A stretch of DNA of 64,000 bases from Pyramidobacter porci (lineage in GTDB: Bacteria > Synergistota > Synergistia > Synergistales > Dethiosulfovibrionaceae). This document shows, piece by piece, positions 1-64,000 of the stretch (position 1 is the first letter of the stretch; each line of letters starts with the position of its first letter). A program made the position numbers and the translations under genes. Location of the stretch: assembly GCF_009695745.1 (NCBI RefSeq), contig NZ_VUNH01000003.1:186001-250000 (forward strand), in the 5' to 3' direction. The notes under the pieces are model-generated. The model was given only the letters and a program-made list of their open reading frames with translations. It was not told the DNA's origin and did no database searches.

Positions 1-616
<616 letters not shown>

Positions 617-617
617 A

Positions 618-1811
618 ATGCTGAGGCTGCGCGGAATCTCCGAAGCGCCCCTGGAGGGCAAAAAAGTTCTGGTCCGCGTCGATTTCAACGTGCCGTTCAA
701 AGACGGCAAAGTCAAGGACAATTCCCGCATCGTCGCGCATAAAAAGACCATCGACGCGCTGCTGGCCGGCGGCGCGCGGGTGACGATGGTTTCGCACTTC
801 GGGCGTCCCAAAGGGCAGGTCGTGCCGGAGATGTCGCTGGGACAGATCCGCGAAGACGCGGAAAAGGGGCTGGGGCATCCGGTGCGTTTCGTTCCCGAGT
901 GCGTCGGCCCGGAGGTCGAAGCGGCCGTCGCGGCGCAGAAGCCCGGCGATTTGCTGCTGCTGGAGAACTCTCGCTTTCACGCCGAGGAGCAGAAGAACGA
1001 TCCCGAGTTCAGCAAGCTGCTGGCAAAACCGTTCGATCTGTTCGTCATGGACGCTTTCAGCGCTTCGCACCGCGGCGACTGCACCACCGAAGGCGTCGCT
1101 CACGTGCTGCCCGCCTACGCCGGCTTTTTGATCGCCCGCGAAGTGGAAGCGCTCGAGCGCGTCAAATCCGATCCGGAAAAACCGTATGTGCTGGTGCTGG
1201 GCGGCGCCAAAGTTTCCGACAAGATCGGCGTGATCGAACACATGCTCGACACAGCCGACACGATCCTGATCGGCGGCGGCATGGCCTTTACCTTCTTGTC
1301 CGTGCGGGGCGGAACGATCGGCACATCGCTGTACGACGCCGAGCATGTGGATTTTGCCAAAGACGTGCTGGCGCGCGCCGCGGCGAAGGGCGTGAAGATT
1401 TTGCTGCCGACGGACGTGATCGCCGCCGCGGAGATCGGCGACGAGGTTCAGTGTTCCGTGGTTCCCGCGTCGTCAGTCCCCGACGGTCTGATGGGACTGG
1501 ACATCGGCCCGGAAACAGCCACAGCGTTTGCGGCTGAAATAGCGAAAGCCAGGACGGTGCTCTGGAACGGTCCCATGGGCGTGTTCGAGAACAAACCGTT
1601 CGCCGCCGGCAGCCGCGCCGTGGCGGAGGCGCTGGCGGCGGCCACCGCCAAGGGCGCGTTCACCGTAGTCGGCGGCGGCGACACTGCTTCGGCCGTGAAA
1701 AAATTCGGCCTCAAAGACGCGATGTCTCACGTGTCCACCGGCGGCGGCGCCAGCCTCGAATACTGCGAGGGCAAAAGCCTGCCCGGCATCGCCGCGCTTG
1801 AAATGAAGTAG
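618..1811 (+). CDS. pgk: phosphoglycerate kinase
   Basis: Transfers phosphate from 1,3-bisphosphoglycerate to ADP, the first ATP-yielding step of glycolysis, in the cytoplasm. It is 397 residues, a normal bacterial length. The N-terminal signature RVDFNVP is at residues 20-26 and the nucleotide-binding loop GGGDTASAV begins near residue 352. The ATG sits one base after the gap stop, so the two are transcribed together and probably translationally coupled. A strong intrinsic terminator follows 10 bases after the stop and closes the operon. No anomalies were seen. Confidence 0.98.
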   Translation: MLRLRGISEAPLEGKKVLVRVDFNVPFKDGKVKDNSRIVAHKKTIDALLAGGARVTMVSHFGRPKGQVVPEMSLGQIREDAEKGLGHPVRFVPECVGPEVEAAVAAQKPGDLLLLENSRFHAEEQKNDPEFSKLLAKPFDLFVMDAFSASHRGDCTTEGVAHVLPAYAGFLIAREVEALERVKSDPEKPYVLVLGGAKVSDKIGVIEHMLDTADTILIGGGMAFTFLSVRGGTIGTSLYDAEHVDFAKDVLARAAAKGVKILLPTDVIAAAEIGDEVQCSVVPASSVPDGLMGLDIGPETATAFAAEIAKARTVLWNGPMGVFENKPFAAGSRAVAEALAAATAKGAFTVVGGGDTASAVKKFGLKDAMSHVSTGGGASLEYCEGKSLPGIAALEMK

Positions 1812-1821
1812 CCGAGAGAGT

Positions 1822-1859
1822 AAAATCGCCCCGGAGAAACGTTCTCCGGGGCGATTTTT
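1822..1859 (+). terminator. intrinsic terminator after gap-pgk
   Basis: A perfect 17-bp stem (1822-1838 with 1842-1858) with a 3-base loop, ending in a run of five T. It lies directly after the pgk stop. Confidence 0.92.
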
Positions 1860-1880
1860 GTATATGGGGGAAGCGCAACG

Positions 1881-2789
1881 ATGGATCTGAGTTCATGCGA
1901 CCTGTGCCCGCGCCGCTGCGGAGCGAACCGGCGGGCCGGGCAAAAAGGCTGGTGCGGCGCCGGCGAACTGGCGCGCGTCGCGCTGGTGTCGCTGCACCGC
2001 TGGGAAGAACCCTGTCTGACCGGCGCGCAGGGCGCCGGCACGGTTTTTTTCTCCCACTGCACCATGAAGTGCGTCTTCTGCCAGAACTATGCCGTCAGCC
2101 ACCAAGGGCGGGGCATCGACGTGAGCGTGGAACGCCTGGCCGAAATTTTTCTCGAACAGCAGCGGCGCGGCGCCGCCTCGCTCGATCTGGTGACGCCGAC
2201 GCATTACGTGCCGCAGATCGTCGAGGCGCTCGATCGGGGCAAAGCGAACGGTTTTTCCCTGCCGGTCGTGTACAACTGCGGCGGCTACGAGCTGCCGGAG
2301 ACGATCGAAACGCTGCGCGGCTCCGTGGACGTGTTCCTGCCCGATCTGAAATACTGCGACGATTCCCTGGCGGTGCGATACTCCAACGCGCCGGATTATT
2401 TTCACTACGCCTCGGCGTCGATCGGGAAGATGTTCGAGATCGCGGGGCCGTTCGTGATGAAAGACGGGCTGATGACCCGCGGCGTACTGGTGCGGCATCT
2501 GATCCTGCCGGGGCACTCCCGCGACAGCCTGAGGCTGCTGGATTATCTGTGGAGTACTTTCGGTTCGGACATCTGCGTGAGCCTGATGAACCAGTTCACG
2601 CCCATGCCGCAGGCCGCTGGCTGCCCCGAGCTGAATCGCCGCCTGACGACGTACGAGTACGACAAGGTGCTGGCCCACGCCGAAAAGCTCGGCATGGAAA
2701 ATTGCTTCGTCCAGCGCGGCCGGACGGCGATGGAAAAATTCATTCCCGTCTTCGACGGACGCAACGTCGCCCGCGATGAAGAAACATAA
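1881..2789 (+). CDS. radical SAM protein, PflX-type (pyruvate formate-lyase activase-like)
   Basis: A 302-residue radical SAM protein of the PflX/COG1313 group, related to glycyl-radical-enzyme activases; the substrate is not established for this group. The [4Fe-4S]-binding CxxxCxxC is at C60, C64 and C67. A cysteine cluster at the extreme N-terminus (C6, C9, C13 and C25) may hold a second metal or Fe-S site, as is usual for PflX. Later blocks (PTHYVPQI, YNCGGYE, DVFLPDLKY, LPGH) follow the family order. The gene is monocistronic: it follows the pgk terminator and ends in its own terminator. No glycyl-radical enzyme gene is adjacent, so its partner cannot be inferred here. Confidence 0.88.
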   Translation: MDLSSCDLCPRRCGANRRAGQKGWCGAGELARVALVSLHRWEEPCLTGAQGAGTVFFSHCTMKCVFCQNYAVSHQGRGIDVSVERLAEIFLEQQRRGAASLDLVTPTHYVPQIVEALDRGKANGFSLPVVYNCGGYELPETIETLRGSVDVFLPDLKYCDDSLAVRYSNAPDYFHYASASIGKMFEIAGPFVMKDGLMTRGVLVRHLILPGHSRDSLRLLDYLWSTFGSDICVSLMNQFTPMPQAAGCPELNRRLTTYEYDKVLAHAEKLGMENCFVQRGRTAMEKFIPVFDGRNVARDEET

Positions 2790-2850
2790 ACGCAGCGGCT
2801 GGAAGAACAGTGCGGCTGACCGCGTCTTCTTCCAGCCGCTGCGTTGTTTT
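2790..2850 (+). terminator. intrinsic terminator after the radical SAM gene
   Basis: A 19-bp stem (around 2790-2808 with 2826-2844) starts at the stop codon and is followed by TTGTTTT. Confidence 0.88.
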
Positions 2851-3063
2851 GCGATTGTGGTTCGCGCCGGAGTCGGAAAAATGCGGAGCAATCGCTTACG
2901 CGAATAATACTGTTTCTTAATTAAAGAGCCGAACGCAAGGGCGCTGCAGCGTTCGCGCATGGGTCGTTTTCCTCTTCTCCTCGTAGGGTCGTTCCGCTTG
3001 CAACGCCGAAAGAGCTGAATATTTCGACTTCTGGCGATCATTTGCTCCTGGCGAAAAATCCAC

Positions 3064-3093
3064 TTGTCATGCCCGGCGCGGGGATGCTATAAT
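3064..3093 (+). promoter_or_regulatory. promoter of the tRNA-Leu/tRNA-Lys unit
   Basis: -35 TTGTCA at 3064-3069 and a perfect -10 TATAAT at 3088-3093 with 18-bp spacing. The -10 ends 24 bases before the mature tRNA 5' end. The upstream stretch 2851-3063 shows no gene. Confidence 0.85.
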
Positions 3094-3117
3094 TCCCCGT
3101 GTCGTGCGAGGCGCGTT

Positions 3118-3202
3118 GCGAGGGTGGCGGAATTGGCAGACGCGCCAGACTTAGGATCTGGTGCCTTCGGGCGTAGGGGTTCAAGTCCCCTCCTTCGCAC
3201 CA
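3118..3202 (+). tRNA. tRNA-Leu (anticodon UAG)
   Basis: Acceptor stem GCGAGGG pairs with CCTTCGC and CCA is encoded. The anticodon loop CTTAGGA carries TAG between stem arms CCAGA and TCTGG. The long variable arm (GTGCCTTCGGGCGT) is typical of a class II leucine tRNA, and the T-loop GGTTCAAGTCC is present. Confidence 0.97.
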
Positions 3203-3222
3203 AGTTCATAAGTTTTCAGTCT

Positions 3223-3298
3223 GGATCGTTAGCTCAACTGGCAGAGCATCTGACTCTTAATCAGAGGGTTACAGGTTCAAGTCCTGTACGATCCACCA
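3223..3298 (+). tRNA. tRNA-Lys (anticodon CUU)
   Basis: 76 nt with encoded CCA. Acceptor GGATCGT pairs with ACGATCC. The anticodon stem TCTGA/TCAGA encloses CTCTTAA, giving CTT. It lies 20 bases after tRNA-Leu and is probably co-transcribed from the same promoter. Confidence 0.97.
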
Positions 3299-3308
3299 GG
3301 GTATTTCT

Positions 3309-3334
3309 CCCGGCTTTTCACGCCGGGTTATTTT
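3309..3334 (+). terminator. terminator after the tRNA pair
   Basis: A 6-bp GC stem (CCCGGC/GCCGGG) with a 7-base loop, then TTATTTT, starting 10 bases after the tRNA-Lys CCA. Confidence 0.75.
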
Positions 3335-3369
3335 GTATCGTTCGCTGGTGACGAAGAGCGTGACGGCAG

Positions 3370-3393
3370 CAGACGGAAACGGCCGTCTGTTTT
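3370..3393 (+). terminator. second terminator-like hairpin upstream of the TPP riboswitch
   Basis: A 7-bp stem CAGACGG/CCGTCTG with a 6-base loop, followed by TTTT. It may be a back-up tRNA terminator or lie in the thiW leader. Confidence 0.5.
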
Positions 3394-3410
3394 CACAATT
3401 GAACAATCTG

Positions 3411-3496
3411 ACGCGGGGAGCTGGAAACGGCTGAGAGGAAGCGCTGAGCTTCGACCCGGAACCTGAATTGGATAATGCCAACGGAGGGATGTAAGA
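3411..3496 (+). promoter_or_regulatory. TPP (THI-box) riboswitch aptamer
   Basis: The conserved thiamin-pyrophosphate aptamer blocks appear in order: CGGGGAG, then GGCTGAGAGG, then GACCCGGAACCTGA, then GGATAATGCCA, then ACGGAGGGATG. These are the pyrimidine- and pyrophosphate-sensing arms of the THI box. It precedes thiW-thiM, thiazole-salvage genes, exactly the expected regulon. A terminator hairpin 19 bases downstream suggests control by transcription attenuation: bound TPP should favour termination. Confidence 0.95.
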
Positions 3497-3514
3497 TGTG
3501 TGAACGAACGTAAT

Positions 3515-3545
3515 GGCGGTGTCCGAGAGGGCACCGCTTTTTTTG
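3515..3545 (+). terminator. riboswitch expression-platform terminator
   Basis: Stem GCGGTG(T)CC/GG(G)CACCGC with loop GAGA, then seven or more T, just downstream of the TPP aptamer and 108 bases before thiW. It is the probable OFF state of the riboswitch. Confidence 0.85.
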
Positions 3546-3652
3546 TCGGGAATCGTCCGGACCGGCAGTGAAGCCGGCGTCGGCGCCGCACAGACAGATG
3601 AGCAAGAAAGAGAGCGAAAGCTTTTTAGGAGCATGTTTTCAAGGAGGCGTCC

Positions 3653-4183
3653 ATGAATAATTTACGAGTCAGAAAAATCGCGTTTACGGCCGTTCTGGCC
3701 GCGTTCGCCGTGGTGGGATCGTTTATTTCTTTTCCCGTGTTCGGGGCCAAGTGCGCGCCGGCGCAGCATCTGGCCAACATTCTCGGCGCCGTCTTCCTCG
3801 GCCCTCTATGGAACGTGGCGGCGGCGTTCGTCGCCAGCCTGATCCGCAACCTCATCGGCGCCGGCACGCCGCTTGCGTTCCCCGGGAGCATGTGCGGTGC
3901 GCTGCTTGCCGGCGTCATGTACCGCGCGGTCCGGCGGCTCCCCGCCGCCTGGCTGGGGGAGATCGCCGGCACGGGGATTATCGGCGGGATGCTGTCCTAT
4001 CCCGTGGCGCGTTTTGTACTGGGAAACGAGAAAGCCGCGCTGCTGACCTTCGTCGTGCCGTTTCTGATCAGCTCTGCCGGCGGCGCGGCGATCGGCGCGG
4101 TGATCACCGTCGCCATGGAAAAATTAGGGCTGCTCGAAGCTGAGCGTTTTTTCTCGGGACAACGGCATGGCGACGCTCGCTGA
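3653..4183 (+). CDS. thiW: ThiW, predicted thiazole ECF-transporter S component
   Basis: A 176-residue membrane protein of the ThiW family, the substrate-binding S component of an energy-coupling-factor importer, predicted to take up hydroxyethylthiazole. The sequence is a series of hydrophobic helices (about residues 9-31, 43-65, 80-93, 100-120 and 128-155). Small-residue and Pro/Phe motifs such as GAGTPLAFPGSMCGALLAG are typical of the family. Start: ATG preceded by AAGGAGG. It lies under the TPP riboswitch and overlaps thiM by 17 bases, so uptake and phosphorylation of the thiazole are coupled. The shared ECF energizing module is not in this window. Confidence 0.9.
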   Translation: MNNLRVRKIAFTAVLAAFAVVGSFISFPVFGAKCAPAQHLANILGAVFLGPLWNVAAAFVASLIRNLIGAGTPLAFPGSMCGALLAGVMYRAVRRLPAAWLGEIAGTGIIGGMLSYPVARFVLGNEKAALLTFVVPFLISSAGGAAIGAVITVAMEKLGLLEAERFFSGQRHGDAR

Positions 4184-4970
4184 ACTGTGGGCGGTGTGGG
4201 AGAAGATTTCCCGCCGCCGTCCTCTCGTCCACTGCATCACGAACCCGGTGACCGTGAACGACTGTGCCAATGTCCTGCTGGCTGCCGGTGCGCGTCCCTT
4301 CATGGCCGCCCATCCCGACGAAGTGGAAGAAGTGCAGCTCCATGCCGACGCACTGGTGATCAACCTGGGGGCGATTTCGCAGCTGGATTCCATCGGAAAA
4401 GCGGCGCGGCGGGCCGTTGCGTGCGGGCATCCGATCATCGTCGATCCGGTCGGCGTTTCCGCTTCGTCGCTCCGTCGCCGCAGCTGCATTGAGCTGCTGG
4501 AAGAATTTCACGTGGCCTGCGTGCGCGGCAACGGCGCGGAGATTCGCGCCCTGCTCAGCGATACGGGAACGGCGGCGGGCGTCGACGCGGACGAGGAGAC
4601 GGCGGCCGCCGAAGTCGCGTCTGCTCTGGCGCGGCGGCATGGCTGCACGGTCGTTTCCTCCGGGGCTGTCGATGCGGTGACCGACGGACGTCGTGCGTTC
4701 GGCGTCAGTAACGGCGACGCGATGATGACCCGCGTCACGGGCATGGGCTGTATGCTGTCGTCGCTGCTTGGCGCCGCTTATGCGGTCGAAAGTTCTCCGC
4801 TCGCGGCCGCCGCCGTCTGCGCCGCCGTGGAGCTGAGCGGCGAGCTGGCCGCCGCCGGAACGCGCTCGGCGCGCCGCGGTCCGGCGCATTTCCGCGACCT
4901 GTTCGTCGACACTCTTTACAGCCTCGATGAGGCTCAATTCATGGGAGGAGCAAAATATTCCGAGGGCTGA
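4167..4970 (+). CDS. thiM: hydroxyethylthiazole kinase
   Basis: Phosphorylates 4-methyl-5-(2-hydroxyethyl)thiazole with ATP for thiamin salvage. It is 267 residues, the usual length for this ribokinase-fold family. Visible blocks are the substrate region PLVHCITNPVTVNDCAN (about residues 19-35), DPVGVSASSLRR (about 91-102), and the anion-hole/catalytic region TRVTGMGCMLSS (about 190-201) with the conserved GxGC. It overlaps the end of thiW and is under the same TPP riboswitch. No thiE or thiD gene follows, so the phosphorylated product must join a pathway encoded elsewhere. Confidence 0.95.
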   Translation: MATLAELWAVWEKISRRRPLVHCITNPVTVNDCANVLLAAGARPFMAAHPDEVEEVQLHADALVINLGAISQLDSIGKAARRAVACGHPIIVDPVGVSASSLRRRSCIELLEEFHVACVRGNGAEIRALLSDTGTAAGVDADEETAAAEVASALARRHGCTVVSSGAVDAVTDGRRAFGVSNGDAMMTRVTGMGCMLSSLLGAAYAVESSPLAAAAVCAAVELSGELAAAGTRSARRGPAHFRDLFVDTLYSLDEAQFMGGAKYSEG

Positions 4971-4984
4971 ACGTTCTCCGCTCC

Positions 4985-5016
4985 TTCCTCACACGAGACG
5001 GAGCGCATGGTATAAT
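4985..5016 (+). promoter_or_regulatory. promoter of the flavin reductase-rubredoxin gene
   Basis: A perfect -10 TATAAT at 5011-5016. The -35 is poor (TTCCTC at 4985-4990, 20-bp spacing). It gives a leader of about 140 nt before the coding start at 5167. Confidence 0.5.
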
Positions 5017-5063
5017 CAAAAAGAAAAATAATCGACGCTTGCGCTGGGGTTGCTGAGGAAATG

Positions 5064-5085
5064 TCCGGCGGGGGCCGGAGTTTTT
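5064..5085 (+). terminator. terminator-like hairpin in the leader
   Basis: Stem TCCGGC/GCCGGA with a GGGG loop, then GTTTTT. It is either the thiWM terminator or an attenuator in the leader of the next gene. Confidence 0.45.
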
Positions 5086-5166
5086 GTTTCCGACGCGGCG
5101 AGGAGGGCGCGGCGCGGAGTCCGTTCTTGCGCCGCGGGATTCGGGGCAGAGGAAGGGGTTTTCTTT

Positions 5167-5769
5167 ATGGATTCGCGAATTATGCATCAGCTGACGTACG
5201 GCCTTTTTGTGCTCAGCGCGGCGGAAAACGGCAAGGACAACGGCTGCATCGTCAACACGGTAACGCAGGTGTCGGCAGCCCCCGTCCATGTGACTGTCTC
5301 GGTCTGCAAACAGAATTACACTCACGACATGATCGCGCGCACGGGGCGGTTCAACGTGGCGATCCTCGATACCACGGCGCCGTTCGAACTGTTCCAGCGC
5401 TTCGGCTTCCAGAGCGGGCGCGGCGCCGACAAATTTGCCGGCGTTGAGACCATCCGCACGGCCAACGGAATTCTGGTCCCGACCGAACACGTGAACGCGT
5501 GGTTCTCGGGAAAAGTCCTGCAAACGTGGGAACTGGGCTCGCATTCGCTGTTCCTCGCGGACATCGAGGGCGGAGAGATCATGTCCGGCACAGAGCCGGC
5601 GACGTACGCCTTCTATCACGAGAACGTCAAGCCCCGGCCGCAGGCGGGCAAGAAAAAAGGCTGGCGCTGCAAGATCTGCGGCTACGTGTACGAAGGCGAA
5701 GAATTGCCGCCTGATTACGTGTGCCCGCTCTGTAAACACGGCGCGTCCGATTTCGAGCGGATCGAGTAG
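5167..5769 (+). CDS. flavin reductase domain fused to rubredoxin (high-molecular-weight rubredoxin, Hrb-like)
   Basis: A 200-residue two-domain electron carrier. Residues 1-155 are an FMN-binding flavin-reductase-like domain (LTYGLFVLSA at the N-terminus, GRFNVAIL near residue 60). Residues 165-200 are a rubredoxin with CxxC pairs C168/C171 and C186/C189 (CKICGYVY and CPLCKHG). In anaerobes such proteins pass electrons from NAD(P)H to flavodiiron oxygen or NO reductases; the partner is not in this window. An upstream in-frame TTG at 5050 exists, but the ATG at 5167 has AGAGGAAGG ten bases ahead and gives the normal family N-terminus. A role in oxidative-stress defence is inference. Confidence 0.9.
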   Translation: MDSRIMHQLTYGLFVLSAAENGKDNGCIVNTVTQVSAAPVHVTVSVCKQNYTHDMIARTGRFNVAILDTTAPFELFQRFGFQSGRGADKFAGVETIRTANGILVPTEHVNAWFSGKVLQTWELGSHSLFLADIEGGEIMSGTEPATYAFYHENVKPRPQAGKKKGWRCKICGYVYEGEELPPDYVCPLCKHGASDFERIE

Positions 5770-5831
5770 TTTGGGAAAAAAGAACGAGGACACGTTTGGG
5801 AACGCGTCCGGGATTTATAGCGAGGTATGAA

Positions 5832-6899
5832 ATGGAAACGAAGAAAAAAGTGGCGCTGCTGTTCGGCGGCCAATCGTCGGAGCACGAGGTGTCCTGCGTT
5901 TCGGGCGCGACGGTGGCCCGCAATATCGACAGGGAAAAATACAACCTGCTGCTGATCGGCATCACCAAAGAAGGGCGTTGGCTCCACGTCGAGTCGGTCG
6001 ATCAGATCGCTTCGGGCGAGTGGCGTCAGAGCCGCAAAGGCGCGGCGCTGCTGCCGGACGCGGCGCTGAAAAGCGTTCTGCTCAGCGACGAAGGCCGCTT
6101 TTCCCTCGAGCGCGTGGACGTGCTCTTCCCCGTCCTGCACGGCCTTTACGGCGAAGACGGCTGCCCGCAGGGCATCGCGGAGCTGGCGCAGATCCCTTAC
6201 GTGGGCTGCGACGTGCTGTCGTCGGCGGCGACGATGGACAAAGCAACGACCAAGGCCGTTCTGGAGCGCTGCGGCATCCCGCAGGCGCGTTACGCGGCGT
6301 TTCGCCGTGAAGAGCTGGACGATATGGACGGCGTCGTGCGCCGCATTGAATCCGCGCTGAGCTATCCCGTTTTCGTCAAGCCGTCCAACGCCGGTTCGTC
6401 CTGCGGCGTCTCCAAGGCGGGGAGCCGCGCGCAGCTTGTCGAAGCGCTGGAACTCGCCGCCGCTCAGGACTGCAAGGTGATCGCCGAAGAAACCATCGTC
6501 GGGCGTGAACTGGAATGCGCGCTCCTCGGCGGCTGGGACGCCGAAGCCAGCGGCGTGGGCGAGATCCTCGCCGGAGCCGAGTTCTACGATTACGACGCCA
6601 AATACCGCAGCAGCGCTTCGCGCACCGTCGTCGACGCGCCGCTGCCGGCGGGGAAACGCGAAGAGATCCGCGCCATGGCGAAAAAAATCTTCCGCGCCAT
6701 GGACTGCCGCGGCCTTTCGCGCGCCGACTTCTTCCTCGAAAAAGGCACGGAGCGCGTCGTCTTCAACGAGATCAACACCATCCCCGGCTTCACGGCCATC
6801 AGCATGTACCCCAAGCTTTGGGAAGCAGCCGGCGTGCCGCTGCCCGCCCTGGTGGAGAAATTGATCGAAGGCGCCGCCGTCACGCGGCGGCGTCGCTGA
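5832..6899 (+). CDS. ddl: D-alanine--D-alanine ligase
   Basis: An ATP-grasp ligase that makes D-Ala-D-Ala for peptidoglycan precursors in the cytoplasm. It is 355 residues from the chosen ATG. The N-terminal LLFGGQSSEHEVSC (about residues 8-21), the ligase block LFPVLHGLYGEDG (about 98-110), the ATP-grasp segment YPVFVKPSNAGSSCGVSK, and the C-terminal metal-binding FNEINTIPGFT are all present. The ATG at 5832 has GAGG six bases ahead. A TTG at 5796 would add 12 residues and is less likely. It is 62 bases after the rubredoxin gene and may be co-transcribed. The C-terminus ends in an arginine run. Confidence 0.95.
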   Translation: METKKKVALLFGGQSSEHEVSCVSGATVARNIDREKYNLLLIGITKEGRWLHVESVDQIASGEWRQSRKGAALLPDAALKSVLLSDEGRFSLERVDVLFPVLHGLYGEDGCPQGIAELAQIPYVGCDVLSSAATMDKATTKAVLERCGIPQARYAAFRREELDDMDGVVRRIESALSYPVFVKPSNAGSSCGVSKAGSRAQLVEALELAAAQDCKVIAEETIVGRELECALLGGWDAEASGVGEILAGAEFYDYDAKYRSSASRTVVDAPLPAGKREEIRAMAKKIFRAMDCRGLSRADFFLEKGTERVVFNEINTIPGFTAISMYPKLWEAAGVPLPALVEKLIEGAAVTRRRR

Positions 6900-6924
6900 G
6901 AAGAAAACGATCCGGAATGTAAGA

Positions 6925-6973
6925 AAAAACAGGGGAGTCATGGCCGATATCGGCCGCGACTCCCCTGTTTTTA
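6925..6973. terminator. bidirectional intrinsic terminator after ddl
   Basis: Stem AAAACAGGGGAGTC/GACTCCCCTGTTTT encloses an inner palindrome GGCCGATATCGGCC, with A and T runs on either side. Confidence 0.9.
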
Positions 6974-7010
6974 TACTGTTTCTTGATAAAAGCGCTAATA
7001 TAGCTTGCCG

Positions 7011-7098
7011 GGCGCCGCGAGGGAGTTCAGTCGCTCAGAACTACCTCGACTGCTGCGCAGTCTGCGCAGCTCGCTTTGTGAATCTCCCTCGCAGCGCC
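7011..7098. repeat. intergenic inverted repeat, possibly a small palindromic repeat or structured RNA
   Basis: GGCGCCGCGAGGGAG at 7011-7025 pairs, with one mismatch, with CTCCCTCGCAGCGCC at 7084-7098. The enclosed 58 bases contain a second inverted repeat, CTGCGCAGTCTGCGCAG. No second copy was noticed in this window. It sits in the long non-coding stretch between ddl and the MATE gene. Confidence 0.5.
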
Positions 7099-7108
7099 TC
7101 TGTGTTCG

Positions 7109-7429
7109 TCATTTCAATTGAGAAATAATATTATTCGCAGGGCGTGACAGGGGGACGTCTTCGTTTCCGATACTCGCCGTCAATGAAGCTTTTTGCCGGG
7201 CGCGAAACGAATGTTTTCGTTCAGAGCGCGGAAAGAAATTTTTGAACGGCGGGCTGCTGCGCCGTTCAGGAGCGGCACAACGCAGGAGGCGATATCCATT
7301 CTCAGCTGGAATTGGCAGGAGGGGGGGGGAAAGGCGGCGCTGCGTCGTTCCATAAAGAAAATTCGAATCTATCATCGGCAGCTCTTCAATTTTCGCGTAC
7401 GAAACGCCGCCGCGGTGCTCCGTGTTCAT
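7109..7429 (-). CDS. possible small orphan protein containing a C9 tract
   Basis: A 106-residue open frame on the minus strand with no recognised family. In its favour, the ATG has AGAGAGG six bases ahead, and TTTACA/TAAAAA-like promoter elements with 17-bp spacing lie in the AT-rich DNA before it. Against it, composition is arginine/proline-rich and no domain is visible. The frame contains a run of nine C (G9 on the plus strand, 7321-7329) in which one-base slippage would change the downstream frame. It may be real, phase-variable or spurious. The rest of 6975-7573 shows no convincing gene. Confidence 0.2.
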   Translation of the reverse strand: MNTEHRGGVSYAKIEELPMIDSNFLYGTTQRRLSPPLLPIPAENGYRLLRCAAPERRSSPPFKNFFPRSERKHSFRARQKASLTASIGNEDVPLSRPANNIISQLK

Positions 7430-7573
7430 CTTTTGCCTCTCTTGTAATTACTTTATCGAATATTTTTAATCGAAATCATTCTCTTTGTAAATTATATTTT
7501 TTGTGCTAAACTGTTTGATATAGGTTAGTTAAAGCTAATATCATTGAAGCAGGAATAAAGGAAGAGAGATTTT

Positions 7574-7836
7574 GTGACGAATGAAACGACGTCTGCACTT
7601 GTCAACCGCGTGCGCCGCGTTTTTGCCCCTGGCGGCGCCGGCCGGGCAGGCTGAAACCGCGTCTTGCGACGTTCCGTCTGCGTTCGAACTGATTGTCGCC
7701 GGCGGGCGGCGGTCATGAAAGACGGAAGATTTGCGGAGATCGTGCCGGCGGAACGTCTCGAACCGATCGGGAAGCGAACGTTGGCAAAAAGTTTCGCGGA
7801 CGGCGAGCCGCACGTTTGCGCGCGTCCGTAAGGCGA
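7574..7836 (+). pseudogene. possible frameshifted gene remnant upstream of the MATE gene
   Basis: A GTG at 7574 with GGAAGAGAG ahead opens a 26-codon frame. A signal-peptide-like frame of 45 codons overlaps it from the ATG at 7581. A 38-codon frame from the ATG at 7716 (MKDGRFAEIV) ends at a TAA just before the MATE Shine-Dalgarno. Reading across the three frames gives continuous protein-like sequence, as from a decayed gene, but no family was recognised. A small regulator is conceivable because such genes often precede MATE exporters; this is a guess. Confidence 0.2.
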
Positions 7837-7850
7837 AGGGGAGGAACGCG

Positions 7851-9224
7851 GTGCGCGACAAAAAACGTGACATGACTCGGGGCGTCATATGGAAAAATCT
7901 GCTGATCTTCTTTCTGCCGATTCTGGCCGGAAATTTCTTTCAGCAGTTTTACACGACCGCGGACGCGGTGATCGTCGGGCAGTTCGTCGGGAAAAACGGT
8001 TTGGCGGCCGTGGACTCCGTTTACAGTCTGCTGAAGTTGCCGGTCAATTTTTTCGTGGGACTGTCCGGCGGGGCGGCCATCATCGTCTCGCAGCTTTTTG
8101 GCGCTGGGAAAAGACGGGAACTCCTCGACGCCGTCCATACGGTCGTCGCCTTCGGCCTTGCCGGCGGGGCGGTCCTTTCTGTCCTTGGCGTGGCGACGGC
8201 GCCCGTCTGCCTGCGGTGGCTGGACGTTCCCGAGGATATCTTTCCTTCGGCGCTGTCGTATGTGCGCATTTACTATGCGGGGTTCGTTTTTTCCATGCTC
8301 TACAATATCGGAGCCGGGGTCCTGCGGGCGGTCGGAAACTCCCAAACGCCTTTTTGCGTGCTCGTCGTTTCCGGCGGCGTCAACGTCGTTCTGGATCTGC
8401 TCTTCGTTGGGCTGTTTCGTTGGGGCGTCTCGGGCGCCGCGCTGGCGACCGCCGCGGCGCAGATGCTCAGCGCGCTGCTGGCGCTGAACGCTCTGAACGA
8501 AAAAAACGGCGTCGAGGGCTTTTCCGTCCGGCGGGCGCGTTTTCACCGTCCGGCGCTGAGAGCCATCGTTTGTCTGGGACTTCCCGTAGGACTGCAGTCG
8601 TCGCTTTATCCCGTCGCCAACATGATGATTCAAGGCGCCGTCAATAGGACCGGAACGAACAACATCGCCGCCTGGGCGCTGTGCGGGAAGCTGGATTTTA
8701 TGATCTGGCTGGCGGCGGACTCTCTGGCGGCGGCGATATCGACTTTCGTCGCCCAAAATTACGGCGCAGGGCAGTTCGCGAGGTCCCGACGCGGCGTCCT
8801 CGTCGGGACGGGAATGACGGCCAGCCTCGTCGCTGCGCTGGGCGCGGCGCTGTATCTCTGGAACGAGCCGCTGGGCAGGCTGTTCGTCAATCCGTCCGAT
8901 CACGACGTGATCCCGATCATGGCGCAGCTGATGCGATTTTTGTCGCCGCTTTACTTTGTTTATGTGTTCGGCGAAGCGTTTTCAGCGGCCATCCGCGGCG
9001 CGGGGGAGACGTTGCGACCGATGCTGCTCACTCTCATCGCTACCTGCACTTCGCGCGTGCTCTGGATCCTGTTCGTGGTTCCTCGAAGCCGCGGGCTGAT
9101 CACGATCGTCGCGAGTTATCCCGTGTCGTGGGCGCTGACGGCCGTTTCATTCGCGGTCTATTATCGGATTTTCGCGGGAAAACGTTTGATGAATCCTGCG
9201 GAAGAAGCGACAGGATCATATTGA
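7851..9224 (+). CDS. MATE-family multidrug/cation efflux protein
   Basis: A 457-residue polytopic inner-membrane protein of the MatE (DinF/NorM-like) family, expected to have twelve helices in two homologous six-helix halves. It opens with the typical first helix NLLIFFLPILAGNFFQQFYTTADAVIVGQFVG. FVAQNYGAGQ, a repeat-2 signature, occurs about residue 300. MATE proteins export cationic compounds in exchange for Na+ or H+; the substrate here is unknown. The GTG at 7851 was chosen because GGGGAGGAAC stands just before it; the ATG at 7872 is the alternative. It ends at a shared terminator facing the dpp operon. Confidence 0.9.
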   Translation: MRDKKRDMTRGVIWKNLLIFFLPILAGNFFQQFYTTADAVIVGQFVGKNGLAAVDSVYSLLKLPVNFFVGLSGGAAIIVSQLFGAGKRRELLDAVHTVVAFGLAGGAVLSVLGVATAPVCLRWLDVPEDIFPSALSYVRIYYAGFVFSMLYNIGAGVLRAVGNSQTPFCVLVVSGGVNVVLDLLFVGLFRWGVSGAALATAAAQMLSALLALNALNEKNGVEGFSVRRARFHRPALRAIVCLGLPVGLQSSLYPVANMMIQGAVNRTGTNNIAAWALCGKLDFMIWLAADSLAAAISTFVAQNYGAGQFARSRRGVLVGTGMTASLVAALGAALYLWNEPLGRLFVNPSDHDVIPIMAQLMRFLSPLYFVYVFGEAFSAAIRGAGETLRPMLLTLIATCTSRVLWILFVVPRSRGLITIVASYPVSWALTAVSFAVYYRIFAGKRLMNPAEEATGSY

Positions 9225-9260
9225 CGATCTTTCACAGGACAAGCGCTGTGGTGAAGCGAC

Positions 9261-9306
9261 AAAGACAAAAAGGAGCGGGGCCTGAGCCCCGCTCCTTTTT
9301 GTCTTT
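9261..9306. terminator. bidirectional terminator between the MATE gene and dppA
   Basis: A near-perfect 21-bp stem (AAAGACAAAAAGGAGCGGGGC and its complement) with a 4-base loop. The A and T runs allow it to stop both converging transcripts. Confidence 0.93.
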
Positions 9307-9314
9307 AAAACTCT

Positions 9315-10904
9315 TCACTTGACGATCTCGACGCCGCGGAAGAAGTCCCAGTTGCGGGGCGAGATGTACATGCCCTTGACGCGCTCGCTGACCATGTAGG
9401 GGGTGGAGTAATAGTTGATGGGCAGCACGGGCAGATCCTGCATGAGGATGTCCTCGGCCTTGAGCAGATAGCCGATGCGCTTGGCGTGGTCCATTTCGCT
9501 GCGGGCCGCCACGACGAGCTTGTCGTATTCGGGGTTGTTGTAGCCGGTGACGTTCTCGGGCGAGTCGGAAACGAGGATGTCCATCAGACTGGCGGGATCG
9601 AAAAAGTCGACGAGGTAGGCGTGGCGCGCGATCTGGTAGTTCTTCTGGAAGCGGGTGTTGATGAAGACTTTCCACTCCTCGTTGTACAGTTCGACTTCGA
9701 TGCCGAGGTTCCTCTTCCACATGGCCTGAAGGGCTTCGGCGATGTTTTTGTTGCCTTCGTTGGTGTTGTACTTGTACGTCACCTTGGGGAAACCCTTGCC
9801 GTCGGGATAGCCGGCCTCGGCCAGCAGCTTGCGCGCCTCTTCGGGCTGAGCGCGGTTGCTGAAGTAGGATTTGCCGGCGGAGCGGAAGTCCTTGCCGTCT
9901 TCCGGTCCGGGCAGGCCGTAGGGGATGTAGGCGTTGGCCGGAGCCTGACCGGCCATGGTCACCTTGTCGACGATGCCCTGACGGTCGACGGCCAGCGCAA
10001 AGGCGCGGCGCACGAGCGGATTGTCGAACGGCGGCTGCGTGACGTTGAAGACGCTGAAGCTGACTCCGAGCGTGTTGACGGTCTTGGCCTGGGCGCTCTT
10101 GAGCAGAACGGGGATCTGCATGGAAGGCAGACGCTTGGTGAAGTCGATCTTGCCGCCCTTGAAGGCCGCGAGCGCGGTGTTGGGGTCGGTGATCATGACG
10201 ACGCGGACCTTGTCGATCTTGACGTTCTCGGCATCCCAGTAGTGGGGATTTTTGACGAGCGTCATCTCGGCGTTGTGCTTCCACTCGGTAAGGTAGAAGG
10301 GGCCGTTGCAGAGGATCGTGTCGGGCGAGGTCGTCCAGTCGCGGGGATGGGCTTCGACGACTTCGGGCTTGGCGGGGAAGAAGATGTGATAGGACAGGTG
10401 GTCGAGCATCAGCGGGTTCTGATAGGCGAGCTTCAGCTCGAGGGTGGTGTTGTCGACGGCCCTGATGCCGACGTCCTCGGCCTTGCACTTGCCGTTGTAG
10501 AAGTTTTCGGCGTTGACGATGGGGAAGCCGAGGAAGGCATAGGGCGAAGCGACGTTGGGATCGACGACGCGCAGCAGGCCGTAGCGGAAGTGTTCGGCCG
10601 TCAGCGGCGTGCCGTCGTGCCATTTGAGGCCGTCGCGGAGGTGGAACGTCCAGGTCAGGCCGTCTTCGGAAACGTCCCAGCTCTTGGCCAGCCCCGGCTC
10701 GGGTTTGTCCTCGAGGGACACGCGCACCAGACCTTCGAAGAGGTTGTAGATGACGGTGGAGCCGTCGGTGGCGTTGTTCAGCACCGGGTCGATCGTTCTC
10801 GGTTCGACGCCGAGGTTGTAGACGAAGACCTTCTCCGCCGCGCACGCGCTCGCGCACAAAGCAAGCGCCGCGGCTGCTGCCAAAATCCAACTGCGTTTTC
10901 TCAT
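9315..10904 (-). CDS. dppA: dipeptide/oligopeptide ABC transporter, substrate-binding protein
   Basis: A periplasmic SBP_bac_5-family solute receptor of 529 residues that delivers peptides to the DppBCDF importer. The N-terminus MRKRSWILAAAAALALCASACAA is a signal peptide; the cysteines before the mature start leave a lipoprotein possible. Family blocks LRDGLKWHDGTPLTA and PLVRRAFALAVDRQGI are present. The start is set by TAAGGAGG seven bases before the ATG at 10904; an open frame continues upstream but is not protein-like. It is the last gene of the minus-strand operon, 52 bases after dppF, with a strong terminator behind it. Confidence 0.95.
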   Translation of the reverse strand: MRKRSWILAAAAALALCASACAAEKVFVYNLGVEPRTIDPVLNNATDGSTVIYNLFEGLVRVSLEDKPEPGLAKSWDVSEDGLTWTFHLRDGLKWHDGTPLTAEHFRYGLLRVVDPNVASPYAFLGFPIVNAENFYNGKCKAEDVGIRAVDNTTLELKLAYQNPLMLDHLSYHIFFPAKPEVVEAHPRDWTTSPDTILCNGPFYLTEWKHNAEMTLVKNPHYWDAENVKIDKVRVVMITDPNTALAAFKGGKIDFTKRLPSMQIPVLLKSAQAKTVNTLGVSFSVFNVTQPPFDNPLVRRAFALAVDRQGIVDKVTMAGQAPANAYIPYGLPGPEDGKDFRSAGKSYFSNRAQPEEARKLLAEAGYPDGKGFPKVTYKYNTNEGNKNIAEALQAMWKRNLGIEVELYNEEWKVFINTRFQKNYQIARHAYLVDFFDPASLMDILVSDSPENVTGYNNPEYDKLVVAARSEMDHAKRIGYLLKAEDILMQDLPVLPINYYSTPYMVSERVKGMYISPRNWDFFRGVEIVK

Positions 10905-10956
10905 GACTGAATCCTCCTTACGTATAATGACGCGCACGAAAGGTGCACGGTGAAGC

Positions 10957-11913
10957 CTAGTTGTTCGCCAGCCAGCAGGCGCACTGATGTTCGCCGCCGG
11001 CGAGTTGCGGCGCTTCGACGCCGCAGCGGTCAAACGCCCGCGGGCAGCGGGTGTGGAACTTGCAGCCCGAAGGCGGATCGATCGGGCTGGGCACTTCGCC
11101 GACAAGCTGGATGCGCTTTCTCGCGTCGGACTTGTCGGGGTCGGGAACGGGAATGGCCGACAGCAGAGACTGCGTGTAAGGATGAAGCGGATTGGTGTAA
11201 AGCTCGTTGCTCCCCGCCACTTCGACGATGTTGCCGAGGTACATGACGGCGACGCGGTCGCTGATGTGCTTGACCATCGACAGATCGTGGGCGATAAACA
11301 GATACGTCAGCCCCAGATCGTGCTGTAAGTCTTCGAGCGTGTTGACGATCTGCGCCTGGATGGACACGTCCAGCGCCGAGATCGGCTCGTCGCAGATGAT
11401 GCATTCCGGCTCGACGGCCAGCGCGCGGGCGATGCCGATGCGCTGGCGCTGCCCGCCGGAGAACTCGTGCGGGTAGCGGTTGGCGTGCTCACTGTTGAGC
11501 CCGACGATGGAAAGCAGGCGGCGCATGCGGTCGATGCGTTCGTCCCGCGGCACGCCGTGGATCACCATCGGCTCGATGACGATGTCGCCGACGGTCATGC
11601 GCGGATTGAGCGAGGCGTACGGATCTTGGAAGATCATCTGCAGTTCCTTGCGGTAGGGGATCATTTCCTTCTGCGAAAGGTTTGCCAGCTCGTGCCCTTT
11701 CCACCTCACGCTGCCCGAGGTGACGTCATACAGCCTGATGATCGTGCGTCCAGTGGTGGTTTTGCCGCAGCCGGACTCGCCGACCAGGCCGAGCGTTTCG
11801 CCGCGGCGGATGCTGAATGACACGCCGTCGACGGAGCGCACGACGCCCTTTGGCACGTTGAAGTGCTTGACCAGATCCGTGACTTCGAGAAGGATTTCCT
11901 GGTTGCCGGTCAT
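10957..11913 (-). CDS. dppF: peptide ABC transporter ATP-binding protein (DppF/OppF)
   Basis: A 318-residue ATPase that energises peptide import at the inner membrane. Walker [10 protein letters not shown] is at residues 45-53, the Q-loop follows IFQDPY, the ABC signature is SGGQRQRIG, and Walker B/D-loop is [12 protein letters not shown]. The oligopeptide-type C-terminal extension has HPYTQSL and a cysteine cluster (CKFHTRCP). It overlaps dppD by 4 bases. It pairs with DppD as a heterodimer in this transporter class. Confidence 0.95.
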
Positions 11914-12902
11914 CGCGCATCACCTCCGTGGGGCGCGCGCTGAAGCCAGCACGCGGCTGAATGGCCTTCCTCGACGAACTGCGTTTCGGGCGGATACTGC
12001 AGGCAGACGCGCATCGCCTTGGGACAGCGCAGCGCGTACGGACAGCCCTTGGGCGGGTTGAGCAGATCGGGCGGCTGCCCCTTGATGGGGATCAGACGTT
12101 CCTTGGTGAGGTTGTCGGGATTGGGCACCGACTTGAGCAGCCCCTGCGTGTAAGGATGCGCCGGGCGATAGAAAATGTCGCGCCGCGTCCCTTCCTCGAC
12201 GACATGCCCGCTGTACATGACGGCGACGCGGTCGGCCATGCCGGCGATGACGCCGAGATCGTGCGTGATGAGGATGATGGCGGTGTTCCATTTTTTCTGC
12301 AGATCTTTCATCAGTTCGAGGATCTGCGCCTGCACGGTGACGTCGAGCGCCGTCGTCGGTTCGTCGGCGATGAGCAGGTCGGGATTGCAGGCCAGCGCCA
12401 TGGCGATCATCAGGCGCTGGCGCTGCCCGCCGGAGAACTGGTGCGGATATTGGCCGATGCGCTCTTCGGCCGGCTCAATGCCGACGTCGTGAAGCAGTTC
12501 GATCACGCGCTTTTTCGCCTCGGCCTTGGTCATGTGCTTATGGCGGATGAGCGGTTCGCACAGCTGGTACGAGACGGACAGCACCGGATTGAGGCTGGTC
12601 ATCGGGTCCTGAAAGATCATGGAGATCTTGTTGGCGCGGATGTCCGACATCTGTTTGTAGTTCATCGTCGTCAGTTCCTGCCCCTCGAAGTTGACCGAAC
12701 CGCCGACGACTTTTCCCGAAGGACCGAGCAGATGCAGCATCGACAGCATCGTCACGGACTTGCCGCTGCCCGATTCGCCGACGATGCCCAGCACTTCGCC
12801 CTTGCTGAGCTTCAGCGAGACGCCGCCGACGGCCTTGACCTCGCCGACCGGGGTAAAGAAAGAGGTGTGCAGGTCGCTGATCGTGAGAATGTTTTCCGAC
12901 AT
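11910..12902 (-). CDS. dppD: peptide ABC transporter ATP-binding protein (DppD/OppD)
   Basis: A 330-residue ATPase partner of DppF. It shows Walker [10 protein letters not shown] (about residues 41-49), the Q-loop in [15 protein letters not shown] signature SGGQRQRLM, Walker [13 protein letters not shown] and the switch histidine in ITHDLG. The C-terminal oligopeptide/dipeptide domain ([12 protein letters not shown] and [14 protein letters not shown]) is present; in some homologues these cysteines hold an Fe-S cluster. It is 22 bases after dppC and overlaps dppF. Confidence 0.95.
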
Positions 12903-12924
12903 GAAAATCTTCCCCCCTCTTTGC

Positions 12925-13887
12925 CTACTTGCGCAGCCGCGGATCGAGCGCGTCCCTCAGACCGTCGCCGAAGAAGTTGAACGCGAGGATCGTCAGCGAG
13001 ATCGCCATGGCGGGGAAGAACAGCTGGTAGGGATAGACCATCAGCGCGTTCATCGCGTCGCTGCTGAGCACGCCCCACGAAGCCATCGGCGCGCTGACGC
13101 CGAGGCCGACGAAACTCAGGAACGCTTCGGCGAAAATCGCCTGCGGGATGCAGAACGTCAGCGTGACGAGGATCGGTCCCATGGCGTTGGGAATCAGGTG
13201 CCGCAGCAGCATGCGCGCCGGCGAAGCGCCGATGACGCGCGCCGCGAGCACGAACTCCTCGTTTTTGACGCGCATGACCTCGGCGCGGACAATGCGCGCC
13301 ATGTTGGTCCAGTAGTTGATGCCCAGCGTGATGAAAATGCTCTTCAGCCCCGGACCGACCACGACCATCAACAGAATGACGTAGATCATCGTCGGCACGC
13401 TGCGGATCGTGTCGACGATGCGCATCATCACGTCGTCGGTGCGTCCGCCGACGAAGCCGGAGATGCTGCCGTAGATCACGCCGATCGTCAGGTTGATCAG
13501 GCTGGCCATCAGGCCGACGGCCAGCGAGATGCGCGCGCCGTACATGACGCGCACGAACATGTCGCGGCCGAACATGTCGGTGCCGAACGGATGCGCCCAC
13601 GAGGGAAACTCGTTGGAGATGAGGAAATCCTGTTCGTCGTAGGCGTAGGGCGACAGCAGCGGCCCGAAGATCGCCATCAGGAAGATGCAGACGATCAGGA
13701 ACAGGCCGAACATCGCCAGCTTGTCGCGTTTGAGGCGCTGCCAGGCGTCCTGCCAGTACGTCTGGCTGGGGCGGATGAACTCCGCCTTGTTTTTCTCTTC
13801 CGCGCCGACGAACTCGAACAGCGACGCGTCGTTCAGATCGGGCAGGCGGAGCGGGCGCGCTTCCGCGGAAGTTTTTTCAGTCATCAT
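12925..13887 (-). CDS. dppC: peptide ABC transporter permease (DppC/OppC)
   Basis: A 320-residue inner-membrane permease. An N-terminal cytoplasmic stretch with the OppC N-domain (WQDAWQRLKRDKLAMFGLF, about residues 45-63) precedes the first membrane helix. The FGTDMFGRDMFVRVMYGARISL periplasmic/loop region and the EAA coupling-loop motif (AARVIGASPARMLLRHLIPN) are clear. It forms the translocation pore with DppB. It lies 9 bases after dppB. Confidence 0.95.
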   Translation of the reverse strand: MMTEKTSAEARPLRLPDLNDASLFEFVGAEEKNKAEFIRPSQTYWQDAWQRLKRDKLAMFGLFLIVCIFLMAIFGPLLSPYAYDEQDFLISNEFPSWAHPFGTDMFGRDMFVRVMYGARISLAVGLMASLINLTIGVIYGSISGFVGGRTDDVMMRIVDTIRSVPTMIYVILLMVVVGPGLKSIFITLGINYWTNMARIVRAEVMRVKNEEFVLAARVIGASPARMLLRHLIPNAMGPILVTLTFCIPQAIFAEAFLSFVGLGVSAPMASWGVLSSDAMNALMVYPYQLFFPAMAISLTILAFNFFGDGLRDALDPRLRK

Positions 13888-13896
13888 GCGTCCCCC

Positions 13897-14817
13897 CTAT
13901 TTGGCCAGCTTGATGCGCGGATCGATAAAGCCGAGGCAGATATCGACGAGCAGATTCATGAACACCAGCAAGGCGCTGAAGAAGATCGTCACGCCCATGA
14001 TCGTCGTGTAGTCGCGGTTCTGGATGCTCGTCACGAAAAACAGCCCCAGCCCGGGAATGCCGAACACCTGCTCGACGACGAAGCTGCCCGTGAGGATGCC
14101 TGCGATCAGCGGCCCCAGATAGGTGACGACGGGGATGATCGCGTTGCGCAGCGCGTGGATGTACACGACCGTGCGCTCGCGCAGCCCTTTGGAATAGGCG
14201 GTGCGGATGTAATCCTGCTGGATCACTTCGAGCATGCTGGAGCGCGTCAGGCGCGAGATGAACGCCGCCGGATAGCCCGCCAGCGTGATTGCCGGCAGGA
14301 TCGACGTCGGCAGACCTTCCCAGAAACCGACGGTGACGATCCCCCAGCGGTAGGCGAAGAAATAGACCATCAGCGTGGCGATCACGTAGTTCGGTATCGT
14401 GATCCCCAGCGTGGCCAGCACCATGGCCGTCTTGTCCTGCCATCGCCCTCGCCGCAGCGCCGAAATGATGCCCGCGGGGATGCCGACGATCAGCGAGAGC
14501 AAAATCGCCAGCGAGCCGACCAACGCGGAGGCGGGGAACGAACCGGAAATCAGCTGGTTGACCGTCATGCCCTCGTAGCGGTAAGAAGGGCCGAAATCGA
14601 AGTGGACCGCGTTCCACAGATAATGCCCGTACTGTTTCCAGAGCGGGTCGTTCATGTGGTAGCGTTCCAGAATTTTCTCCATGATCTCCGGCGGGATCAC
14701 CTTTTCGTCGGTGAACGGCCCCCCCGGAATGGCCCGCATCAGAAAAAACGTCAGCGTGATGATCACGAACAGCGTCAGCAAACTCGTGGATATTCTTTGC
14801 AGCACGTACTTCAGCAT
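13897..14817 (-). CDS. dppB: peptide ABC transporter permease (DppB/OppB)
   Basis: A 306-residue inner-membrane permease and first gene of the operon. It opens with MLKYVLQRISTSLLTLFVII, the classic DppB start. It carries the EAA loop (YIRTAYSKGLRERTVVYIHA) and ends with LGFIDPRIKL. The ATG at 14817 has GGGGGG eight bases ahead; a GTG 60 bases upstream would add a non-conserved arginine-rich leader. The intergenic region before it is AT-rich, with a 16-bp palindrome that may be an operator. Confidence 0.94.
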   Translation of the reverse strand: MLKYVLQRISTSLLTLFVIITLTFFLMRAIPGGPFTDEKVIPPEIMEKILERYHMNDPLWKQYGHYLWNAVHFDFGPSYRYEGMTVNQLISGSFPASALVGSLAILLSLIVGIPAGIISALRRGRWQDKTAMVLATLGITIPNYVIATLMVYFFAYRWGIVTVGFWEGLPTSILPAITLAGYPAAFISRLTRSSMLEVIQQDYIRTAYSKGLRERTVVYIHALRNAIIPVVTYLGPLIAGILTGSFVVEQVFGIPGLGLFFVTSIQNRDYTTIMGVTIFFSALLVFMNLLVDICLGFIDPRIKLAK

Positions 14818-14913
14818 ACGACAAGCCCCCCTGTATGTTCTCGAAAAAATCGCCTGGCGCGATTTCTTAATAACCACACGTTTTATCAGAATTTATATAA
14901 GAAAACAATCTAA

Positions 14914-14929
14914 AAGATAAATTTATCTT
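14914..14929. promoter_or_regulatory. 16-bp perfect palindrome upstream of the dpp operon
   Basis: AAGATAAATTTATCTT is a perfect dyad in the AT-rich leader about 100 bases before dppB. A TATATAAAT-like -10 lies between it and dppB on the minus strand. The position fits an operator near the promoter. No cognate regulator is identified. The remainder of 14818-15094 shows no gene. Confidence 0.4.
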
Positions 14930-15094
14930 AGCATGAAGTTCGAGGCTTGGAAAGTTCATTCTGCATGGTCAATAAAGAAAATAATCGCTGAATGTCGGAC
15001 ATATTGCCGGGATTTGTCGTTTGATCCGGCGGAAAACCTAGCAAAATCATCGGGCGAAGCGGTTCATCACAAGACGAAGAAAATATCGCCGACG

Positions 15095-15142
15095 AAAAAA
15101 GAGGGACGGAAAACGCGCCGCTCGCGTTTCCCGCCCCTCTTT
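15095..15142 (-). terminator. intrinsic terminator after the aminotransferase gene
   Basis: On the minus strand, a 20-bp stem with two G-U-type mismatches (AAAGAGGGGCGGGAAACGCG with its partner) is followed by six T. Confidence 0.85.
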
Positions 15143-15183
15143 GTGCTATTGTTCGCTCAGTTCCCTTTCATTGGCCACGAATT

Positions 15184-16413
15184 TCAGTTTTTCGCGGCGG
15201 TCTCGTTTTTGCGGTAGCGGTCCATGACGGCCAGCAGGCGCTTCATGGCGGCGACGGCCTTGTCGTGGTCCTGCGAGAAGTTGATGCGGAACTGGTGCAG
15301 GAACTGGGGGCCGAACTCGGTGCCGGGGGTGACGATCACGTCCGCCAGCTCGCGCACGACGCGGATGAAGGCGTGCAGGCTGACGTCGAGTTCGGGAATG
15401 GTCACGAAGAGATAGCTGCCGCCGTCGGTCGCCCGGGCGGAAACGCCCTTCGCCGCGGCAAGAACCTTCATGATGTCGTCGCGGATGCGCCGGTGTTCGG
15501 CGACGCGGGCGTCCATCCAGCCGGCCGGCTCGTTGAACCACGTGGAGAACACGGCCTGGTTGTAGCCGGGGCAGCGCAGGGCCATGATGGCCTGAAGCTT
15601 TTCCATGCGCTCGATCACGTCGGCGCTGCCGAACGCCGCGCCAAGGCGAAAGCCGCTGAGCGACTCGGTTTTGGAGGGGCCGATGATGGTGATCAGGTTG
15701 CCGGGAACTTCTTTTTGAGCGGCCAGATGGGTGTACTTCACGCCCGGGTAGACCTGGCGGCTGTAAAGCTCGTCGACGATCAGCGCGGCGCCGTATTTTT
15801 TCGCCAGCGCGGCGATGGCGCAGATTTCCTCGCAGGAATAGACGCAGCCCACGGGATTGTTGGGGTTGGAGAAAAGGAACAGTTTCGCGCCGTCCTGAAA
15901 CGCTTTTTCCAGCGCGGCGAGGTCGAGGCCGGCCTTGCCGGAAACGTCCGCGTAATCCATCTGAACGGGGATCAGCTCGCCGCCGAAGAACTCGACCATC
16001 TTGCGGTTGGCGAAGTAGTCGGGCTCGACGATGGCGACTTTGTCGCCGGGCATTACGTTCGCGCCCATGGCGAGGAACAGGGCGCCCTGCGTGCCGGGCG
16101 TGAGGATCAGATTCTGCGCCGGATCGATCTTCGCGCCGTTGAAGGCCGAAAGCTTTTCCGCCACGTGTTCGAGCACGGTCCTGCGGCCGCGGTACGGCGT
16201 GTAAGCCTGAGCGCCGCCCTCGAAGAAGCCGTGGGAAAACGCTTCGAAACTGCCGGGCGTAGGCAGGTGGGCGTCGACGTCGCCGTGAGAGAAGTCGACG
16301 CGCGGGCCTGCCAGCTTTTCGCCGCGCAGGTCGAGCTGTTCTGACTTCTGCAGGCTTTCCTGGCCGGGCGCGTTGTCGATGCCGAGCATGGCAAACTTTT
16401 CAACGATATTCAT
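15184..16413 (-). CDS. class I/II pyridoxal-phosphate aminotransferase
   Basis: A 409-residue fold-type-I aminotransferase. The PLP-binding lysine lies in GPSKTESLSGFRLGA (about residues 246-260). SNPNNPVG supplies the substrate/PLP-contacting asparagine, and the C-terminal arginine lies in the HQFRINFS block. The amino acid used cannot be deduced. The N-terminal stretch to about residue 40 is longer than in AspC-type enzymes. A LysR gene just upstream on the same strand, and the peptide importer downstream, suggest amino-acid catabolism. The start has GAAAGGCGG ahead. Confidence 0.88.
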   Translation of the reverse strand: MNIVEKFAMLGIDNAPGQESLQKSEQLDLRGEKLAGPRVDFSHGDVDAHLPTPGSFEAFSHGFFEGGAQAYTPYRGRRTVLEHVAEKLSAFNGAKIDPAQNLILTPGTQGALFLAMGANVMPGDKVAIVEPDYFANRKMVEFFGGELIPVQMDYADVSGKAGLDLAALEKAFQDGAKLFLFSNPNNPVGCVYSCEEICAIAALAKKYGAALIVDELYSRQVYPGVKYTHLAAQKEVPGNLITIIGPSKTESLSGFRLGAAFGSADVIERMEKLQAIMALRCPGYNQAVFSTWFNEPAGWMDARVAEHRRIRDDIMKVLAAAKGVSARATDGGSYLFVTIPELDVSLHAFIRVVRELADVIVTPGTEFGPQFLHQFRINFSQDHDKAVAAMKRLLAVMDRYRKNETAAKN

Positions 16414-16545
16414 GATAAATGCCGCCTTTCATCATAATGGTGCAGGATGGTGAAACAATTTGAGTTTATTCTAAATCAGCGCGGCGGAAAAAATCCAATA
16501 ACCAGTCGCGCATGGGAGTGTGTTCGGAATGGAATGGCCTGATGT

Positions 16546-17505
16546 TTAGCGGACTTCCGGGCAGCTTTTGAGATAGGCGACAAAACTCTTCTGCCGTTCG
16601 TTGGCGAGGGTCCGTTCGTTGAAGACTACCCGAATCTGCCGCTGCGTGTCGGAATGGTCGAGGCGGTACAGGCAGAGATCCGGCGAAAAGCCGGCGTAGC
16701 AGGGGATGGAGGCGCGGATGAAGGCCACGCCAAGCCCCGCTTCGGCCAGACGGTAGGCCGTGAGCAGCTGGTCCAGCTCCATCACGATCTGCGGCTCGAA
16801 GCCGGCGTCGTGACAGATTTTCAGCCCGCGGGCGCGGATGTCGTTGCCGGGCTTGAGGAACAGGAAGCGCTCGCCGGCGAAGACTCCGATCGACACGCAG
16901 GGAGCGTCCTCGTTGACCAGGCCGCCGTGGAAGTCGCTCTCGTCAAGAGCGAAATCCCGCAGGCGGGCGTTGATCGGATTGGCGCGCGGCGCCGCGAGGA
17001 CGATCGATTCGCTTTTGAGGGCAAAGGATTGCAGATCGGCCGGCATGTTTTCTTCGACCGTCAAGCCGAGGTCGAGCACGCCGGCGCGAAGCAGCTCGCG
17101 CAATTCGGCGTCGTTGGTCTCGATGAGCTTGGCGGAGAAGTCGGGGTGCTCCATCTGAAACGACGCCACGAGCGGGGGCAGCACGTAAGTGCAGAAGAAC
17201 GACGGCGCGCCAATGACGAGATCGGCCTTCTTTTGACGGCGCAGGCTTTCGCAGTATTTCTCGAGCTCGTGTCGCACCTGCTCGAGGCGGCGGAAGTACT
17301 CGATGAAGCGCTGTCCTTCGGGAGTGATGCGGAGCGGCGAAGAGCCGCGGTCGAAGATGGCGGCGCCGAGATTTTTTTCCACCTTGCGCACGATTTTGCT
17401 GAGCGCCGGCTGGGAGATATAGTTTTTCTCCGCGGCGCGCGTGAAGCTCAATTCCTCGCCGACGGCGAGGATCATGGCGATTTCCCGAAACTCGACCGGT
17501 TCCAT
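16546..17505 (-). CDS. LysR-family transcriptional regulator
   Basis: A 319-residue regulator. An N-terminal winged HTH (residues 5-63; SFTRAAEKNYISQPALSKIVRKVEKNLGA contains the recognition helix) is followed by a linker helix and a periplasmic-binding-like effector domain. It lies upstream of, and in the same direction as, the aminotransferase with a 132-base gap, and diverges from the U32 peptidase gene. LysR proteins usually regulate a neighbour, so either could be a target. The effector is unknown. Confidence 0.93.
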   Translation of the reverse strand: MEPVEFREIAMILAVGEELSFTRAAEKNYISQPALSKIVRKVEKNLGAAIFDRGSSPLRITPEGQRFIEYFRRLEQVRHELEKYCESLRRQKKADLVIGAPSFFCTYVLPPLVASFQMEHPDFSAKLIETNDAELRELLRAGVLDLGLTVEENMPADLQSFALKSESIVLAAPRANPINARLRDFALDESDFHGGLVNEDAPCVSIGVFAGERFLFLKPGNDIRARGLKICHDAGFEPQIVMELDQLLTAYRLAEAGLGVAFIRASIPCYAGFSPDLCLYRLDHSDTQRQIRVVFNERTLANERQKSFVAYLKSCPEVR

Positions 17506-17599
17506 TCTCCGAGGCTCCTTCCCGTTTCATGATCAGATTCAGTTTATCATGAAACGTCCGGCGCGGACGAAAAAGATTTCCGCGCGCCGCCGGCGCGAA

Positions 17600-17627
17600 T
17601 TTACTTTCCAGTGAAACGGAGTACAAT
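17600..17627 (+). promoter_or_regulatory. promoter of the U32 peptidase gene
   Basis: -35-like TTTACT at 17600-17605 and -10 TACAAT at 17622-17627, 16-bp spacing. The LysR gene diverges from this region. Confidence 0.6.
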
Positions 17628-17631
17628 ACAG

Positions 17632-17670
17632 AGACAGCGGCGTCATCCCGTCGGGACGGCGCCGCTGTCT
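17632..17670 (+). other. strong 5'-leader hairpin of the U32 peptidase mRNA
   Basis: A perfect 11-bp stem (17632-17642 with 17660-17670), with an inner CCCGTCGGG dyad, at the predicted transcript 5' end and with no T run. It could protect the mRNA 5' end or be regulatory. Confidence 0.45.
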
Positions 17671-17739
17671 GCAAAAGCGCGGGCGGAAAACGTCGGCCGT
17701 CCGCGAAGAACGTCGTAAAGAGAACCCTGCGAGGACATC

Positions 17740-20217
17740 ATGAAAAAATCCCTTGAACTGCTGGCGCCCGCCGGAACGTGGGAGGCCCTCGAAGCGGCGG
17801 TGAACGCCGGGGCCGACGCCGTGTATCTGGGCGGCAAGGCTTTCGGCGCGCGCGCTTACGCCGGTAATTTCGACCGCGACGAGCTGAGCCGTGCCGTGCG
17901 TTTTGCGCATTTGCACGGCGTGCGCCTGTTCGTGGCGGTGAACACGCTCGCGGACGATCGGGAGATGCGCGAGCTGGCGGATTACCTGGCTTTTCTGAGC
18001 AACGCCGGCGTGGACGCCATCATCGTGCAGGACCTCGGCGTTTTGCGTCTGGCCCGTCTCGTCGCGCCGGAACTGCCGCGGCACGCCAGCACGCAGATGA
18101 CGATCACCAATGCGGCCGGCGTCCGCTTCGCCGCGGACTGCGGCATGGTTCGCGCCGTGCCGGCCCGCGAGCTTTCGATCGCCGATCTCCGGGCCGCCGC
18201 GGCCGAAGACATCGAGATCGAAGCGTTCATCCACGGCGCGCTGTGCGTCTGTTATTCCGGCCAGTGCCTGATGAGCAGTCTGATCGGCGGACGCAGCGGC
18301 AACCGCGGCCGCTGCGCTCAGCCCTGCCGCATGCCGTATACGCTGATAGGCGACAGCGGAGAAAATCTCCTGCGCGGTTCCGCCGGCGCGTATCTGCTCA
18401 GCCCCCGCGACCTGAACACGCTCGACGTGCTGCCGCAGATGATCGAAGCCGGCGTCTGTTCCTTCAAGATCGAAGGTCGCATGAAACGGCCCGAGTACGT
18501 GGCCGCGGTTGTCGACGCGTACCGCCGCGCCATCGACAGTTATCTGACGGGGGACTACCGCGTGCCGGAACGCGACCGCGCCAACGTCGAACAGATCTTC
18601 AACCGCGGCTTTACGACGGCGTACCTGACGGGACGCCCGGGACGGAAGATGATCAGCGATTCCCGCCCCGACAACCGCGGCGTGATCGTCGGCCGCGTCG
18701 AATCCTTGGGGCGCGACCGCGCCACAATCAGGCTGGAGAAGGAACTGCGCCGCGGCGACGGGCTCGAGTTCGCGGGCACAGGCGAAAGCGGCGCCGGTAC
18801 GACCGTGGCTTCTCTGACCGTCGGTGGGTGCACGGTCGAGCGCGCTCCGGCCGGTTCTCTGGCCGAGATCGACGTGCCGCCCGGCGTGCGCCGGGACGCG
18901 CCCGTGTTCCGCACGCTGGACAAAAAACTGATCGAGTACGCCGCGACATTCTACGGCGAAAAGAACAAACGGCGCGTGCCCGTGAACGCCAGAGTTTCGG
19001 TGGCCGTCGGGCGTCCGCTGGAAGTCGAATTCAGCGACGGCGAAGGGCACACGGGAACGGGGCGCACAAGCTTCCTCGCCGAAGCGGCCCGCACGCGCCC
19101 TCTGGACGAAGCGTCGCTGCGCCGCCAGCTCGAGCGCCTCGGCGCGACGGAATACGTTCTGAACGGACTGGAACTGGCGCTCGAAGGTGAACTGATGGTC
19201 CCCGTCGGCGAGATCAACGAGGCCCGCCGCCAGGCCTGCGAAGCGCTGGATCGGGCGCGGCTCGACGATTTTCTGCCGCCGCGCCGCCCCGTGGAGAACG
19301 CCGCGGCTTCGGCGCAGCTCGAACGGGAAAATGCCGCTCTGAAAAAATTGGCCGCCGCGCGCCCCGCGGAGAAAACGCGGCTTTCCGTGTGGACCGATCG
19401 GCTCGACGGCGTGCGGGCGGCGCTCGACGGCGGCGCCGACTGGGTGATCTTCGGCGGCGACCGCTATTGCGGTAGAGACGCCGGCTTTTCCGACTGCGCC
19501 GCCGCGGTCGAACTGATCCACGCCGCCGGCAGGCGCGCCGCGCTCGGCACGCCGCGCATCGTCGCGGAACCGCAGCTGCGTCTTTTCGAAAAATTCTTGC
19601 GCCATGTCCAAGACAGCGGCGCCGACCAGCTCAACGTCCACAACCTCGGCCTCTGGCAGCTGGCGCGCGAAATGGAACTGAAAATCCCCCTGTGGGCCGA
19701 CATGAGCTTGAACATCTACAACAGCCAGAGCCTGCTCTTCTGGCGCGAGAGTGGCGCCGCCGGCGCCACGCCGTCGGTCGAGCTGAACATGCCCCAGATC
19801 CGCCATCTGGCCGGCGTCAGCCCGCTGCCGCTGGAGTGTCTCGTGCAGGGCCCGGTCGAGATGATGGTGTCGGAGTACAATGTCGGCGACAGCTTCCTCG
19901 GCGGCAAGGGAAAAGACGCCGCCGGCCGCCGCGGGGAAATCTATCTGCGCGACCGCACGCGCGCGGCGTTCCGCCTGGCGAGCGACCAGTTCGGCCGTAT
20001 GCACGTGCTCAACTCGCAGGATCTCTGCGCCCTCGACCTCGTGCCGCGGCTGCGGGAAATCGGCGTCGCCCGCCTGCGCATCGACGCCCGGACCTATCGG
20101 CCCGACGGGATCCGCCGCCTGACCGATCTGTACCGCCGGGCCCTTTCCGGCGCGCTCAGGAACCCGCAAAACCTCCCCAACACCACCCGCGGCCACTACA
20201 GCCGCGGCGTGATGTGA
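17740..20217 (+). CDS. U32-family peptidase-like protein (RlhA/TrhP group, long form)
   Basis: An 825-residue member of the U32 'peptidase' family. Characterised relatives (RlhA, TrhP) act in hydroxylation of rRNA or tRNA nucleosides rather than proteolysis. N-terminal LELLAPAGTWEALEAAVNAGADAVYLGG (residues 5-32) is diagnostic. The U32 signature around residues 163-190 runs EAFIHGALCVCYSGQC, then GNRGRCAQPCR, with the conserved cysteines. A middle DUF3656/collagenase-like domain and a second barrel-like half (WTDRLDGVRAALDGGADWVIFGG) follow. Whether it modifies tRNA or rRNA cannot be decided from sequence. It is monocistronic with its own promoter and terminator. Confidence 0.88.
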   Translation: MKKSLELLAPAGTWEALEAAVNAGADAVYLGGKAFGARAYAGNFDRDELSRAVRFAHLHGVRLFVAVNTLADDREMRELADYLAFLSNAGVDAIIVQDLGVLRLARLVAPELPRHASTQMTITNAAGVRFAADCGMVRAVPARELSIADLRAAAAEDIEIEAFIHGALCVCYSGQCLMSSLIGGRSGNRGRCAQPCRMPYTLIGDSGENLLRGSAGAYLLSPRDLNTLDVLPQMIEAGVCSFKIEGRMKRPEYVAAVVDAYRRAIDSYLTGDYRVPERDRANVEQIFNRGFTTAYLTGRPGRKMISDSRPDNRGVIVGRVESLGRDRATIRLEKELRRGDGLEFAGTGESGAGTTVASLTVGGCTVERAPAGSLAEIDVPPGVRRDAPVFRTLDKKLIEYAATFYGEKNKRRVPVNARVSVAVGRPLEVEFSDGEGHTGTGRTSFLAEAARTRPLDEASLRRQLERLGATEYVLNGLELALEGELMVPVGEINEARRQACEALDRARLDDFLPPRRPVENAAASAQLERENAALKKLAAARPAEKTRLSVWTDRLDGVRAALDGGADWVIFGGDRYCGRDAGFSDCAAAVELIHAAGRRAALGTPRIVAEPQLRLFEKFLRHVQDSGADQLNVHNLGLWQLAREMELKIPLWADMSLNIYNSQSLLFWRESGAAGATPSVELNMPQIRHLAGVSPLPLECLVQGPVEMMVSEYNVGDSFLGGKGKDAAGRRGEIYLRDRTRAAFRLASDQFGRMHVLNSQDLCALDLVPRLREIGVARLRIDARTYRPDGIRRLTDLYRRALSGALRNPQNLPNTTRGHYSRGVM

Positions 20218-20229
20218 GACCGTTAAAAG

Positions 20230-20273
20230 CAAAAGGACCGTCCGACAAAAAATCGAACGGTCCTTTGTTTTTT
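20230..20273 (+). terminator. terminator after the U32 peptidase gene
   Basis: Stem CAAAAGGACCGT/ACGGTCCTTTG with an AT-rich loop, then TTTTTT. It lies just outside the left end of the integrated element. Confidence 0.88.
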
Positions 20274-20275
20274 CG

Positions 20276-20357
20276 TGGTGCCTAAGGAGGGACTCGAACC
20301 CTCATGTGGTCGCCCACGGGGGATTTTGAGTCCTCTGCGTCTACCGATTCCGCCACT
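20276..20357 (-). repeat. left attachment repeat: truncated tRNA-Leu copy (attL)
   Basis: Identical to the tRNA at 28814-28900 except for one base and the loss of the first seven nucleotides. The 5' acceptor strand is replaced by unrelated sequence that cannot pair with CTTAGGC. The single substitution puts an A-C mismatch in the anticodon stem. It is therefore a non-functional tRNA remnant left by integration, although it still looks tRNA-like to a scanner. Confidence 0.9.
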
Positions 20358-20446
20358 GCAAGGGTTCACGCCGATAAAAGACGTCCAATGCCGGGGGACT
20401 TTCTTTGGGGCATTGCTCCATGGCGTAAAAAAGGGAAGCGTTTTTC

Positions 20447-21396
20447 ATGCCGGAGAACACGGTTCATCTTGTATTTTCTCGGAAGACGGCGGTTCAGGAC
20501 AGCATCACGGATTTCATCATCCTTAAGCAGGCATCGGGAAGTGCCTGCGCGACTCTTGAGGATTATCAATGGACGCTGAATCACTTCTTTAGCCACTACC
20601 CGCAGGCATGGTCAGGCCCGTCGGCCATGCGTGAGGCTTTCCTTTCGTGGATCAACAAGCGCATTGCCCCGGCGACGTACAACCAGAGATTGGTTTACGT
20701 CCACGCCTTCTGGCGCTGGTGTGTTGAAGAGGGGATACAGCCGCCGGAACCCGATCCGTTCAGGGGCCTGAAACGCCGCAAAGACCGCGGGCATTTTCGC
20801 GACATCGACGCCGCGAAGGTGAAAGAGCTGCTGACGCTTCCAGACCGTTCCACATGGGCGGGGCTGCGCGACTACGCCCTGATCCTCTTTACCCTCGACA
20901 CCGCCGCGCGTCCCGGCGAGCGCTTCAACTTTTGCCGGAGCATTTCAACATCTTTTCCCTCGCGGTCACGATTCCGCACAAGACGGCCAGGACCCGCGAG
21001 GAAAGAATCGTCCCGTTCTCGCCGACTGCCGCGGCAGCCCTGCGCCAGCTGCTCAGAGCGAGGCCGCCGGAATGGGGGAGCGACACGCCGGTTTTCTGCA
21101 ATGAAAGCGGGCAAAGACTGAGCGTAGATTCATGGAGACAGCGTCTCAAGAAATACTGCTTAAACGACGGGACGACGTTCAGACCCTACGACCTGAGGCA
21201 CGCCGCCTGCACGCTCCACCTCAGAGCCGGCATGAGCGGCGAAGTCCTTCAGCGCCTCATGGGGCATCACGGGCCGCAGATGACTCAGCGCTACATCCAC
21301 CTGACCACCGACGACCTGAGAAAAGAGCAGGCGCTCTCTTCGCCCGTGGAGAGATTGGTTCCCGCGAGGAAAAGAGCGCTCAGGAAGATCAAATGA
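20447..21396 (+). pseudogene. int: tyrosine-recombinase integrase, frameshifted
   Basis: The N-terminal core-binding domain and the first catalytic arginine (TAARPGE) read from the ATG at 20447. The rest of the catalytic domain continues in the next frame: PHKTARTREERIVPF, then YDLRHAACTLHLRAG (His/Arg), then LMGHHGPQMTQRYIH (His/Tyr). The switch is needed at about 20918-20921: adding one G after GAG would restore ...PGEALQLLPEH. Without it the first frame runs to 21121 as nonsense. It lies 90 bases inside attL and is surely the element's own integrase. A sequencing error cannot be excluded. Confidence 0.85.
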
Positions 21397-21452
21397 ACCG
21401 CCAGCCCTTCACAGCCGCCCGCTGTAGGGGCTTCTTTATTTTACAGGCATGA

Positions 21453-21821
21453 TTATGCTGCTTCGTTCAAGTTAGGGGCCTTGCGAGACGTTTGTGGAGG
21501 TTGCCTTCGGCTGCTCCTCTGCTCATGCCGAAGGCTTGATATCAAGCTCGCCGTCGAGGTAGCTCTTGCCACGCTCGAATATAAAAGCTTAAGGGCCGCT
21601 TCATCTATTTCTTTATCTTCTGGCGTCCTGTTCGCCCCAAAGCGCCCCGTGAACCTATCAGCGTCAGACGGCACAATTGCGACTTCGGGACCTAGGGGCA
21701 TCGAGCGAGGCTTTCGTAAACACTGTGGAGCAAGGCTCCAAGCACAGGAAGACCCGTCGGGGAAAACCATCTCCAGCGAACACCATGAACGCTCTTCCAA
21801 TTTCACACCATGAATCATCAT
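21453..21821 (-). CDS. hypothetical protein of the integrated element
   Basis: A 122-residue protein of unknown function, not matched to a family. The start is supported by AAAGGAG nine bases before tandem ATGs. The N-terminal two thirds (VKLEERSWCSLEMVFPDGSS, then GANRTPEDKEIDEAALKLL) look protein-like; the last 35 residues are Ser/Arg/Gln-rich. It is divergent from the XRE gene and convergent with the integrase. By position it could be a regulatory or accessory gene; nothing in the sequence proves this. Confidence 0.5.
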   Translation of the reverse strand: MMIHGVKLEERSWCSLEMVFPDGSSCAWSLAPQCLRKPRSMPLGPEVAIVPSDADRFTGRFGANRTPEDKEIDEAALKLLYSSVARATSTASLISSLRHEQRSSRRQPPQTSRKAPNLNEAA

Positions 21822-22060
21822 AGGGACATTCTCCTTTCACACTCTCCCCAAAGAGAAAGCCGCTGTGTTACAATACAAACGGCCTTCTTTTCAAGCCCTT
21901 GCCCTTGCTACTGTCTGGCAGCCAAGCTCAGGACAGTTCCAGGGGCCTTTTTAATGCGCTGTGCTGAATCGACGTGCTTCAATCCATCACCTCTCTTGCA
22001 TGTCATCTACCCTTTTCAGTAGATATTCTACCATGATAAACACAGATGTCAATAGATAAA

Positions 22061-22111
22061 CTATTCAATAGAAAAAGGCTTCTTCCTATTTAAGTAGAAT
22101 CATGATAAAAT
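22061..22111 (+). promoter_or_regulatory. promoter with overlapping palindromic operator candidates upstream of XRE-Fic
   Basis: Extended -10 TGATAAAAT (TAAAAT at 22106-22111) with a weak -35 TTCCTA at 22083-22088. Two related dyads flank it: CTATTCAATAG at 22061-22071 and CTATTTAAGTAG at 22086-22097, the latter overlapping the -35. This pattern suits autoregulation by the XRE protein. The rest of 21822-22136 is AT-rich and divergent, with no gene seen. Confidence 0.55.
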
Positions 22112-22136
22112 ACATAGCCAGAAAGGATGTGAGAGA

Positions 22137-22373
22137 ATGCCGTTTAACTATAAACCGCTTTTAAAACTGCTTATCGACAGAGACATGACAAGAGAGGAAC
22201 TAAGAAAAACTGTAAAAGCAGGGCCGACCAGCTTTGCCCGTATCGGCAAAAATGAAAATGTTTCCATGGATTTGCTCGACCGCATCTGTTCCGCCCTTCG
22301 CGCGCCGATCCAGAACGTGATCGAGCACGAGCCGGAAACCGGCCGCGAGGAAGGAACGCGGGCCGATGATTAG
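22137..22373 (+). CDS. XRE-family helix-turn-helix regulator (Cro/CI type)
   Basis: A 78-residue protein almost entirely made of one HTH_26-like Cro/CI domain (FNYKPLLKLLIDRDMTREEL, then FARIGKNENVSMDLLDRICSALR). Its last codons overlap the start of the fic gene by 8 bases, so the two are translationally coupled. The position upstream of fic, with dyads across its promoter, suggests autorepression and possibly an antitoxin-like role. The recognition helix departs from the usual sequence: TSFARIG stands where many relatives have xTIAKMG. The start has AAAGGATGTGAG ahead. Confidence 0.85.
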   Translation: MPFNYKPLLKLLIDRDMTREELRKTVKAGPTSFARIGKNENVSMDLLDRICSALRAPIQNVIEHEPETGREEGTRADD

Positions 22374-23091
22374 CGATTCCCGCCTCGCGGAGCTGAAAGC
22401 CAGGCTCGACGCCTGCCGGCCTTTGACGTCCGGAGAGCTGGAACGCCTTCGGGAACAGTTCACGATCGAGTACACCTACAACTCCAACGCCATCGAGGGC
22501 AACACGCTTACGCTCAGGGAAACGGCGCTTGTACTGGAAGGGATCACCATCGGCGAGAAGCCGCTGAAAGACCATCTGGAAGCCATCGGCCACCGCGACG
22601 CCTTCGCTTGCGTCGAGCGGCTCGTCTCGGAAAAAGAACCGTTGACGGAGTGGCGCATCCGGGAAATCCATTCCCTCGTGCTCATGGACAGGCCGCAAGA
22701 CAAAGGGCAGTATCGGAAAGTTCCCGTCGTCATTTCCGGGGCTTTCCACACGCCGACGGAGCCGCTGCTGATCCATGAGGAAATGGCCGCCCTGCTGAAA
22801 GACTTCGCCGCCACGGACAAGAACGCAGTCGAGGCGGCATCATTGTTCCATCTCCGTTTCGAGGGCATCCACCCCTTCATCGACGGCAACGGGCGCACGG
22901 GTCGGCTGCTGCTGAACTTCATGCTCATGCAGGCGGGCTTTCCGCCCATCGACGTGAAATACAGCGACCGCCGCCGCTATTACGCCGCCTTCGATTCCTA
23001 CTACAGAGACGGCGATCCCGCGCCGATGACCGGTCTGGTCGCGGAGTGCCTCGAGGCCCGTTTGCTGGAGTATTTGAAGATATTGGATTGA
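22366..23091 (+). CDS. Fic-domain protein (class II-type AMPylator)
   Basis: A 241-residue Fic protein. The catalytic motif HPFIDGNGRTGR (about residues 168-179) is intact, with the catalytic histidine and the nucleotide-binding loop. An inhibitory motif of the (S/T)xxxE(G/N) type is visible N-terminally in NSNAIEGN (about residues 39-46), as in class II Fic proteins that carry their own inhibitory helix. Fic enzymes usually transfer AMP to hydroxyl groups of target proteins; the target here is unknown. It is coupled to the XRE gene and encoded in an integrated element, so a regulatory, stabilising or defence role is possible but unproven. Confidence 0.9.
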   Translation: MISDSRLAELKARLDACRPLTSGELERLREQFTIEYTYNSNAIEGNTLTLRETALVLEGITIGEKPLKDHLEAIGHRDAFACVERLVSEKEPLTEWRIREIHSLVLMDRPQDKGQYRKVPVVISGAFHTPTEPLLIHEEMAALLKDFAATDKNAVEAASLFHLRFEGIHPFIDGNGRTGRLLLNFMLMQAGFPPIDVKYSDRRRYYAAFDSYYRDGDPAPMTGLVAECLEARLLEYLKILD

Positions 23092-23108
23092 CCGCGAAAG
23101 AGAGAATA

Positions 23109-23279
23109 ATGATGAAAATTCATGAGCTGGATTTCGTCCGCTTGAAAGACGGCCGCGAGGGCACTGTTGTTGACTCTTATGAATCACGCCTTTTTCTGAT
23201 AGAAACGGAGGGGGATATGTCCCAGTGGCCAACTGTCGAAGTTAAAGATATTGAAAGAGTACTGCATCGGCCTGAATAA
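23109..23279 (+). CDS. DUF4926-like small protein
   Basis: A 56-residue protein resembling DUF4926 (HELDFVRLKDGREGTVVDSY, then IETEGDMSQWPTVEVKDIE), a small SH3-like fold of unknown function often found near toxins or mobile genes. It lies 17 bases after fic in the same direction. The ATG at 23109 follows AAAGAGAG; an open frame upstream overlaps fic and is not conserved. Family assignment is by recognised pattern only. Confidence 0.6.
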   Translation: MMKIHELDFVRLKDGREGTVVDSYESRLFLIETEGDMSQWPTVEVKDIERVLHRPE

Positions 23280-23316
23280 GTAACGCAGGAAACGCGTCCC
23301 ACGGAGGTGAGCGCTT

Positions 23317-23505
23317 ATGTCGTTGCGTGATCGTTGGGCGCAGGATCATATCTTTTTCCGCACGGACGGCAAGACCGGCGAACAGTTTATGCTTGATACG
23401 GCTACTGGGATAACGACGCCTCTCACTCCTGATAGCCCTAATTGGGATCACAACGAAGACGAGCTGTACTACAGGCACCACCCGGACAAACGGCCAAAAC
23501 AATAA
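23317..23505 (+). CDS. small hypothetical protein
   Basis: A 62-residue protein with an excellent Shine-Dalgarno (GGAGGTGAG) before its ATG, so translation is likely. It is polar and acidic-basic mixed (DHIFFRTDGKTGEQFMLDTA) with no recognised domain. It is last in the rightward XRE-fic-DUF4926 run and is followed by a terminator. Confidence 0.6.
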   Translation: MSLRDRWAQDHIFFRTDGKTGEQFMLDTATGITTPLTPDSPNWDHNEDELYYRHHPDKRPKQ

Positions 23506-23524
23506 AGGCAGCACAGAAGCCGCA

Positions 23525-23566
23525 AGGACGTTCCGACCGCTACAGGCCGGAGCGCCCTGTTTTTTT
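23525..23566 (+). terminator. terminator of the XRE-Fic operon
   Basis: A 14-bp imperfect stem (AGGACGTTCCGACC with GGCCGGAGCGCCCT) with loop GCTACA, then seven T. The following stretch to 23731 holds no gene. Confidence 0.7.
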
Positions 23567-23731
23567 ACGCTTTTTCCACGATTAAGTAGTTTTTGAGGCC
23601 CAAAACGCCAACTTTTTGAGCGGAATTTTTCTGCCGGAACAGTACATGGAATCAGTGTTTGCAGTTATTCGATTCATGTAGACTCTTGTCGAACGCCCGT
23701 TTTTCTCCTTTTTTAGTGTTAAAGTGTTAAA

Positions 23732-24238
23732 TTAAACTCGGCCTGTCTCGCAGTAAATGCCGCTCAGAGCAAGGCGGGCGATTACTTCCGGCATCTTAGC
23801 GGCCCGTCTCGTTATAGTTTGTTTGGAGACGCCGTATTTTTTCACCATGGAGTCGAGGATAGAAACGCTGCCACTGCGTCCGATCCAACCTGTAGCGTAT
23901 ATTTTGGCGGCGTGCTCAAAATAGATTTTCATATCTTGAGCCATGCCGCCGCTTTCATCATTCATCATTCCCTGTACTATACTCACGATTACGGCCCACG
24001 GGACTGCGTTTAAATCGGCCTCGAAGGAAAGGAACCGGGCAGCTTTTCTGTGCAGGGCGTCCACATCCAAAGAACGCGACACATGAACCAGATCGCCGAT
24101 TTCGCATTCCGATTCCAGGGCTTTGCGTATCTCTTCATCTGTCGGACGATGCATCTTCCCCTGCAAGGCGGCGATACCGCCCGGTACTTTGCGCACAAGA
24201 AAATCAATGGCATGCGCCAGCCTATACGCTATTCTCAT
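23732..24238 (-). CDS. hypothetical protein with a C-terminal HTH-like segment
   Basis: A 168-residue protein and the distal gene of the leftward operon. The start has GAGGGAGG seven bases ahead. An N-terminal arginine/alanine-rich helix precedes a mid-region of predicted helices (AVPWAVIVSIVQGMMNDESGG). The C-terminus VSILDSMVKKYGVSKQTITRRAAKM has the spacing of a helix-turn-helix. No family was recognised. The replication-operon context suggests a DNA-related or regulatory role, which is inference. Confidence 0.55.
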   Translation of the reverse strand: MRIAYRLAHAIDFLVRKVPGGIAALQGKMHRPTDEEIRKALESECEIGDLVHVSRSLDVDALHRKAARFLSFEADLNAVPWAVIVSIVQGMMNDESGGMAQDMKIYFEHAAKIYATGWIGRSGSVSILDSMVKKYGVSKQTITRRAAKMPEVIARLALSGIYCETGRV

Positions 24239-24269
24239 GCGCGCCTCCCTCGTAAATCGCCAAATGGCC

Positions 24270-24446
24270 CTAAAATGGCCCTTGCTGTGTCAACGTCACG
24301 GGACAAGTCAGACCGCAATATCCCGTTTCTTCCGCTTCGTCGAACCATTCCCACAAGGCACAATATTTGCCGTGGCAGGTGGCGATAGACTCCCTCGTCC
24401 GCAACGGGCACATTTTGCGCTCTGCCTCTTTGGATTTCATGATCAT
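24270..24446 (-). CDS. small cysteine-rich orphan protein
   Basis: A 58-residue frame starting MIMKSKEAERKMCPLRTRES, then IATCHGKYCALWEWF, and ending GLTCPVTLTQQGPF. The Shine-Dalgarno AAGAAGGAG is close to ideal. Five cysteines and a histidine in CP/TCHGKYC spacing suggest a small metal-binding knuckle, a pattern seen in many phage and integrative-element accessory proteins. It sits in the leftward operon after the 140-residue gene. The last codons share a 14-bp sequence (CTAAAATGGCCCTT on the plus strand) with 24473-24486. Confidence 0.6.
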   Translation of the reverse strand: MIMKSKEAERKMCPLRTRESIATCHGKYCALWEWFDEAEETGYCGLTCPVTLTQQGPF

Positions 24447-24544
24447 TGTTCTGTCTCCTTCTTAAAATAGCTCTAAAATGGCCCTTCGCCTTTCCAGTCT
24501 CAAGTTTCCATAATGAAGACTCCCTGCGCTGGCAGGACTCCCTT

Positions 24545-24967
24545 TTATTCTGCCTGTCCTTTTTCTTGGCATGGTTCGTCCGGCCAGGACTTACACGCTT
24601 CCGTTCCATCGAGGATCGAGCCGATCACGACCGCCCATGCCTGAACCTGATTGGCCAGCGTCACGGGCCGCCCTTCCGTCATAATGGCCACACGTTCCCG
24701 GTATTCGTCGATCATCTCCGCCCGGTCTTCCGGTGAATACGTCCGCAGGAAGACGCTCATGATTTCGTCGGTTGAATGTTCCTTGTAGGCTTCGATGATT
24801 TCCGCCTTGTGCCGCTTCAGGTACGCTATCCCGTCGGGGGCAAGGGGCTTGAACATGGTCTTTGCCGTCAGGCCGTCCTTGCCGTCGGGGTATGCCGCCA
24901 CGCCGTGAAGCATGGCGATCGGGATCACGTGCAAGCCGTTCCTGGACATTTCGCCCTGCGTGCTCAT
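24545..24967 (-). CDS. hypothetical protein downstream of the primase-helicase
   Basis: A 140-residue soluble protein. Start ATG with AGGAGGTCACGAT ahead; it overlaps the end of the primase-helicase gene by 4 bases (ATGA type). Internal features are a DGIAYLKRHKAEIIEAYKEH helix and an acidic YSPEDRAEMIDEYRERV stretch. No family was recognised. Tight coupling to the primase suggests a replication accessory role, but there is no motif evidence. Confidence 0.65.
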   Translation of the reverse strand: MSTQGEMSRNGLHVIPIAMLHGVAAYPDGKDGLTAKTMFKPLAPDGIAYLKRHKAEIIEAYKEHSTDEIMSVFLRTYSPEDRAEMIDEYRERVAIMTEGRPVTLANQVQAWAVVIGSILDGTEACKSWPDEPCQEKGQAE

Positions 24968-27222
24968 ATCGTGACCTCCTGATTAGCAGGAATATAGCCT
25001 TCAGGACATTCATAAGAAGCATTGCCTCGAAGAGAAAAACCCTCATCGGGGGAATCGTCGCGGATCTCGCCCGTTTCTTCGTACTTGCTTAAACAACCAG
25101 GAGTGTCTGTTACGCCTGTTACGCTGTTACGTTTTTCGCCTAAACCATTGGTATCACTGCTTCGGATAGGCGTAACAACAGGCGTAACAGAAGCGTAACA
25201 ACCCCGTTCTTGCCCAACCGTAACAGGCGTAACAGGCGTAACAGGCGTAACACCCGTAACAGGCGTAACAGAAAAGAGAGAGGGATTATTATTTATAGGG
25301 GGATCTTCTTTTTCTTCGTGGCACGGGACTGCTTCTTTTGCGAGGTAATACCTGCCGTTGCTGAACCGATGGAGCTGCCCCGCATCTTTAAGGCGCTTAA
25401 CGTACATCCGGACGTTTTGCTGAGAAATTCCCGCCGCTTCCGCGATCTGCTTGGGCGACATCGGCGCGCCGCTTTCCTTCAGAGCGTCGAAGATGGCCCG
25501 TGCCGTGCCGTTTTCCTTCTCGCGGCGCTCTTTGTAGATCTCCTCCGGCGTGAAGAGACGCCAGCCCGCGGGCTTCGTCCAACGGATGGGAATGTCGTCG
25601 GTACAGTCCAGATCTCGCCCCGTCCGCTCGATTATTGCCGTTTCGTTCTGCCCTTCGCGCTTCAGGGTGAGGATCGCATCCGCCGCGCTCGGTAGCCCCA
25701 TGGAACCGGACAGCCCTTCCAGCATCTCGCCGCTTGCCGCGCTGCCTTTTTTCAGGTGGTGGACGAGAAGGATCGGCGTGTCCGTCGCATCGGCCAGAGC
25801 CTTCAGCGGCCCCACAGCCTTATAGTCGGCTTCGTAGGCGTTCAGACTTTTGTCCGTGCCCGCGGGCTTCACTTTGTTCCAGACGTCGATAACTACGAGC
25901 GAAGGGCTATTTTCAACGACCCATTCCAGCAGTTGCTTAAGCCCTCCGGCGTCGAGGCGTGGGAAGGTCGTCGTGAAGCTCATGACAGAGGGGACGCCAC
26001 CCATAGGGTAGAGCAGTTGGAGCCGCTCTTTCAACCGTGCCTGAGTGTCTTCCAGGGCCGCATAGAGTACAGCCCCCTGCGTCGTCTTCATGCCAAGGAA
26101 GGGCTTTCCAGCCGCGACCGCCGCCCCCATTTGCAAGCAAAGCCAACTCTTGCCCTTCTTGGCAATCGAGGCGAGCACGGTCAGCCCCGAAGGGACAAGC
26201 CCCTCGACCGCCCACCTCTCATCCTCAAAGCGCATGGCCATCAACTCGGACGTAGTAAAGAACTTCACTTTTGGAGTGGAGCAGGCCGAAGCCTGCATAT
26301 CGCGCAGCATCCGCGACAGCTTCAGGCGCTTCTCAAACTCCGTGCGGGCGGCCTCGAAGCCCTTGGCGAGAACAACGTCGTTCCAGTCAGCATTGTTCTC
26401 CCCCTTGGGAATAGCCTTCAAGGCGTCGGGAATGGCGGGGCGCAGGACGTCATTCTCATGCCCCCGCCCGCACTTTTTCGCCTCGCCCAGCCGTACCTCG
26501 TTATAAGCATTCTCTCCGGCTTCACCCGCATCCGCGGCGATGACGATCTCCCTGCCGGGGAACCGCGCATGAAACGCCGCCGCCACAACAGGAACGTTCC
26601 CCGCTCCGAAGCAACAGATCACGCGTGCAGAGTCGCTCACGAAGCGCTTTACCGTTGCCGCTGTGGCCATGCCCTCGCAGAAGACGATCGGCGCGTCTTT
26701 CCCGGAGCACGTTCCGGCTTCCCAGTACCCGGCTTCCTTGACGCCAAGGTCGCGCTTGCCCCATTTGCCGTCGGTCTTGAAACAGTCGATCAGTTCTACG
26801 CCGACAAGCTGACCTGTCTTCGCGTCATATACGGGAACGACCAGCTGCCCGCGGCGAGGGATCTTCTGGTACGGCTCCGGCAAAGCGGGGCCGCTAAGAG
26901 AAAGTCTGCGCAGATTGAGGCCCGTTGCATCCACCTGCTTGGCCTTCAGGTACTCATGGGCTGGTACTTCGTCTTCCGTCGCCATCTCCCACACGGCACG
27001 GGCCGCCTCGACCTTTTTCCTCTCCGCCGCTGCGGCCTTGGTGTCCTGCTCTTTCCTCGAGGAAGAAGTTTCACCGCCCGCATATTCCGGCGCGGGAACG
27101 CCCAGACGGTCGGCTAGCTCCGTCAGCGTGCCGCTCTCGCCCGTTGCGAAATCGTTCCAGCACCCCTTTTCTAGGTTGACTGAGAAGGAAGGATTATGGT
27201 CTTCCCGCAGCGGCGAGCACAT
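24964..27222 (-). CDS. primase-helicase-type replication protein (Toprim + RecA-like ATPase + winged helix)
   Basis: 752 residues from the first available ATG. CSPLREDHNPSFSVN and WNDFATGESG (residues 2-31) resemble a CHC2-type primase N-terminus; IVFCEGMATAATVKRFV and VIAADAGEAG fit a Toprim centre. A RepA/AAA_25-like ATPase follows, with Walker A-like ASIAKKGKSWL, Walker B LVVIDVW and VHHLKKGS. A winged helix (MSPKQIAEAAGISQQNVRMYVKRL) and a VTP-repeat tail end the protein. It is the probable replication initiator of the element. Codons upstream, in frame back to about 27306, still read as primase sequence (INAAWFEEHVEPRVEKL) but offer no normal start, so the 5' end may be frameshifted. Confidence 0.8.
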   Translation of the reverse strand: MCSPLREDHNPSFSVNLEKGCWNDFATGESGTLTELADRLGVPAPEYAGGETSSSRKEQDTKAAAAERKKVEAARAVWEMATEDEVPAHEYLKAKQVDATGLNLRRLSLSGPALPEPYQKIPRRGQLVVPVYDAKTGQLVGVELIDCFKTDGKWGKRDLGVKEAGYWEAGTCSGKDAPIVFCEGMATAATVKRFVSDSARVICCFGAGNVPVVAAAFHARFPGREIVIAADAGEAGENAYNEVRLGEAKKCGRGHENDVLRPAIPDALKAIPKGENNADWNDVVLAKGFEAARTEFEKRLKLSRMLRDMQASACSTPKVKFFTTSELMAMRFEDERWAVEGLVPSGLTVLASIAKKGKSWLCLQMGAAVAAGKPFLGMKTTQGAVLYAALEDTQARLKERLQLLYPMGGVPSVMSFTTTFPRLDAGGLKQLLEWVVENSPSLVVIDVWNKVKPAGTDKSLNAYEADYKAVGPLKALADATDTPILLVHHLKKGSAASGEMLEGLSGSMGLPSAADAILTLKREGQNETAIIERTGRDLDCTDDIPIRWTKPAGWRLFTPEEIYKERREKENGTARAIFDALKESGAPMSPKQIAEAAGISQQNVRMYVKRLKDAGQLHRFSNGRYYLAKEAVPCHEEKEDPPINNNPSLFSVTPVTGVTPVTPVTPVTVGQERGCYASVTPVVTPIRSSDTNGLGEKRNSVTGVTDTPGCLSKYEETGEIRDDSPDEGFSLRGNASYECPEGYIPANQEVTI
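25108..25270. repeat. iteron-like repeat field, candidate replication origin inside the primase gene
   Basis: About twelve copies of the 9-mer TGTTACGCC or close variants. Three run on the plus strand (25108, 25117, 25125). Nine run in the opposite orientation as GGCGTAACA (25169, 25181, 25192, then 25217-25270 as six tandem copies of exactly 9-bp period). A 37-bp spacer separates the two sets. Inverted iteron sets flanking a spacer resemble the origins of phage satellites and iteron plasmids. The same DNA encodes a Val-Thr-Pro/Gly tail of the protein. Confidence 0.6.
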
Positions 27223-27311
27223 AAGCAGCTCGTCGCTGCCGCTTCGTGTCAGTTTCTCGACTCGAGGCTCGACGTGTTCCTCGAACCAGGCAGCGTTTAT
27301 GTCCCTCTGAA

Positions 27312-27566
27312 CTAGTCATCGCCCGCCGCCTCCTTCCTCGCGCCGATCAGCATATACTTGGCCAGCTTCCAGTCCTCGTGTTTCACGGTCAGGATTGGCC
27401 AGCCCGCCTTCCGCAGTTCGCAGATTCGCGCGGCCAGCTCGTATACCTTGCCGCAGGAGAAGACATGCTCGCGGTCAAACACTTCGCCTTGGAGCAGTGT
27501 GGCCAGCACGATCCGGCGTTGCGTGTTCTGCATCTTGATGTTCCCTCTGTCTTTCTGCGCCGTCAT
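27312..27566 (-). CDS. small winged-helix DNA-binding protein
   Basis: An 84-residue protein with the pattern of phage winged-helix proteins: QRRIVLATLLQGEVFDREHV, then KVYELAARICELRKAGWPILT. The second segment is the recognition-helix and wing part. The start has GGAGGTG six bases ahead. It overlaps the gene before it by 4 bases, and its end touches the damaged 5' region of the primase gene. A regulatory or replication-accessory role is inferred from domain and context. Confidence 0.7.
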   Translation of the reverse strand: MTAQKDRGNIKMQNTQRRIVLATLLQGEVFDREHVFSCGKVYELAARICELRKAGWPILTVKHEDWKLAKYMLIGARKEAAGDD

Positions 27567-28213
27567 GCCGCCACCTCCGCCCGTTCAAAGGGTACAAAAA
27601 ATCCAGCCACCGCCAGCGCGTCACTCCGCGCGGCAATGCCCGGCTCCTCGATACTTTTATTCTGTTGAGAGTCTACAACAACATTGACACGGGCCTCGTG
27701 GCCGGTGCCTACATGATGCGAATCAGATTGTCCGTCTCCATCGTCTGAACCGCCGTCGTCGCCGCCAGAATCAGAGCCGGCATGGGAAGGCGCGGCCACG
27801 AAGGAAGAACGAGAACGGCTGGAACTTCTTCTTTCGCGGCGGCGCACAGGACGCGTGTACTTATATGCCCTGATGCGCGCACGCCTGACACGTCCTGCTG
27901 CTTGTGTCAAGGCTTCGTGAATGTCAAAGAGCAGGGACGTTCCGCTTGTTTCGCTCACTCCCCCCGTCTGTCGTGCATCGGCGGCGCGGAGGGCGTCAAA
28001 CGCCGCCTGCGTTGCCCGTTCCAACGCATTGTCATAGCCATCCAAGTTCGGAGTTATGCCGTTTTCGACCCACTTCTTTGCCACCCATACACGAAGGGCT
28101 TTTTTAATGCCCTCCTCGCCCCGCATCTCTTTTTCCGTAAGTTCAATTTCTATGCAGTCATAACTGCTTTCTTCGAGATCTTTCGTTGTGCTATAATCAG
28201 AGTACAAAATCAA
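27563..28213 (-). CDS. hypothetical protein, probable TTG start
   Basis: About 216 residues from a TTG at 28213 with GGAG five bases ahead; the longer open frame starting at 28339 overlaps the preceding gene and a hairpin. The N-terminal half (ILYSDYSTTKDLEESSYDCIEIEL, then KKALRVWVAKKWVENGI) looks folded. The second half is low-complexity Arg/Ser- then Gly/Asp-rich and may be disordered or result from frame damage. No family was recognised. Its ribosome-binding site is covered by the candidate antisense RNA at 28204-28277. Confidence 0.45.
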   Translation of the reverse strand: MILYSDYSTTKDLEESSYDCIEIELTEKEMRGEEGIKKALRVWVAKKWVENGITPNLDGYDNALERATQAAFDALRAADARQTGGVSETSGTSLLFDIHEALTQAAGRVRRARIRAYKYTRPVRRRERRSSSRSRSSFVAAPSHAGSDSGGDDGGSDDGDGQSDSHHVGTGHEARVNVVVDSQQNKSIEEPGIAARSDALAVAGFFVPFERAEVAA

Positions 28214-28277
28214 TTCATCTCCAGTCTTACGACCGTTCCCGGAACCGCGCCCGGCGAACGGTCTTTCTTTTTTTTTT
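28204..28277 (+). ncRNA. candidate antisense RNA over the leader of the replication operon
   Basis: An extended -10 TGCTATAAT (28189-28197) predicts a start near 28204. A stem GACCGTTC/GAACGGTC (28231-28263, with inner CCGG pairs) is followed by a T-rich run (28264-28277), making a good intrinsic terminator. The resulting RNA of about 70 nt is complementary to the Shine-Dalgarno and TTG start of the leftward gene at 28213 and to its upstream leader. Short antisense RNAs in this position control replication genes in plasmids. The -35 is weak. Confidence 0.5.
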
Positions 28278-28485
28278 ACGCCATCATGCGCGGCGCGCCC
28301 TTGGCGTCGGCGAACATCTCGCGGGGAATGCGCAGGCACTCCGCCACGCCCTCAAGTTCTACATCGTTAAGCTTCCTGTATTTATCGCCCCTCTCAAAAT
28401 TTCGGTATCTTCCCACATCGCCCCCGGCCCGTGCCGTCAGGTCTTTCACCGACACGTCGCGCCTCAGTCTCTCGAATCTGACCAC
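28276..28485 (-). CDS. XRE-like regulator, first gene of the leftward operon
   Basis: A 69-residue Cro/CI-like protein (VKDLTARAGGDVGRYRNFE, then LNDVELEGVAECLRIPREMF); the HTH pattern is weak but recognisable. The GTG at 28485 is the first standard start, but the good Shine-Dalgarno GGAGGTGATC lies about 16 bases before it. An in-frame ATA four codons earlier is better spaced, suggesting a mutated or non-standard start. It is divergent from the rest of the right end and probably controls the leftward operon. Confidence 0.6.
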   Translation of the reverse strand: MVRFERLRRDVSVKDLTARAGGDVGRYRNFERGDKYRKLNDVELEGVAECLRIPREMFADAKGAPRMMA

Positions 28486-28521
28486 TGTAAGTATTTCGGA
28501 TCACCTCCTGTCTCTGTGTGT

Positions 28522-28550
28522 ATTTTACCCCATTTGTGCGGTTATCGCCA
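28522..28550 (-). promoter_or_regulatory. candidate promoter of the leftward element operon
   Basis: On the minus strand, -10 TAAAAT (28522-28527) and a weak -35 TGGCGA (28545-28550), 17-bp spacing. An inverted repeat GGCAAT-7-ATTGCC (28573-28591) just upstream may be an operator. Confidence 0.4.
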
Positions 28551-28630
28551 GCATTAAAACGCTAGATATAGAGGCAATCCACAAAATTGCCCCTTTATGG
28601 TAATATGAAAAATTACACAGGAAGGGGGAC

Positions 28631-28758
28631 AAAAAAAGAGCCTTCCATGCAGTCGCATGGAAAGCTCTTAAGCCTCGCCTGCGCGAGGCCATTTCAGCGC
28701 CATGGTCCCAATCCAACCTCGGGGGATTTACGCCTTTTTCAGGCAACCCTGTAAGCAT
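28631..28758 (-). ncRNA. candidate structured small RNA at the right end of the element
   Basis: On the minus strand, a promoter (-35 TTGCAA at 28789-28794, -10 TAAAAT at 28765-28770, 18-bp spacing) is followed about 130 nt later by a strong intrinsic terminator. The terminator stem is about 12 bp (28638-28667 on the plus strand) with seven T. Between them lie a perfect GCCTCGC/GCGAGGC hairpin with a GCAG loop and smaller stems. The only long reading frame crossing it runs through the terminator. No known RNA family was recognised. Confidence 0.5.
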
Positions 28759-28813
28759 GACGCCATTTTAATATACACAAGCGCCCCCTTGCAATAGGCG
28801 CGTTTGCTTCAAT

Positions 28814-28900
28814 TGGTGCCTAAGGAGGGACTCGAACCCTCATGTGGTCGCCCACGGGGGATTTTGAGTCCCCTGCGTCTACCGATTCCGCCACTCAGGC
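28814..28900 (-). tRNA. tRNA-Leu (anticodon CAA), attR copy
   Basis: 87 nt with encoded CCA. Acceptor GCCTGAG pairs with CTTAGGC. Anticodon stem GGGGA/TCCCC encloses CTCAAAA, giving CAA. The long variable arm (CCGTGGGCGACCACATGAGGG region) is class II. It is the intact tRNA rebuilt at the right junction; all but its first few bases are repeated at 20276-20357. Confidence 0.96.
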
Positions 28901-28924
28901 ATGGGCACAACGATGAACGGTAGA

Positions 28925-28953
28925 ATGATAACACGGACAGTCCGCTTCCGCAA
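28925..28953 (-). promoter_or_regulatory. promoter of tRNA-Leu(CAA)
   Basis: On the minus strand, -35 TTGCGG (28948-28953) and -10 TATCAT (28925-28930), 17-bp spacing, in host DNA just outside the element. The tRNA therefore keeps its own promoter after integration. Confidence 0.75.
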
Positions 28954-29061
28954 GTTGTATTCTTGTAAGAATGTAGCGAGGATTCTCGAGCTGGAAAATA
29001 TCCTGAACGCATCGTGATATAATAAAAACGGCAATTGAAGCTCTCGTAACGAAAGGATGGG

Positions 29062-29418
29062 ATGAGAATGAGCAAAAATGCGATGATCGCCAAAGTGAAA
29101 GAAGTTGTTGCGGCCGGAAGCTGCTGCGCCGAATTGAAGGCCGCGGGGGAGGAATGGCTCGACGCGGTCGGCACGCCCCAGCAGAAGGAAGCGGCGGAAA
29201 GGCTCGTGAAGGAACTGGAAGAGGACGTGCAGAGCATCGACGCGACGATGGAGTTCCTGAAAAGTCAGGCGGCCGTGGATTTTTTGGGCGCGGAAACGGT
29301 CGCCCAGATGACGGAACAGGGCAAGAAGGTCAAAGCGTCCGGCGGCAAATATTGTTTTTGCCCAGCCTGTCAGGGCGGCGTGGAAATCCTTGCCCGCAAA
29401 GAAGAGCTTTTTGCGTAG
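29062..29418 (+). CDS. small conserved cytoplasmic protein with C-terminal CxCxxC (often mislabelled Hsp90)
   Basis: A 118-residue helical protein. It starts RMSKNAMIAKVKEVVAAGSC, then CAELKAAGEEWLDAVG, then a long acidic helix (LVKELEEDVQSIDATMEFL), and ends with GGKYCFCPACQGGVEIL. The paired CC near residue 21 and the CFCPAC near the end suggest a metal-binding or redox site. Similar short proteins are common in anaerobic gut bacteria and are sometimes annotated 'molecular chaperone Hsp90' without basis; no Hsp90 domain is visible. A TATAAT (29018-29023) lies 39 bases upstream. ATG 29062 or 29068 could be used. Confidence 0.7.
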   Translation: MRMSKNAMIAKVKEVVAAGSCCAELKAAGEEWLDAVGTPQQKEAAERLVKELEEDVQSIDATMEFLKSQAAVDFLGAETVAQMTEQGKKVKASGGKYCFCPACQGGVEILARKEELFA

Positions 29419-29626
29419 GATCCGTCCCCAAAGACGGCAGTCACGTTGAAGCGGAATCTGCCGTGATGTTATTCACCGTTCCAGCATCTTGCGGGCAATT
29501 CAAAGAGCGCGATGGCCAGCGATCGTCCGGCTTTTGGGGCGTGTCGAGGCGCGCCTGGGCATACGCGTCGCGTCTGGAACGGAAATTGTATTTTTCGTGC
29601 ATTTCATGATCGGAAAAAATTGTGCC
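29419..29626. other. intergenic stretch before the pilus operon
   Basis: No gene, tRNA or clear terminator stem was seen. Open frames here lack Shine-Dalgarno sequences and protein-like composition. Confidence 0.5.
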
Positions 29627-29655
29627 TTGTTCCGCGCCGTGGGCTCTGATACAAT
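29627..29655 (+). promoter_or_regulatory. promoter of the type IV pilus operon
   Basis: -35 TTGTTC at 29627-29632 and -10 TACAAT at 29650-29655, 17-bp spacing, about 65 bases before the first pilus gene. Confidence 0.7.
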
Positions 29656-29724
29656 GAAAACGCTTTATTTAGTGTTCTATATGGAGGTCGTGAAATTTCG
29701 TCGAATGCTCGGGGGAACGGCGCG

Positions 29725-30558
29725 ATGCGAAGCGGAAAACGCAAACGAAGAAGAGGAATGACGCTTGTCGAGGTTATGACAGCGCTTCCTCTTTTTGTTT
29801 TGCTGAGCGGCGGCGCTCTTTTCGTCATGCAGAATGCCGTTGAGTCCTTCCACCGCAGTGAGGATTATGTCTCAGCGCCCGGCTGGAGCAGTGTGGAACG
29901 CGTTTTCGCTTTTCTGGAAACTCCGGCGAAGCATTGCGGCGTCGGACTGCCCGAACGTTGGCAGACGGATCTGTTTTCGCCGCCGTTGCCGCTGTACTCC
30001 ATGCCGGCCTGGTCGCTCTGGCAGAAAAGCGTTTCCGTCGGCGACTCCGTTGGCGGGTACGGTTTCCGTTCCACCGGCGCCGACTGGGGGAACACGCTCC
30101 GTCTCGTCTCCTGCACGCCGACGGGGAATATCTTGCTGAAAGAGCTCCAAGCGGAAGCGAACGTTTCGGTGAAAAGTTTGTTTTCCGGCGCCGTCAAGGA
30201 GGAGAACACGGTGGACGCCAGGCTGTCGGTCAGCTGGCTTTTGTTCCCGGGGACGGAGGTGCCGGTGCGGCTCGTCCGCGAAGCGGCCAGCGAATCCCCG
30301 ACGGTGACGGCGCGGGAATCCCTTGCCGTGCCGTGGGGAACTCCGGTCTGCCGGCTTTTGGCGATGACGGTTTTCGTTAAAAATGGAACGGTCTATGTCG
30401 ATTATCATGACGGCAGTCATGAGCAGCCGGTGTTTCATGACGTGCAGGCGCTCGGGTTTCGTTTTGACGAAGACAGGCGTCTGCTCAGCGTCAGAGTGCA
30501 GTTCGCTGCCGGAGAAAAGATGCTGGAGGTCTCGCGGACATGGAAGCTCGGGCTCTGA
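29725..30558 (+). CDS. minor pilin / pseudopilin (PilW-like)
   Basis: A 277-residue type IV prepilin-like protein. A basic leader (RSGKRKRRRG) ends at Gly11, followed by MTLVEVMTALPLFVLLSGG, giving the prepilin-peptidase site with the expected Glu at +5 and a hydrophobic N-terminal helix. The size and the long variable C-terminal domain fit a PilW/GspJ-type minor pilin of the tip complex. It is the first gene of the operon and overlaps the next by 19 bases. The ATG has GGGGGAA ahead. Exact subtype is inference. Confidence 0.75.
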   Translation: MRSGKRKRRRGMTLVEVMTALPLFVLLSGGALFVMQNAVESFHRSEDYVSAPGWSSVERVFAFLETPAKHCGVGLPERWQTDLFSPPLPLYSMPAWSLWQKSVSVGDSVGGYGFRSTGADWGNTLRLVSCTPTGNILLKELQAEANVSVKSLFSGAVKEENTVDARLSVSWLLFPGTEVPVRLVREAASESPTVTARESLAVPWGTPVCRLLAMTVFVKNGTVYVDYHDGSHEQPVFHDVQALGFRFDEDRRLLSVRVQFAAGEKMLEVSRTWKLGL

Positions 30559-31145
30559 AGCGACGGGGCAGCGCTCTGGCGATCCTGCTGATCGTGGTCT
30601 CGGCCCTGGTCGGAATGCTGGCGCTGGAGTACGCGCGCTGGCACTGGCTGCAACGGAGCGCCGACGATTCCATCCTGCAGCCGAAGCTCGACACGGCGGC
30701 GCGGGACGCGCTTGAACGCGCCACGAGGTGGCTTTTTCAGCGTAAACCGGAAAATCCGCGCGGAGGATACGGGGTGATGTCGATTTCACCCACGATCGGC
30801 CCGGAACAACTGGAGATCGCCGTGCCGGCGGAAATCGGGCGGTTCTCCACGGCCGACGCGGAGGTGGAGAGCCGCGTTCAATGGTGCCTTTTTACCGTTT
30901 CTCCCTTTTTGAATGGGAATTCAAGGGTTGCCGCGTATCCGCCCTCGTTGGGCGGTTTGTGGTCGGAGGGCGATTCGCCGCTGGTTTTTCGTCAGTCATA
31001 TACGCAGCTTCAGACGGGGCAGGCGGGACGCCCGCTTTTTCAAAAAGGCGCCTGGCGCATTGTGGTCACGGCGCGTCCTCGTTCGCCGGCGGCGGACGCG
31101 CTTCATGCCGTAACGCTCGAACGGGTTGTCCTGGTGGAACGATGA
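30540..31145 (+). CDS. minor pilin lacking Glu5 (PilX/GspK-like)
   Basis: 201 residues. A short basic leader EARALKRRG is followed by SALAILLIVVSALVGMLALEY, a prepilin-type hydrophobic helix without the Glu at +5. Among pseudopilins, the K-type tip component characteristically lacks that residue. The C-terminal domain is not recognisable. It overlaps the PilW-like gene and is coupled by an ATGA overlap to the PilY1-like gene, the usual company of tip pilins. Subtype is inferred from context. Confidence 0.65.
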   Translation: MEARALKRRGSALAILLIVVSALVGMLALEYARWHWLQRSADDSILQPKLDTAARDALERATRWLFQRKPENPRGGYGVMSISPTIGPEQLEIAVPAEIGRFSTADAEVESRVQWCLFTVSPFLNGNSRVAAYPPSLGGLWSEGDSPLVFRQSYTQLQTGQAGRPLFQKGAWRIVVTARPRSPAADALHAVTLERVVLVER

Positions 31146-32752
31146 TGTGGCCGGGGTTTCTTGTGCTTCTGGTTTTGTTTTCGGCGGAAAGCCTGCGGGC
31201 CGAGGTGCCGGCGTTGCCGATAAAACTGCGGGAACTTTCCAGCTTCTCGCGGAATTCGGAATGGGAACTGACGGGGACGCCTTTGCTCTTCCAAGCGAAC
31301 GGGCGCCGCGGCGGTTACGTGCCGCTGCGGCGGGAACGCCCAAGCCCCTGCGGCGACGAGGGCAAGATACAAAAGCGTCTCTTCGGCGACGCGTTTGGAA
31401 CGGAACGGATCATCTGGGAGTCGTCCGTCGGGGCTTCGCGTCGGGTACTTATCGTGCCGTGCGGGGACGACGGACCGTCGGCGGGGGAGTTGCGCCCGCT
31501 TGGCGGTTATGATCCCGCGGCGGGAGGGTACTTCGGCGTGGATGAAACGCTCTGGGCCGAATGGCGCGCACGGCTGCGGGAGACGGCGCTTGGCGCGCCG
31601 TTTCCGGCGGCCATGGTTGACGCGGAAAATTCCCTGTACGTTCAGACTGACGACGGGCTGATATGCGCCTTTGACGCGGCGACGGGGAAAGAACGCTGGG
31701 CTTTTGCGCCGCCGCAGCTCTGCTGGAGAACGCGGGCAGAGGCCCTGGTGCGGGCAAAATCGCTGACGGAGCTGCCCTGGCTGGCGGCCGGCGGTTTGAC
31801 GGCGGAGCGGGTGAACGTCTCCTCGCGGGAACGCATTTTGCTGTGGGGCACTTTGGGGCTGGGGGCTCGCGCCCTTTTCTGCCTCGACGTGACCGACCCT
31901 CTCGCGCCGTCTTTTCTTTGGGGGCGCGAGGATCTGGCAAACGGCGCTTGTCTCCGCTGGGGCGGCGTCGGGGATAAGGAGGAGCGAGCGCCGCTCGGGC
32001 ATGCCGCGGCAGCGCCGCTGGCGATTCCCCTTGCCGGAAAGTGGTCTCTGCTGGTGCCTTCCGGCGCCGGCGCGCGGGGGCGGCTGCTGAGCTACGACGC
32101 TTTGAGCGGGAAACTGACGGGACAAAGCGAGGGCGGCGACGCGGAACTTTGCCTGCCGCCGCTGGGACTGAACGACTCATCCGCAAGTTTGCAGCGCGTG
32201 GCGCTCTGCGACAGCCGTGGCGGCGTGCAGATTTTTCTGCGCCAGGCGGAAGACTTTCGGTTTTCCGAACGGATCGATCTGGAAAAGATAACGCTTTTCG
32301 ATGAGTTGAATTTCCGTTTCGCGCCGATCCCTTGCGTTGTATCCCGCGGGCTGTGGCTGGCTTTTGTCGGCGAGAACGGCGCGGACACTCTGGTCGCGGC
32401 CGCGCCGGCGGCTCTGAAAGATCTGCGCTGGAGCGCGGCGCCCTGGCGCGGCAGCGGCTGGGGCTGGTGGCTGGAGCTCAAAGGTTTTCATGACGTCGTC
32501 AGCGCGCTTTTTTATGACGGGCTGCTCTACCTCTTGGGGCGGGAGGAACAACGCCGCGTTTTGCAGGTTGTCGATCTGACGCCCGGCAGGCTCGCGGCTG
32601 CGGAAACGCTTTCCCACAAGGCGGCCGGTCTGGCGGTCCGGGACGGCAAAGTCGTGGTGCTGGAAAACGGCGCGGACGGACCAACTGCCGTTCCCGTCTC
32701 GTCGGTTCTGCCGGCGCCGTCGTCGGGAATCTATTACACGCTCTACAGGTAA
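31142..32752 (+). CDS. PilY1-like pilus tip / beta-propeller protein
   Basis: 536 residues from an ATG that overlaps the previous stop. The N-terminus WPGFLVLLVLFSAESLRA is a signal peptide. The central part matches the PilY1/PilC propeller style: GGYDPAAGGYFGVDE, then SLYVQTDDGLICAFDAATGKERWAF, then ARALFCLDVTDPLAPSFLWG. It is shorter than classical PilY1 (about 1000 residues) and lacks a large N-terminal von Willebrand-type domain. It probably acts at the pilus tip or in assembly at the outer membrane. An open frame extends upstream into the preceding gene and is not used. Confidence 0.75.
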   Translation: MMWPGFLVLLVLFSAESLRAEVPALPIKLRELSSFSRNSEWELTGTPLLFQANGRRGGYVPLRRERPSPCGDEGKIQKRLFGDAFGTERIIWESSVGASRRVLIVPCGDDGPSAGELRPLGGYDPAAGGYFGVDETLWAEWRARLRETALGAPFPAAMVDAENSLYVQTDDGLICAFDAATGKERWAFAPPQLCWRTRAEALVRAKSLTELPWLAAGGLTAERVNVSSRERILLWGTLGLGARALFCLDVTDPLAPSFLWGREDLANGACLRWGGVGDKEERAPLGHAAAAPLAIPLAGKWSLLVPSGAGARGRLLSYDALSGKLTGQSEGGDAELCLPPLGLNDSSASLQRVALCDSRGGVQIFLRQAEDFRFSERIDLEKITLFDELNFRFAPIPCVVSRGLWLAFVGENGADTLVAAAPAALKDLRWSAAPWRGSGWGWWLELKGFHDVVSALFYDGLLYLLGREEQRRVLQVVDLTPGRLAAAETLSHKAAGLAVRDGKVVVLENGADGPTAVPVSSVLPAPSSGIYYTLYR

Positions 32753-32765
32753 GGAGATGACGTCT

Positions 32766-34280
32766 ATGATGCTCAGCGAGAGCGGCGCTCTGCCGCCGTC
32801 CCGCGTGGCGCTGGCCAGGCTGCATCCTGCGCCGGAAGCGCTGCGGCTGATCTCGTTCGAAACGGCGGCGCGGCTTCGCGTCCTGCCGCTGACGATCGCT
32901 CCCGACGGCCATCTGCACGTCATGGCGGAAGAGCCGCGGAGCCTGCCCTGCGCCGATGAACTGCAGGCACTGGCCCGTCGGCGGGTGGAGCTGATCCCTT
33001 CGAGCGTTCCCGATCTTGCGGCCGAAATCCGCCGCGCCTATCAATTTTCCGGACGCATCGCCCGCCTCTCCGCGGATTACCTGCACGACGAGAGGAACGA
33101 CGAAGCGGCGTCGGAACGGCTGGACGATGCCTCGCCGGTTTCCCAGATCGTGGAGAGCATGGTCGCTCAGGCGATCGGCGAACGTGCCTCCGACATTCAC
33201 ATCGAACCGGGCGAAAAAGAGTCGCGAGTCCGTTTCCGCATCGACGGCCGGCTTGTGGACGCAGTCCGTTTTCCGTCGGGAATCCACCGGGCCGTGACGG
33301 CGCGCGTCAAGATCATGGCCGGAATGGACATCGCCGAGAGCCGTCTTCCTCAGGATGGCCGCATGTTACGGGACGTGGAAGGGCGCAAAGTGGATTTCCG
33401 CATTTCTACGCTTCCGTCCGTTCGCGGGGAGAAGGCGGTCCTGCGCATCCTTGACCGCGAACGGGCGCTGCGCGGGCTTGAAGGGTTGGGATGCGAGGCC
33501 GCAGAGCTGGCACGGATCAAGAATCTGCTGAACGTTCCCAACGGCATCGTCCTCAACACCGGCCCCACCGGCAGCGGCAAGACCACGACGCTGTACGCCA
33601 TGCTGGAACGGCTGAACCTCGCCGAGTTCAACGCCGTGACCGTGGAAGATCCCGTGGAGTACGACATTCCCGGCGTCACGCAGGTGCAGGTCAACGAGCG
33701 CAGCGGGCTGAGTTTCGCTGCGGCGCTGCGTTCCATTCTGCGCCAGGATCCCGACATCGTCATGCTGGGCGAGATCCGCGACGGCGAAACGGCGCTGCTC
33801 GCCGTCCGCGCCGCCTTGACCGGCCACGTCGTCCTGAGCACGCTGCACACCAACGATGCCGCCAGCGCGGCGCTGCGCCTGATCGACATGGGTGCGCCCG
33901 CCTTTCTCGTGGCCTCGGCGCTGCGCGGCGTGATGGCTCAGCGCTTGGTTCGCAAACTCTGCCCTCATTGCCGGCAGCCGTATGCGCTGCCGGAGCGCGA
34001 ATGCGAGCGCCTGGGGCTTCCGCACGGGAGCGTTTTTTACCGGCCCGTGGGCTGCCCGCTGTGCGACGGCCGGGGATATGCGGGACGGACGGCGATTTTC
34101 GAGGTGCTGGCTGTCGACGAAGAAATTTCCGCTCTGATCGCGCGCGAGGAAAGTGTTTCCACGCTGCGCGAGGCGGCTGTCCGCAAGGGCATGAGAACGC
34201 TGGAACGCAGCGGCATCGCCAAAGCGCTGGCCGGCGTGACGAGTTACGAAGAAGTTTTCGGCGCCATCGATGTGAGGTGA
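32766..34280 (+). CDS. pilB: type IV pilus extension ATPase (PilB/GspE family)
   Basis: A 504-residue cytoplasmic hexameric ATPase that drives pilus polymerisation. It has an N-terminal MshEN-like region, then IGERASDIHIEPGE (about 140-153), Walker A GPTGSGKTT at about residue 266, the Asp box, Walker B MLGEIRDGETA and the His box TLHTNDA. The C-terminal zinc tetracysteine CPHCRQ and CPLCDG is characteristic of PilB/GspE, not PilT. The ATG at 32766 is preferred over 32757 because AGGAG stands nine bases before it. It is followed 5 bases later by pilT. Confidence 0.93.
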   Translation: MMLSESGALPPSRVALARLHPAPEALRLISFETAARLRVLPLTIAPDGHLHVMAEEPRSLPCADELQALARRRVELIPSSVPDLAAEIRRAYQFSGRIARLSADYLHDERNDEAASERLDDASPVSQIVESMVAQAIGERASDIHIEPGEKESRVRFRIDGRLVDAVRFPSGIHRAVTARVKIMAGMDIAESRLPQDGRMLRDVEGRKVDFRISTLPSVRGEKAVLRILDRERALRGLEGLGCEAAELARIKNLLNVPNGIVLNTGPTGSGKTTTLYAMLERLNLAEFNAVTVEDPVEYDIPGVTQVQVNERSGLSFAAALRSILRQDPDIVMLGEIRDGETALLAVRAALTGHVVLSTLHTNDAASAALRLIDMGAPAFLVASALRGVMAQRLVRKLCPHCRQPYALPERECERLGLPHGSVFYRPVGCPLCDGRGYAGRTAIFEVLAVDEEISALIAREESVSTLREAAVRKGMRTLERSGIAKALAGVTSYEEVFGAIDVR

Positions 34281-34285
34281 TTGCC

Positions 34286-35371
34286 ATGCCGGGATCTGAT
34301 CTGTGGGCTTTGTTTGACGAAGCGGTGGAATGCGGGGCCAGCGACGTTCATCTTTCCTGCGGGCGCGCGCCGTTGTTCCGTATCGACGGCCGGCTCGAGG
34401 ACAGCGGCCGCGACGTGGTTGGCCGGGAATGGCTGTTGGCGTCCATCAGGCGAATGCTGTCCGCGGCGGAATGGAACGACTGGGAACTGAATAAAAGCAT
34501 CAGCGCCGCGCATGAATTTGGCGTTCCCGCCGCGCCGAGGAGATTCCGTCTCAGCTGTTTCTGGAGCAGAGGACAGCCTGCGGCGGCGGTGAGGTTGATT
34601 GCCGCTCGGATCCCGACGCCGGAACAGTGTGGTTTGCCGGCGGTTTTGAAAGAACTTTGCGCGAAAGGACGCGGCCTCCTGCTGTTCACCGGACCGTCCG
34701 GGAGCGGCAAGAGCACGGCGCTGGCTTCTCTGGTCGACTGGCTTAACGGAACGTGCCACATCCACATCGTGACGCTGGAAGATCCCGTTGAATTCGTGCA
34801 TGACTGCAAGCGGGCGCTGCTCCACCAGCGTCAGATCGGCCGTGACTGTCCGAGCTTCGCGGCCGGACTGCGGGACGCTTTGAGGCAGGATCCCGACGTG
34901 ATTGAAATCGGGGAAATGCGCGACGGCGAGACGATTTCCGCCGCCATCACGGCCGCCGAGACCGGACATCTGGTGCTGGCGACGCTGCACGCGCCGGACG
35001 CGCCTCAGGCCGTTGAACGCATCATCGACGTTTTTCCAGCGGCGCAGCAGGCGCAGATCAGAGCGCAGACAGCGCTTTCGCTGGCGGGCGTGTGCGCGAT
35101 GCGGCTGGTTCCGCAGCGCGCGGGCGGCCGCTGTCTGGCCACGGAAATGCTCGTCGGCACGGCGGCGGTGCGAAGCGCGATCCGCGAGTCGCGCACGGCG
35201 CAGCTGAAGACGATACTGCAAACGTCGCAGCGCGACGGCATGCACACGATGGAGCAGTCTTTGCTGCGGCTCGTCGAGCAGAAACGCATTGCGCCGGAAG
35301 CCGCCCTTGCCGGCGCGTTTGACGGCGAAGAGATGAAGCGTCTTCTGGGCGGCCGGTTGATGCTGCCATGA
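34286..35371 (+). CDS. pilT: type IV pilus retraction ATPase (PilT family)
   Basis: 361 residues. It starts PGSDLWALFDEAVECGASDVHL, typical of PilT. Walker A GPSGSGKST is at about residue 136, Walker B VIEIGEMRDGET follows, and the His box is TLHAPDA. It lacks the zinc tetracysteine of PilB and ends with a short C-terminus rather than the full AIRNLIRE motif of canonical PilT. Retraction is inferred from family. The ATG follows GAGGTGAT. A long open frame overlapping pilB is not part of it. It overlaps pilC by 4 bases. Confidence 0.9.
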   Translation: MPGSDLWALFDEAVECGASDVHLSCGRAPLFRIDGRLEDSGRDVVGREWLLASIRRMLSAAEWNDWELNKSISAAHEFGVPAAPRRFRLSCFWSRGQPAAAVRLIAARIPTPEQCGLPAVLKELCAKGRGLLLFTGPSGSGKSTALASLVDWLNGTCHIHIVTLEDPVEFVHDCKRALLHQRQIGRDCPSFAAGLRDALRQDPDVIEIGEMRDGETISAAITAAETGHLVLATLHAPDAPQAVERIIDVFPAAQQAQIRAQTALSLAGVCAMRLVPQRAGGRCLATEMLVGTAAVRSAIRESRTAQLKTILQTSQRDGMHTMEQSLLRLVEQKRIAPEAALAGAFDGEEMKRLLGGRLMLP

Positions 35372-36591
35372 AATTCTCCTATCGAGCCCGGTCTTCCGCC
35401 GGAGAGCTGCGAACGGGCGTGGTCGAATGCGCGAACGCGCGGGAAGCGGCGCGGATTTTGCGCCGGCAGGGCCTGCTGCCGCTTGCGATCGAAGCCGGCG
35501 CTTCGGAAAAAGCGGCGCAGCCCGCGGCGTCGCTCTGGCGTAAACTGCGCGCCATCGGCACGATCCCGCTGTTGCAGAAAGCGTTGTTTTTCCGGGAGCT
35601 GGCGCTTTTTACCGCGGCGGGAATTCCGCTGGGCATTTCCCTGCAGCGGCTTGCGGAGACGAGCCGCTGCTTTCCGATGATCGAAAAGATCCGGCGGGTG
35701 TGCCGGGGAATCAACGGCGGACAAGCCATGAGCCGGGCGATGAGAGACTGCCGTTTTTGTGAGCCGGTCGACCAGATGATGCTCTCTGTCGGCGAAGAGA
35801 CCGGGCGGCTTTCCGAATCGCTGGAGCTTGTGGCGGAGCGGTATGAGCGCCGTGAGCGGCTGCGCTCCCAAATTTTTTCCGCGCTGACCTATCCGGCGCT
35901 GGTGTTGTTCTTCTCTCTTGCGGTGCTTCTGGTCATGTTCGGTTTCGTTCTGCCGAAGTTCCACGAAGTTTTCGCGCGTTTGAAAATTCCCATGCCGGCG
36001 CTGACAGCCAAACTCTTTTACGTGAGCGGACACCTTCCGCTGATCCTGTCTTTCCTGCTTGCCGGTCTGGCTGCCGCCGCCGGCGCAATCTGGGGACTGC
36101 GCCGAGTGCCCGGGGCGCGTCTGGCGATCGACCGTCTGCGGCTGAAAGTCCCCGTCGTCGGCGCGCTGCGGGCGAAGGCGGCGCTGGCGCGTTCGCTGCG
36201 CAGTCTGGGGCTGTTGCTGAAATCTGGCGTGCCGCTGCTGCGTTCGCTTGAACTCAGCGCGGAAACTTCTCGCAACGCCGCGATGGCCCGCACGCTGATG
36301 GAGCTTCATGGCGCCGCTTCCCGGGGAGCCGGCCTGGCGGCGCGGGCCCGGGAACTGGCTCTGTTGCAGCCGGTGACGGCGACGCTGATCGCGGCGGGAG
36401 AGCAAACCGGAAAAATGGATGAAATGTTGCTGCGGGCCGCAGAGTGGCATGAAAGGGCGTTCGACGAGGGAATCAAGCGGCTGACGTCCGTCCTCGAACC
36501 GCTGTTGATCATCGCCGTCGGGCTGGCGGCCGCGCTCGTCGTCGCGGCGATCTTTCTGCCGGTTTTGCAGGCGGTGCGGTCATTTTCATGA
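35368..36591 (+). CDS. pilC: type IV pilus inner-membrane platform protein (PilC/GspF family)
   Basis: A 407-residue polytopic protein with two T2SSF domains, about residues 70-190 and 270-395. Repeat 1 has FFRELALFTAAGIPLGISLQ and VGEETGRLSESLE; repeat 2 has SLGLLLKSGVPLLRSLELS and AAGEQTGKMDEML. Hydrophobic segments lie around residues 172-195, 222-243 and near the C-terminus. It couples the PilB/PilT motors to the pilus base. It overlaps both neighbours by 4 bases. Confidence 0.94.
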   Translation: MKFSYRARSSAGELRTGVVECANAREAARILRRQGLLPLAIEAGASEKAAQPAASLWRKLRAIGTIPLLQKALFFRELALFTAAGIPLGISLQRLAETSRCFPMIEKIRRVCRGINGGQAMSRAMRDCRFCEPVDQMMLSVGEETGRLSESLELVAERYERRERLRSQIFSALTYPALVLFFSLAVLLVMFGFVLPKFHEVFARLKIPMPALTAKLFYVSGHLPLILSFLLAGLAAAAGAIWGLRRVPGARLAIDRLRLKVPVVGALRAKAALARSLRSLGLLLKSGVPLLRSLELSAETSRNAAMARTLMELHGAASRGAGLAARARELALLQPVTATLIAAGEQTGKMDEMLLRAAEWHERAFDEGIKRLTSVLEPLLIIAVGLAAALVVAAIFLPVLQAVRSFS

Positions 36592-36950
36592 TGAGGCGCG
36601 CGATGAAAAAGGGTTTTCTGCTGGTCGAGTGCCTGATCGCTGCGGCGCTTGCGGCTGTTTTTCTGCCTCTGCTGGCCTCTACCTTTACGGAAAATTTGCA
36701 CGCCGCCGTTGAGCTTCGCCGTCGTCAGGAAGGCTGGCGGGGGGCGCTCTCGTGCGTCGAGGAAGTGGAGGCGTGGGGGAAGGTCCCTTCGCCGGAGAAG
36801 TTATTGGAGAATTTTTCCAGCGGCTTCGCTTCGTTTGACGTTTCTGTCGACCTGTCGCCTTCGGCGGAGGGGAGCGTCTGTACGGTCCTGGTGACCTGGC
36901 CGGGACGGGGAGAAAAACGCGAAGTCAGACTGTCCAGGCGGATTCGCTGA
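36588..36950 (+). CDS. type IV prepilin-like minor pilin
   Basis: 120 residues from the ATG overlapping the pilC stop; an in-frame ATG at 36603 with GAGG six bases ahead would give a very short MKKG leader. Cleavage after the Gly in KKG leaves FLLVECLIAAALAAVFLPLL, with the Glu at +5. The short C-terminal domain (about 90 residues) fits a GspI/PilV-type minor pilin. It has a 29-base gap before pilM. It is unlikely to be the major pilin, because it is small and lies within the assembly operon. Confidence 0.75.
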   Translation: MMRRAMKKGFLLVECLIAAALAAVFLPLLASTFTENLHAAVELRRRQEGWRGALSCVEEVEAWGKVPSPEKLLENFSSGFASFDVSVDLSPSAEGSVCTVLVTWPGRGEKREVRLSRRIR

Positions 36951-36979
36951 AGCGGTGTGCTCGGGGAAGGAGCGGAACG

Positions 36980-37888
36980 ATGCTGTGGAAACGGAGGACT
37001 GAGCGCTGTGCGGGGGCGGCGCTGGCGCTGCGCGATCGCTGGGCGTGCTACGCCGAACTTTTGCGGGAAGGCGGGCGGGCGCGGCTCGTCAACGCCGAAA
37101 AAATCCCTCTTCCCGACGGTTTGGTCAGCCGCGGGCATCTGGCGGACGGAGCGGCCTTAGGCGCGTTTCTGCGCAAGAAATTGGCGTTTCGCTGGGGCAG
37201 GATTCCTTTTGCCGTGGGAATCCCGTCGGCCGACTGCATTTTTCGGCTGTTTGCCCTGCCGGCGGCCAATGTGGAAGAGGCGCGCGCTTCCATGACGTGG
37301 TGTTTTTCCGATTATTTCCCGTTCGACGTCGGCGAAGCCCTGTTCGATGTCTGCGAGGTAAGCTCCCCGTCGCACGACGGCCGGCTGCGCCTTGTGGGCG
37401 CGGCCTGCGCGAAGGCGCAGGTTGCGCCGTTTCTCGAAAGCCTGCGCGGTCCGCGGGCCCGCGTCTTCGCCGCGGAACCGCAGATTGTCGCCGCGACGCG
37501 CGCTTTCGGTTCCGCCATTGCCGAAGAGAATTTCTTGTTGGTCATGAAACGTGAAGATTCGCTGCACTGCGCGTTCGTCTCCGCGGGAAGCGGTCTGTTT
37601 TTTCGCAGCGTCGCCCTCTCGGCCGAAGAATTTGCCTGGAGTTCGCAGGTCTGTTCGGAAATAAACAGGACCTTGGATTATGTTTCCGAAAACTTCGGCG
37701 GGACCGCGCCGCCGGTTTATATCGCAAAAGGCGCCTCCGCGCCGGTTGCGCTCCCGCTCGGCGATCTGCACGCGGCGGCGCGGGAAATCGATTTCGACGG
37801 CCTTTGTCCGGCGGTTCTCACGCCTCCGGCCGATTCCGAATGGTACGACGTCGTCGGTTTGCTGCTGAGGTTTGACCATGAAGACTGA
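36980..37888 (+). CDS. pilM: PilM-like actin-fold assembly protein
   Basis: 302 residues, beginning LWKRRTERCAGAALALRDRW, with segments typical of the actin-like PilM/GspL cytoplasmic family (FAVGIPSADCIFRLFALPAA in the position of the family's xxGLPxxxxxxRxxxLP). The canonical phosphate-loop residues are poorly conserved. Position directly before PilN-, PilO- and PilP-like genes supports the call strongly. It links the inner-membrane PilNO complex to the motors. The start has AGGAG seven bases ahead. Confidence 0.75.
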   Translation: MLWKRRTERCAGAALALRDRWACYAELLREGGRARLVNAEKIPLPDGLVSRGHLADGAALGAFLRKKLAFRWGRIPFAVGIPSADCIFRLFALPAANVEEARASMTWCFSDYFPFDVGEALFDVCEVSSPSHDGRLRLVGAACAKAQVAPFLESLRGPRARVFAAEPQIVAATRAFGSAIAEENFLLVMKREDSLHCAFVSAGSGLFFRSVALSAEEFAWSSQVCSEINRTLDYVSENFGGTAPPVYIAKGASAPVALPLGDLHAAAREIDFDGLCPAVLTPPADSEWYDVVGLLLRFDHED

Positions 37889-38411
37889 ATTCAACCTGCT
37901 GCCCGCGTCTTACTGCGAGCCCGTCGAGCCGGGATGGAAGCGCTTTCTGCGCGAATATGGAGCGTTTGCCGTGATGTTTTTGTGTTTTTTGCAGTTTTTT
38001 GTCTGCGCGCTGACGCTGTGGCCGCGTCTGCGGTCACAGTACGCCGCGGTTCGGGAAGCGGAGCGCGAAGCGACGGCGGCTGCGGCGCGTCTGGGCGAAG
38101 TGTGCGGGGATCTTAAAGCGCACGACAGTCGGCTCGGGGCCATGATCGAGCAAGGGCAAAGTTCGGCGCTGGCGCTTGAAATTCTGACGGCGCTCGCCGG
38201 CGCCGTGCCGGAGACGGGGGAGCTGGAAGCCGTCACGGCGGATCGGGAACGCTGTCGGATCGAGATTCTGTTCGCCGACCGCGAGAACGCGGATCACGCC
38301 CTCGAAAAGCTGGCGCGTCTGCCCTACGCGCCGCTGCGAATCAGCGAGCGCCGGCTTCTGAGCGGCGGAAGTCTGCTCCTGTGTCTGGAAGGAACGAGGC
38401 GGGGACGATGA
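37878..38411 (+). CDS. pilN: PilN-like inner-membrane alignment protein
   Basis: 177 residues. The N-terminus KTEFNLLPASYCEPVEPGWK carries the FNLLP motif by which PilN contacts PilM. One transmembrane helix (about residues 30-52) is followed by a coiled-coil-rich periplasmic part. The ATG at 37878 follows GAGG and overlaps the end of pilM by 11 bases. It is small and divergent in sequence; the call rests on motif, topology and gene order. Confidence 0.8.
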   Translation: MKTEFNLLPASYCEPVEPGWKRFLREYGAFAVMFLCFLQFFVCALTLWPRLRSQYAAVREAEREATAAAARLGEVCGDLKAHDSRLGAMIEQGQSSALALEILTALAGAVPETGELEAVTADRERCRIEILFADRENADHALEKLARLPYAPLRISERRLLSGGSLLLCLEGTRRGR

Positions 38412-38929
38412 AAAAACTCACGGTGACGGCGCCGGTTTTTCGCGGGCTGGCGGCCGTTGCGCTGATGCTTGCCGTGGCGTGGGCGCAGAGTTGGATCGTG
38501 TCCCGCACGGACGATCTGAAAACGCGCACGGCGGAGCTGCGCCTGCTTGCCGAGCGCAGCAGGGGCCGTGCGGAAAAACTGACGGCTTTGATCGCTACTT
38601 TGAAGGAAGAACGGGACCGTTTCGACAAACTGCCGATCGTTCCGGCAGCCACGCCCGAAGAATTGAAGGCGGCGCTGGAGCAGTGCGCGCTGACGGCCCA
38701 GGTCGACTGCGCCGTGTCCCTGTCGCCGGATCCCGATCGGCTTGGAGCGGTGCGTCTCGAAGTGGCTCTGCGGACACGGGGACAGGGGATCCGCGCCTTT
38801 TTGAGCGAAATTCTGGCACGCCGCGAGTTCTTTTGCGTCGACCGCGTGGAGGCGCGCCGTAGCGGCGAACAGTCGTTCGGCGTGGACATGACGCTGTCTT
38901 CCTTCTTGCGGAAGGAGACGGCATCGTGA
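38408..38929 (+). CDS. pilO: PilO-like inner-membrane alignment protein
   Basis: 173 residues. A single N-terminal transmembrane helix (about residues 10-28, FRGLAAVALMLAVAWAQS) is followed by a coiled coil (about 35-75) and a small periplasmic ferredoxin-like domain. It overlaps pilN by 4 bases and pilP by 4 bases. Topology and order identify it as PilO, the partner of PilN. Sequence alone would not. Confidence 0.72.
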   Translation: MKKLTVTAPVFRGLAAVALMLAVAWAQSWIVSRTDDLKTRTAELRLLAERSRGRAEKLTALIATLKEERDRFDKLPIVPAATPEELKAALEQCALTAQVDCAVSLSPDPDRLGAVRLEVALRTRGQGIRAFLSEILARREFFCVDRVEARRSGEQSFGVDMTLSSFLRKETAS

Positions 38930-39399
38930 GCGCGAATCCCGGAAAAATCAAGATGGCGGCCGGCGCTCTCTGCTGGGGCTGTGCAGTCCTTTCGTTGATT
39001 TCCACCGCCTTCTGGCAGCGCCGGCTCTTTCATCCCGTAAAAATCGCCGTCGCGGCGGCGGCTCCCGAGGAACCGATGCCGGTCGCGCGAAGTGCCGAGC
39101 TGGAACGGATTTTGCAGCAGCGGCTCGACGTTCTGAAGCGAGCGGCGGCATGGGAAGAGTCATGGGACGGCGAAGAGGACATTTCGTCGGACGCTATCCT
39201 GAACCGGCCGCTCCTGGCGCTGCGCGGCGTCATTTCGTCCGGCGGCCGGCAATGGGCGGCCGTGGCCGTCGAAGGTTCGGCGCGGACGGTCCTGGCCGTC
39301 CCGGGGCAGTCGCTGAACGGCGTGAGGATCCTGGCGATCGGGCAGACGGGCATGACCTGTCAGTGGCGCGGACAAAAATTTTTCGTGCCGCTGGAATAG
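38926..39399 (+). CDS. pilP: PilP/GspC-like periplasmic linker protein
   Basis: 157 residues from a GTG with GGAG eight bases ahead. One N-terminal hydrophobic segment (about residues 11-28) is followed by a linker and a C-terminal HR-like domain (NRPLLALRGVISSGGRQWAAVAVEG, then GQSLNGVRILAIGQTGMT) in the style of GspC/PilP. It connects PilNO to the secretin. There is no lipobox, so unlike classical PilP it seems anchored by a helix, as GspC is. Confidence 0.7.
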   Translation: MSANPGKIKMAAGALCWGCAVLSLISTAFWQRRLFHPVKIAVAAAAPEEPMPVARSAELERILQQRLDVLKRAAAWEESWDGEEDISSDAILNRPLLALRGVISSGGRQWAAVAVEGSARTVLAVPGQSLNGVRILAIGQTGMTCQWRGQKFFVPLE

Positions 39400-39408
39400 G
39401 AGGGGCGT

Positions 39409-41109
39409 ATGAATCCGAAGAAGCATTGTGCGGCGCTTGCATTGTTCCTGTTTTCCCTTTTCCTGCCGGCGGAGCTGCCGGCCAGAACGCGCGAGGAGCC
39501 TCGGCTTTGGGCGCTTCACGCGGAGCAGGCCGGGGATTCGCATATCGTGTTGTCTTTGGAAGGGCACGCGTTGAAACGCCCCGAACTGGCTTACAGAAAT
39601 GAAAATTCCCTGACGCTGGCGCTCGAAGGAGTGCGCTTCCCGGCCCTGAACTACGAGCGCGATCTCGACACGCCGCTGGTCCCTCATATCAAAGTGGAAG
39701 ACTCCAATCGCAGCACGCTGATCACGCTTTTCTGCGAAGAACCTTTGCAGCTTGGCGAGGTCAGAGGGGCCGGGAGCGGGCGCATGCGGATCCGCTTCGC
39801 AAAAGGCGGGCGCGCCCAGGATCGGGAACAAACGCCGATTCTGCGGGAAGGCGGAGACGCCGGGCGCATTTCGTCGAAAAAGATCTCCATGAATCTGAAA
39901 GACTGCGAACTGGCGGACGTCTTCCGCCTTCTCGGCGCGATGTCGGACGTGAATATCGTCGTCGACGCCTCGGTGCCGCAGAACGCGAGGATGACGCTGG
40001 CCTTCAGCGAGGCCCCCTTTGCGGAAGTGTTTCAGTTCGTGCTCCGTTCTCAGAATCTCGGCTTCAGCGTCGTTGGCCGGACGGTCGTCGTCGGCGCGAA
40101 AAATTCGCTGAGCCTGCTGACGGGGCGCCTGACGACCAGGAGCTATCACGTCGCCTATGCGGAGGCGCAGAAGACCGCGCCCCTGCTGAAAGATCTGGCG
40201 GAGCTCAATTCGCCGGCCAACAGAGTGCTGGTCGACGAGCGCCAGAATCTGATCGTCGTCACGGGAACGGCCTTTCAGCAGGAAAAAGTGCGGCGAACGC
40301 TCCGCCTGCTCGACGCACCGGGACGGCAGGTGATGCTCAAGGCGCGCATCATCGAAGTGAACGACGACGCGAGCGACCAGCTCGAAACTGCCCTCAACGC
40401 CGTTTACGACTGGTGGTGGGGCAGTTACCAGAACGGCGCGCTCTCGGCGGGATTCGCGCAGAGCGGTCACAAGCCCGGCACGGCCGAAGGCCCGCTGGGG
40501 AATCTGGACACTTCCGCCAATCTTCCCGGACAGATCGGCAGCGGCATCGTCCAGCTGGCCGGCACGGCGACGCGGATGCTGGATTTTCGCCTTCACACTT
40601 TGGTGGAACAGAAAAAAGCGCGCGTTCTGGCGGACCCTACGGTGACCGTGCTCGACGGCGAAAAAGCGACCGTGAAGCTCGTGGAAAAACTGAAATACGT
40701 GTCGCGGCGCGACGACGCGCAGAATCCGACCTACGACGACGAAGAAGTCGGCCCCAAACTGGAAGTGACGCCCCGGATCGGACGCGGCGGCATGATCACC
40801 GTCAGCGTCTCTCTGGCGACAGGCGAGGTGATCCAGTGGATCCGCGGCGGTCAGGGCGAGCAGATCCCGCAGACGAACTCGCGCACCGTCGAAACGAAGA
40901 TCCGCGTGCGCGACGGCGAGCCGTTCGTGATCGGCGGCCTGTTCAAGGAAAGCCGCTCGCGCACGCGCGCTTCTGTGCCGATTTTGAGCAGCATCCCTCT
41001 GATAGGCGAGCTTTTCAAAGCCAAACTTGACAAGAAGACGCGCAGCCAGGTCGTGATGATTTTGATCCCCTATATTCTTGAGATCCCCGACCTTGCCGAC
41101 GGGCGGTGA
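39409..41109 (+). CDS. pilQ: type IV pilus secretin PilQ
   Basis: A 566-residue outer-membrane secretin. A signal peptide (about residues 1-25) precedes an AMIN-like N-domain (GDSHIVLSLEGHALKRPEL). An STN/N0-type domain (ISMNLKDCELADVFRLLGAM) and an N1/secretin_N domain (YAEAQKTAPLLKDLAEL) follow. The C-terminal secretin domain has VLADPTVTVLDGEKATVKL and the VPILSSIPLIGELFK signature. Its presence shows a diderm envelope. It is the last gene of the operon. It is shorter than many PilQ proteins, with a single N1-like repeat. Confidence 0.93.
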   Translation: MNPKKHCAALALFLFSLFLPAELPARTREEPRLWALHAEQAGDSHIVLSLEGHALKRPELAYRNENSLTLALEGVRFPALNYERDLDTPLVPHIKVEDSNRSTLITLFCEEPLQLGEVRGAGSGRMRIRFAKGGRAQDREQTPILREGGDAGRISSKKISMNLKDCELADVFRLLGAMSDVNIVVDASVPQNARMTLAFSEAPFAEVFQFVLRSQNLGFSVVGRTVVVGAKNSLSLLTGRLTTRSYHVAYAEAQKTAPLLKDLAELNSPANRVLVDERQNLIVVTGTAFQQEKVRRTLRLLDAPGRQVMLKARIIEVNDDASDQLETALNAVYDWWWGSYQNGALSAGFAQSGHKPGTAEGPLGNLDTSANLPGQIGSGIVQLAGTATRMLDFRLHTLVEQKKARVLADPTVTVLDGEKATVKLVEKLKYVSRRDDAQNPTYDDEEVGPKLEVTPRIGRGGMITVSVSLATGEVIQWIRGGQGEQIPQTNSRTVETKIRVRDGEPFVIGGLFKESRSRTRASVPILSSIPLIGELFKAKLDKKTRSQVVMILIPYILEIPDLADGR

Positions 41110-41466
41110 AAACGTCGCCGTAACCGTTCATTGAAAAAGCGGCTCGAAAGCTTCCCGTGTCTTACGTTCCGATCCGTTGCGCTGGGATTGCAGATCTGCC
41201 GGCGCGGGTGACGTGTCTTTTTATAGGTATTCGCTCAGTCCTTTCAGCAGGCGGGAGTCTTTGCGTCACCCTTAAAAAGGTTCAAAACGCTTGCTCAACG
41301 CCAAAAGTGTCGACGGCCCTGTGAAAATGGGCTCGGCATATATTTCTTTATGTGCGAAACGAGGTTTTTCTGTTATACTTTTCGATGCGGATATGTTTCG
41401 GAGCCGCTGCGGTCTTCTGAAAAGCGGATCGCAAAAAAAGACGAAAATCGAAAGGGCGATGACACG
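41110..41466 (+). other. intergenic stretch after pilQ, with promoter of the next gene
   Basis: GGGTGACG (41206-41213) pairs with CGTCACCC (41264-41271) at 50-bp spacing, followed by TTAAAAAGG. This could be a weak terminator or leader structure. A -10 TATACT is at 41374-41379 with no clear -35. No gene was seen. Confidence 0.45.
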
Positions 41467-42723
41467 ATGAGAATCGGAAAGAGAGCGAAAACCCTGACGT
41501 CGATACTTTTGATGTGCGCGCTGACATTCTCCGGCTTTCCAGCGGCGGCCGCCGCGACGGGCGCATCGGCTGTGCCGAAGAAAATCGTACCCGCCGCGAA
41601 AAAAGCGCCGGCGGCGAAGAAATCCGCGAAGAAGCAAGACGCCGCGAAAACGAGGAAAAAGGCGCCGAAGAAAACCGTCATTCCAAAGAAATACGCCGCG
41701 CAGATCCTGAGGGAACACGACGCGTACATCGAGGCGTTCGTCAACGCGGAAATGGGCGCCAGGTATTACTGCAAACGGATCTACGACGCCGTCCACCGGG
41801 GCAGAAAGACGCCTTCGCAGGAAGAACTGGACGCCATGGCGTACGAGGTGACGCGGCTGAGAAAGGAACTGAGTTCCGCGGCGAAGAGATACGCCCTCAA
41901 CATCCGCGTGGCGAAGAGGATGGCCGTATCCTTCATGAACGAAGAGGAGCGGACGCTGCTGGCCGAGGCGCTGAGCTTCCTGTTCGCGACTCCGGCCCAT
42001 GCGGCGCCTTTCAACCTGTCCAGTCTCGACGGCATCGAGGCGGGACTCAACAGCATCGCGGACGGCACTCCGGATATCAACATGTCGGCCGCCGAGATCG
42101 ACAGGCTCCGCAAGGAGGAAAAGAAACGGCAGCAGGAAATGGAGGCCAAACATCCCCAGGCCCGAAAAGACCGGATAAAAGCAGAAATGGCGGACGCCCG
42201 GCTGGACGCAGCCATTTCTGGTACTCTTGGCTACGTTGCCAGAGCCGGCGAGGTGGCTGCGGCCGGAACCGCTGCTGTCGCAGGCGCCGCTCTTTTCTTC
42301 CTCAGTTTCCCGGCTGCGGGGCTCGCAGCGTCTGGAAGCGCGGCTGCTGGACTCTTTACCTCTACCATTGGGGTGGTTGGGAGTGGGTTAGCGGCGGGTG
42401 ATTCGATTCTGGGTTTTGTCGATGTCGCGACTGATAAAAATCGCAGCACTGAACGGAAGGATTTTAAAAAGATAACCGTGGCAGTCAATGCCGTAAACGT
42501 GATCCAAGGAGCGGTAACCATATCCTCGAAGACCGAGGCGATAAAAGCAGTCGTCGATGGTATAGGCTGGGTGCAAAGTTATGAGGATATGCTTGACGCT
42601 TGTGAGGATCCCAAGGCCCCCGGGCGCAAAGGGGCAAAAGCCGTCAAGCGCGCCGCGGAATCCGCCAGCGACGCGAAGCGGGAAAACAAGGACAACGGCG
42701 GCCACGACGGCTGCGGCCACTGA
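41467..42723 (+). CDS. secreted Lys/Ala-rich orphan protein with hydrophobic centre
   Basis: 418 residues from an ATG with AAAGGGCGA ahead. A signal peptide (RIGKRAKTLTSILLMCALTF, cleavage probably after AAAA) is followed by a highly basic Lys/Ala/Pro tract (about residues 36-77). A helical, charged middle (about 80-240) and a Gly/Ala-rich hydrophobic block (about 257-310) that could be two membrane helices come next. The tail is charged and ends GGHDGCGH. The DNA of the block at about 42220-42600 uses more A/T than its surroundings. No family was recognised. It may be an envelope, adhesion or effector protein; that is speculation. Confidence 0.65.
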   Translation: MRIGKRAKTLTSILLMCALTFSGFPAAAAATGASAVPKKIVPAAKKAPAAKKSAKKQDAAKTRKKAPKKTVIPKKYAAQILREHDAYIEAFVNAEMGARYYCKRIYDAVHRGRKTPSQEELDAMAYEVTRLRKELSSAAKRYALNIRVAKRMAVSFMNEEERTLLAEALSFLFATPAHAAPFNLSSLDGIEAGLNSIADGTPDINMSAAEIDRLRKEEKKRQQEMEAKHPQARKDRIKAEMADARLDAAISGTLGYVARAGEVAAAGTAAVAGAALFFLSFPAAGLAASGSAAAGLFTSTIGVVGSGLAAGDSILGFVDVATDKNRSTERKDFKKITVAVNAVNVIQGAVTISSKTEAIKAVVDGIGWVQSYEDMLDACEDPKAPGRKGAKAVKRAAESASDAKRENKDNGGHDGCGH

Positions 42724-42984
42724 CCGGCCAGCGGCGGCTCCCGCCGCGGCGTTGCGTGGCGGCGGCCGGGTCTAAGCGATCTCCTGTGCTGAAATAATCG
42801 GCGTGGGGCGCCGCGCGCAAAAAGTTCCGCCGCCGGTTTCGGGGCGAAGCCGCGCGGGCGCCGCCGCTTCGATCTTGCCCTCCGACGCTTTCGGCGCGAC
42901 GCGGTTCTTTTGGCGCCGGGCGAACGTGCCGTTGTGCGGTATTTTTTTTATTTTTCCATAACGTTGCGCCTCCATGGGCGCTCC
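42724..42984. other. GC-rich intergenic stretch
   Basis: No gene is convincing here. A minus-strand frame of 67 codons (42772-42975) has a GGAG before its ATG but only Arg/Ala-rich, unrecognisable sequence. No known RNA family was recognised in 42724-43114. Confidence 0.45.
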
Positions 42985-43024
42985 AAAGCGGGCCTGCGCG
43001 CTTCCACGGGCCCGCTTTCCTTTT
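42985..43024 (+). terminator. terminator-like hairpin
   Basis: A 10-bp stem AAAGCGGGCC/GGCCCGCTTT (42985-42994 with 43009-43018), then CCTTTT. Confidence 0.55.
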
Positions 43025-43114
43025 GCGGGCAGCCCCGGAGCGTTTCGCGCGCTTTAGCTGGCGGAGCTTATGAGCGGCGTGATCGAGAACGACGACAAAC
43101 GCAAATTCCGGACC

Positions 43115-43143
43115 TTGCAAATGAAGTGAAAACACATTAAAAT
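43115..43143 (+). promoter_or_regulatory. promoter of efp
   Basis: -35 TTGCAA at 43115-43120 and -10 TAAAAT at 43138-43143, 17-bp spacing, giving a leader of about 55 nt before efp. Confidence 0.8.
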
Positions 43144-43205
43144 TAAACGTCATGGCTGTCTGCATTTGCGGCAGAGAAACAGATTCTCGGGAGGTTACGT
43201 GATAC

Positions 43206-43781
43206 ATGGCCGATATTGTCGATACAAGTAAGTTTTACCCTGGCATGAAATTGAAATGGCAGGACGGTTTGTGGGAAGTGGTGGACTGTCAGCATCACAT
43301 GAAGGGGCGCGGCGGCGCCGTGCTCAAGTGCAAACTGCGCAACCTCGATACGGGCAGCATTTCCGAAAACAGCTTTGTGTCCGGCAACGATAAATTCGAA
43401 CGCATCGTCTTTGACGAGAAACCCGCTCAATACAGCTACAAAGACGGCGATCACTACGTCTTCATGGATATGGAAAGTTACGAGGAAGTTTATCTGACCA
43501 AGGAGGCTCTTGGTCCGGCGCTCAATTATCTGACGGACAATCTCGAGGTCAGTCTCGACATGTACGAGGGCAAGGTCATGGGGATCACGCTGCCCAACAG
43601 CGTGGTGCTGAAGATCGTCGACACGCAGCCCAACTTCAAGGGCGACACGGCCGCCGGCGGCGGCAAACCGGCCACGATGGAGACCGGCCTGGTCATCACG
43701 GTGCCGATGTTCGTCATGAACGGCGAGAGCGTCGTCGTCGATACACGGACCGGCGAATACGTTGAACGAGTGAAAAAATAA
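43206..43781 (+). CDS. efp: elongation factor P
   Basis: A 191-residue translation factor that rescues ribosomes stalled at polyproline stretches. Three beta-barrel domains of normal total length: KOW-like N-domain, the central OB domain and the C-terminal OB domain (TGLVITVPMFVMNGESVVVDTRTGEY). The loop that carries the modified residue in other bacteria reads HHMKGRGGAVLK, so the tip position appears to be Arg35 rather than Lys, flanked by Lys33. No EpmA, EarP or YmfI modification gene is adjacent. It has its own promoter and a parS-like site just behind it. Confidence 0.96.
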   Translation: MADIVDTSKFYPGMKLKWQDGLWEVVDCQHHMKGRGGAVLKCKLRNLDTGSISENSFVSGNDKFERIVFDEKPAQYSYKDGDHYVFMDMESYEEVYLTKEALGPALNYLTDNLEVSLDMYEGKVMGITLPNSVVLKIVDTQPNFKGDTAAGGGKPATMETGLVITVPMFVMNGESVVVDTRTGEYVERVKK

Positions 43782-43787
43782 TCGAAT

Positions 43788-43803
43788 TGTTCCACGTGGA
43801 ACA
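43788..43803. promoter_or_regulatory. parS-like centromere site (ParB binding)
   Basis: TGTTCCACGTGGAACA is a perfect 16-bp palindrome of the bacterial parS form TGTTNCACGTGNAACA. It lies 6 bases after the efp stop, in non-coding DNA. Chromosomal ParB proteins bind such sites and load the segregation/SMC machinery. No parA or parB gene is in the window, and only this copy was noticed. Confidence 0.8.
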
Positions 43804-43894
43804 TTGTAAATTGTAATTGAAGAGGAAACTGCGTCTTTCAGCCTGTACGGAAAGACTGTTTCGGACCTTGTTTTTCATAAAGGAGAGATCGGCA

Positions 43895-44320
43895 ATGAGC
43901 GCACGTGAAAAGATTGCCTACATTAAAGGACTTCTCGACGCCGGCAAGCCGGAAGACAAGCTCGCGCTTTCTCTCTTTAATGCCGTTGTCGACGCGCTGG
44001 ATGCGTTGGCGGACGAGAACGACGCGCTGAAAAAGCAGCTGGAGGAGCAGCAGAGCGCGGCTGACGACCTCTATTCGATCTGCGGCGAGCTCGACGCCGA
44101 TCTGTCCGACGTCGAATCGCGCCTGGGAATCGACGAAGAACTCGACGAAGACGAAGCGCCTCTTGAAGACGATTACACGGAAGTCGCCTGCCCGTCCTGC
44201 GGCCTGCATTTTTACTGTCAGACTTCCATGCTTTCCCCTGACGATCACTGCGTTGAGTGTCCAGACTGCGGGGAAAAGGTCAGCGTGGATTTAGAGGCGG
44301 AGGATCATGACGCCGATTGA
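43895..44320 (+). CDS. CD1247-like domain protein with zinc ribbon
   Basis: 141 residues from an ATG with AAAGGAGAG ahead. The N-terminus SAREKIAYIKGLLDAGKPED resembles the CD1247 N-terminal domain of unknown function. A coiled coil (about residues 35-75) and an acidic segment (about 88-104) follow. The C-terminal CxxC pairs CPSCGLHFYC and CPDCGEKV form a zinc ribbon. It overlaps the Asp23-family gene by 14 bases. An upstream in-frame extension to 43817 lacks a ribosome-binding site. Function is unknown; a nucleic-acid or protein scaffold role is plausible. Confidence 0.75.
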   Translation: MSAREKIAYIKGLLDAGKPEDKLALSLFNAVVDALDALADENDALKKQLEEQQSAADDLYSICGELDADLSDVESRLGIDEELDEDEAPLEDDYTEVACPSCGLHFYCQTSMLSPDDHCVECPDCGEKVSVDLEAEDHDAD

Positions 44321-44810
44321 CGAGCTGGATCAGACGTCCGAGCCGCTCTACAAATCCGATTTCGACCTGGAACGCGCCGTAGAGGAAGCTCGCGAGGAGG
44401 ATCCGAAATCAACCGACGGCCTGCTTCACATCTCTGAAGACGTCGTTCAGGAAATCGCCCGTCGGGCGCTGGCGCGAGTTTCCTCGGTGGTGCCGGGAAA
44501 CGCCGGCATGTCGGTGCTGGGACTGGGACGAAAAAATCCCGAGGGCGTGCGCGTTTCGCTCGAAGAAGGGACGCAGTCGCAGATCTCCGTCGACGCTTAC
44601 GTTCTCGTTCGCTACGGACTTCGTATTCCCGATGTGGCCTGGGATTTGCAGGAATTCCTGAAAAAGGAGCTGGAAACCTCGACCGGCTATGAAGTCAAAG
44701 CCGTGAACATTTTTGTTCAGGGAGTTTATTTCGGCGAGCAGGCCCCCAAGGAAGAGCAAGGAACGGAAGAAACTGGAGCAAAGGCAGCTGTGACTACTGC
44801 CGGAGAGTGA
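44307..44810 (+). CDS. Asp23/Gls24-family envelope stress response protein
   Basis: 167 residues with one Asp23 domain (about residues 40-143): HISEDVVQEIARRALARVSSVV, then VSVDAYVLVRYGLRIPDVAWDLQ-type strands, then VKAVNIFVQGVYF. Family members are peripheral or cytoplasmic proteins linked to cell-envelope homeostasis. Charged tails precede and follow the domain. Its position next to nusB is conserved in many bacteria (YqhY-NusB in Bacillus). Confidence 0.9.
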   Translation: MTPIDELDQTSEPLYKSDFDLERAVEEAREEDPKSTDGLLHISEDVVQEIARRALARVSSVVPGNAGMSVLGLGRKNPEGVRVSLEEGTQSQISVDAYVLVRYGLRIPDVAWDLQEFLKKELETSTGYEVKAVNIFVQGVYFGEQAPKEEQGTEETGAKAAVTTAGE

Positions 44811-44815
44811 GACAA

Positions 44816-44843
44816 ACAGCCGGCTCGTCCTCGGGCCGGCTGT
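44816..44843 (+). other. hairpin after the Asp23 gene
   Basis: A perfect 9-bp stem ACAGCCGGC/GCCGGCTGT with a 10-base loop and no T run. It may be a weak terminator or mRNA-processing structure between asp23 and the membrane-protein gene. Confidence 0.45.
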
Positions 44844-44911
44844 CGTTGTAGAGAAGGGAGGTATGCGCGACGTATCAGAATTTTGGGCGTACGCCCTATG
44901 GTTTTATCAAA

Positions 44912-45370
44912 GTGGATACGCAGGCGGTGCTTTCTCTTGTTTCCCGCCATCTTCCTCAGGGAGTACAGTGCAGCGCGGTCAGACTGCGCGCCCATGACCG
45001 TTTGTGTCTTGTCGTGATCAACGACAAGCGCGAGTTCTGGAGCCGGGAGGACGATATGCGCCGCGCCAAGGCCATCACCGAGGATCTGCGTGCCATGGGG
45101 ATGGAGCTGCCCAGATTGCAGTGGATCAGACAGAGTCGCTTTCTTGTCGAGTCGCCTTATCTGGAGCGCTCTCTCTGCGGGCAGCCTGCGTTTTGGATCA
45201 ACTGCGTCTGCGGCGTTTTTGCCTTTTTCGCACTTTCCTGGTGGGCTGTGGCCGTTTATGCCGTTCTGGCATTTTGTACATGGCTGTTTTCGTCGTGGCT
45301 TATTTCCGGCGGAGGCTGGGCCAAGCTGCAGAATCTTTTGCCCTTTTTGAAACGAGGTTCCCAGTGGTGA
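44912..45370 (+). CDS. small membrane protein of the asp23-nusB block; start uncertain
   Basis: 152 residues from the GTG at 44912. A soluble N-terminal part (QAVLSLVSRHLPQGVQCSAV, then LCLVVINDKREFWSRE) is followed by two adjacent transmembrane helices (about 93-107 and 110-131) and a short basic tail. No family was recognised; an Asp23 membrane-anchor role is conceivable from context. No Shine-Dalgarno precedes the GTG. The good GGGAGG at 44856-44860 points instead to an in-frame ACG at 44870, which would add a plausible TYQNFGRTPYGFIK start. Its stop overlaps the nusB GTG. Confidence 0.65.
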   Translation: MDTQAVLSLVSRHLPQGVQCSAVRLRAHDRLCLVVINDKREFWSREDDMRRAKAITEDLRAMGMELPRLQWIRQSRFLVESPYLERSLCGQPAFWINCVCGVFAFFALSWWAVAVYAVLAFCTWLFSSWLISGGGWAKLQNLLPFLKRGSQW

Positions 45371-45888
45371 CGAATAAAGATAACACTCAAGAATCGCTTC
45401 ATGCGGCGCGAGTGCGCCTTTTCCAAATTCTGTGCGCGCTGGATTCTCTGGGCGGAAAGAAGCTTGACCAGCGTGAGGTCGAAGCATATCTGGAAGAGCT
45501 TTTTGTCGAGCCGGAAGCCGCTGCGGAAAACGGCGCTGAAGCTGAAAGCGGAGAAAACGGCACCGACGAGGAAATCGGGGTGTCGCGGGTTCCCTTTGCG
45601 GACTATCGCCAATCCTGCGAGCGCGCCTGTTTGGTGCGCAACGCTCTTCCTGAAATCGACGCCTTGATTGAAACGTACTCGACCGAGTGGAAAACCGAAC
45701 GCATGAGCCTGGTGGATCGCACGATTATCCGCCTGGCGCTGTACGAGGCCGTGATCGCGAAAAAAGTCCCGGTCGGCGTCGCTCTCAGCGAAGCCGTGCT
45801 GCTGGCCAGAGAGTACGGCAGCGACGACTCGCCTCGTTTTGTCAACGGCGTCCTGGCCCGTATCGTCAAGGGGCTCTCGCTGTCATGA
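45367..45888 (+). CDS. nusB: transcription antitermination factor NusB
   Basis: A 173-residue all-helical RNA-binding factor that, with NusE (S10), binds boxA in antitermination of rRNA transcription. The diagnostic C-terminal half is clear: RTIIRLALYEAVIAKKVPVGVALSEAV, then YGSDDSPRFVNGVLARI. The N-terminal half contains an acidic insertion (about residues 45-75: PEAAAENGAEAESGENG) not usual in NusB. The GTG at 45367 overlaps the previous stop and has GAGG about nine bases ahead. It overlaps xseA by 4 bases. Confidence 0.93.
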   Translation: MTNKDNTQESLHAARVRLFQILCALDSLGGKKLDQREVEAYLEELFVEPEAAAENGAEAESGENGTDEEIGVSRVPFADYRQSCERACLVRNALPEIDALIETYSTEWKTERMSLVDRTIIRLALYEAVIAKKVPVGVALSEAVLLAREYGSDDSPRFVNGVLARIVKGLSLS

Positions 45889-47168
45889 TCCGCTATGGTT
45901 CCGCTCGCGTCAGAGGGGATGCCGCGCCTCTGAGCGTAGACGAAGTCGCCTTAAGAGTAAAAAATCTGCTCGACTACGATGAGACGCTTGCTCATCTTGT
46001 CGTCGAAGGCGAACTGACCGACTTCAAACGTCACGTCTCCGGGCACGTTTATTTCGTCCTGAAAGGGCGCAGCGCTTCGCTGCCCTGCGTGATGTTCCGC
46101 GGCGACGCGGCGGGCATGCTTCTCTGGCCGGCGGTCGGCGATCGCGTCGTGGTTTCGGGCAGCGTGAGGCTTTACGAGGCGCGCGGCGTCGTGCAGATAT
46201 ACGCGCGTAAAATGTATCCGCTGGGGCTGGGCGCGGCCGCGAGAGCCAAAGAAGAGCTGCGGCTCAGGCTGGAAAAAGAAGGGCTTTTCGCTGCCGCGCG
46301 CAAGCGTCCCTTGCCGCGTTATCCGCAGCGCGTGGCCTGCGTTACGTCCGATACGGGGGCTGCCGTTCAGGACGTGATCAGGCAATTTCGCGCGCGTTTT
46401 CCCGCCGCCGAGCTGATCGTCGTCCCCTGTCTCGTGCAGGGCGTTCACGCGGCCGAAAGCGCGGCGTTGGCGCTGAGACGGGCTTCGGCTCTGCCGGGAG
46501 TGGAAGCCGTGCTCCTGGTGCGCGGCGGCGGTGCCAAAGAAGACCTCAATCCGTTTGACGACGAAGAACTGGTGCGGGAGGTCGCCCGCTGTCCCGCCCC
46601 CGTCGTGTGCGGCGTGGGGCACGAAGTCGACTGGTCGCTGTGCGATCTGGCCGCCGACCGGCGCGAACCGACGCCGACGGCCGCCGCCACGTCGGTGTTT
46701 CCCGATCGTATGCGGGAATTGAGCGCCCTGGCGGAATGTTCCCGTCTTCTTCATATGCACGCAGACCACGGCCTGCGCGATGAAAAACAGAACCTTGCCG
46801 GCCGCGAGGAAACCATGAGGCATTTTCTGAGGCGTCTGCTGGAAAACGCGGCGCAGCGTCTTGACGATCTTGATGAAAAAACGACGTATCATGTCGGCGC
46901 CGAACTTCGGCTCATGAACGGCCGGCTCGACGAGTGCGAACGTTCGCTGGAGAATCTGTCGCCGGCGGCTCTTGCGCGCCGCGGCTACAGCTTGGTCATG
47001 AGCGGCGGCGAGCCGCTGCTCTCCAGCGCTCAGGCGCGCTGCGGCGACGTGCTCTCTGTGCAGATGCTCGACGGCACTGTGACAGGGCGCGTGGATTCCG
47101 TGGAACCTCGCGGCGTGGACGTAAGAGATGCGCATATACAGAGGAGGAGAATTCATGATGGATTATAA
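45885..47168 (+). CDS. xseA: exodeoxyribonuclease VII large subunit
   Basis: 427 residues. The N-terminal OB-fold (TLAHLVVEGELTDFKRHVSGHVYF) is followed by the catalytic domain with PQRVACVTSDTGAAVQDVIRQ, then LLVRGGGAKEDLNPFDDEEL, then GVGHEVDWSLCDLAADRREPTPTAAA, all diagnostic of XseA. The C-terminal helical segment and the ARRGYSLV motif complete it. It degrades single-stranded DNA in both directions. No xseB follows; ahcY starts within the last codons instead. It is translationally coupled to nusB. Confidence 0.95.
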   Translation: MIRYGSARVRGDAAPLSVDEVALRVKNLLDYDETLAHLVVEGELTDFKRHVSGHVYFVLKGRSASLPCVMFRGDAAGMLLWPAVGDRVVVSGSVRLYEARGVVQIYARKMYPLGLGAAARAKEELRLRLEKEGLFAAARKRPLPRYPQRVACVTSDTGAAVQDVIRQFRARFPAAELIVVPCLVQGVHAAESAALALRRASALPGVEAVLLVRGGGAKEDLNPFDDEELVREVARCPAPVVCGVGHEVDWSLCDLAADRREPTPTAAATSVFPDRMRELSALAECSRLLHMHADHGLRDEKQNLAGREETMRHFLRRLLENAAQRLDDLDEKTTYHVGAELRLMNGRLDECERSLENLSPAALARRGYSLVMSGGEPLLSSAQARCGDVLSVQMLDGTVTGRVDSVEPRGVDVRDAHIQRRRIHDGL

Positions 47169-48408
47169 AATCGCCGATCTTTCCCTCGCTCCGGGCGGGC
47201 ATGCCAAAATGGACTGGGCGTGGCGCTCCATGCCGGTGCTCAACGCCCTGAAGGCCCGTTATGCCGCTTCGCAGCCGCTGAAGGGCGTAAAACTTGCAGC
47301 CTGTCTTCACCTGGAAGCGAAAACCGCCTGCCTGTTGCGGACGTTCAAAGATCTGGGCGCCGAAGTCCGGGCGGCCGGCAGCAATCCGCTTTCCACGCAG
47401 GACGACGTCTGCGCCGCTCTCGTCGATGCGGGCGTTTCCGTGTTCAGCCGTCACGCCATGAGCGGCGAGGAATATCACTGCTATCTGCGCGATACGCTGG
47501 CTTTCGGCCCGTCGGTCATCACGGACGACGGCGCCGATCTGGTGGCAACGCTCCTTTCCGACATGAAGGACTTGATCCCGGCCGTCAAGGGCGCTTCCGA
47601 GGAGACGACCTCCGGCGTCAAACGCCTGAAGGCCATGGAACGGCAGGGGATTCTGCCATTTCCGGTGATTTCCGTGAACGACGCCCACAGCAAATATCTT
47701 TTCGACAACCGCTACGGCACCGGGCAGTCGGTGTGGGACGGCTTCATGCGCACGACCAATATCCTCGTGGCGGGCAAGACCGTAGTCATCGCCGGTTACG
47801 GCTGGTGCGGCCGGGGCGCGGCCATGCGCGCCCGCGCCCTCGGCGCCCGCGTCATCGTCACCGAACTGGATCCGCACCGCGCGTTCGAAGCGGTCATGGA
47901 CGGCAACGAATTGATGACCATGGCCCAGGCGGCGCCGCTGGGAGATATCTTTCTTACGTTTACCGGCAACACGCACGTGATCCGGGCGGAACATTTCCAG
48001 CTCATGAAGGACAACGCGATCATGGGCAACGCCGGACATTTCGACGTCGAGATCAACAAGCGTGAACTGGCGGCGCTGGCCGTCAAACACGAATTGGCGC
48101 GGACGAACATCGAGACTTTTACGATGCCCGACGGCCGCCGTCTCAATCTGCTCGGCGAAGGCCGGCTTGTCAATCTGGCCTGCGGCGACGGGCATCCGAT
48201 TGAAATCATGGATCTCAGCTTCGCGCTCCAGCTCGAATCCGCCATCTACGTGAACGAACACGGGCGCGCTCTCAAGGCGGGGCTGATGGACGTGCCTGAA
48301 GAAATCGACGCGGCGGTCATGGAAACGAAGCTCGCTTCCATGGGGTTGTCCCTCGAACGCCTGACCGAAGAACAGCGCGCCTATATGGCCGACTGGCGCG
48401 AAGACTGA
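47155..48408 (+). CDS. ahcY: adenosylhomocysteinase
   Basis: A 417-residue NAD-dependent enzyme that hydrolyses S-adenosylhomocysteine to adenosine and homocysteine. It shows HLEAKTACLLRTF (substrate domain), NDAHSKYLFDNRYGTGQSVWDG, the Rossmann motif VVIAGYGWCGRGAAMRARALGA (about residues 207-228), and GNAGHFDVEIN. It lacks the insertion of longer bacterial forms, as is usual for this short clade. Start: GGAGGAG before tandem ATGs. It overlaps xseA by 14 bases and is followed one base later by mtaD, so both SAH routes lie together. Confidence 0.95.
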   Translation: MMDYKIADLSLAPGGHAKMDWAWRSMPVLNALKARYAASQPLKGVKLAACLHLEAKTACLLRTFKDLGAEVRAAGSNPLSTQDDVCAALVDAGVSVFSRHAMSGEEYHCYLRDTLAFGPSVITDDGADLVATLLSDMKDLIPAVKGASEETTSGVKRLKAMERQGILPFPVISVNDAHSKYLFDNRYGTGQSVWDGFMRTTNILVAGKTVVIAGYGWCGRGAAMRARALGARVIVTELDPHRAFEAVMDGNELMTMAQAAPLGDIFLTFTGNTHVIRAEHFQLMKDNAIMGNAGHFDVEINKRELAALAVKHELARTNIETFTMPDGRRLNLLGEGRLVNLACGDGHPIEIMDLSFALQLESAIYVNEHGRALKAGLMDVPEEIDAAVMETKLASMGLSLERLTEEQRAYMADWRED

Positions 48409-48409
48409 A

Positions 48410-49696
48410 ATGGCAATCCTGTTCCGCAACGTTTATCTTCTCGACGGCACGATGGAGCGCGCGCGGCGCGCCGATCTGCTCGTCGAGGGGGAGCGCATAA
48501 AAAAAATTGCCGCTCCGGATTCATTGGGCGGCGAAAAATGCGAAGTGATGGACGGCAAGGGCGAAACGCTTTTGATGCCGGGCTTTTTCAACGCCCACTG
48601 CCATGCGGCGATGACGCTGCTGCGCGGCCTCGGCGAGGAACGTCCGCTGATGGAGTGGCTGGAGCAGAAAATCTGGCCGCTGGAAGAGCGCCTCACCGAC
48701 GAAGTCGTTTATGCCGGCGCCGTTCAGGCCATGTGCGAGATGGCCACGTGCGGCATCACCGGTTTTGCCGACATGTATTATCATATGGATCAGGTCGCCC
48801 GCGCCGTGAACGAGCTGGGCATGCGCTGTTCCGTTTCCGTCGGCGTCGTGCGCGATCCGGCCCGTTTCAAACAGACTCTTTACCGCGATTTTGCGGAGAT
48901 GCGGGGGCCGCGGATCATCAACAGCATCGATCCGCACGCGCCGTACACCGTGCCATTCGAGTTCGTCAGCGAATGCGCCGCCGAAGCGAAAAGAAAAAAT
49001 CTGCCCTTGCAGACGCATTTCCTGGAAGCCGAGTGGGAGCGCGGCTACCTCACCGACACCTTGAAAATGACGCCGGTCGAGTATCTCGAAAAAACCGGGC
49101 TTGCGACCGTGCCGCGTTTGGTCCTCGCGCACGGCGTGCAGCTCAGGGAAGACGAGCTCGACTATCTGGCCGCCCATGACAACATCACCGTGGCGCACTG
49201 TCCGGCGTCGAATCTGAAGCTCGGCAGCGGCGTGGCGCCGATTCCGGCCATGTTGGAGAAAGGCGTTCACGTGGCGCTGGGGACCGACGGCGCCGCCAGC
49301 AACAACCGGCTCGATCTGTGGGACGAGATGCGGCTTGCTTCGCTGGTCCACAAGGGCGTCGGCCATGATCCGCTGGCCGTTTCCTCGCGGCAGCTGATCG
49401 ACTGCGCGACCTATCAGGGGGCGCGGGCGTTCGGTTACGAAAAAGTGGGGCGGCTCGCCGAAGGCTGGGCCGCGGACCTGACGGCCGTCGATTTGACGGC
49501 GCTCCACTATCTCGGCGTCGACGAGGAAAACATGTCCAGCTACGTCGTGTACGCCGGCAGTTCCGGCGACGTGAAGCACGTTCTCTGCGGAGGCGACTGG
49601 ATCGTCAAGGATCGGACCTTTACGCCGCGCGCCGAAAAAGAAATCCGCGCGGACAGTTCGGCGCAGCGCGCCTGGCTGCTGGCGGCTCATGCCTGA
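48410..49696 (+). CDS. mtaD: 5'-methylthioadenosine / S-adenosylhomocysteine deaminase
   Basis: A 428-residue amidohydrolase. The metal-binding motif AHCHAAM has its histidines at residues 63 and 65. Further motifs are THFLEAEWERGY, the metal/catalytic region around LAHGVQL and VAHCPASNLKLGSG, and GTDGAASNNRLDLWDEM with the final metal Asp. The MtaD/SsnA-like family deaminates MTA, SAH or related nucleosides; the preference here is inferred from its neighbour ahcY. SAH may be deaminated to S-inosylhomocysteine. Confidence 0.88.
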   Translation: MAILFRNVYLLDGTMERARRADLLVEGERIKKIAAPDSLGGEKCEVMDGKGETLLMPGFFNAHCHAAMTLLRGLGEERPLMEWLEQKIWPLEERLTDEVVYAGAVQAMCEMATCGITGFADMYYHMDQVARAVNELGMRCSVSVGVVRDPARFKQTLYRDFAEMRGPRIINSIDPHAPYTVPFEFVSECAAEAKRKNLPLQTHFLEAEWERGYLTDTLKMTPVEYLEKTGLATVPRLVLAHGVQLREDELDYLAAHDNITVAHCPASNLKLGSGVAPIPAMLEKGVHVALGTDGAASNNRLDLWDEMRLASLVHKGVGHDPLAVSSRQLIDCATYQGARAFGYEKVGRLAEGWAADLTAVDLTALHYLGVDEENMSSYVVYAGSSGDVKHVLCGGDWIVKDRTFTPRAEKEIRADSSAQRAWLLAAHA

Positions 49697-49761
49697 GGAA
49701 TCTCCGGCAGCCCGGGGCGCCGTCGTTATTTTCTCTTAAAAAAGTGCAGGAGGGGACATCC

Positions 49762-52410
49762 GTGCAGTATCGCAGCGGTAAGGAAATCCGTCAGTTGTTC
49801 GTAAATTTCTGGGAATCGAAAGGGGCTCACCATTACAAGAGCTTTTCGCTCGTTCCCGACGATCCCTCGCTTCTGTTCACCATCGCCGGCATGGTGCCTT
49901 TCAAGAAGTATTATCTGGGACTCGAAGAGCCGGAATACGCCTGCGCCGTGACCTCGCAGAAGTGCGTGCGCACCAACGACATCGAGAACGTCGGCCACAC
50001 CGCCCGCCATCACACGTTTTTCGAGATGCTGGGCAACTTCTCCTGGGGCGGCTATTTCAAGCGCGAGTCGCTGACCTGGGGCTGGGAATTCCTCACGCAG
50101 GTCCTGGGACTCGACGGCAGCCGCATGTACGCGACGATCTACAAGGACGATCAGGAGGCGTTCGACATCTGGACCAAGGAGATCGGCATGCCCGCATCCC
50201 ATCTCGTCCTCAACGGCGAGGACGAGAACTTCTGGTTCATGGGGCCTCAGGGACCGTGCGGTCCCGATTCCGAGATCCTCTACGATCAGGGAGAAGAATT
50301 TTCCTGCGGCCCCGACTGCCATCCCGGCTGCGACTGCGACCGTTTTCTCGAGATCTGGAACCACGTCTTCACGCAGTACGACCGGCAGGCCGACGGCAGC
50401 TTCAAACCGCTGCCCCGCAAGAACATCGACACCGGCATGGGGCTCGAGCGCCTTGCCTCGCTGATCCAGGGCGTACGCAACGACTTCGAGACGGATCTCT
50501 TCACCCCGCTCATGAAAAAAGCCGGCGACATCGCCGGGGTCAGGTACGGCGAGAACGATCAGAGCGATCTGGCGCTGAAGGTCATCTCCGATCATGTCCG
50601 CGCCGTCTGCTTCATGATCGCGGACGGCATTCTGCCGGCCAATGACGGCCAGGGCTACGTGCTGCGCCGCCTGATCCGCCGCGCCGCCCGTTACGGACGC
50701 CTGATCGGCATCAACAAGCCGTTCATCAACGACGTGATTCCCGCCGTGATCGAACTGATGGGCGATCCCTACTCCGAACTCGGGGAGAACCGGCTCACCA
50801 TCGAGAAGATCGTCGAGATCGAGGAGAACAGTTTCGGCAAAACGATCCGCCAGGGCAGCGAGCTGCTCGACGCCGAAGTCAAAGCGGCGCTCGAAAGCGC
50901 CGGAAAGACTCTCGGCGGCGCGGTGGCCTTCCAGCTGTACGACACGTTCGGCTTCCCGCTGGAACTGACCCGCGAGATCTGCGCCGAGCGCGGCGTGTCG
51001 GTCGACGAAGAGGAGTTCAAAAAGGAAATGGAGCAGCAACGCGAGCGCGCCCGCAGCTCCAGCAAGCAGATCGCCAACAACGTCATCAAGGGGAACGTGT
51101 TCAACGCCTTGGTCAACGAATTCGGCGCCACGGATTTCGTCGGTTACGAAAAGAGCGAATGCAATACCAAGATCCGCGCGCTCGTCAGGGACGGACGGCA
51201 AGTCGACGCTCTCGGCGAAGGCGAAGAGGGCATGGTCCTGCTCGAAAGTTCGCCGTTTTACGCCGAGCGCGGCGGCCAGATCGGCGACACGGGGCTGATC
51301 AAGGCCGACGGCGTTCTTGCGGTCGTGAGGGACAGCACGCATCCCTTCGGCGAGCTGAACATGCAGACGGTCACCGTGACCAAAGGGACGCTCCGCGTCG
51401 GGGAGAGCGTCCTCGCGCAGGTCGACCTGGACCGCCATCTTGCCATCGCCCGCAACCATACGGCCACGCACATCCTCCACGCCGTGCTCGGCAAGGTGCT
51501 GGGCGGGCACGTGCGCCAGAACGGTTCGCTCGTGTCCGACCGTTTCCTGCGTTTCGACTACACTCATTACGAGGCGCCGAGCCGCGAACAGCTCGAGGAG
51601 ATCGAGACGCTGACCAACGCGGCGATCCTGACCGACCGGCCGGTCACGACGGCCGTGACGGATCTCGAAGCGGCCAAAGCCAGCGGCGCCAAAGCGCTGT
51701 TCGAAGAGAAGTACGGCCAAACCGTGCGCGTCGTCTCCGTCGGCGATTTCTCCAGCGAGCTGTGCGGCGGCACTCACGTTTCGTCCTCGGGTATGATCGG
51801 TTCTCTGAAGATCGTCAGCGAAGAGAGCATTGGCTCCGGGATCCGTCGCATCACGGCGGTGACGGGCATGACCACGGTGCATCTGCTTCAGGAACTGAGC
51901 CGCACCGCCGACGAACTCTCCGCGCGTCTGGCCGTCAAACGGCCGCTGCTGATCGAAAAAGTCAGGGGCATGGAAGAGGAGATCAAGGAACTCAAACGTC
52001 AGATCGACGGGATGTCGCGCGCCAGACTCGCCGGCAGCATCGACAGTCTGATCGCGAAAAAGACGCTTGCCGGCGGCGCCGTCAACCTCTATATCGGGCG
52101 CGTGGACGGACAGAACATGGAACTGCTGCGCGAGTCCGGCGACAAATTCAAGGACGGCGATCCCAAAGCCGTGTTCGTGGTCTTCTCCAAGGCGGCGGAG
52201 GACAAGGTGCAGATCCTCTGCATGCTCGGCGAGGAAGCGCAAAAGAAAAAACTCCACGCCGGCAAGATCGTCAAGGAATTGGCCGCTCTGGTCGGCGGAA
52301 GCGGCGGCGGCCGTCCGAACATGGCGCAGGCCGGCGGCAAAGAGCCGGCCAAAATCGACGCGGCGATCGCCGCCGCCGTCGATCTCGTTGCGAAATTCAT
52401 CGGAGCTTGA
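49762..52410 (+). CDS. alaS: alanine--tRNA ligase
   Basis: An 882-residue class II aminoacyl-tRNA synthetase with all four parts: aminoacylation domain (motif 2 region RHHTFFEMLGNFSWGGYF; TGMGLERLASL), tRNA-recognition domain, editing domain with zinc motif HTATHILHAVLGKVLG and CGGTHV, and the C-terminal DHHA1 domain (GGSGGGRPNMAQAGG). The GTG at 49762 has AGGAGGGG ahead and gives the usual N-terminus; a GTG at 49744 is less likely. It is followed two bases later by ruvX. This alaS-ruvX linkage is common. Confidence 0.97.
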   Translation: MQYRSGKEIRQLFVNFWESKGAHHYKSFSLVPDDPSLLFTIAGMVPFKKYYLGLEEPEYACAVTSQKCVRTNDIENVGHTARHHTFFEMLGNFSWGGYFKRESLTWGWEFLTQVLGLDGSRMYATIYKDDQEAFDIWTKEIGMPASHLVLNGEDENFWFMGPQGPCGPDSEILYDQGEEFSCGPDCHPGCDCDRFLEIWNHVFTQYDRQADGSFKPLPRKNIDTGMGLERLASLIQGVRNDFETDLFTPLMKKAGDIAGVRYGENDQSDLALKVISDHVRAVCFMIADGILPANDGQGYVLRRLIRRAARYGRLIGINKPFINDVIPAVIELMGDPYSELGENRLTIEKIVEIEENSFGKTIRQGSELLDAEVKAALESAGKTLGGAVAFQLYDTFGFPLELTREICAERGVSVDEEEFKKEMEQQRERARSSSKQIANNVIKGNVFNALVNEFGATDFVGYEKSECNTKIRALVRDGRQVDALGEGEEGMVLLESSPFYAERGGQIGDTGLIKADGVLAVVRDSTHPFGELNMQTVTVTKGTLRVGESVLAQVDLDRHLAIARNHTATHILHAVLGKVLGGHVRQNGSLVSDRFLRFDYTHYEAPSREQLEEIETLTNAAILTDRPVTTAVTDLEAAKASGAKALFEEKYGQTVRVVSVGDFSSELCGGTHVSSSGMIGSLKIVSEESIGSGIRRITAVTGMTTVHLLQELSRTADELSARLAVKRPLLIEKVRGMEEEIKELKRQIDGMSRARLAGSIDSLIAKKTLAGGAVNLYIGRVDGQNMELLRESGDKFKDGDPKAVFVVFSKAAEDKVQILCMLGEEAQKKKLHAGKIVKELAALVGGSGGGRPNMAQAGGKEPAKIDAAIAAAVDLVAKFIGA

Positions 52411-52412
52411 CG

Positions 52413-52835
52413 ATGCCCCGAATTATCTGCCTCGACGTCGGAACCGTGAGGATCGGCGTGGCAGTCAGCGATCCCCTGGGCATGTTTGCTCAGGGGATCG
52501 CTGTCTGGAAAGCGGACGGCCCCTGGCTGGACGATCTGGAGCGCGCCTTCGAGCGTTACGACACGGGCTGTCTGCTCGTTGGGCTGCCGATCCGCGAGGA
52601 CGGAACGATCGGCCCCTCGGCGCAACATGTGCAGGACGTGGTAAAGGAGATCCAGCAGCGCTTTCCCATGATCACCGTGAAATATTGGGACGAGCGTTAC
52701 AGCACCTGCACCGCCACGAGCTATCTGCTCGAGGGCAACGTGTCGCGCCGCAAACGAAAACAGTCCGTCGACAAGATCGCCGCCGCGGTGATCCTGCAAA
52801 GCTACATGGATGCGAAAGGAGCTGACCGATTTTAG
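52413..52835 (+). CDS. ruvX: RuvX/YqgF Holliday-junction resolvase-like nuclease
   Basis: 140 residues with an RNase H-like fold: RIICLDVGTVRIGVAVSDPLGMFA (catalytic Asp8), GLPIREDGTIG, and WDERYSTCTATSYL (catalytic acidic DER), then KQSVDKIAAAVILQSY. YqgF proteins process pre-16S rRNA ends, and some act on Holliday junctions. The ATG is 2 bases after the alaS stop, and mutS begins right after its stop. The reading frame is open far upstream through alaS, but that part is not coding. Confidence 0.95.
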   Translation: MPRIICLDVGTVRIGVAVSDPLGMFAQGIAVWKADGPWLDDLERAFERYDTGCLLVGLPIREDGTIGPSAQHVQDVVKEIQQRFPMITVKYWDERYSTCTATSYLLEGNVSRRKRKQSVDKIAAAVILQSYMDAKGADRF

Positions 52836-55418
52836 ATGACGGAACCCAAAGCGCCTTTCCAGCAGAGGCCCGCCAGGATGACGCCGATGCTGGAACAGTA
52901 CTTCTATTGGAAAAACAAATACCCCGACTGCGTGCTTTTTTTCCGCATGGGGGATTTCTTCGAATGTTTCTTCGACGACGCCAAGCTCGTCTCGCGCGAA
53001 CTCGACATCGCCCTGACCGCGCGCGACGCGAACAAGAACATGCCGATGGCCGGCGTGCCGCATCATGCGGTGGATCAGTACGCCGCGCGTCTGATCGAAA
53101 AGGGCTACAAGATCGCCGTCTGCGAACAGATGACGCCGCCCGACGGACGCACGCTGGTGGACAGGGAAGTCGTCAAGATCCTGACGCCGGGGACTTTCAT
53201 CCCGGAGGAGGGAACCGTCGACTCGTCGCTGGCCTCGTTGCTGCTGGAGCAGGATCAGTGGACCGTCGGCTTTCTGACGCCGAGCGCCTCGACGGTGCAG
53301 GTGGGAACTTTTTCTCCGCAGGAAGCCTGGTCGGTGCTGCTCTCTTTTGCGCCGCGCGAAATTTTGATCCCGCGCGGGCGGGGCTCTCGGGAAAAGATCG
53401 AAGCCCATCCGGGCTGGTCGTATTCCGAGATGTCGGCGGAGGACTTCGATCCCGAAATCGGGCTGGCGCGTCTGTGTCGGCTCTGGAACGTCAATTCCCT
53501 CGAGGGCTTCGGTCTGCGCCGCGGCGATCCGCGCATCGGCGCCGTCAGCGCGCTGGTGAGCTATGCGGAGGAGACCAGCTTCTCGAAAGCGGCTCACATC
53601 AGAAGCATTTCCCAAATCCTGCCGGAAGGGTTCATGCACCTCGACTGGCACACGCAGAACAATCTCGACCTCTGGGGCGGGGAAGCGTCGCTGTTCGAGT
53701 GCATGAACGAGTGCGCCACGCCGTTCGGCAAAAAACTGCTCCGCGATTGGATCGCCCGTCCGCTCTGTTCGATCGAGAAAATCAACGAGCGTCTTGATTC
53801 CGTTCAGGAACTGTACGGCCACGAAGACGCCTCGCGTTCTCTTGCCGATCTGCTAGAAAAATGCCGCGACGTGGAGCGCGCCATCGCTCGCCTGCACATG
53901 AAAAGCGCTAATCCGCGCGACCTCGGCGCGATCCGCGACACGCTGGACGTGCACCCGGAAATCGACGCGGCCTTGGGCGAAATGTGCCGCTCGGCGGCTT
54001 TGCCAGATCCCGGCGAACTGGCGGAGCTGCGCGCCCGGCTTGATAGATTTTTGCTGCCGGAGCTGCCGCGCTCCCTGAGTTTGGGCGCCATCGCCGCGCC
54101 CGGCTGCGATGAAGAGCTCGACCAGTGGCGCTCTCTCGGCGACAGCGGCGACGCTTGGCTCGAAGATTTTGCGGAACGGGAAAAAAAGCGCCTTGGCATT
54201 GCGAAGCTGAAAGTCGGGTACAACAAAGTTTACGGATTCTACATCGAAATCTCCCGCGCCAAAGCGGAAAATACGGAAATCCCGCCGGAGTACGTCCGCA
54301 AACAGACGCTGGTCAACGCCGAGCGCTACATTTCTCCCGAACTGAAAGAGTACGAGGAACGCCGGTTGCAGGCGGATTCCAAGATCGCGGAGATCGAGCA
54401 GCGCATTTTCGACGAGCTGACGGCGGCCTGCCTCGAACGGACCGACGCCATTCAGCGGCTCGGCCACGCGCTGTCCGAACTGGACGTGCTGAACTCGTTC
54501 GCGCGCACGGCGCGGGAACGCGGCTACTGCCGTCCCGAAGTCGTCGAAGAGCGGGTCCTCGAGATCCGCGAAGGCCGCCATCCGATGGTCGAACGGGCGC
54601 TGCGCGGCCAGCCCTGTATACCGAACGACCTGAAGATGGATCTGACGCGGCGGACGGCCATCGTCACCGGTCCCAATATGGCGGGCAAGTCGACGTACCT
54701 GCGCATGGCCGCGATTTTGCAGATCATGGCGCAGGCCGGCAGCTACGTGCCGGCGGCGTCCGCCCGTCTGCCGCTGACCGACCGCCTGTTCACCCGCATC
54801 GGCGCGCGCGACGAGCTGGCGCGCGGCAACAGCACTTTCATGGTCGAGATGATGGAGACCGCGAACATCCTCCATAACGTCACGGCCCGCAGCGAAGTCA
54901 TCCTCGACGAGATCGGGCGCGGCACTTCGACGTACGACGGCATGAGCATCGCCTGGTCCGTGGTCGAGTATCTGCACAACCTCTGCGGCGTCCAGCCGTT
55001 CGTACTTTTCGCCACGCATTATCACGAGCTGACCGACCTCGAAAAGACCATGCCCGGGCTGTTCAACCTGAGCATGGACGTAGAAGAGACCGACGAGGGC
55101 GTGCGGTTTCTGCACAAGATACAGCCCGGCCCGGCCGACCGTTCCTACGGCATCGAGGTCGCCCGCATCGCCGGGCTGCCGCGGGTGGTGCTCAAACGCG
55201 CCCATGAAATTCTCGAGCGGCTGGAGGCCGAGCAGTCGGAGTCTCACGGCGATCCGAACCGTTTTGCGCCGTCGGCGCAGGTGAACATGTTCGACCTTTC
55301 CGGGGACGCCTTCATCGAAGAAGTCGCTTCGCTCGAGCCTGATCGGATGACGCCGCGGGACGCTCTCGACCAGCTCTACCGGCTGGTTTCACAGGCAAAG
55401 AAACTGAGGTGTGAATGA
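52836..55418 (+). CDS. mutS: DNA mismatch repair protein MutS
   Basis: An 860-residue mismatch-recognition ATPase. N-terminal PARMTPMLEQYFYWKNKYPDCVLFFRMGDFFE contains the conserved Phe-X-Glu mismatch-reading motif (FFE, about residues 35-37 plus downstream). The connector, lever and clamp (AIARLHMKSANPRDLGAIRDT) follow. The ATPase has Walker A GPNMAGKST at about residue 612 and Walker B EVILDEIGRGTSTYDG. The C-terminal segment includes a HTH-like region. It starts immediately after ruvX and overlaps mutL by 4 bases. Confidence 0.97.
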   Translation: MTEPKAPFQQRPARMTPMLEQYFYWKNKYPDCVLFFRMGDFFECFFDDAKLVSRELDIALTARDANKNMPMAGVPHHAVDQYAARLIEKGYKIAVCEQMTPPDGRTLVDREVVKILTPGTFIPEEGTVDSSLASLLLEQDQWTVGFLTPSASTVQVGTFSPQEAWSVLLSFAPREILIPRGRGSREKIEAHPGWSYSEMSAEDFDPEIGLARLCRLWNVNSLEGFGLRRGDPRIGAVSALVSYAEETSFSKAAHIRSISQILPEGFMHLDWHTQNNLDLWGGEASLFECMNECATPFGKKLLRDWIARPLCSIEKINERLDSVQELYGHEDASRSLADLLEKCRDVERAIARLHMKSANPRDLGAIRDTLDVHPEIDAALGEMCRSAALPDPGELAELRARLDRFLLPELPRSLSLGAIAAPGCDEELDQWRSLGDSGDAWLEDFAEREKKRLGIAKLKVGYNKVYGFYIEISRAKAENTEIPPEYVRKQTLVNAERYISPELKEYEERRLQADSKIAEIEQRIFDELTAACLERTDAIQRLGHALSELDVLNSFARTARERGYCRPEVVEERVLEIREGRHPMVERALRGQPCIPNDLKMDLTRRTAIVTGPNMAGKSTYLRMAAILQIMAQAGSYVPAASARLPLTDRLFTRIGARDELARGNSTFMVEMMETANILHNVTARSEVILDEIGRGTSTYDGMSIAWSVVEYLHNLCGVQPFVLFATHYHELTDLEKTMPGLFNLSMDVEETDEGVRFLHKIQPGPADRSYGIEVARIAGLPRVVLKRAHEILERLEAEQSESHGDPNRFAPSAQVNMFDLSGDAFIEEVASLEPDRMTPRDALDQLYRLVSQAKKLRCE

Positions 55419-57244
55419 TGGGAATTCATCGACTGCCCGACGGGCTTTCGCGCAAAATCGCCGCCGGCGAGGTGATCGAACGGCCGCTTTCCGTCGTCAA
55501 GGAGCTGATCGAAAACAGCCTCGACGCCGGCGCGACGGCCGTCGACGTGGAACTGGGGCAGGGCGGCAAGGTGTTGATCTCCGTGAAGGACAACGGCGGC
55601 GGCATCGTCCCGGAGGAGCTGCCTCTGGCGGTGGAAAAACACGCTACCAGCAAGATCAGCAGCGAGGCAGACCTTGAGGCGATCGCCACGCTGGGGTACC
55701 GCGGAGAAGCGCTGAGCAGCGTCTGCGCCGTCAGCCATTTCGAGCTCTACAGCCGCCGGCCCGACCTGCCCGAAGGCGCCTCGCTCCATTACGAAAACGG
55801 CGTGCCCCGCGTCACGGCGGTACCGCTGCGTCCCGGCACGACGGTGGTCGTCAAGGATCTTTTCTATAATCTGCCGGCGCGGCGCAAGTTCCTCAAAACG
55901 GCCGCGGCGGAGTTCCGCCGCATTTCGCGCCTGGTCCAGGACTACGCGTTCGCTTATCCTGCCGTCGCGTTCTCTTTGACTCACGACGGCAAGAGCGTCT
56001 TCAAAAGCTCGGGCGGCGGCAGCGTCGAGAAATTGCTGGCGCAGATATGGGGCGACGAGCCCGAGATCCGAGCTTCCGCTTTCGAGGCCGCGACGTCCTC
56101 CGTGCGGCTGTGGTGGCAGGACCTGGGGCCGCAGAGCCGCTTTCAGCTGGTCTCGTTCGTGAACGGACGCCGCGTCAGCGACGCGGTGATCCGGTCGGCG
56201 ATCCAGGGCTTCCATTGGGCGACGCGTGGCAATTGGCTGGTCATGCTTTCGCTGCCGGCGGAAGACGTGGACGTCAACGTCCATCCGGCGAAGTCGGAGA
56301 TCCTGTTCCGCCGTTCCGGGGAGGTGTACGATCTGGTCCGCAAAGCGGCGGAGCGTCTTGCCAAGGGATTTTCCGACGCGCCGATCCTTGAGCGCGGCGA
56401 TCGTATGCCGTTTTCTTCGCCTCCGTTCGAGGCGCCGACAGAATCTTTTTCCGCCGGCGGGCTGGCAGCGCCGGGCGATTCCGCGGCGTGGCGCCGCCTG
56501 CCCGAGCGCGAGCCGCATCCGTTTTCGCGCATGGAGGAGCCGGTGTTTCGCGCCGCGTCGCCGAACGCGTTTGCAGCGCGAGGTTCGCAGGAAGCGAGCG
56601 GCGAGCGTCTGCCTTTCGCTTCCTATCGTCAGACCGTTTCAGTTCCGCCGTCTGGCGACATGTCTGTTGCGGAAAACGCCGCGCCGGACGGTACGATTTA
56701 TCTCGCGCAGCTGCCGCAGGGCTATCTGATCTTTTCCACGCCGGACGGGCTGCTGATCGTCGATCCGCACGCCGCCCACGAGCGCGTCAATTACGAACGG
56801 ATCCTGAAGGCCTGCGCCGCTTCGCGGGGACAGGAAAAACTGATCATGCCCATTCCGCTGCCGCCGACTTTGAAGGACGAGGCGCTGGCGAACCGCGAGA
56901 AACTGAGCGAGCTGAACTTTGCGATCGACGAGGACGGTTCCCTGTCGCAGCTGCCTATGCACGCCAAAGTCGTGGGCGTTTCGCCCGTCGATCTGCTGCG
57001 CAGCGCGCTGAACGCGATCGAGGAACGCCAGGAACATTCCGACTCGCTGATCAACGTCTTCGCGACCAAAGCCTGCAAGGCTTCGGTCAAGCTGACGACG
57101 CGCCTGGAAGCGGAGGAAGCCTATCAACTGCTGGCCGAACTGGAGCGCTGTGACCAGCCCAACGCCTGTCCTCACGGGCGGCCGACCGTGCTGCGGCTGA
57201 CCGGCGGCGCTTTGGACAAGCATTTCGGGAGACTGGGGCTATGA
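55415..57244 (+). CDS. mutL: DNA mismatch repair protein MutL (endonuclease type)
   Basis: 609 residues. The GHKL ATPase domain has LSRKIAAGEVIERPLSVVKELIENSLDAGA and TLGYRGEALSSV (residues 1-110). A linker (about 330-430) leads to the C-terminal dimerisation domain. The endonuclease motif reads DPHAAHERVNYE (about residue 450), close to DQHA(X)2E(X)4E but with Pro for Gln. Further endonuclease-associated motifs ACKASVKL and CPHGRPT are present. It therefore probably nicks DNA, and no mutH is expected. It overlaps both mutS and miaA by 4 bases. Confidence 0.96.
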   Translation: MMGIHRLPDGLSRKIAAGEVIERPLSVVKELIENSLDAGATAVDVELGQGGKVLISVKDNGGGIVPEELPLAVEKHATSKISSEADLEAIATLGYRGEALSSVCAVSHFELYSRRPDLPEGASLHYENGVPRVTAVPLRPGTTVVVKDLFYNLPARRKFLKTAAAEFRRISRLVQDYAFAYPAVAFSLTHDGKSVFKSSGGGSVEKLLAQIWGDEPEIRASAFEAATSSVRLWWQDLGPQSRFQLVSFVNGRRVSDAVIRSAIQGFHWATRGNWLVMLSLPAEDVDVNVHPAKSEILFRRSGEVYDLVRKAAERLAKGFSDAPILERGDRMPFSSPPFEAPTESFSAGGLAAPGDSAAWRRLPEREPHPFSRMEEPVFRAASPNAFAARGSQEASGERLPFASYRQTVSVPPSGDMSVAENAAPDGTIYLAQLPQGYLIFSTPDGLLIVDPHAAHERVNYERILKACAASRGQEKLIMPIPLPPTLKDEALANREKLSELNFAIDEDGSLSQLPMHAKVVGVSPVDLLRSALNAIEERQEHSDSLINVFATKACKASVKLTTRLEAEEAYQLLAELERCDQPNACPHGRPTVLRLTGGALDKHFGRLGL

Positions 57245-58188
57245 GCGGCGCGCAAAAGTTGCCCATCGTCGCGGTGATCGGCCCGACGGCCGTCGGCAAG
57301 ACGGCCATGAGCCTCGACCTTGCCCGCGCGCTGAACGCCGAGGTGATCTCGGTGGACTCGCGGCAGGTCTATCGCTACATGGACGTGGGCACGGACAAGA
57401 TCTCCCGCGAAGTGCGCCGGGAGATCCCGCACCACCTCATCGACGTCGCCGATCCCGATCAGGTCTACACGGCCTCCGATTTTGTCGTTCAGGCGGCAGA
57501 CTGTGTCAAGCGGATCATGGCGCGGGGGCGGGCGCCGCTTTTCGTCGGCGGCACGCCGTTCTATTATCAGGCGCTCTTCAGCCGGCTGCTGTCCATCGAC
57601 GTGCCCACGGACGAAAAACTGCGCGCCGAACTTTTTGCCCTCGAAGCGGACGAACTTTACGGCCGGCTGAAAAATTCCGATCCCGAAAGCGCCGCCAGAC
57701 TTCATCCCCACGATAAATTCCGTGTCTCCCGGGCGCTGGAGATCTTCCTTCTTTCCGGGCGTCCGGCTTCCGAATGGTACGCGCGCGAGCGCCCGTCGGA
57801 GTCGCCTTACGACGTGCTCTATCTGGGCCTGTTCAAGCCGCGCGACATCCTTGTAAACGGCATTGAACGGCGCGTGCGCCGGCAGTTCGCTTCGGGCTAT
57901 CCCGAAGAAGTGAAGTGGCTGCTCGACAACGGTTATTCCCCCGATCTGCCGTCGATGCAGGGTTTCGGTTACAAAGAACTGACGTTGTTCCATCAGGGGC
58001 GGATGACTTTGGAAGAAGCGATCATGGGAGACGCAATCGCCACGCGGCAGTTCGCCAAAAGACAGATGACCTGGTTCAAAAAATTCGCGCCGGCCGTCTG
58101 GTGCGACCTGTCGCAGAAGACGCCGGCGGAAAACGGAAAATGGTTGATCGAACAGGCGAAAAAGCACCTTGACGAGGCTTTGCGATGA
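57241..58188 (+). CDS. miaA: tRNA dimethylallyltransferase
   Basis: 315 residues. It isoprenylates A37 of UNN-reading tRNAs using dimethylallyl diphosphate. P-loop GPTAVGKT is at residues 14-21; next come SVDSRQVYRYMDVGTDK (substrate-binding Asp/Ser), IPHHLIDVADPDQ, and FVGGTPFYYQAL. The C-terminal ATRQFAKRQMTWFKK is the standard closing motif. It overlaps ispH by 4 bases, which supplies the isoprenoid precursor; the coupling is functionally neat. Confidence 0.97.
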   Translation: MSGAQKLPIVAVIGPTAVGKTAMSLDLARALNAEVISVDSRQVYRYMDVGTDKISREVRREIPHHLIDVADPDQVYTASDFVVQAADCVKRIMARGRAPLFVGGTPFYYQALFSRLLSIDVPTDEKLRAELFALEADELYGRLKNSDPESAARLHPHDKFRVSRALEIFLLSGRPASEWYARERPSESPYDVLYLGLFKPRDILVNGIERRVRRQFASGYPEEVKWLLDNGYSPDLPSMQGFGYKELTLFHQGRMTLEEAIMGDAIATRQFAKRQMTWFKKFAPAVWCDLSQKTPAENGKWLIEQAKKHLDEALR

Positions 58189-59066
58189 AAGTGCTCGTCG
58201 CGGCACCGACAGGGCTGTGTTTTGGCGTCAAACGAGCGATCGGGTTTGTGGAAAAAGCGCTGACGCAGGCGGCGCCTGTTTATGCGCTCGGCAGTCCGAT
58301 CCACAATCCGCAGGAAGTCGAGCGTCTGCAAAAGATGGGATTGTGCGTCGTCCAGTCCGAGATGGAGATTCCCGCCGGTGCGGCGGCGTTTATCCGCGCC
58401 CACGGGGCGGCTCCCGGCGTGCTGGAGAATCTGAGGAAAAGAAATGTCAACGTCATCGACGGTACGTGCCCCTTCGTGCGCGCGGCACAGGATCACGCGC
58501 GGGAATTGTCCGAGGCGGGCTATCACGTTCTGATCCTCGGAAACGAGAAACATCCCGAGATCATCGGCATGCGGGGATACGTCCGCGGACCTTCGACGGT
58601 GATTTCGACGATTCCGTCACTTTTTTCCTCGACAATATTCAAATCGTCTGTTAAAATCCATAAGTTGGGATTGGTGTCTCAAACAACACAGGAAGAAAGT
58701 CTCCTCGCTGAAGTGGCCAAGGCGGCCCTCGGCGTGGCCGACGAGCTCAGGATCTACAACACCATCTGCCGTGCTACGATTGAACGCCAGCAGGCCGTAA
58801 GACGACTGGCGTCTGCGGTCGACGGCATGATCGTCATCGGCGGACATAACAGCGCCAATACCGGCAAGTTGTGTCGCATTGCGCGCGATTCGAACTGCGA
58901 CGCAGTATGGATCGAGCATGCCGGTCAGCTTGACAGGAGGTGGGTGCTGGAGAAACGGGTGATTGGTATTGCGGCCGGGGCGAGTACGCCTGACTGGCTT
59001 ATCGAACAACTACATAACGCGATTGATAACATCGCAGGACGTCAGGGGGATGTCAGGAATGAGTGA
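58185..59066 (+). CDS. ispH: 4-hydroxy-3-methylbut-2-enyl diphosphate reductase
   Basis: A 293-residue [4Fe-4S] enzyme making IPP and DMAPP in the last step of the MEP pathway. The three cluster cysteines are C12 (PTGLCFGVKRA), C95 (DGTCPFV) and C195 (NTICRAT). The conserved AHG, HPE and TQTT motifs that bind diphosphate are present (RAHGAAPG, NEKHPEIIG, SQTTQEE). It ends inside the start of rpsA, 8 bases overlapping. In several anaerobic lineages ispH is fused to S1; here the genes are separate. Confidence 0.97.
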   Translation: MKVLVAAPTGLCFGVKRAIGFVEKALTQAAPVYALGSPIHNPQEVERLQKMGLCVVQSEMEIPAGAAAFIRAHGAAPGVLENLRKRNVNVIDGTCPFVRAAQDHARELSEAGYHVLILGNEKHPEIIGMRGYVRGPSTVISTIPSLFSSTIFKSSVKIHKLGLVSQTTQEESLLAEVAKAALGVADELRIYNTICRATIERQQAVRRLASAVDGMIVIGGHNSANTGKLCRIARDSNCDAVWIEHAGQLDRRWVLEKRVIGIAAGASTPDWLIEQLHNAIDNIAGRQGDVRNE

Positions 59067-60615
59067 AGAAGTCAAGAACCAGGTTGAAGAAGAAAGCATG
59101 GATATGGCCTCTCTTATGGCCCAGTACGACGCGGCTTCGGAAGAGATTGCGCGCGGCAAGGTCATCGAGGGTACGGTGGTCGAGAAAACCGACGGCGGCT
59201 GGCTTGTCGACGTGGGCTACAAGTGCGAGGGCTTCCTGCCCGAGCGCGAGTGGACGCACCACATTCTTGTCGATGACAAGGCCGCTCCCGAAATCGGCGA
59301 CAAGATCGAAGTCCAGGTAACGAGCAAGCGCGACGGCGAAGAAGCTCAGCTTCTCGTCAGCCGCTGGCGCTGCGAGTTCGATCGCCGCTGGGCGGAACTC
59401 GAGTCCAAGGCGAAGGCGAACGACGTCATCACCGTCAAGGGCATTCGCAAGGTCAAAGGCGGCTTGATGGTTAACTGCTTTAACCTCGAGGGCTTTATCC
59501 CGATTTCGCATCTTGCCGAGGAAGGCCGCGGCGTCAATCCCGGCCGCTTCGAAGGCGAAGAGTTCCAGGTCCGTCTGCTTGAAATGGACAAGCGCAAGCG
59601 CCGCCTGGTGCTCTCCCGCAGGAGCCTGCTTGACGAGGACCTGTCCGCTAAGCGCGAGAAGTTTTACAGCGAGGTCAACGTGGGTGACGTGCTTGACGGC
59701 ACGGTCAGCAGCGTGACCACCTTCGGCCTGTTCGTCAACGTCGGCCCTCTGGATGGATTGGTGCATGTCAGCGAAGTTTCCTGGCAGCGCAGCTCCAAGT
59801 CCCGCGAAACGTATAAAAAAGGCGACGCCGTCAAAGTCAAAGTCATCGGCATCGACAGGGAAAACAACAAGATCAGCCTCAGCATCCGCCAGGCTCAGGG
59901 CAATCCATGGGATACCGTGATGGAGCGCTGGCAGAAGGATCAGCAGACCAAGGGCGTCGTCACCAACGTCACCGATTTCGGCGCCTTCGTCGAAGTGGAA
60001 CCCGGCATCGAGGGACTGATCCACATCGGCGACCTGAGCTGGAGCCGCATCAAGCATCCCCGCGAAGTGCTGCACAAGGGACAGGAAGTCGAGACCGTCG
60101 TGCTCGACATCGATCCCGAAAAGAAGCGCATGAGCCTGGGCTACAAGCAGCTGCACGATCCCTGGAAGGGTATCGAGGAACGCTACGCGAAGGGACAGGA
60201 CATCACCGTCAAGGTCGTACGCCTGGCCGACTTCGGCGCGTTTGTCGAGATCGAGAAGGGCGTCGAAGGCTTGATCCACATCAGCCAGCTCAGCACGCAC
60301 CGCGTCGAAAAGCCGGGCGACGTGCTTCAGGAAGGCCAGGAAGTGACTGCCCGCGTTCTTGAAGTGAATCCCGCCGAGCGCCGCATCCGCCTCAGCGTCA
60401 GCGCCATCGAGGCCGGCGAGAAGGCCGCCGAGCGCGGCAAGAACGCTCCGACTCAGGGCGAAAAAGCACCCCGTCATGAAGGATCGGCCTCCAGAAGCGA
60501 AAGAGGTTCCAAGCCCCGCCACAAGCCTGAAGCCGAAAAGCTCTCCGGTTTCAGCGAGGACACCGGCGTGACGCTGGGCGACCTCTTCAGCGGCATCAAC
60601 TTCGAAGACAAGTAA
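59059..60615 (+). CDS. rpsA: 30S ribosomal protein S1
   Basis: 518 residues with five recognisable S1/OB repeats: about residues 31-100, 115-180 (degenerate), 205-275, 290-360 and 378-450, for example GDVLDGTVSSVTTFGLFVNV and GVVTNVTDFGAFVEVE. The C-terminal tail (about 455-518) is charged and low-complexity, ending GVTLGDLFSGINFEDK. It helps mRNA binding on the 30S subunit. ATG 59059 has AGGGGG about nine bases ahead; an ATG at 59050 and a longer frame into ispH also exist. A strong terminator follows. Confidence 0.94.
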   Translation: MSEEVKNQVEEESMDMASLMAQYDAASEEIARGKVIEGTVVEKTDGGWLVDVGYKCEGFLPEREWTHHILVDDKAAPEIGDKIEVQVTSKRDGEEAQLLVSRWRCEFDRRWAELESKAKANDVITVKGIRKVKGGLMVNCFNLEGFIPISHLAEEGRGVNPGRFEGEEFQVRLLEMDKRKRRLVLSRRSLLDEDLSAKREKFYSEVNVGDVLDGTVSSVTTFGLFVNVGPLDGLVHVSEVSWQRSSKSRETYKKGDAVKVKVIGIDRENNKISLSIRQAQGNPWDTVMERWQKDQQTKGVVTNVTDFGAFVEVEPGIEGLIHIGDLSWSRIKHPREVLHKGQEVETVVLDIDPEKKRMSLGYKQLHDPWKGIEERYAKGQDITVKVVRLADFGAFVEIEKGVEGLIHISQLSTHRVEKPGDVLQEGQEVTARVLEVNPAERRIRLSVSAIEAGEKAAERGKNAPTQGEKAPRHEGSASRSERGSKPRHKPEAEKLSGFSEDTGVTLGDLFSGINFEDK

Positions 60616-60627
60616 GGATTTATGCAG

Positions 60628-60659
60628 AAAGAGCCATCCCGCGCAGGATGGCTCTTTTT
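60628..60659 (+). terminator. terminator after rpsA
   Basis: A 12-bp stem AAAGAGCCATCC/GGATGGCTCTTT with a 6-base loop and a T run, 12 bases after the stop. Confidence 0.93.
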
Positions 60660-60777
60660 CGTACCGTTTTTATGGCAGCGCGTTGCGCAGAGTTTTTCGT
60701 CTGGTAAAAACAGATGCAGAAAAAACGCAAAACGGCTAGAATAGAAGCAAAATATTGTGGGAGGAACATGTGATCCA

Positions 60778-61257
60778 ATGCCGCTGAAAATCGTAGAATT
60801 TCCCGATCCTGTTTTGAGACGGGCGACTCGGCCCGTGACCGTTTTCGACGAGGCGCTGAAGACTTTTGTGGACGAGATGACGATCGTCATGAAAGACGAC
60901 GACGGCGTCGGCATCGCCGCGCCGCAGGTCGGCGTGTCCAAAAAGGTGGCCGTGGTCTGCTTTGAGGGCGAACGCTACGTTCTGGTCAATCCCGTCATTG
61001 TGGAAGCGACGGGAACGCAGCGGGGCGAGGAGGGCTGCCTGAGTTTTCCCGGCATCTTCGGCGAGATCGAACGCGCCGAACGCGTTGTGGTGGAGTGTCA
61101 GGACGAAACGGGCGCCAGACGCCGGCACGAGGCGGAGGGTTTTGTCGCCCGCGCGTTTCAGCACGAGATCGAGCATCTGGAAGGCAAGCTGCTGATCGAT
61201 CATTTTTCGCCGATGAAGCGGGAATTGATCCGCAAGCGCCTGATGAAGAGAAAATGA
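60778..61257 (+). CDS. def: peptide deformylase
   Basis: 159 residues. It removes the N-formyl group from nascent proteins. All three metal-site motifs are present: GIAAPQVG (motif 1), EGCLSFPG with the cysteine ligand (motif 2), and QHEIEHLEG with two histidine ligands and the catalytic Glu (motif 3). The ATG at 60778 gives the usual start PLKIVEFPDPVLRR; the nearest GGAGG is rather far (about 13 bases), so the in-frame GTG at 60757 cannot be excluded. A TAGAAT -10 (60737-60742) precedes it. It overlaps fmt by 4 bases. Confidence 0.96.
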   Translation: MPLKIVEFPDPVLRRATRPVTVFDEALKTFVDEMTIVMKDDDGVGIAAPQVGVSKKVAVVCFEGERYVLVNPVIVEATGTQRGEEGCLSFPGIFGEIERAERVVVECQDETGARRRHEAEGFVARAFQHEIEHLEGKLLIDHFSPMKRELIRKRLMKRK

Positions 61258-62186
61258 CGGCGAAGATCTGGTTTTTCGGGACGGGGTGTTTCGCGGCCCG
61301 CTGCCTGGAGGAAATCGCTTCGAAGTGCAGGCCGCAGCTTGTCGTGACGGCCCCGCCGAGCGTCGCCGGACGCGGGTTGAAGACGCGAAGCACGCCTGTG
61401 GAGGAAGTCGCGCTGAAACTGGAACTGCCACTTCGGCAGTCGGCTGCGGTGAATCGCGACGCGGATCTGATCCGGCTTTACGGAAGCGAGAAGCCTGAGC
61501 TGATCCTGGTGATCGACTTCGGCCAGAAGGTCGGCGAGCCGTGGCTGAACGGGCCGCGCTGCGGCTGCATCAACATCCATCCTTCGCTGCTGCCGCGCTA
61601 CCGCGGCGCGGCTCCTGTGCAGCGGGCGCTGATGAACGGCGAGACGGAGACGGGGGTGTCCCTGTTCCGTCTGGTGGAGAAGATGGACGCCGGCCCGGTG
61701 TGGCTGCAGGGGCGCTGCGCGATCGGTCCCGAGGAGAACGCGGGTGAGCTGCTGGGACGCATGGCCGTGGCGGGGGCCCGCCTCTTCACGGAGAACGTCG
61801 CCTCGTTGCTGAACGAAACGGCCGCGCTGACGCCCCAGGACGAGGCGCTGGCGACGGTCGCCGCCAAAATCGACAAAAGCGAAGCGCGGCTCGATCTTGC
61901 GCTCGGCGCGCGGAAACTCCATGACCTGGTGCGGGGCCTGTGCCCGGCGCCGGGCGCGTACGTGACGTTCCGCGGCCGGCGCGTGAAAATTCTCAAAACC
62001 CGCGTGGCGCCGCATCCTGCCGCCGGATCGGGAAAACTTTTCGCCGCGGGCGGCCGGCTGTTTCTGGGCACGCCGCAGGGCGCCCTGGAACTGCTGACAG
62101 TCCAGCCGGAAGGAAAAAGGCCGATGGCGGCGGGCGACTGGGCGAAAGGGCTGCGCCTCGAAAAAGACGAGAAGCTCGACGCCTGA
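61254..62186 (+). CDS. fmt: methionyl-tRNA formyltransferase
   Basis: 310 residues. It formylates initiator Met-tRNA with 10-formyl-THF, the counterpart of def. N-terminal domain: IWFFGTGCFAARCLEEI, then PPSVAGRGLK, then the catalytic region CINIHPSLLPRYRGAAPVQRAL (about residues 101-122) with conserved Asn, His and the Asp later in VEKMDAGP. The C-terminal OB-like domain (VRGLCPAPGAYVTFRG) is present. The start overlaps the def stop as ATGA. The N-terminal Rossmann part is slightly divergent (GTGCFAARCL for the usual GTPxFA). Confidence 0.96.
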   Translation: MTAKIWFFGTGCFAARCLEEIASKCRPQLVVTAPPSVAGRGLKTRSTPVEEVALKLELPLRQSAAVNRDADLIRLYGSEKPELILVIDFGQKVGEPWLNGPRCGCINIHPSLLPRYRGAAPVQRALMNGETETGVSLFRLVEKMDAGPVWLQGRCAIGPEENAGELLGRMAVAGARLFTENVASLLNETAALTPQDEALATVAAKIDKSEARLDLALGARKLHDLVRGLCPAPGAYVTFRGRRVKILKTRVAPHPAAGSGKLFAAGGRLFLGTPQGALELLTVQPEGKRPMAAGDWAKGLRLEKDEKLDA

Positions 62187-62220
62187 GCGGGACGCCGCGA
62201 TTTTGACAGGAGATCATATT

Positions 62221-62763
62221 ATGGAACGCTGTCTTTCTTCCAAACGCCTTTATGAGGGCAGGATCCTCAACCTGCGCGTCGATCAGGTGGAAGTGTCGCG
62301 AAACGGCCGCCGCGCCACGCGCGAAGTGGTCGAGCACCGCAGCGCCGTGGCCGTTCTGGCGCGCGACGGCGAAGGGCGTTTTCTGCTCGTGCGACAATTC
62401 CGCTATCCCTTGAACGCGGAGATCGTCGAAATCCCGGCCGGGCTGATGGAGCGCGGCGAGGAACCGCTGCAGTCGGCGCAGCGGGAGCTGCGCGAGGAGA
62501 CCGGCTACCGGGCCTCAAAATGGACGCCGATGCCGGCGATCTTCTCGTCGCCGGGATTTTCCGACGAGAAGCTGTTCGTCTTTCTCGCCGAGGAACTGGC
62601 GTGGGATCCTCTCCGTCCGGACGACGACGAAGACATTGCGCTGCTGCGCTTCGACGACGAACAGGCGCGCGCGCTGCTCGGCTCGAGCGATCCTCAGGAC
62701 GCGAAAACGCTGATGGCGCTGGCGTGGTACTTCGCGCGCCAAGTAATTTTTCATGAAACGTGA
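62221..62763 (+). CDS. NUDIX hydrolase, ADP-ribose pyrophosphatase-like
   Basis: 180 residues. The Nudix box GLMERGEEPLQSAQRELREETGY (about residues 76-98, written GxxxxxExxxxxxxREUxEExGU) is complete. The preceding FLLVRQFRYPLNAEIVEIPAG and the downstream SPGFSDEKLFVFLA are typical of ADP-ribose/GDP-mannose pyrophosphatases (NudF type). The ATG at 62221 follows AGGAG by eight bases; an in-frame upstream start at 62203 is unlikely. It hydrolyses ADP-ribose to AMP and ribose-5-phosphate, by family inference. Confidence 0.93.
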   Translation: MERCLSSKRLYEGRILNLRVDQVEVSRNGRRATREVVEHRSAVAVLARDGEGRFLLVRQFRYPLNAEIVEIPAGLMERGEEPLQSAQRELREETGYRASKWTPMPAIFSSPGFSDEKLFVFLAEELAWDPLRPDDDEDIALLRFDDEQARALLGSSDPQDAKTLMALAWYFARQVIFHET

Positions 62764-62768
62764 TATGA

Positions 62769-62804
62769 TAAGGACCGGCTTACGAGCCGGCCCTTATTTT
62801 TTTT
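62769..62804 (+). terminator. terminator after the NUDIX gene
   Basis: Stem AAGGACCGGCT/AGCCGGCCCTT with loop TACG, then eight or more T. Confidence 0.92.
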
Positions 62805-62822
62805 GCATGGAGGCGAACGAGT

Positions 62823-63716
62823 ATGCCCGTATCCTTCGAAACGTCGCGCGCCGCTTTTGAGGACTACATCCTGTTGGAGCGCGGGCAGAGCAAAAACACG
62901 GCGGAAACGTATCGCCGCGGTCTGGAGCTCTGGCGCGCCTACTGCGAAGAGGCGGGGCTGGACCCGCTCGACGTTGCTCAGGAAGTTCTCTCCAGCTTTA
63001 TCCATGCGCTGAAGAACCAAGGGCGCGCCGGCTCGTCGATCCAGCTGATCGTGGCCGGCCTGAGGAGCTGGGTGAAGTTCCGCGTCCTCAACGGCGATCT
63101 GCCGATGAACACGTGGATCCCGGTGCTGCCGGCGAAAACCAAGAAGCTCCCCAAGATCCTCACCGAAGGGGAGATCCAGCGCATCCTCGATGCCTGCGAC
63201 GGCCCCGGCTATTACGACTGCCGCGACCGCACGGCGCTGGAAACGCTGGCCAACTGCGGCGTTCGCGCCAGCGAGCTGTGCGGGCTGAAAGTCGGCTCGC
63301 TGAATCTCGACGACAAAAATCTGATCGTTCTCGGCAAAGGGAGCAAAGAACGGCAAGTCCCCTTTGCCGAAGATCTGAAAAGGCAGTTTCAGATCTATCT
63401 GCAAAAGCGGTTGGAGTTTCTCGGCGGCGACAAAACGGAGAAAACGCTGTTCCTCTCTTCGCGCCGGGAGCCGCTGAGCCGGGTCGACCTGTGGAGGATC
63501 GTGCAGAAGCGCGGCAAGATGGCCTCCGTTCCCGAGGAGCGCCTCTTTCCTCACGTGCTGCGCCATTCCATCGCCACGCACCTGCTGCGCCGCGGCATGG
63601 ATCTGAGGACCCTGCAGGAGTTTTTGGGGCACAGCTCCATCGCCACCACGGAGAAATATCTGCATTTCGATCTCGAACTGCGCGACGTGTACGACCGCGC
63701 CCATCCCCGCGCCTAG
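62823..63716 (+). CDS. xerD: site-specific tyrosine recombinase (XerD/XerC family)
   Basis: 297 residues, the usual Xer length. SAM-like N-domain (FEDYILLERGQSKNTAETYRRGL) and catalytic domain with all residues visible: Arg in NCGVRASELCGL, Lys in GKGSKERQVPF, His-x-x-Arg in FPHVLRHSIATHLL, His in FLGHSS and Tyr in TEKYLHF. It resolves chromosome dimers at dif sites. XerD against XerC cannot be separated with certainty by eye. Unlike the element integrase at 20447, it is intact. It follows the NUDIX terminator and precedes the phosphorylase gene. Confidence 0.93.
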   Translation: MPVSFETSRAAFEDYILLERGQSKNTAETYRRGLELWRAYCEEAGLDPLDVAQEVLSSFIHALKNQGRAGSSIQLIVAGLRSWVKFRVLNGDLPMNTWIPVLPAKTKKLPKILTEGEIQRILDACDGPGYYDCRDRTALETLANCGVRASELCGLKVGSLNLDDKNLIVLGKGSKERQVPFAEDLKRQFQIYLQKRLEFLGGDKTEKTLFLSSRREPLSRVDLWRIVQKRGKMASVPEERLFPHVLRHSIATHLLRRGMDLRTLQEFLGHSSIATTEKYLHFDLELRDVYDRAHPRA

Positions 63717-63749
63717 CGGAAATTCTGTGTGAGAAAGGAAGATCCTGTC

Positions 63750-64000
63750 ATGGAGATGAAAGAATACGCCCGTCAGGTGACGGAAGCGCTGGAAGCGATC
63801 AAGTCGCGAGTGAACTGGGTGCCCCGGGCGGCGCTGATCCTCGGCTCCGGGCTGGGCATGCTGGCCGAAGCCGTGAAAGATCCCGTCGTCATTCCCTACG
63901 CGGAGATTCCGCACTGGAAGACCTCGACCGCGCCCGGGCATGCCGGGCGCCTCGTCTGCGGAATGCTGTCGGGCGTGCCGGTAGTGGTCATGCAGGGACG
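63750..64000 (+). CDS. purine nucleoside phosphorylase, N-terminal part (3' end outside window)
   Basis: The first 83 codons of a PNP/MTAP-family phosphorylase. After an N-terminal helix, AALILGSGLGMLAEAVKD (about residues 30-47) holds the phosphate-binding Ser of the GSGLG loop. IPHWKTSTAPGHAGRLVCG matches the family's IPxFPxSTVxGHxG block with the second phosphate-binding region. MQGR at the end continues it. The ATG follows GAGAAAGGAAG. It cleaves purine nucleosides with phosphate. The enzyme continues past base 64000. Confidence 0.92.
   Translation, partial: MEMKEYARQVTEALEAIKSRVNWVPRAALILGSGLGMLAEAVKDPVVIPYAEIPHWKTSTAPGHAGRLVCGMLSGVPVVVMQG

Follow-up and report, generated by a model that had tools for sequence, protein, structure and literature searches.

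The 3' end of a primase-helicase gene in Pyramidobacter porci contains a dense group of short repeats in two orientations, and the question raised by this locus is whether the repeats are kept as a peptide tail or as DNA sites, and in the latter case which protein reads them and for what function. A sequence-only reading of the locus had named it a candidate replication origin. We analysed the repeats in a stretch of 64 kb (the window) together with homologous loci, and conclude that the array is very probably a replication origin to which the primase-helicase would bind through its own wHTH, depositing a RepA-type helicase there.

All twelve copies share the 7-mer TGTTACG, which occurs three times on the + strand (at 25108, 25117 and 25125) and nine times in the inverted form CGTAACA (at 25171, 25183, 25194, 25219, 25228, 25237, 25246, 25255 and 25264). 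Outside the array the window has a single further TGTTACG, a stray copy at 33364. All seven exact copies of TGTTACGCC in the 64-kb window fall within 25108-25270, against an expectation of 0.28, and none of 100 shuffles reached seven copies; the tandem pattern TGTTACGNCTGTTACG is unique to the array in a search of the 2.5-Mb genome. The sequence-only reading had described about twelve copies, three in one orientation and nine in the other, around a 37-bp spacer, and this description holds, the gap between the inverted sets being 37 bp by the 9-mer used there and 39 bp between 7-mers. The exact 9-bp spacing reported for six of the copies was likewise found (25219-25270), with two intervening bases that vary (GG or CC). 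The twelve copies are all contained, in frame, in the 3' end of the 752-aa ORF 24964-27222(-). Read in the direction of the gene, the wHTH codons are followed by a linker with an AT-rich patch (25271-25300), which may be an unwinding element, set A (25219-25270(-), six TGTTACG exactly 9 bp apart), set B (25171-25200(-), three TGTTACG in the orientation of set A, 11 and 12 bp apart), a core of 39 bp (25132-25170(-)) that contains ATACCAATGGTTTA at 25141-25154, and set C (25108-25131(+), three inverted copies at spacings of 9 and 8 bp). In the relatives described below, the 20 bp preceding the first array copy have a mean AT excess of 0.12.

The gene that carries the array (24964-27222(-)) encodes a 752-aa protein whose tail consists of translated iterons. 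Pfam assigns residues 180-288 to a Toprim_3 primase and residues 319-494 to an AAA_25 RepA-type helicase, and a C-terminal wHTH occupies about residues 559-628. Among solved structures, RSF1010 RepA is nearest to the helicase domain in sequence (hmmsearch E 5e-17); the matches in a fold search (Foldseek) included RSF1010 RepA, RadA and DnaB, with RSF1010 RepA among the best (TM 0.72-0.74 of target). The AlphaFold model of residues 300-640 (mean pLDDT 87) has a RecA-fold core and a canonical wHTH, in which the recognition helix corresponds to model positions 302-314, i.e., residues 601-613 (SQQNVRMYVKRLK, encoded at 25384-25422(-)); this is also where the covariation with the iteron word peaks. 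Pfam scans of the element's tested proteins gave no Rep_3 match, i.e., no Rep_3-type (WH1-WH2) initiator, and no DUF927 or D5/Primase_Cterm helicase or AEP primase domain.

The gene resides on an element of about 8.5 kb integrated at tRNA-Leu and bounded by an intact tRNA-Leu(CAA) at 28814-28900(-), the attachment site, and by a partial copy of it at 20280-20362(-). The tyrosine integrase gene (20447-21396(+)) is split by a frameshift into 20447-21121 and 20854-21396, and is either a pseudogene, a sequencing error or a frameshift product; because of this split the copy in the window may be immobile. An 84-aa HTH_39 protein (Pfam), possibly an accessory factor, is encoded just upstream of the initiator gene (27312-27566(-)). 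Further genes encode a Cro-type repressor, a Fic protein and small ORFs of unknown function; capsid, terminase (including terS) and ParA/ParM-like genes were not identified in the element. At 22137-23091(+) the Cro-type HTH gene overlaps the Fic/DOC-domain gene by a few bases, and the two are possibly a regulator/Fic pair or cargo. ORFs similar to both are present, with the order kept, in a relative, L049 (1900-2881). In the same relative (from G003) the replication module (3843-4280(-)) adjoins a terminase small subunit gene (phrog_4102, E 3e-27) near a tRNA-Ser, and no large terminase was recognised among the part of the ORFs of the 16-kb stretch that was scanned, which suggests a satellite-like element.

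Homologues were collected from Synergistota, IMG/VR contigs and plasmids, giving 158 unique loci that reach the end of the wHTH; 35 of the 188 Synergistota genomes had a match. A single-protein scan of the viral contigs gave no match, and the matches came from alignment scans. An array counted as strong if it scored 7 or more within the 450 bp beginning at the wHTH end, and stretches of equal length elsewhere in the same loci (n=744) served as controls. Strong arrays follow the wHTH in 82 of the 158 loci vs 7 of the 744 control stretches, so that about half of the homologues are without a strong array by this array-score detector. Both orientations are present in every one of the 82, and the median distance of the first copy from the end of the wHTH is 23.5 bp. 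The helicase domain is also present in a lactococcal 936-type phage and in Gordonia phage Cozz, where the stretch scanned had no comparable array. The word itself is replaced from lineage to lineage: TGTTACA, TTGCAGG, TTGAAGG, TGTCAG, TTGTCG, TGCACG, GGAACT, GTAAAC and others were found across Synergistota and viral contigs.

If the array is read by the primase-helicase, the word should change with the residues that contact it, and a comparison of homologues for such covariation had been suggested by the sequence-only reading. Among 76 representatives with less than 75% identity over the helicase domain, and with only distant pairs compared, pairwise word similarity was related to similarity in each of 298 nine-column segments of the protein. 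The recognition-helix segment was the best of the 298, with a partial rank correlation of 0.18, vs 0.09 for the best segment outside the wHTH and 0.002 for the median segment. When the areas under the curve (AUC) for sharing the same word were compared with permutations, the observed value was reached by none of 500 for the helix and by none of 150 for any segment; after correction for GC and exclusion of loci with the word in the helix codons, the correlation was 0.174 (permutations 0/2000). The effect is modest and comes from one alignment scheme, and the permutations model phylogeny only in part. Similarity over the whole domain hardly predicts the word (AUC 0.57-0.62). An earlier run with 42 representatives also placed the helix segments at the top and gave a borderline result for any segment (11 of 200 permutations), which the run with 76 resolved. 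Individual distant loci illustrate the trend: TGTTACG is shared by the window (SQQNVRMYV) and L089 (TQDKVRPYL), TGTCACC by L180, L214 and L217 (H..AKQ), and GATAACC by L157 and L245 (RNNVKQLLFKM). The comparison thus favours an origin at the DNA level, with a word that tracks the wHTH recognition helix. It also bears on the binder, for which both the primase-helicase and the separate 84-residue winged-helix protein had been put forward: the covariation argues for the primase-helicase through its C-terminal wHTH, and the small protein is the less likely binder.

Three relatives were found in the same genus. L012, the G003 copy, is 87% identical over residues 1-706 and has the word and layout of the window; L013, the G001 copy, is 78% identical and carries TGCAACG at the same place, in two inverted orientations, translated as ATPATLATDAT and VAALQALQ. 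L012 and L013 differ in 10 of 13 recognition-helix columns vs 16 of 293 others (Fisher 8e-10). Judged from these sequences, the replacement of the helix block together with the change from TGTTACG to TGCAACG is the signature to be expected of a specificity swap. The same gene and layout are found on a natural plasmid, pATHE01, where six in-frame copies of TTCACTC at a 9-bp spacing (IHSIHSIHS) are accompanied by an inverted trio; this indirectly supports autonomous replication from such an array. A plasmid of 8.3 kb, pBAL, is described as one of two native C. bescii plasmids (PMC3643907) and, from its size, is presumably pATHE01. GC skew gave no origin signal at the array in pATHE01 or in the mean of the 82 loci.

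The DNA between the inverted sets has features of its own. The gap is 35-44 bp in 23 of 64 representatives, and a subset of spacers, including that of the window (ATACCAATGGTTTA), contains a motif near ATAYCAANGGTTTA that is independent of the iteron word; the EM log-likelihood of this core motif is 68, vs at most 46.5 in 12 shuffled spacer sets. The motif may be a melting, priming or loading site. We propose that the wHTH recognition helix of the 752-aa protein reads TGTTACG, so that the repeats would be initiator-binding sites located inside the initiator's own gene. Protein bound to sets A and B, and to the inverted set C opposite, would assemble helicase rings facing each other across the core of about 38 bp, loading helicase from two sides, and the core would then be melted and primed for replication.

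Iterons of known plasmids often also have copy-number or autoregulatory roles, and the array could mainly have such a role, with the initiator repressing its own gene or pairing copies and replication starting elsewhere on the element. Binding by the initiator, as supported by the covariation, is common to this reading and to an origin. In every homologue, however, the array is at or past the 3' end of the gene, far from the promoter, and the inverted sets around a core of about 38 bp resemble PICI origins tested by cloning (PMC6092414); we therefore regard a mainly regulatory array as unlikely. It is still less probable that another protein, for instance the 84-aa HTH_39 protein, reads the array as a partition (centromere-like) or packaging site: centromere-like sites are also iterated and the HTH_39 gene adjoins the initiator gene, but it is the primase-helicase whose recognition helix covaries with the word, and the window element has no identified ParA/ParM-like or terminase gene.

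That the array of the window is also translated requires explanation. As previously noticed, both orientations yield Val-Thr, from GTT ACG one way and from GTA ACA the other way. Relatives with the same DNA layout encode repeats of Ala-Thr, Val-Asn, Ile-His-Ser, Val-Ala or Leu-Gln. Of the 82 loci, 41 have the stop codon ahead of the array, 29 behind it and 12 within it. Since the word is lineage-specific and the stop codon may fall on either side of the array or within it, the DNA is kept, not the Val-Thr peptide, in agreement with the earlier proposal that the DNA word is what is conserved; and since the position of the array is conserved relative to the wHTH while that of the stop codon varies, translation is incidental. 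With its period of 9 bp the array leaves the frame open and can therefore be translated, and the Val-Thr-Pro tail would simply be origin DNA in translation. When the window is compared with its nearest relative, synonymous sites in the array (48 of 52 codons the same) are only mildly more conserved than those elsewhere. A Val-Thr-Pro linker selected as peptide, with the DNA word a product of codon bias, is hardly credible and was rejected, for although Val-Thr results from both orientations and the period is divisible by three, relatives encode other repeats in the same DNA layout or have a stop codon ahead of the array.

Taking the replication origin as the preferred reading, we consider it rather likely that these loci form a widespread origin family, unrecognised in the open-licence literature, of AAA_25 primase-helicases with a fused wHTH and an origin at or inside the 3' end of their own gene, in which a hypervariable word is read by the helix in a partly readable code and the core of about 38 bp has a common motif (ATAYCAANGGTTTA). 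If true, the family would provide dozens of natural orthogonal initiator-origin pairs, a RepA-class helicase would be its own initiator, and the covariation of helix and iteron would lead to direct predictions on specificity swaps and element compatibility. It would point to the replication start in a large group, for the most part unannotated, that comprises small integrative elements and phage-like contigs as well as at least one natural plasmid, and it suggests that some phage genes called 'RecA-like recombinase' or 'AAA ATPase' are replication initiators. Gene 54 of Mycobacterium phage Muddy, annotated as a RecA-like DNA recombinase, encodes an AAA_25 protein, and its 3' end (L460, 3303-3625) has 11 CGGACA/TGTCCG copies in both orientations, a candidate origin in a named phage.

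Two further observations concern the word TGTTACG outside this family. Two-cluster inverted TGTTACG arrays directly follow other primase-helicase genes in L068 (8626), L073 (7947), L108 (6220) and other IMG/VR loci; these primase-helicases are of the Zn_Ribbon_Prim/Toprim or DUF5906 type, without AAA_25, which suggests convergence of unrelated initiators on both word and position. L104, L112 and L118 have long TGTTACG tracts of 9-bp period in reading frames (for example ECYECYECY in L118); these lack an inverted set and differ from the origin arrays.

Among known systems, the alpha protein of phage P4 combines a Toprim-type primase, a helicase and origin recognition in one protein. The window protein resembles it in this fusion and in having an iteron origin (the alpha protein and its origin are discussed in PMC4234260) and differs in the helicase, which in P4 alpha is of another class without AAA_25 and in the 752-aa protein is an AAA_25 domain closest to RSF1010 RepA. 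RSF1010 shares the RepA-type RecA-fold helicase domain, but it initiates with three proteins, RepA, RepB' and RepC (PMC4234260), its initiator and primase being separate polypeptides, whereas here all are fused and the helicase has its own wHTH. ORF904 of pRN1 also has its wHTH at the C-terminus, and an origin region directly 3' of its gene is required (PMC4234260); it differs in its stem-loop origin without iterons, SF3 helicase and archaeo-eukaryotic primase. In the Vibrio cholerae satellite PLE, the DNA-binding domain of RepA covaries with the origin in modular fashion, and swaps have proven the specificity; the initiator is of RepA_N type, the iterons are intergenic, semi-palindromic and about 30 bp long, and no helicase in the initiator is reported (PMC8263062). 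In SCCmec Cch2 the C-terminal domain binds short direct repeats (AAGTG) that follow closely on the cch2 gene (PMC7581432), but Cch2 has a D5-type helicase, a separate CCPol-MP primase and only three reported iterons.

The pri-rep-ori modules of SaPIs and PICIs are similar in having an initiator helicase with a C-terminal DNA-binding domain and iterons directly 3' of the gene. SaPI Rep uses its C-terminal domain to recognise iterons that directly follow the rep gene (PMC7581432), and in PICI origins, tested by cloning, two iteron sets flank an AT-rich region (PMC6092414); correspondingly, sets A and B and the inverted set C lie around the 39-bp core, and an AT excess is found around the arrays of relatives. 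Unlike SaPI Rep, with its DUF927 or D5/Primase_Cterm helicase and AEP primase, the window protein combines AAA_25 with Toprim, and unlike in SaPIs and PICIs the array often lies within the coding sequence. The element is assigned neither to the PICIs nor to P4, because its helicase is not of their defining types. A RepA/RecA-fold helicase, a Toprim primase, frequent location in the coding sequence and the breadth of specificities set these proposed origins apart from those known.
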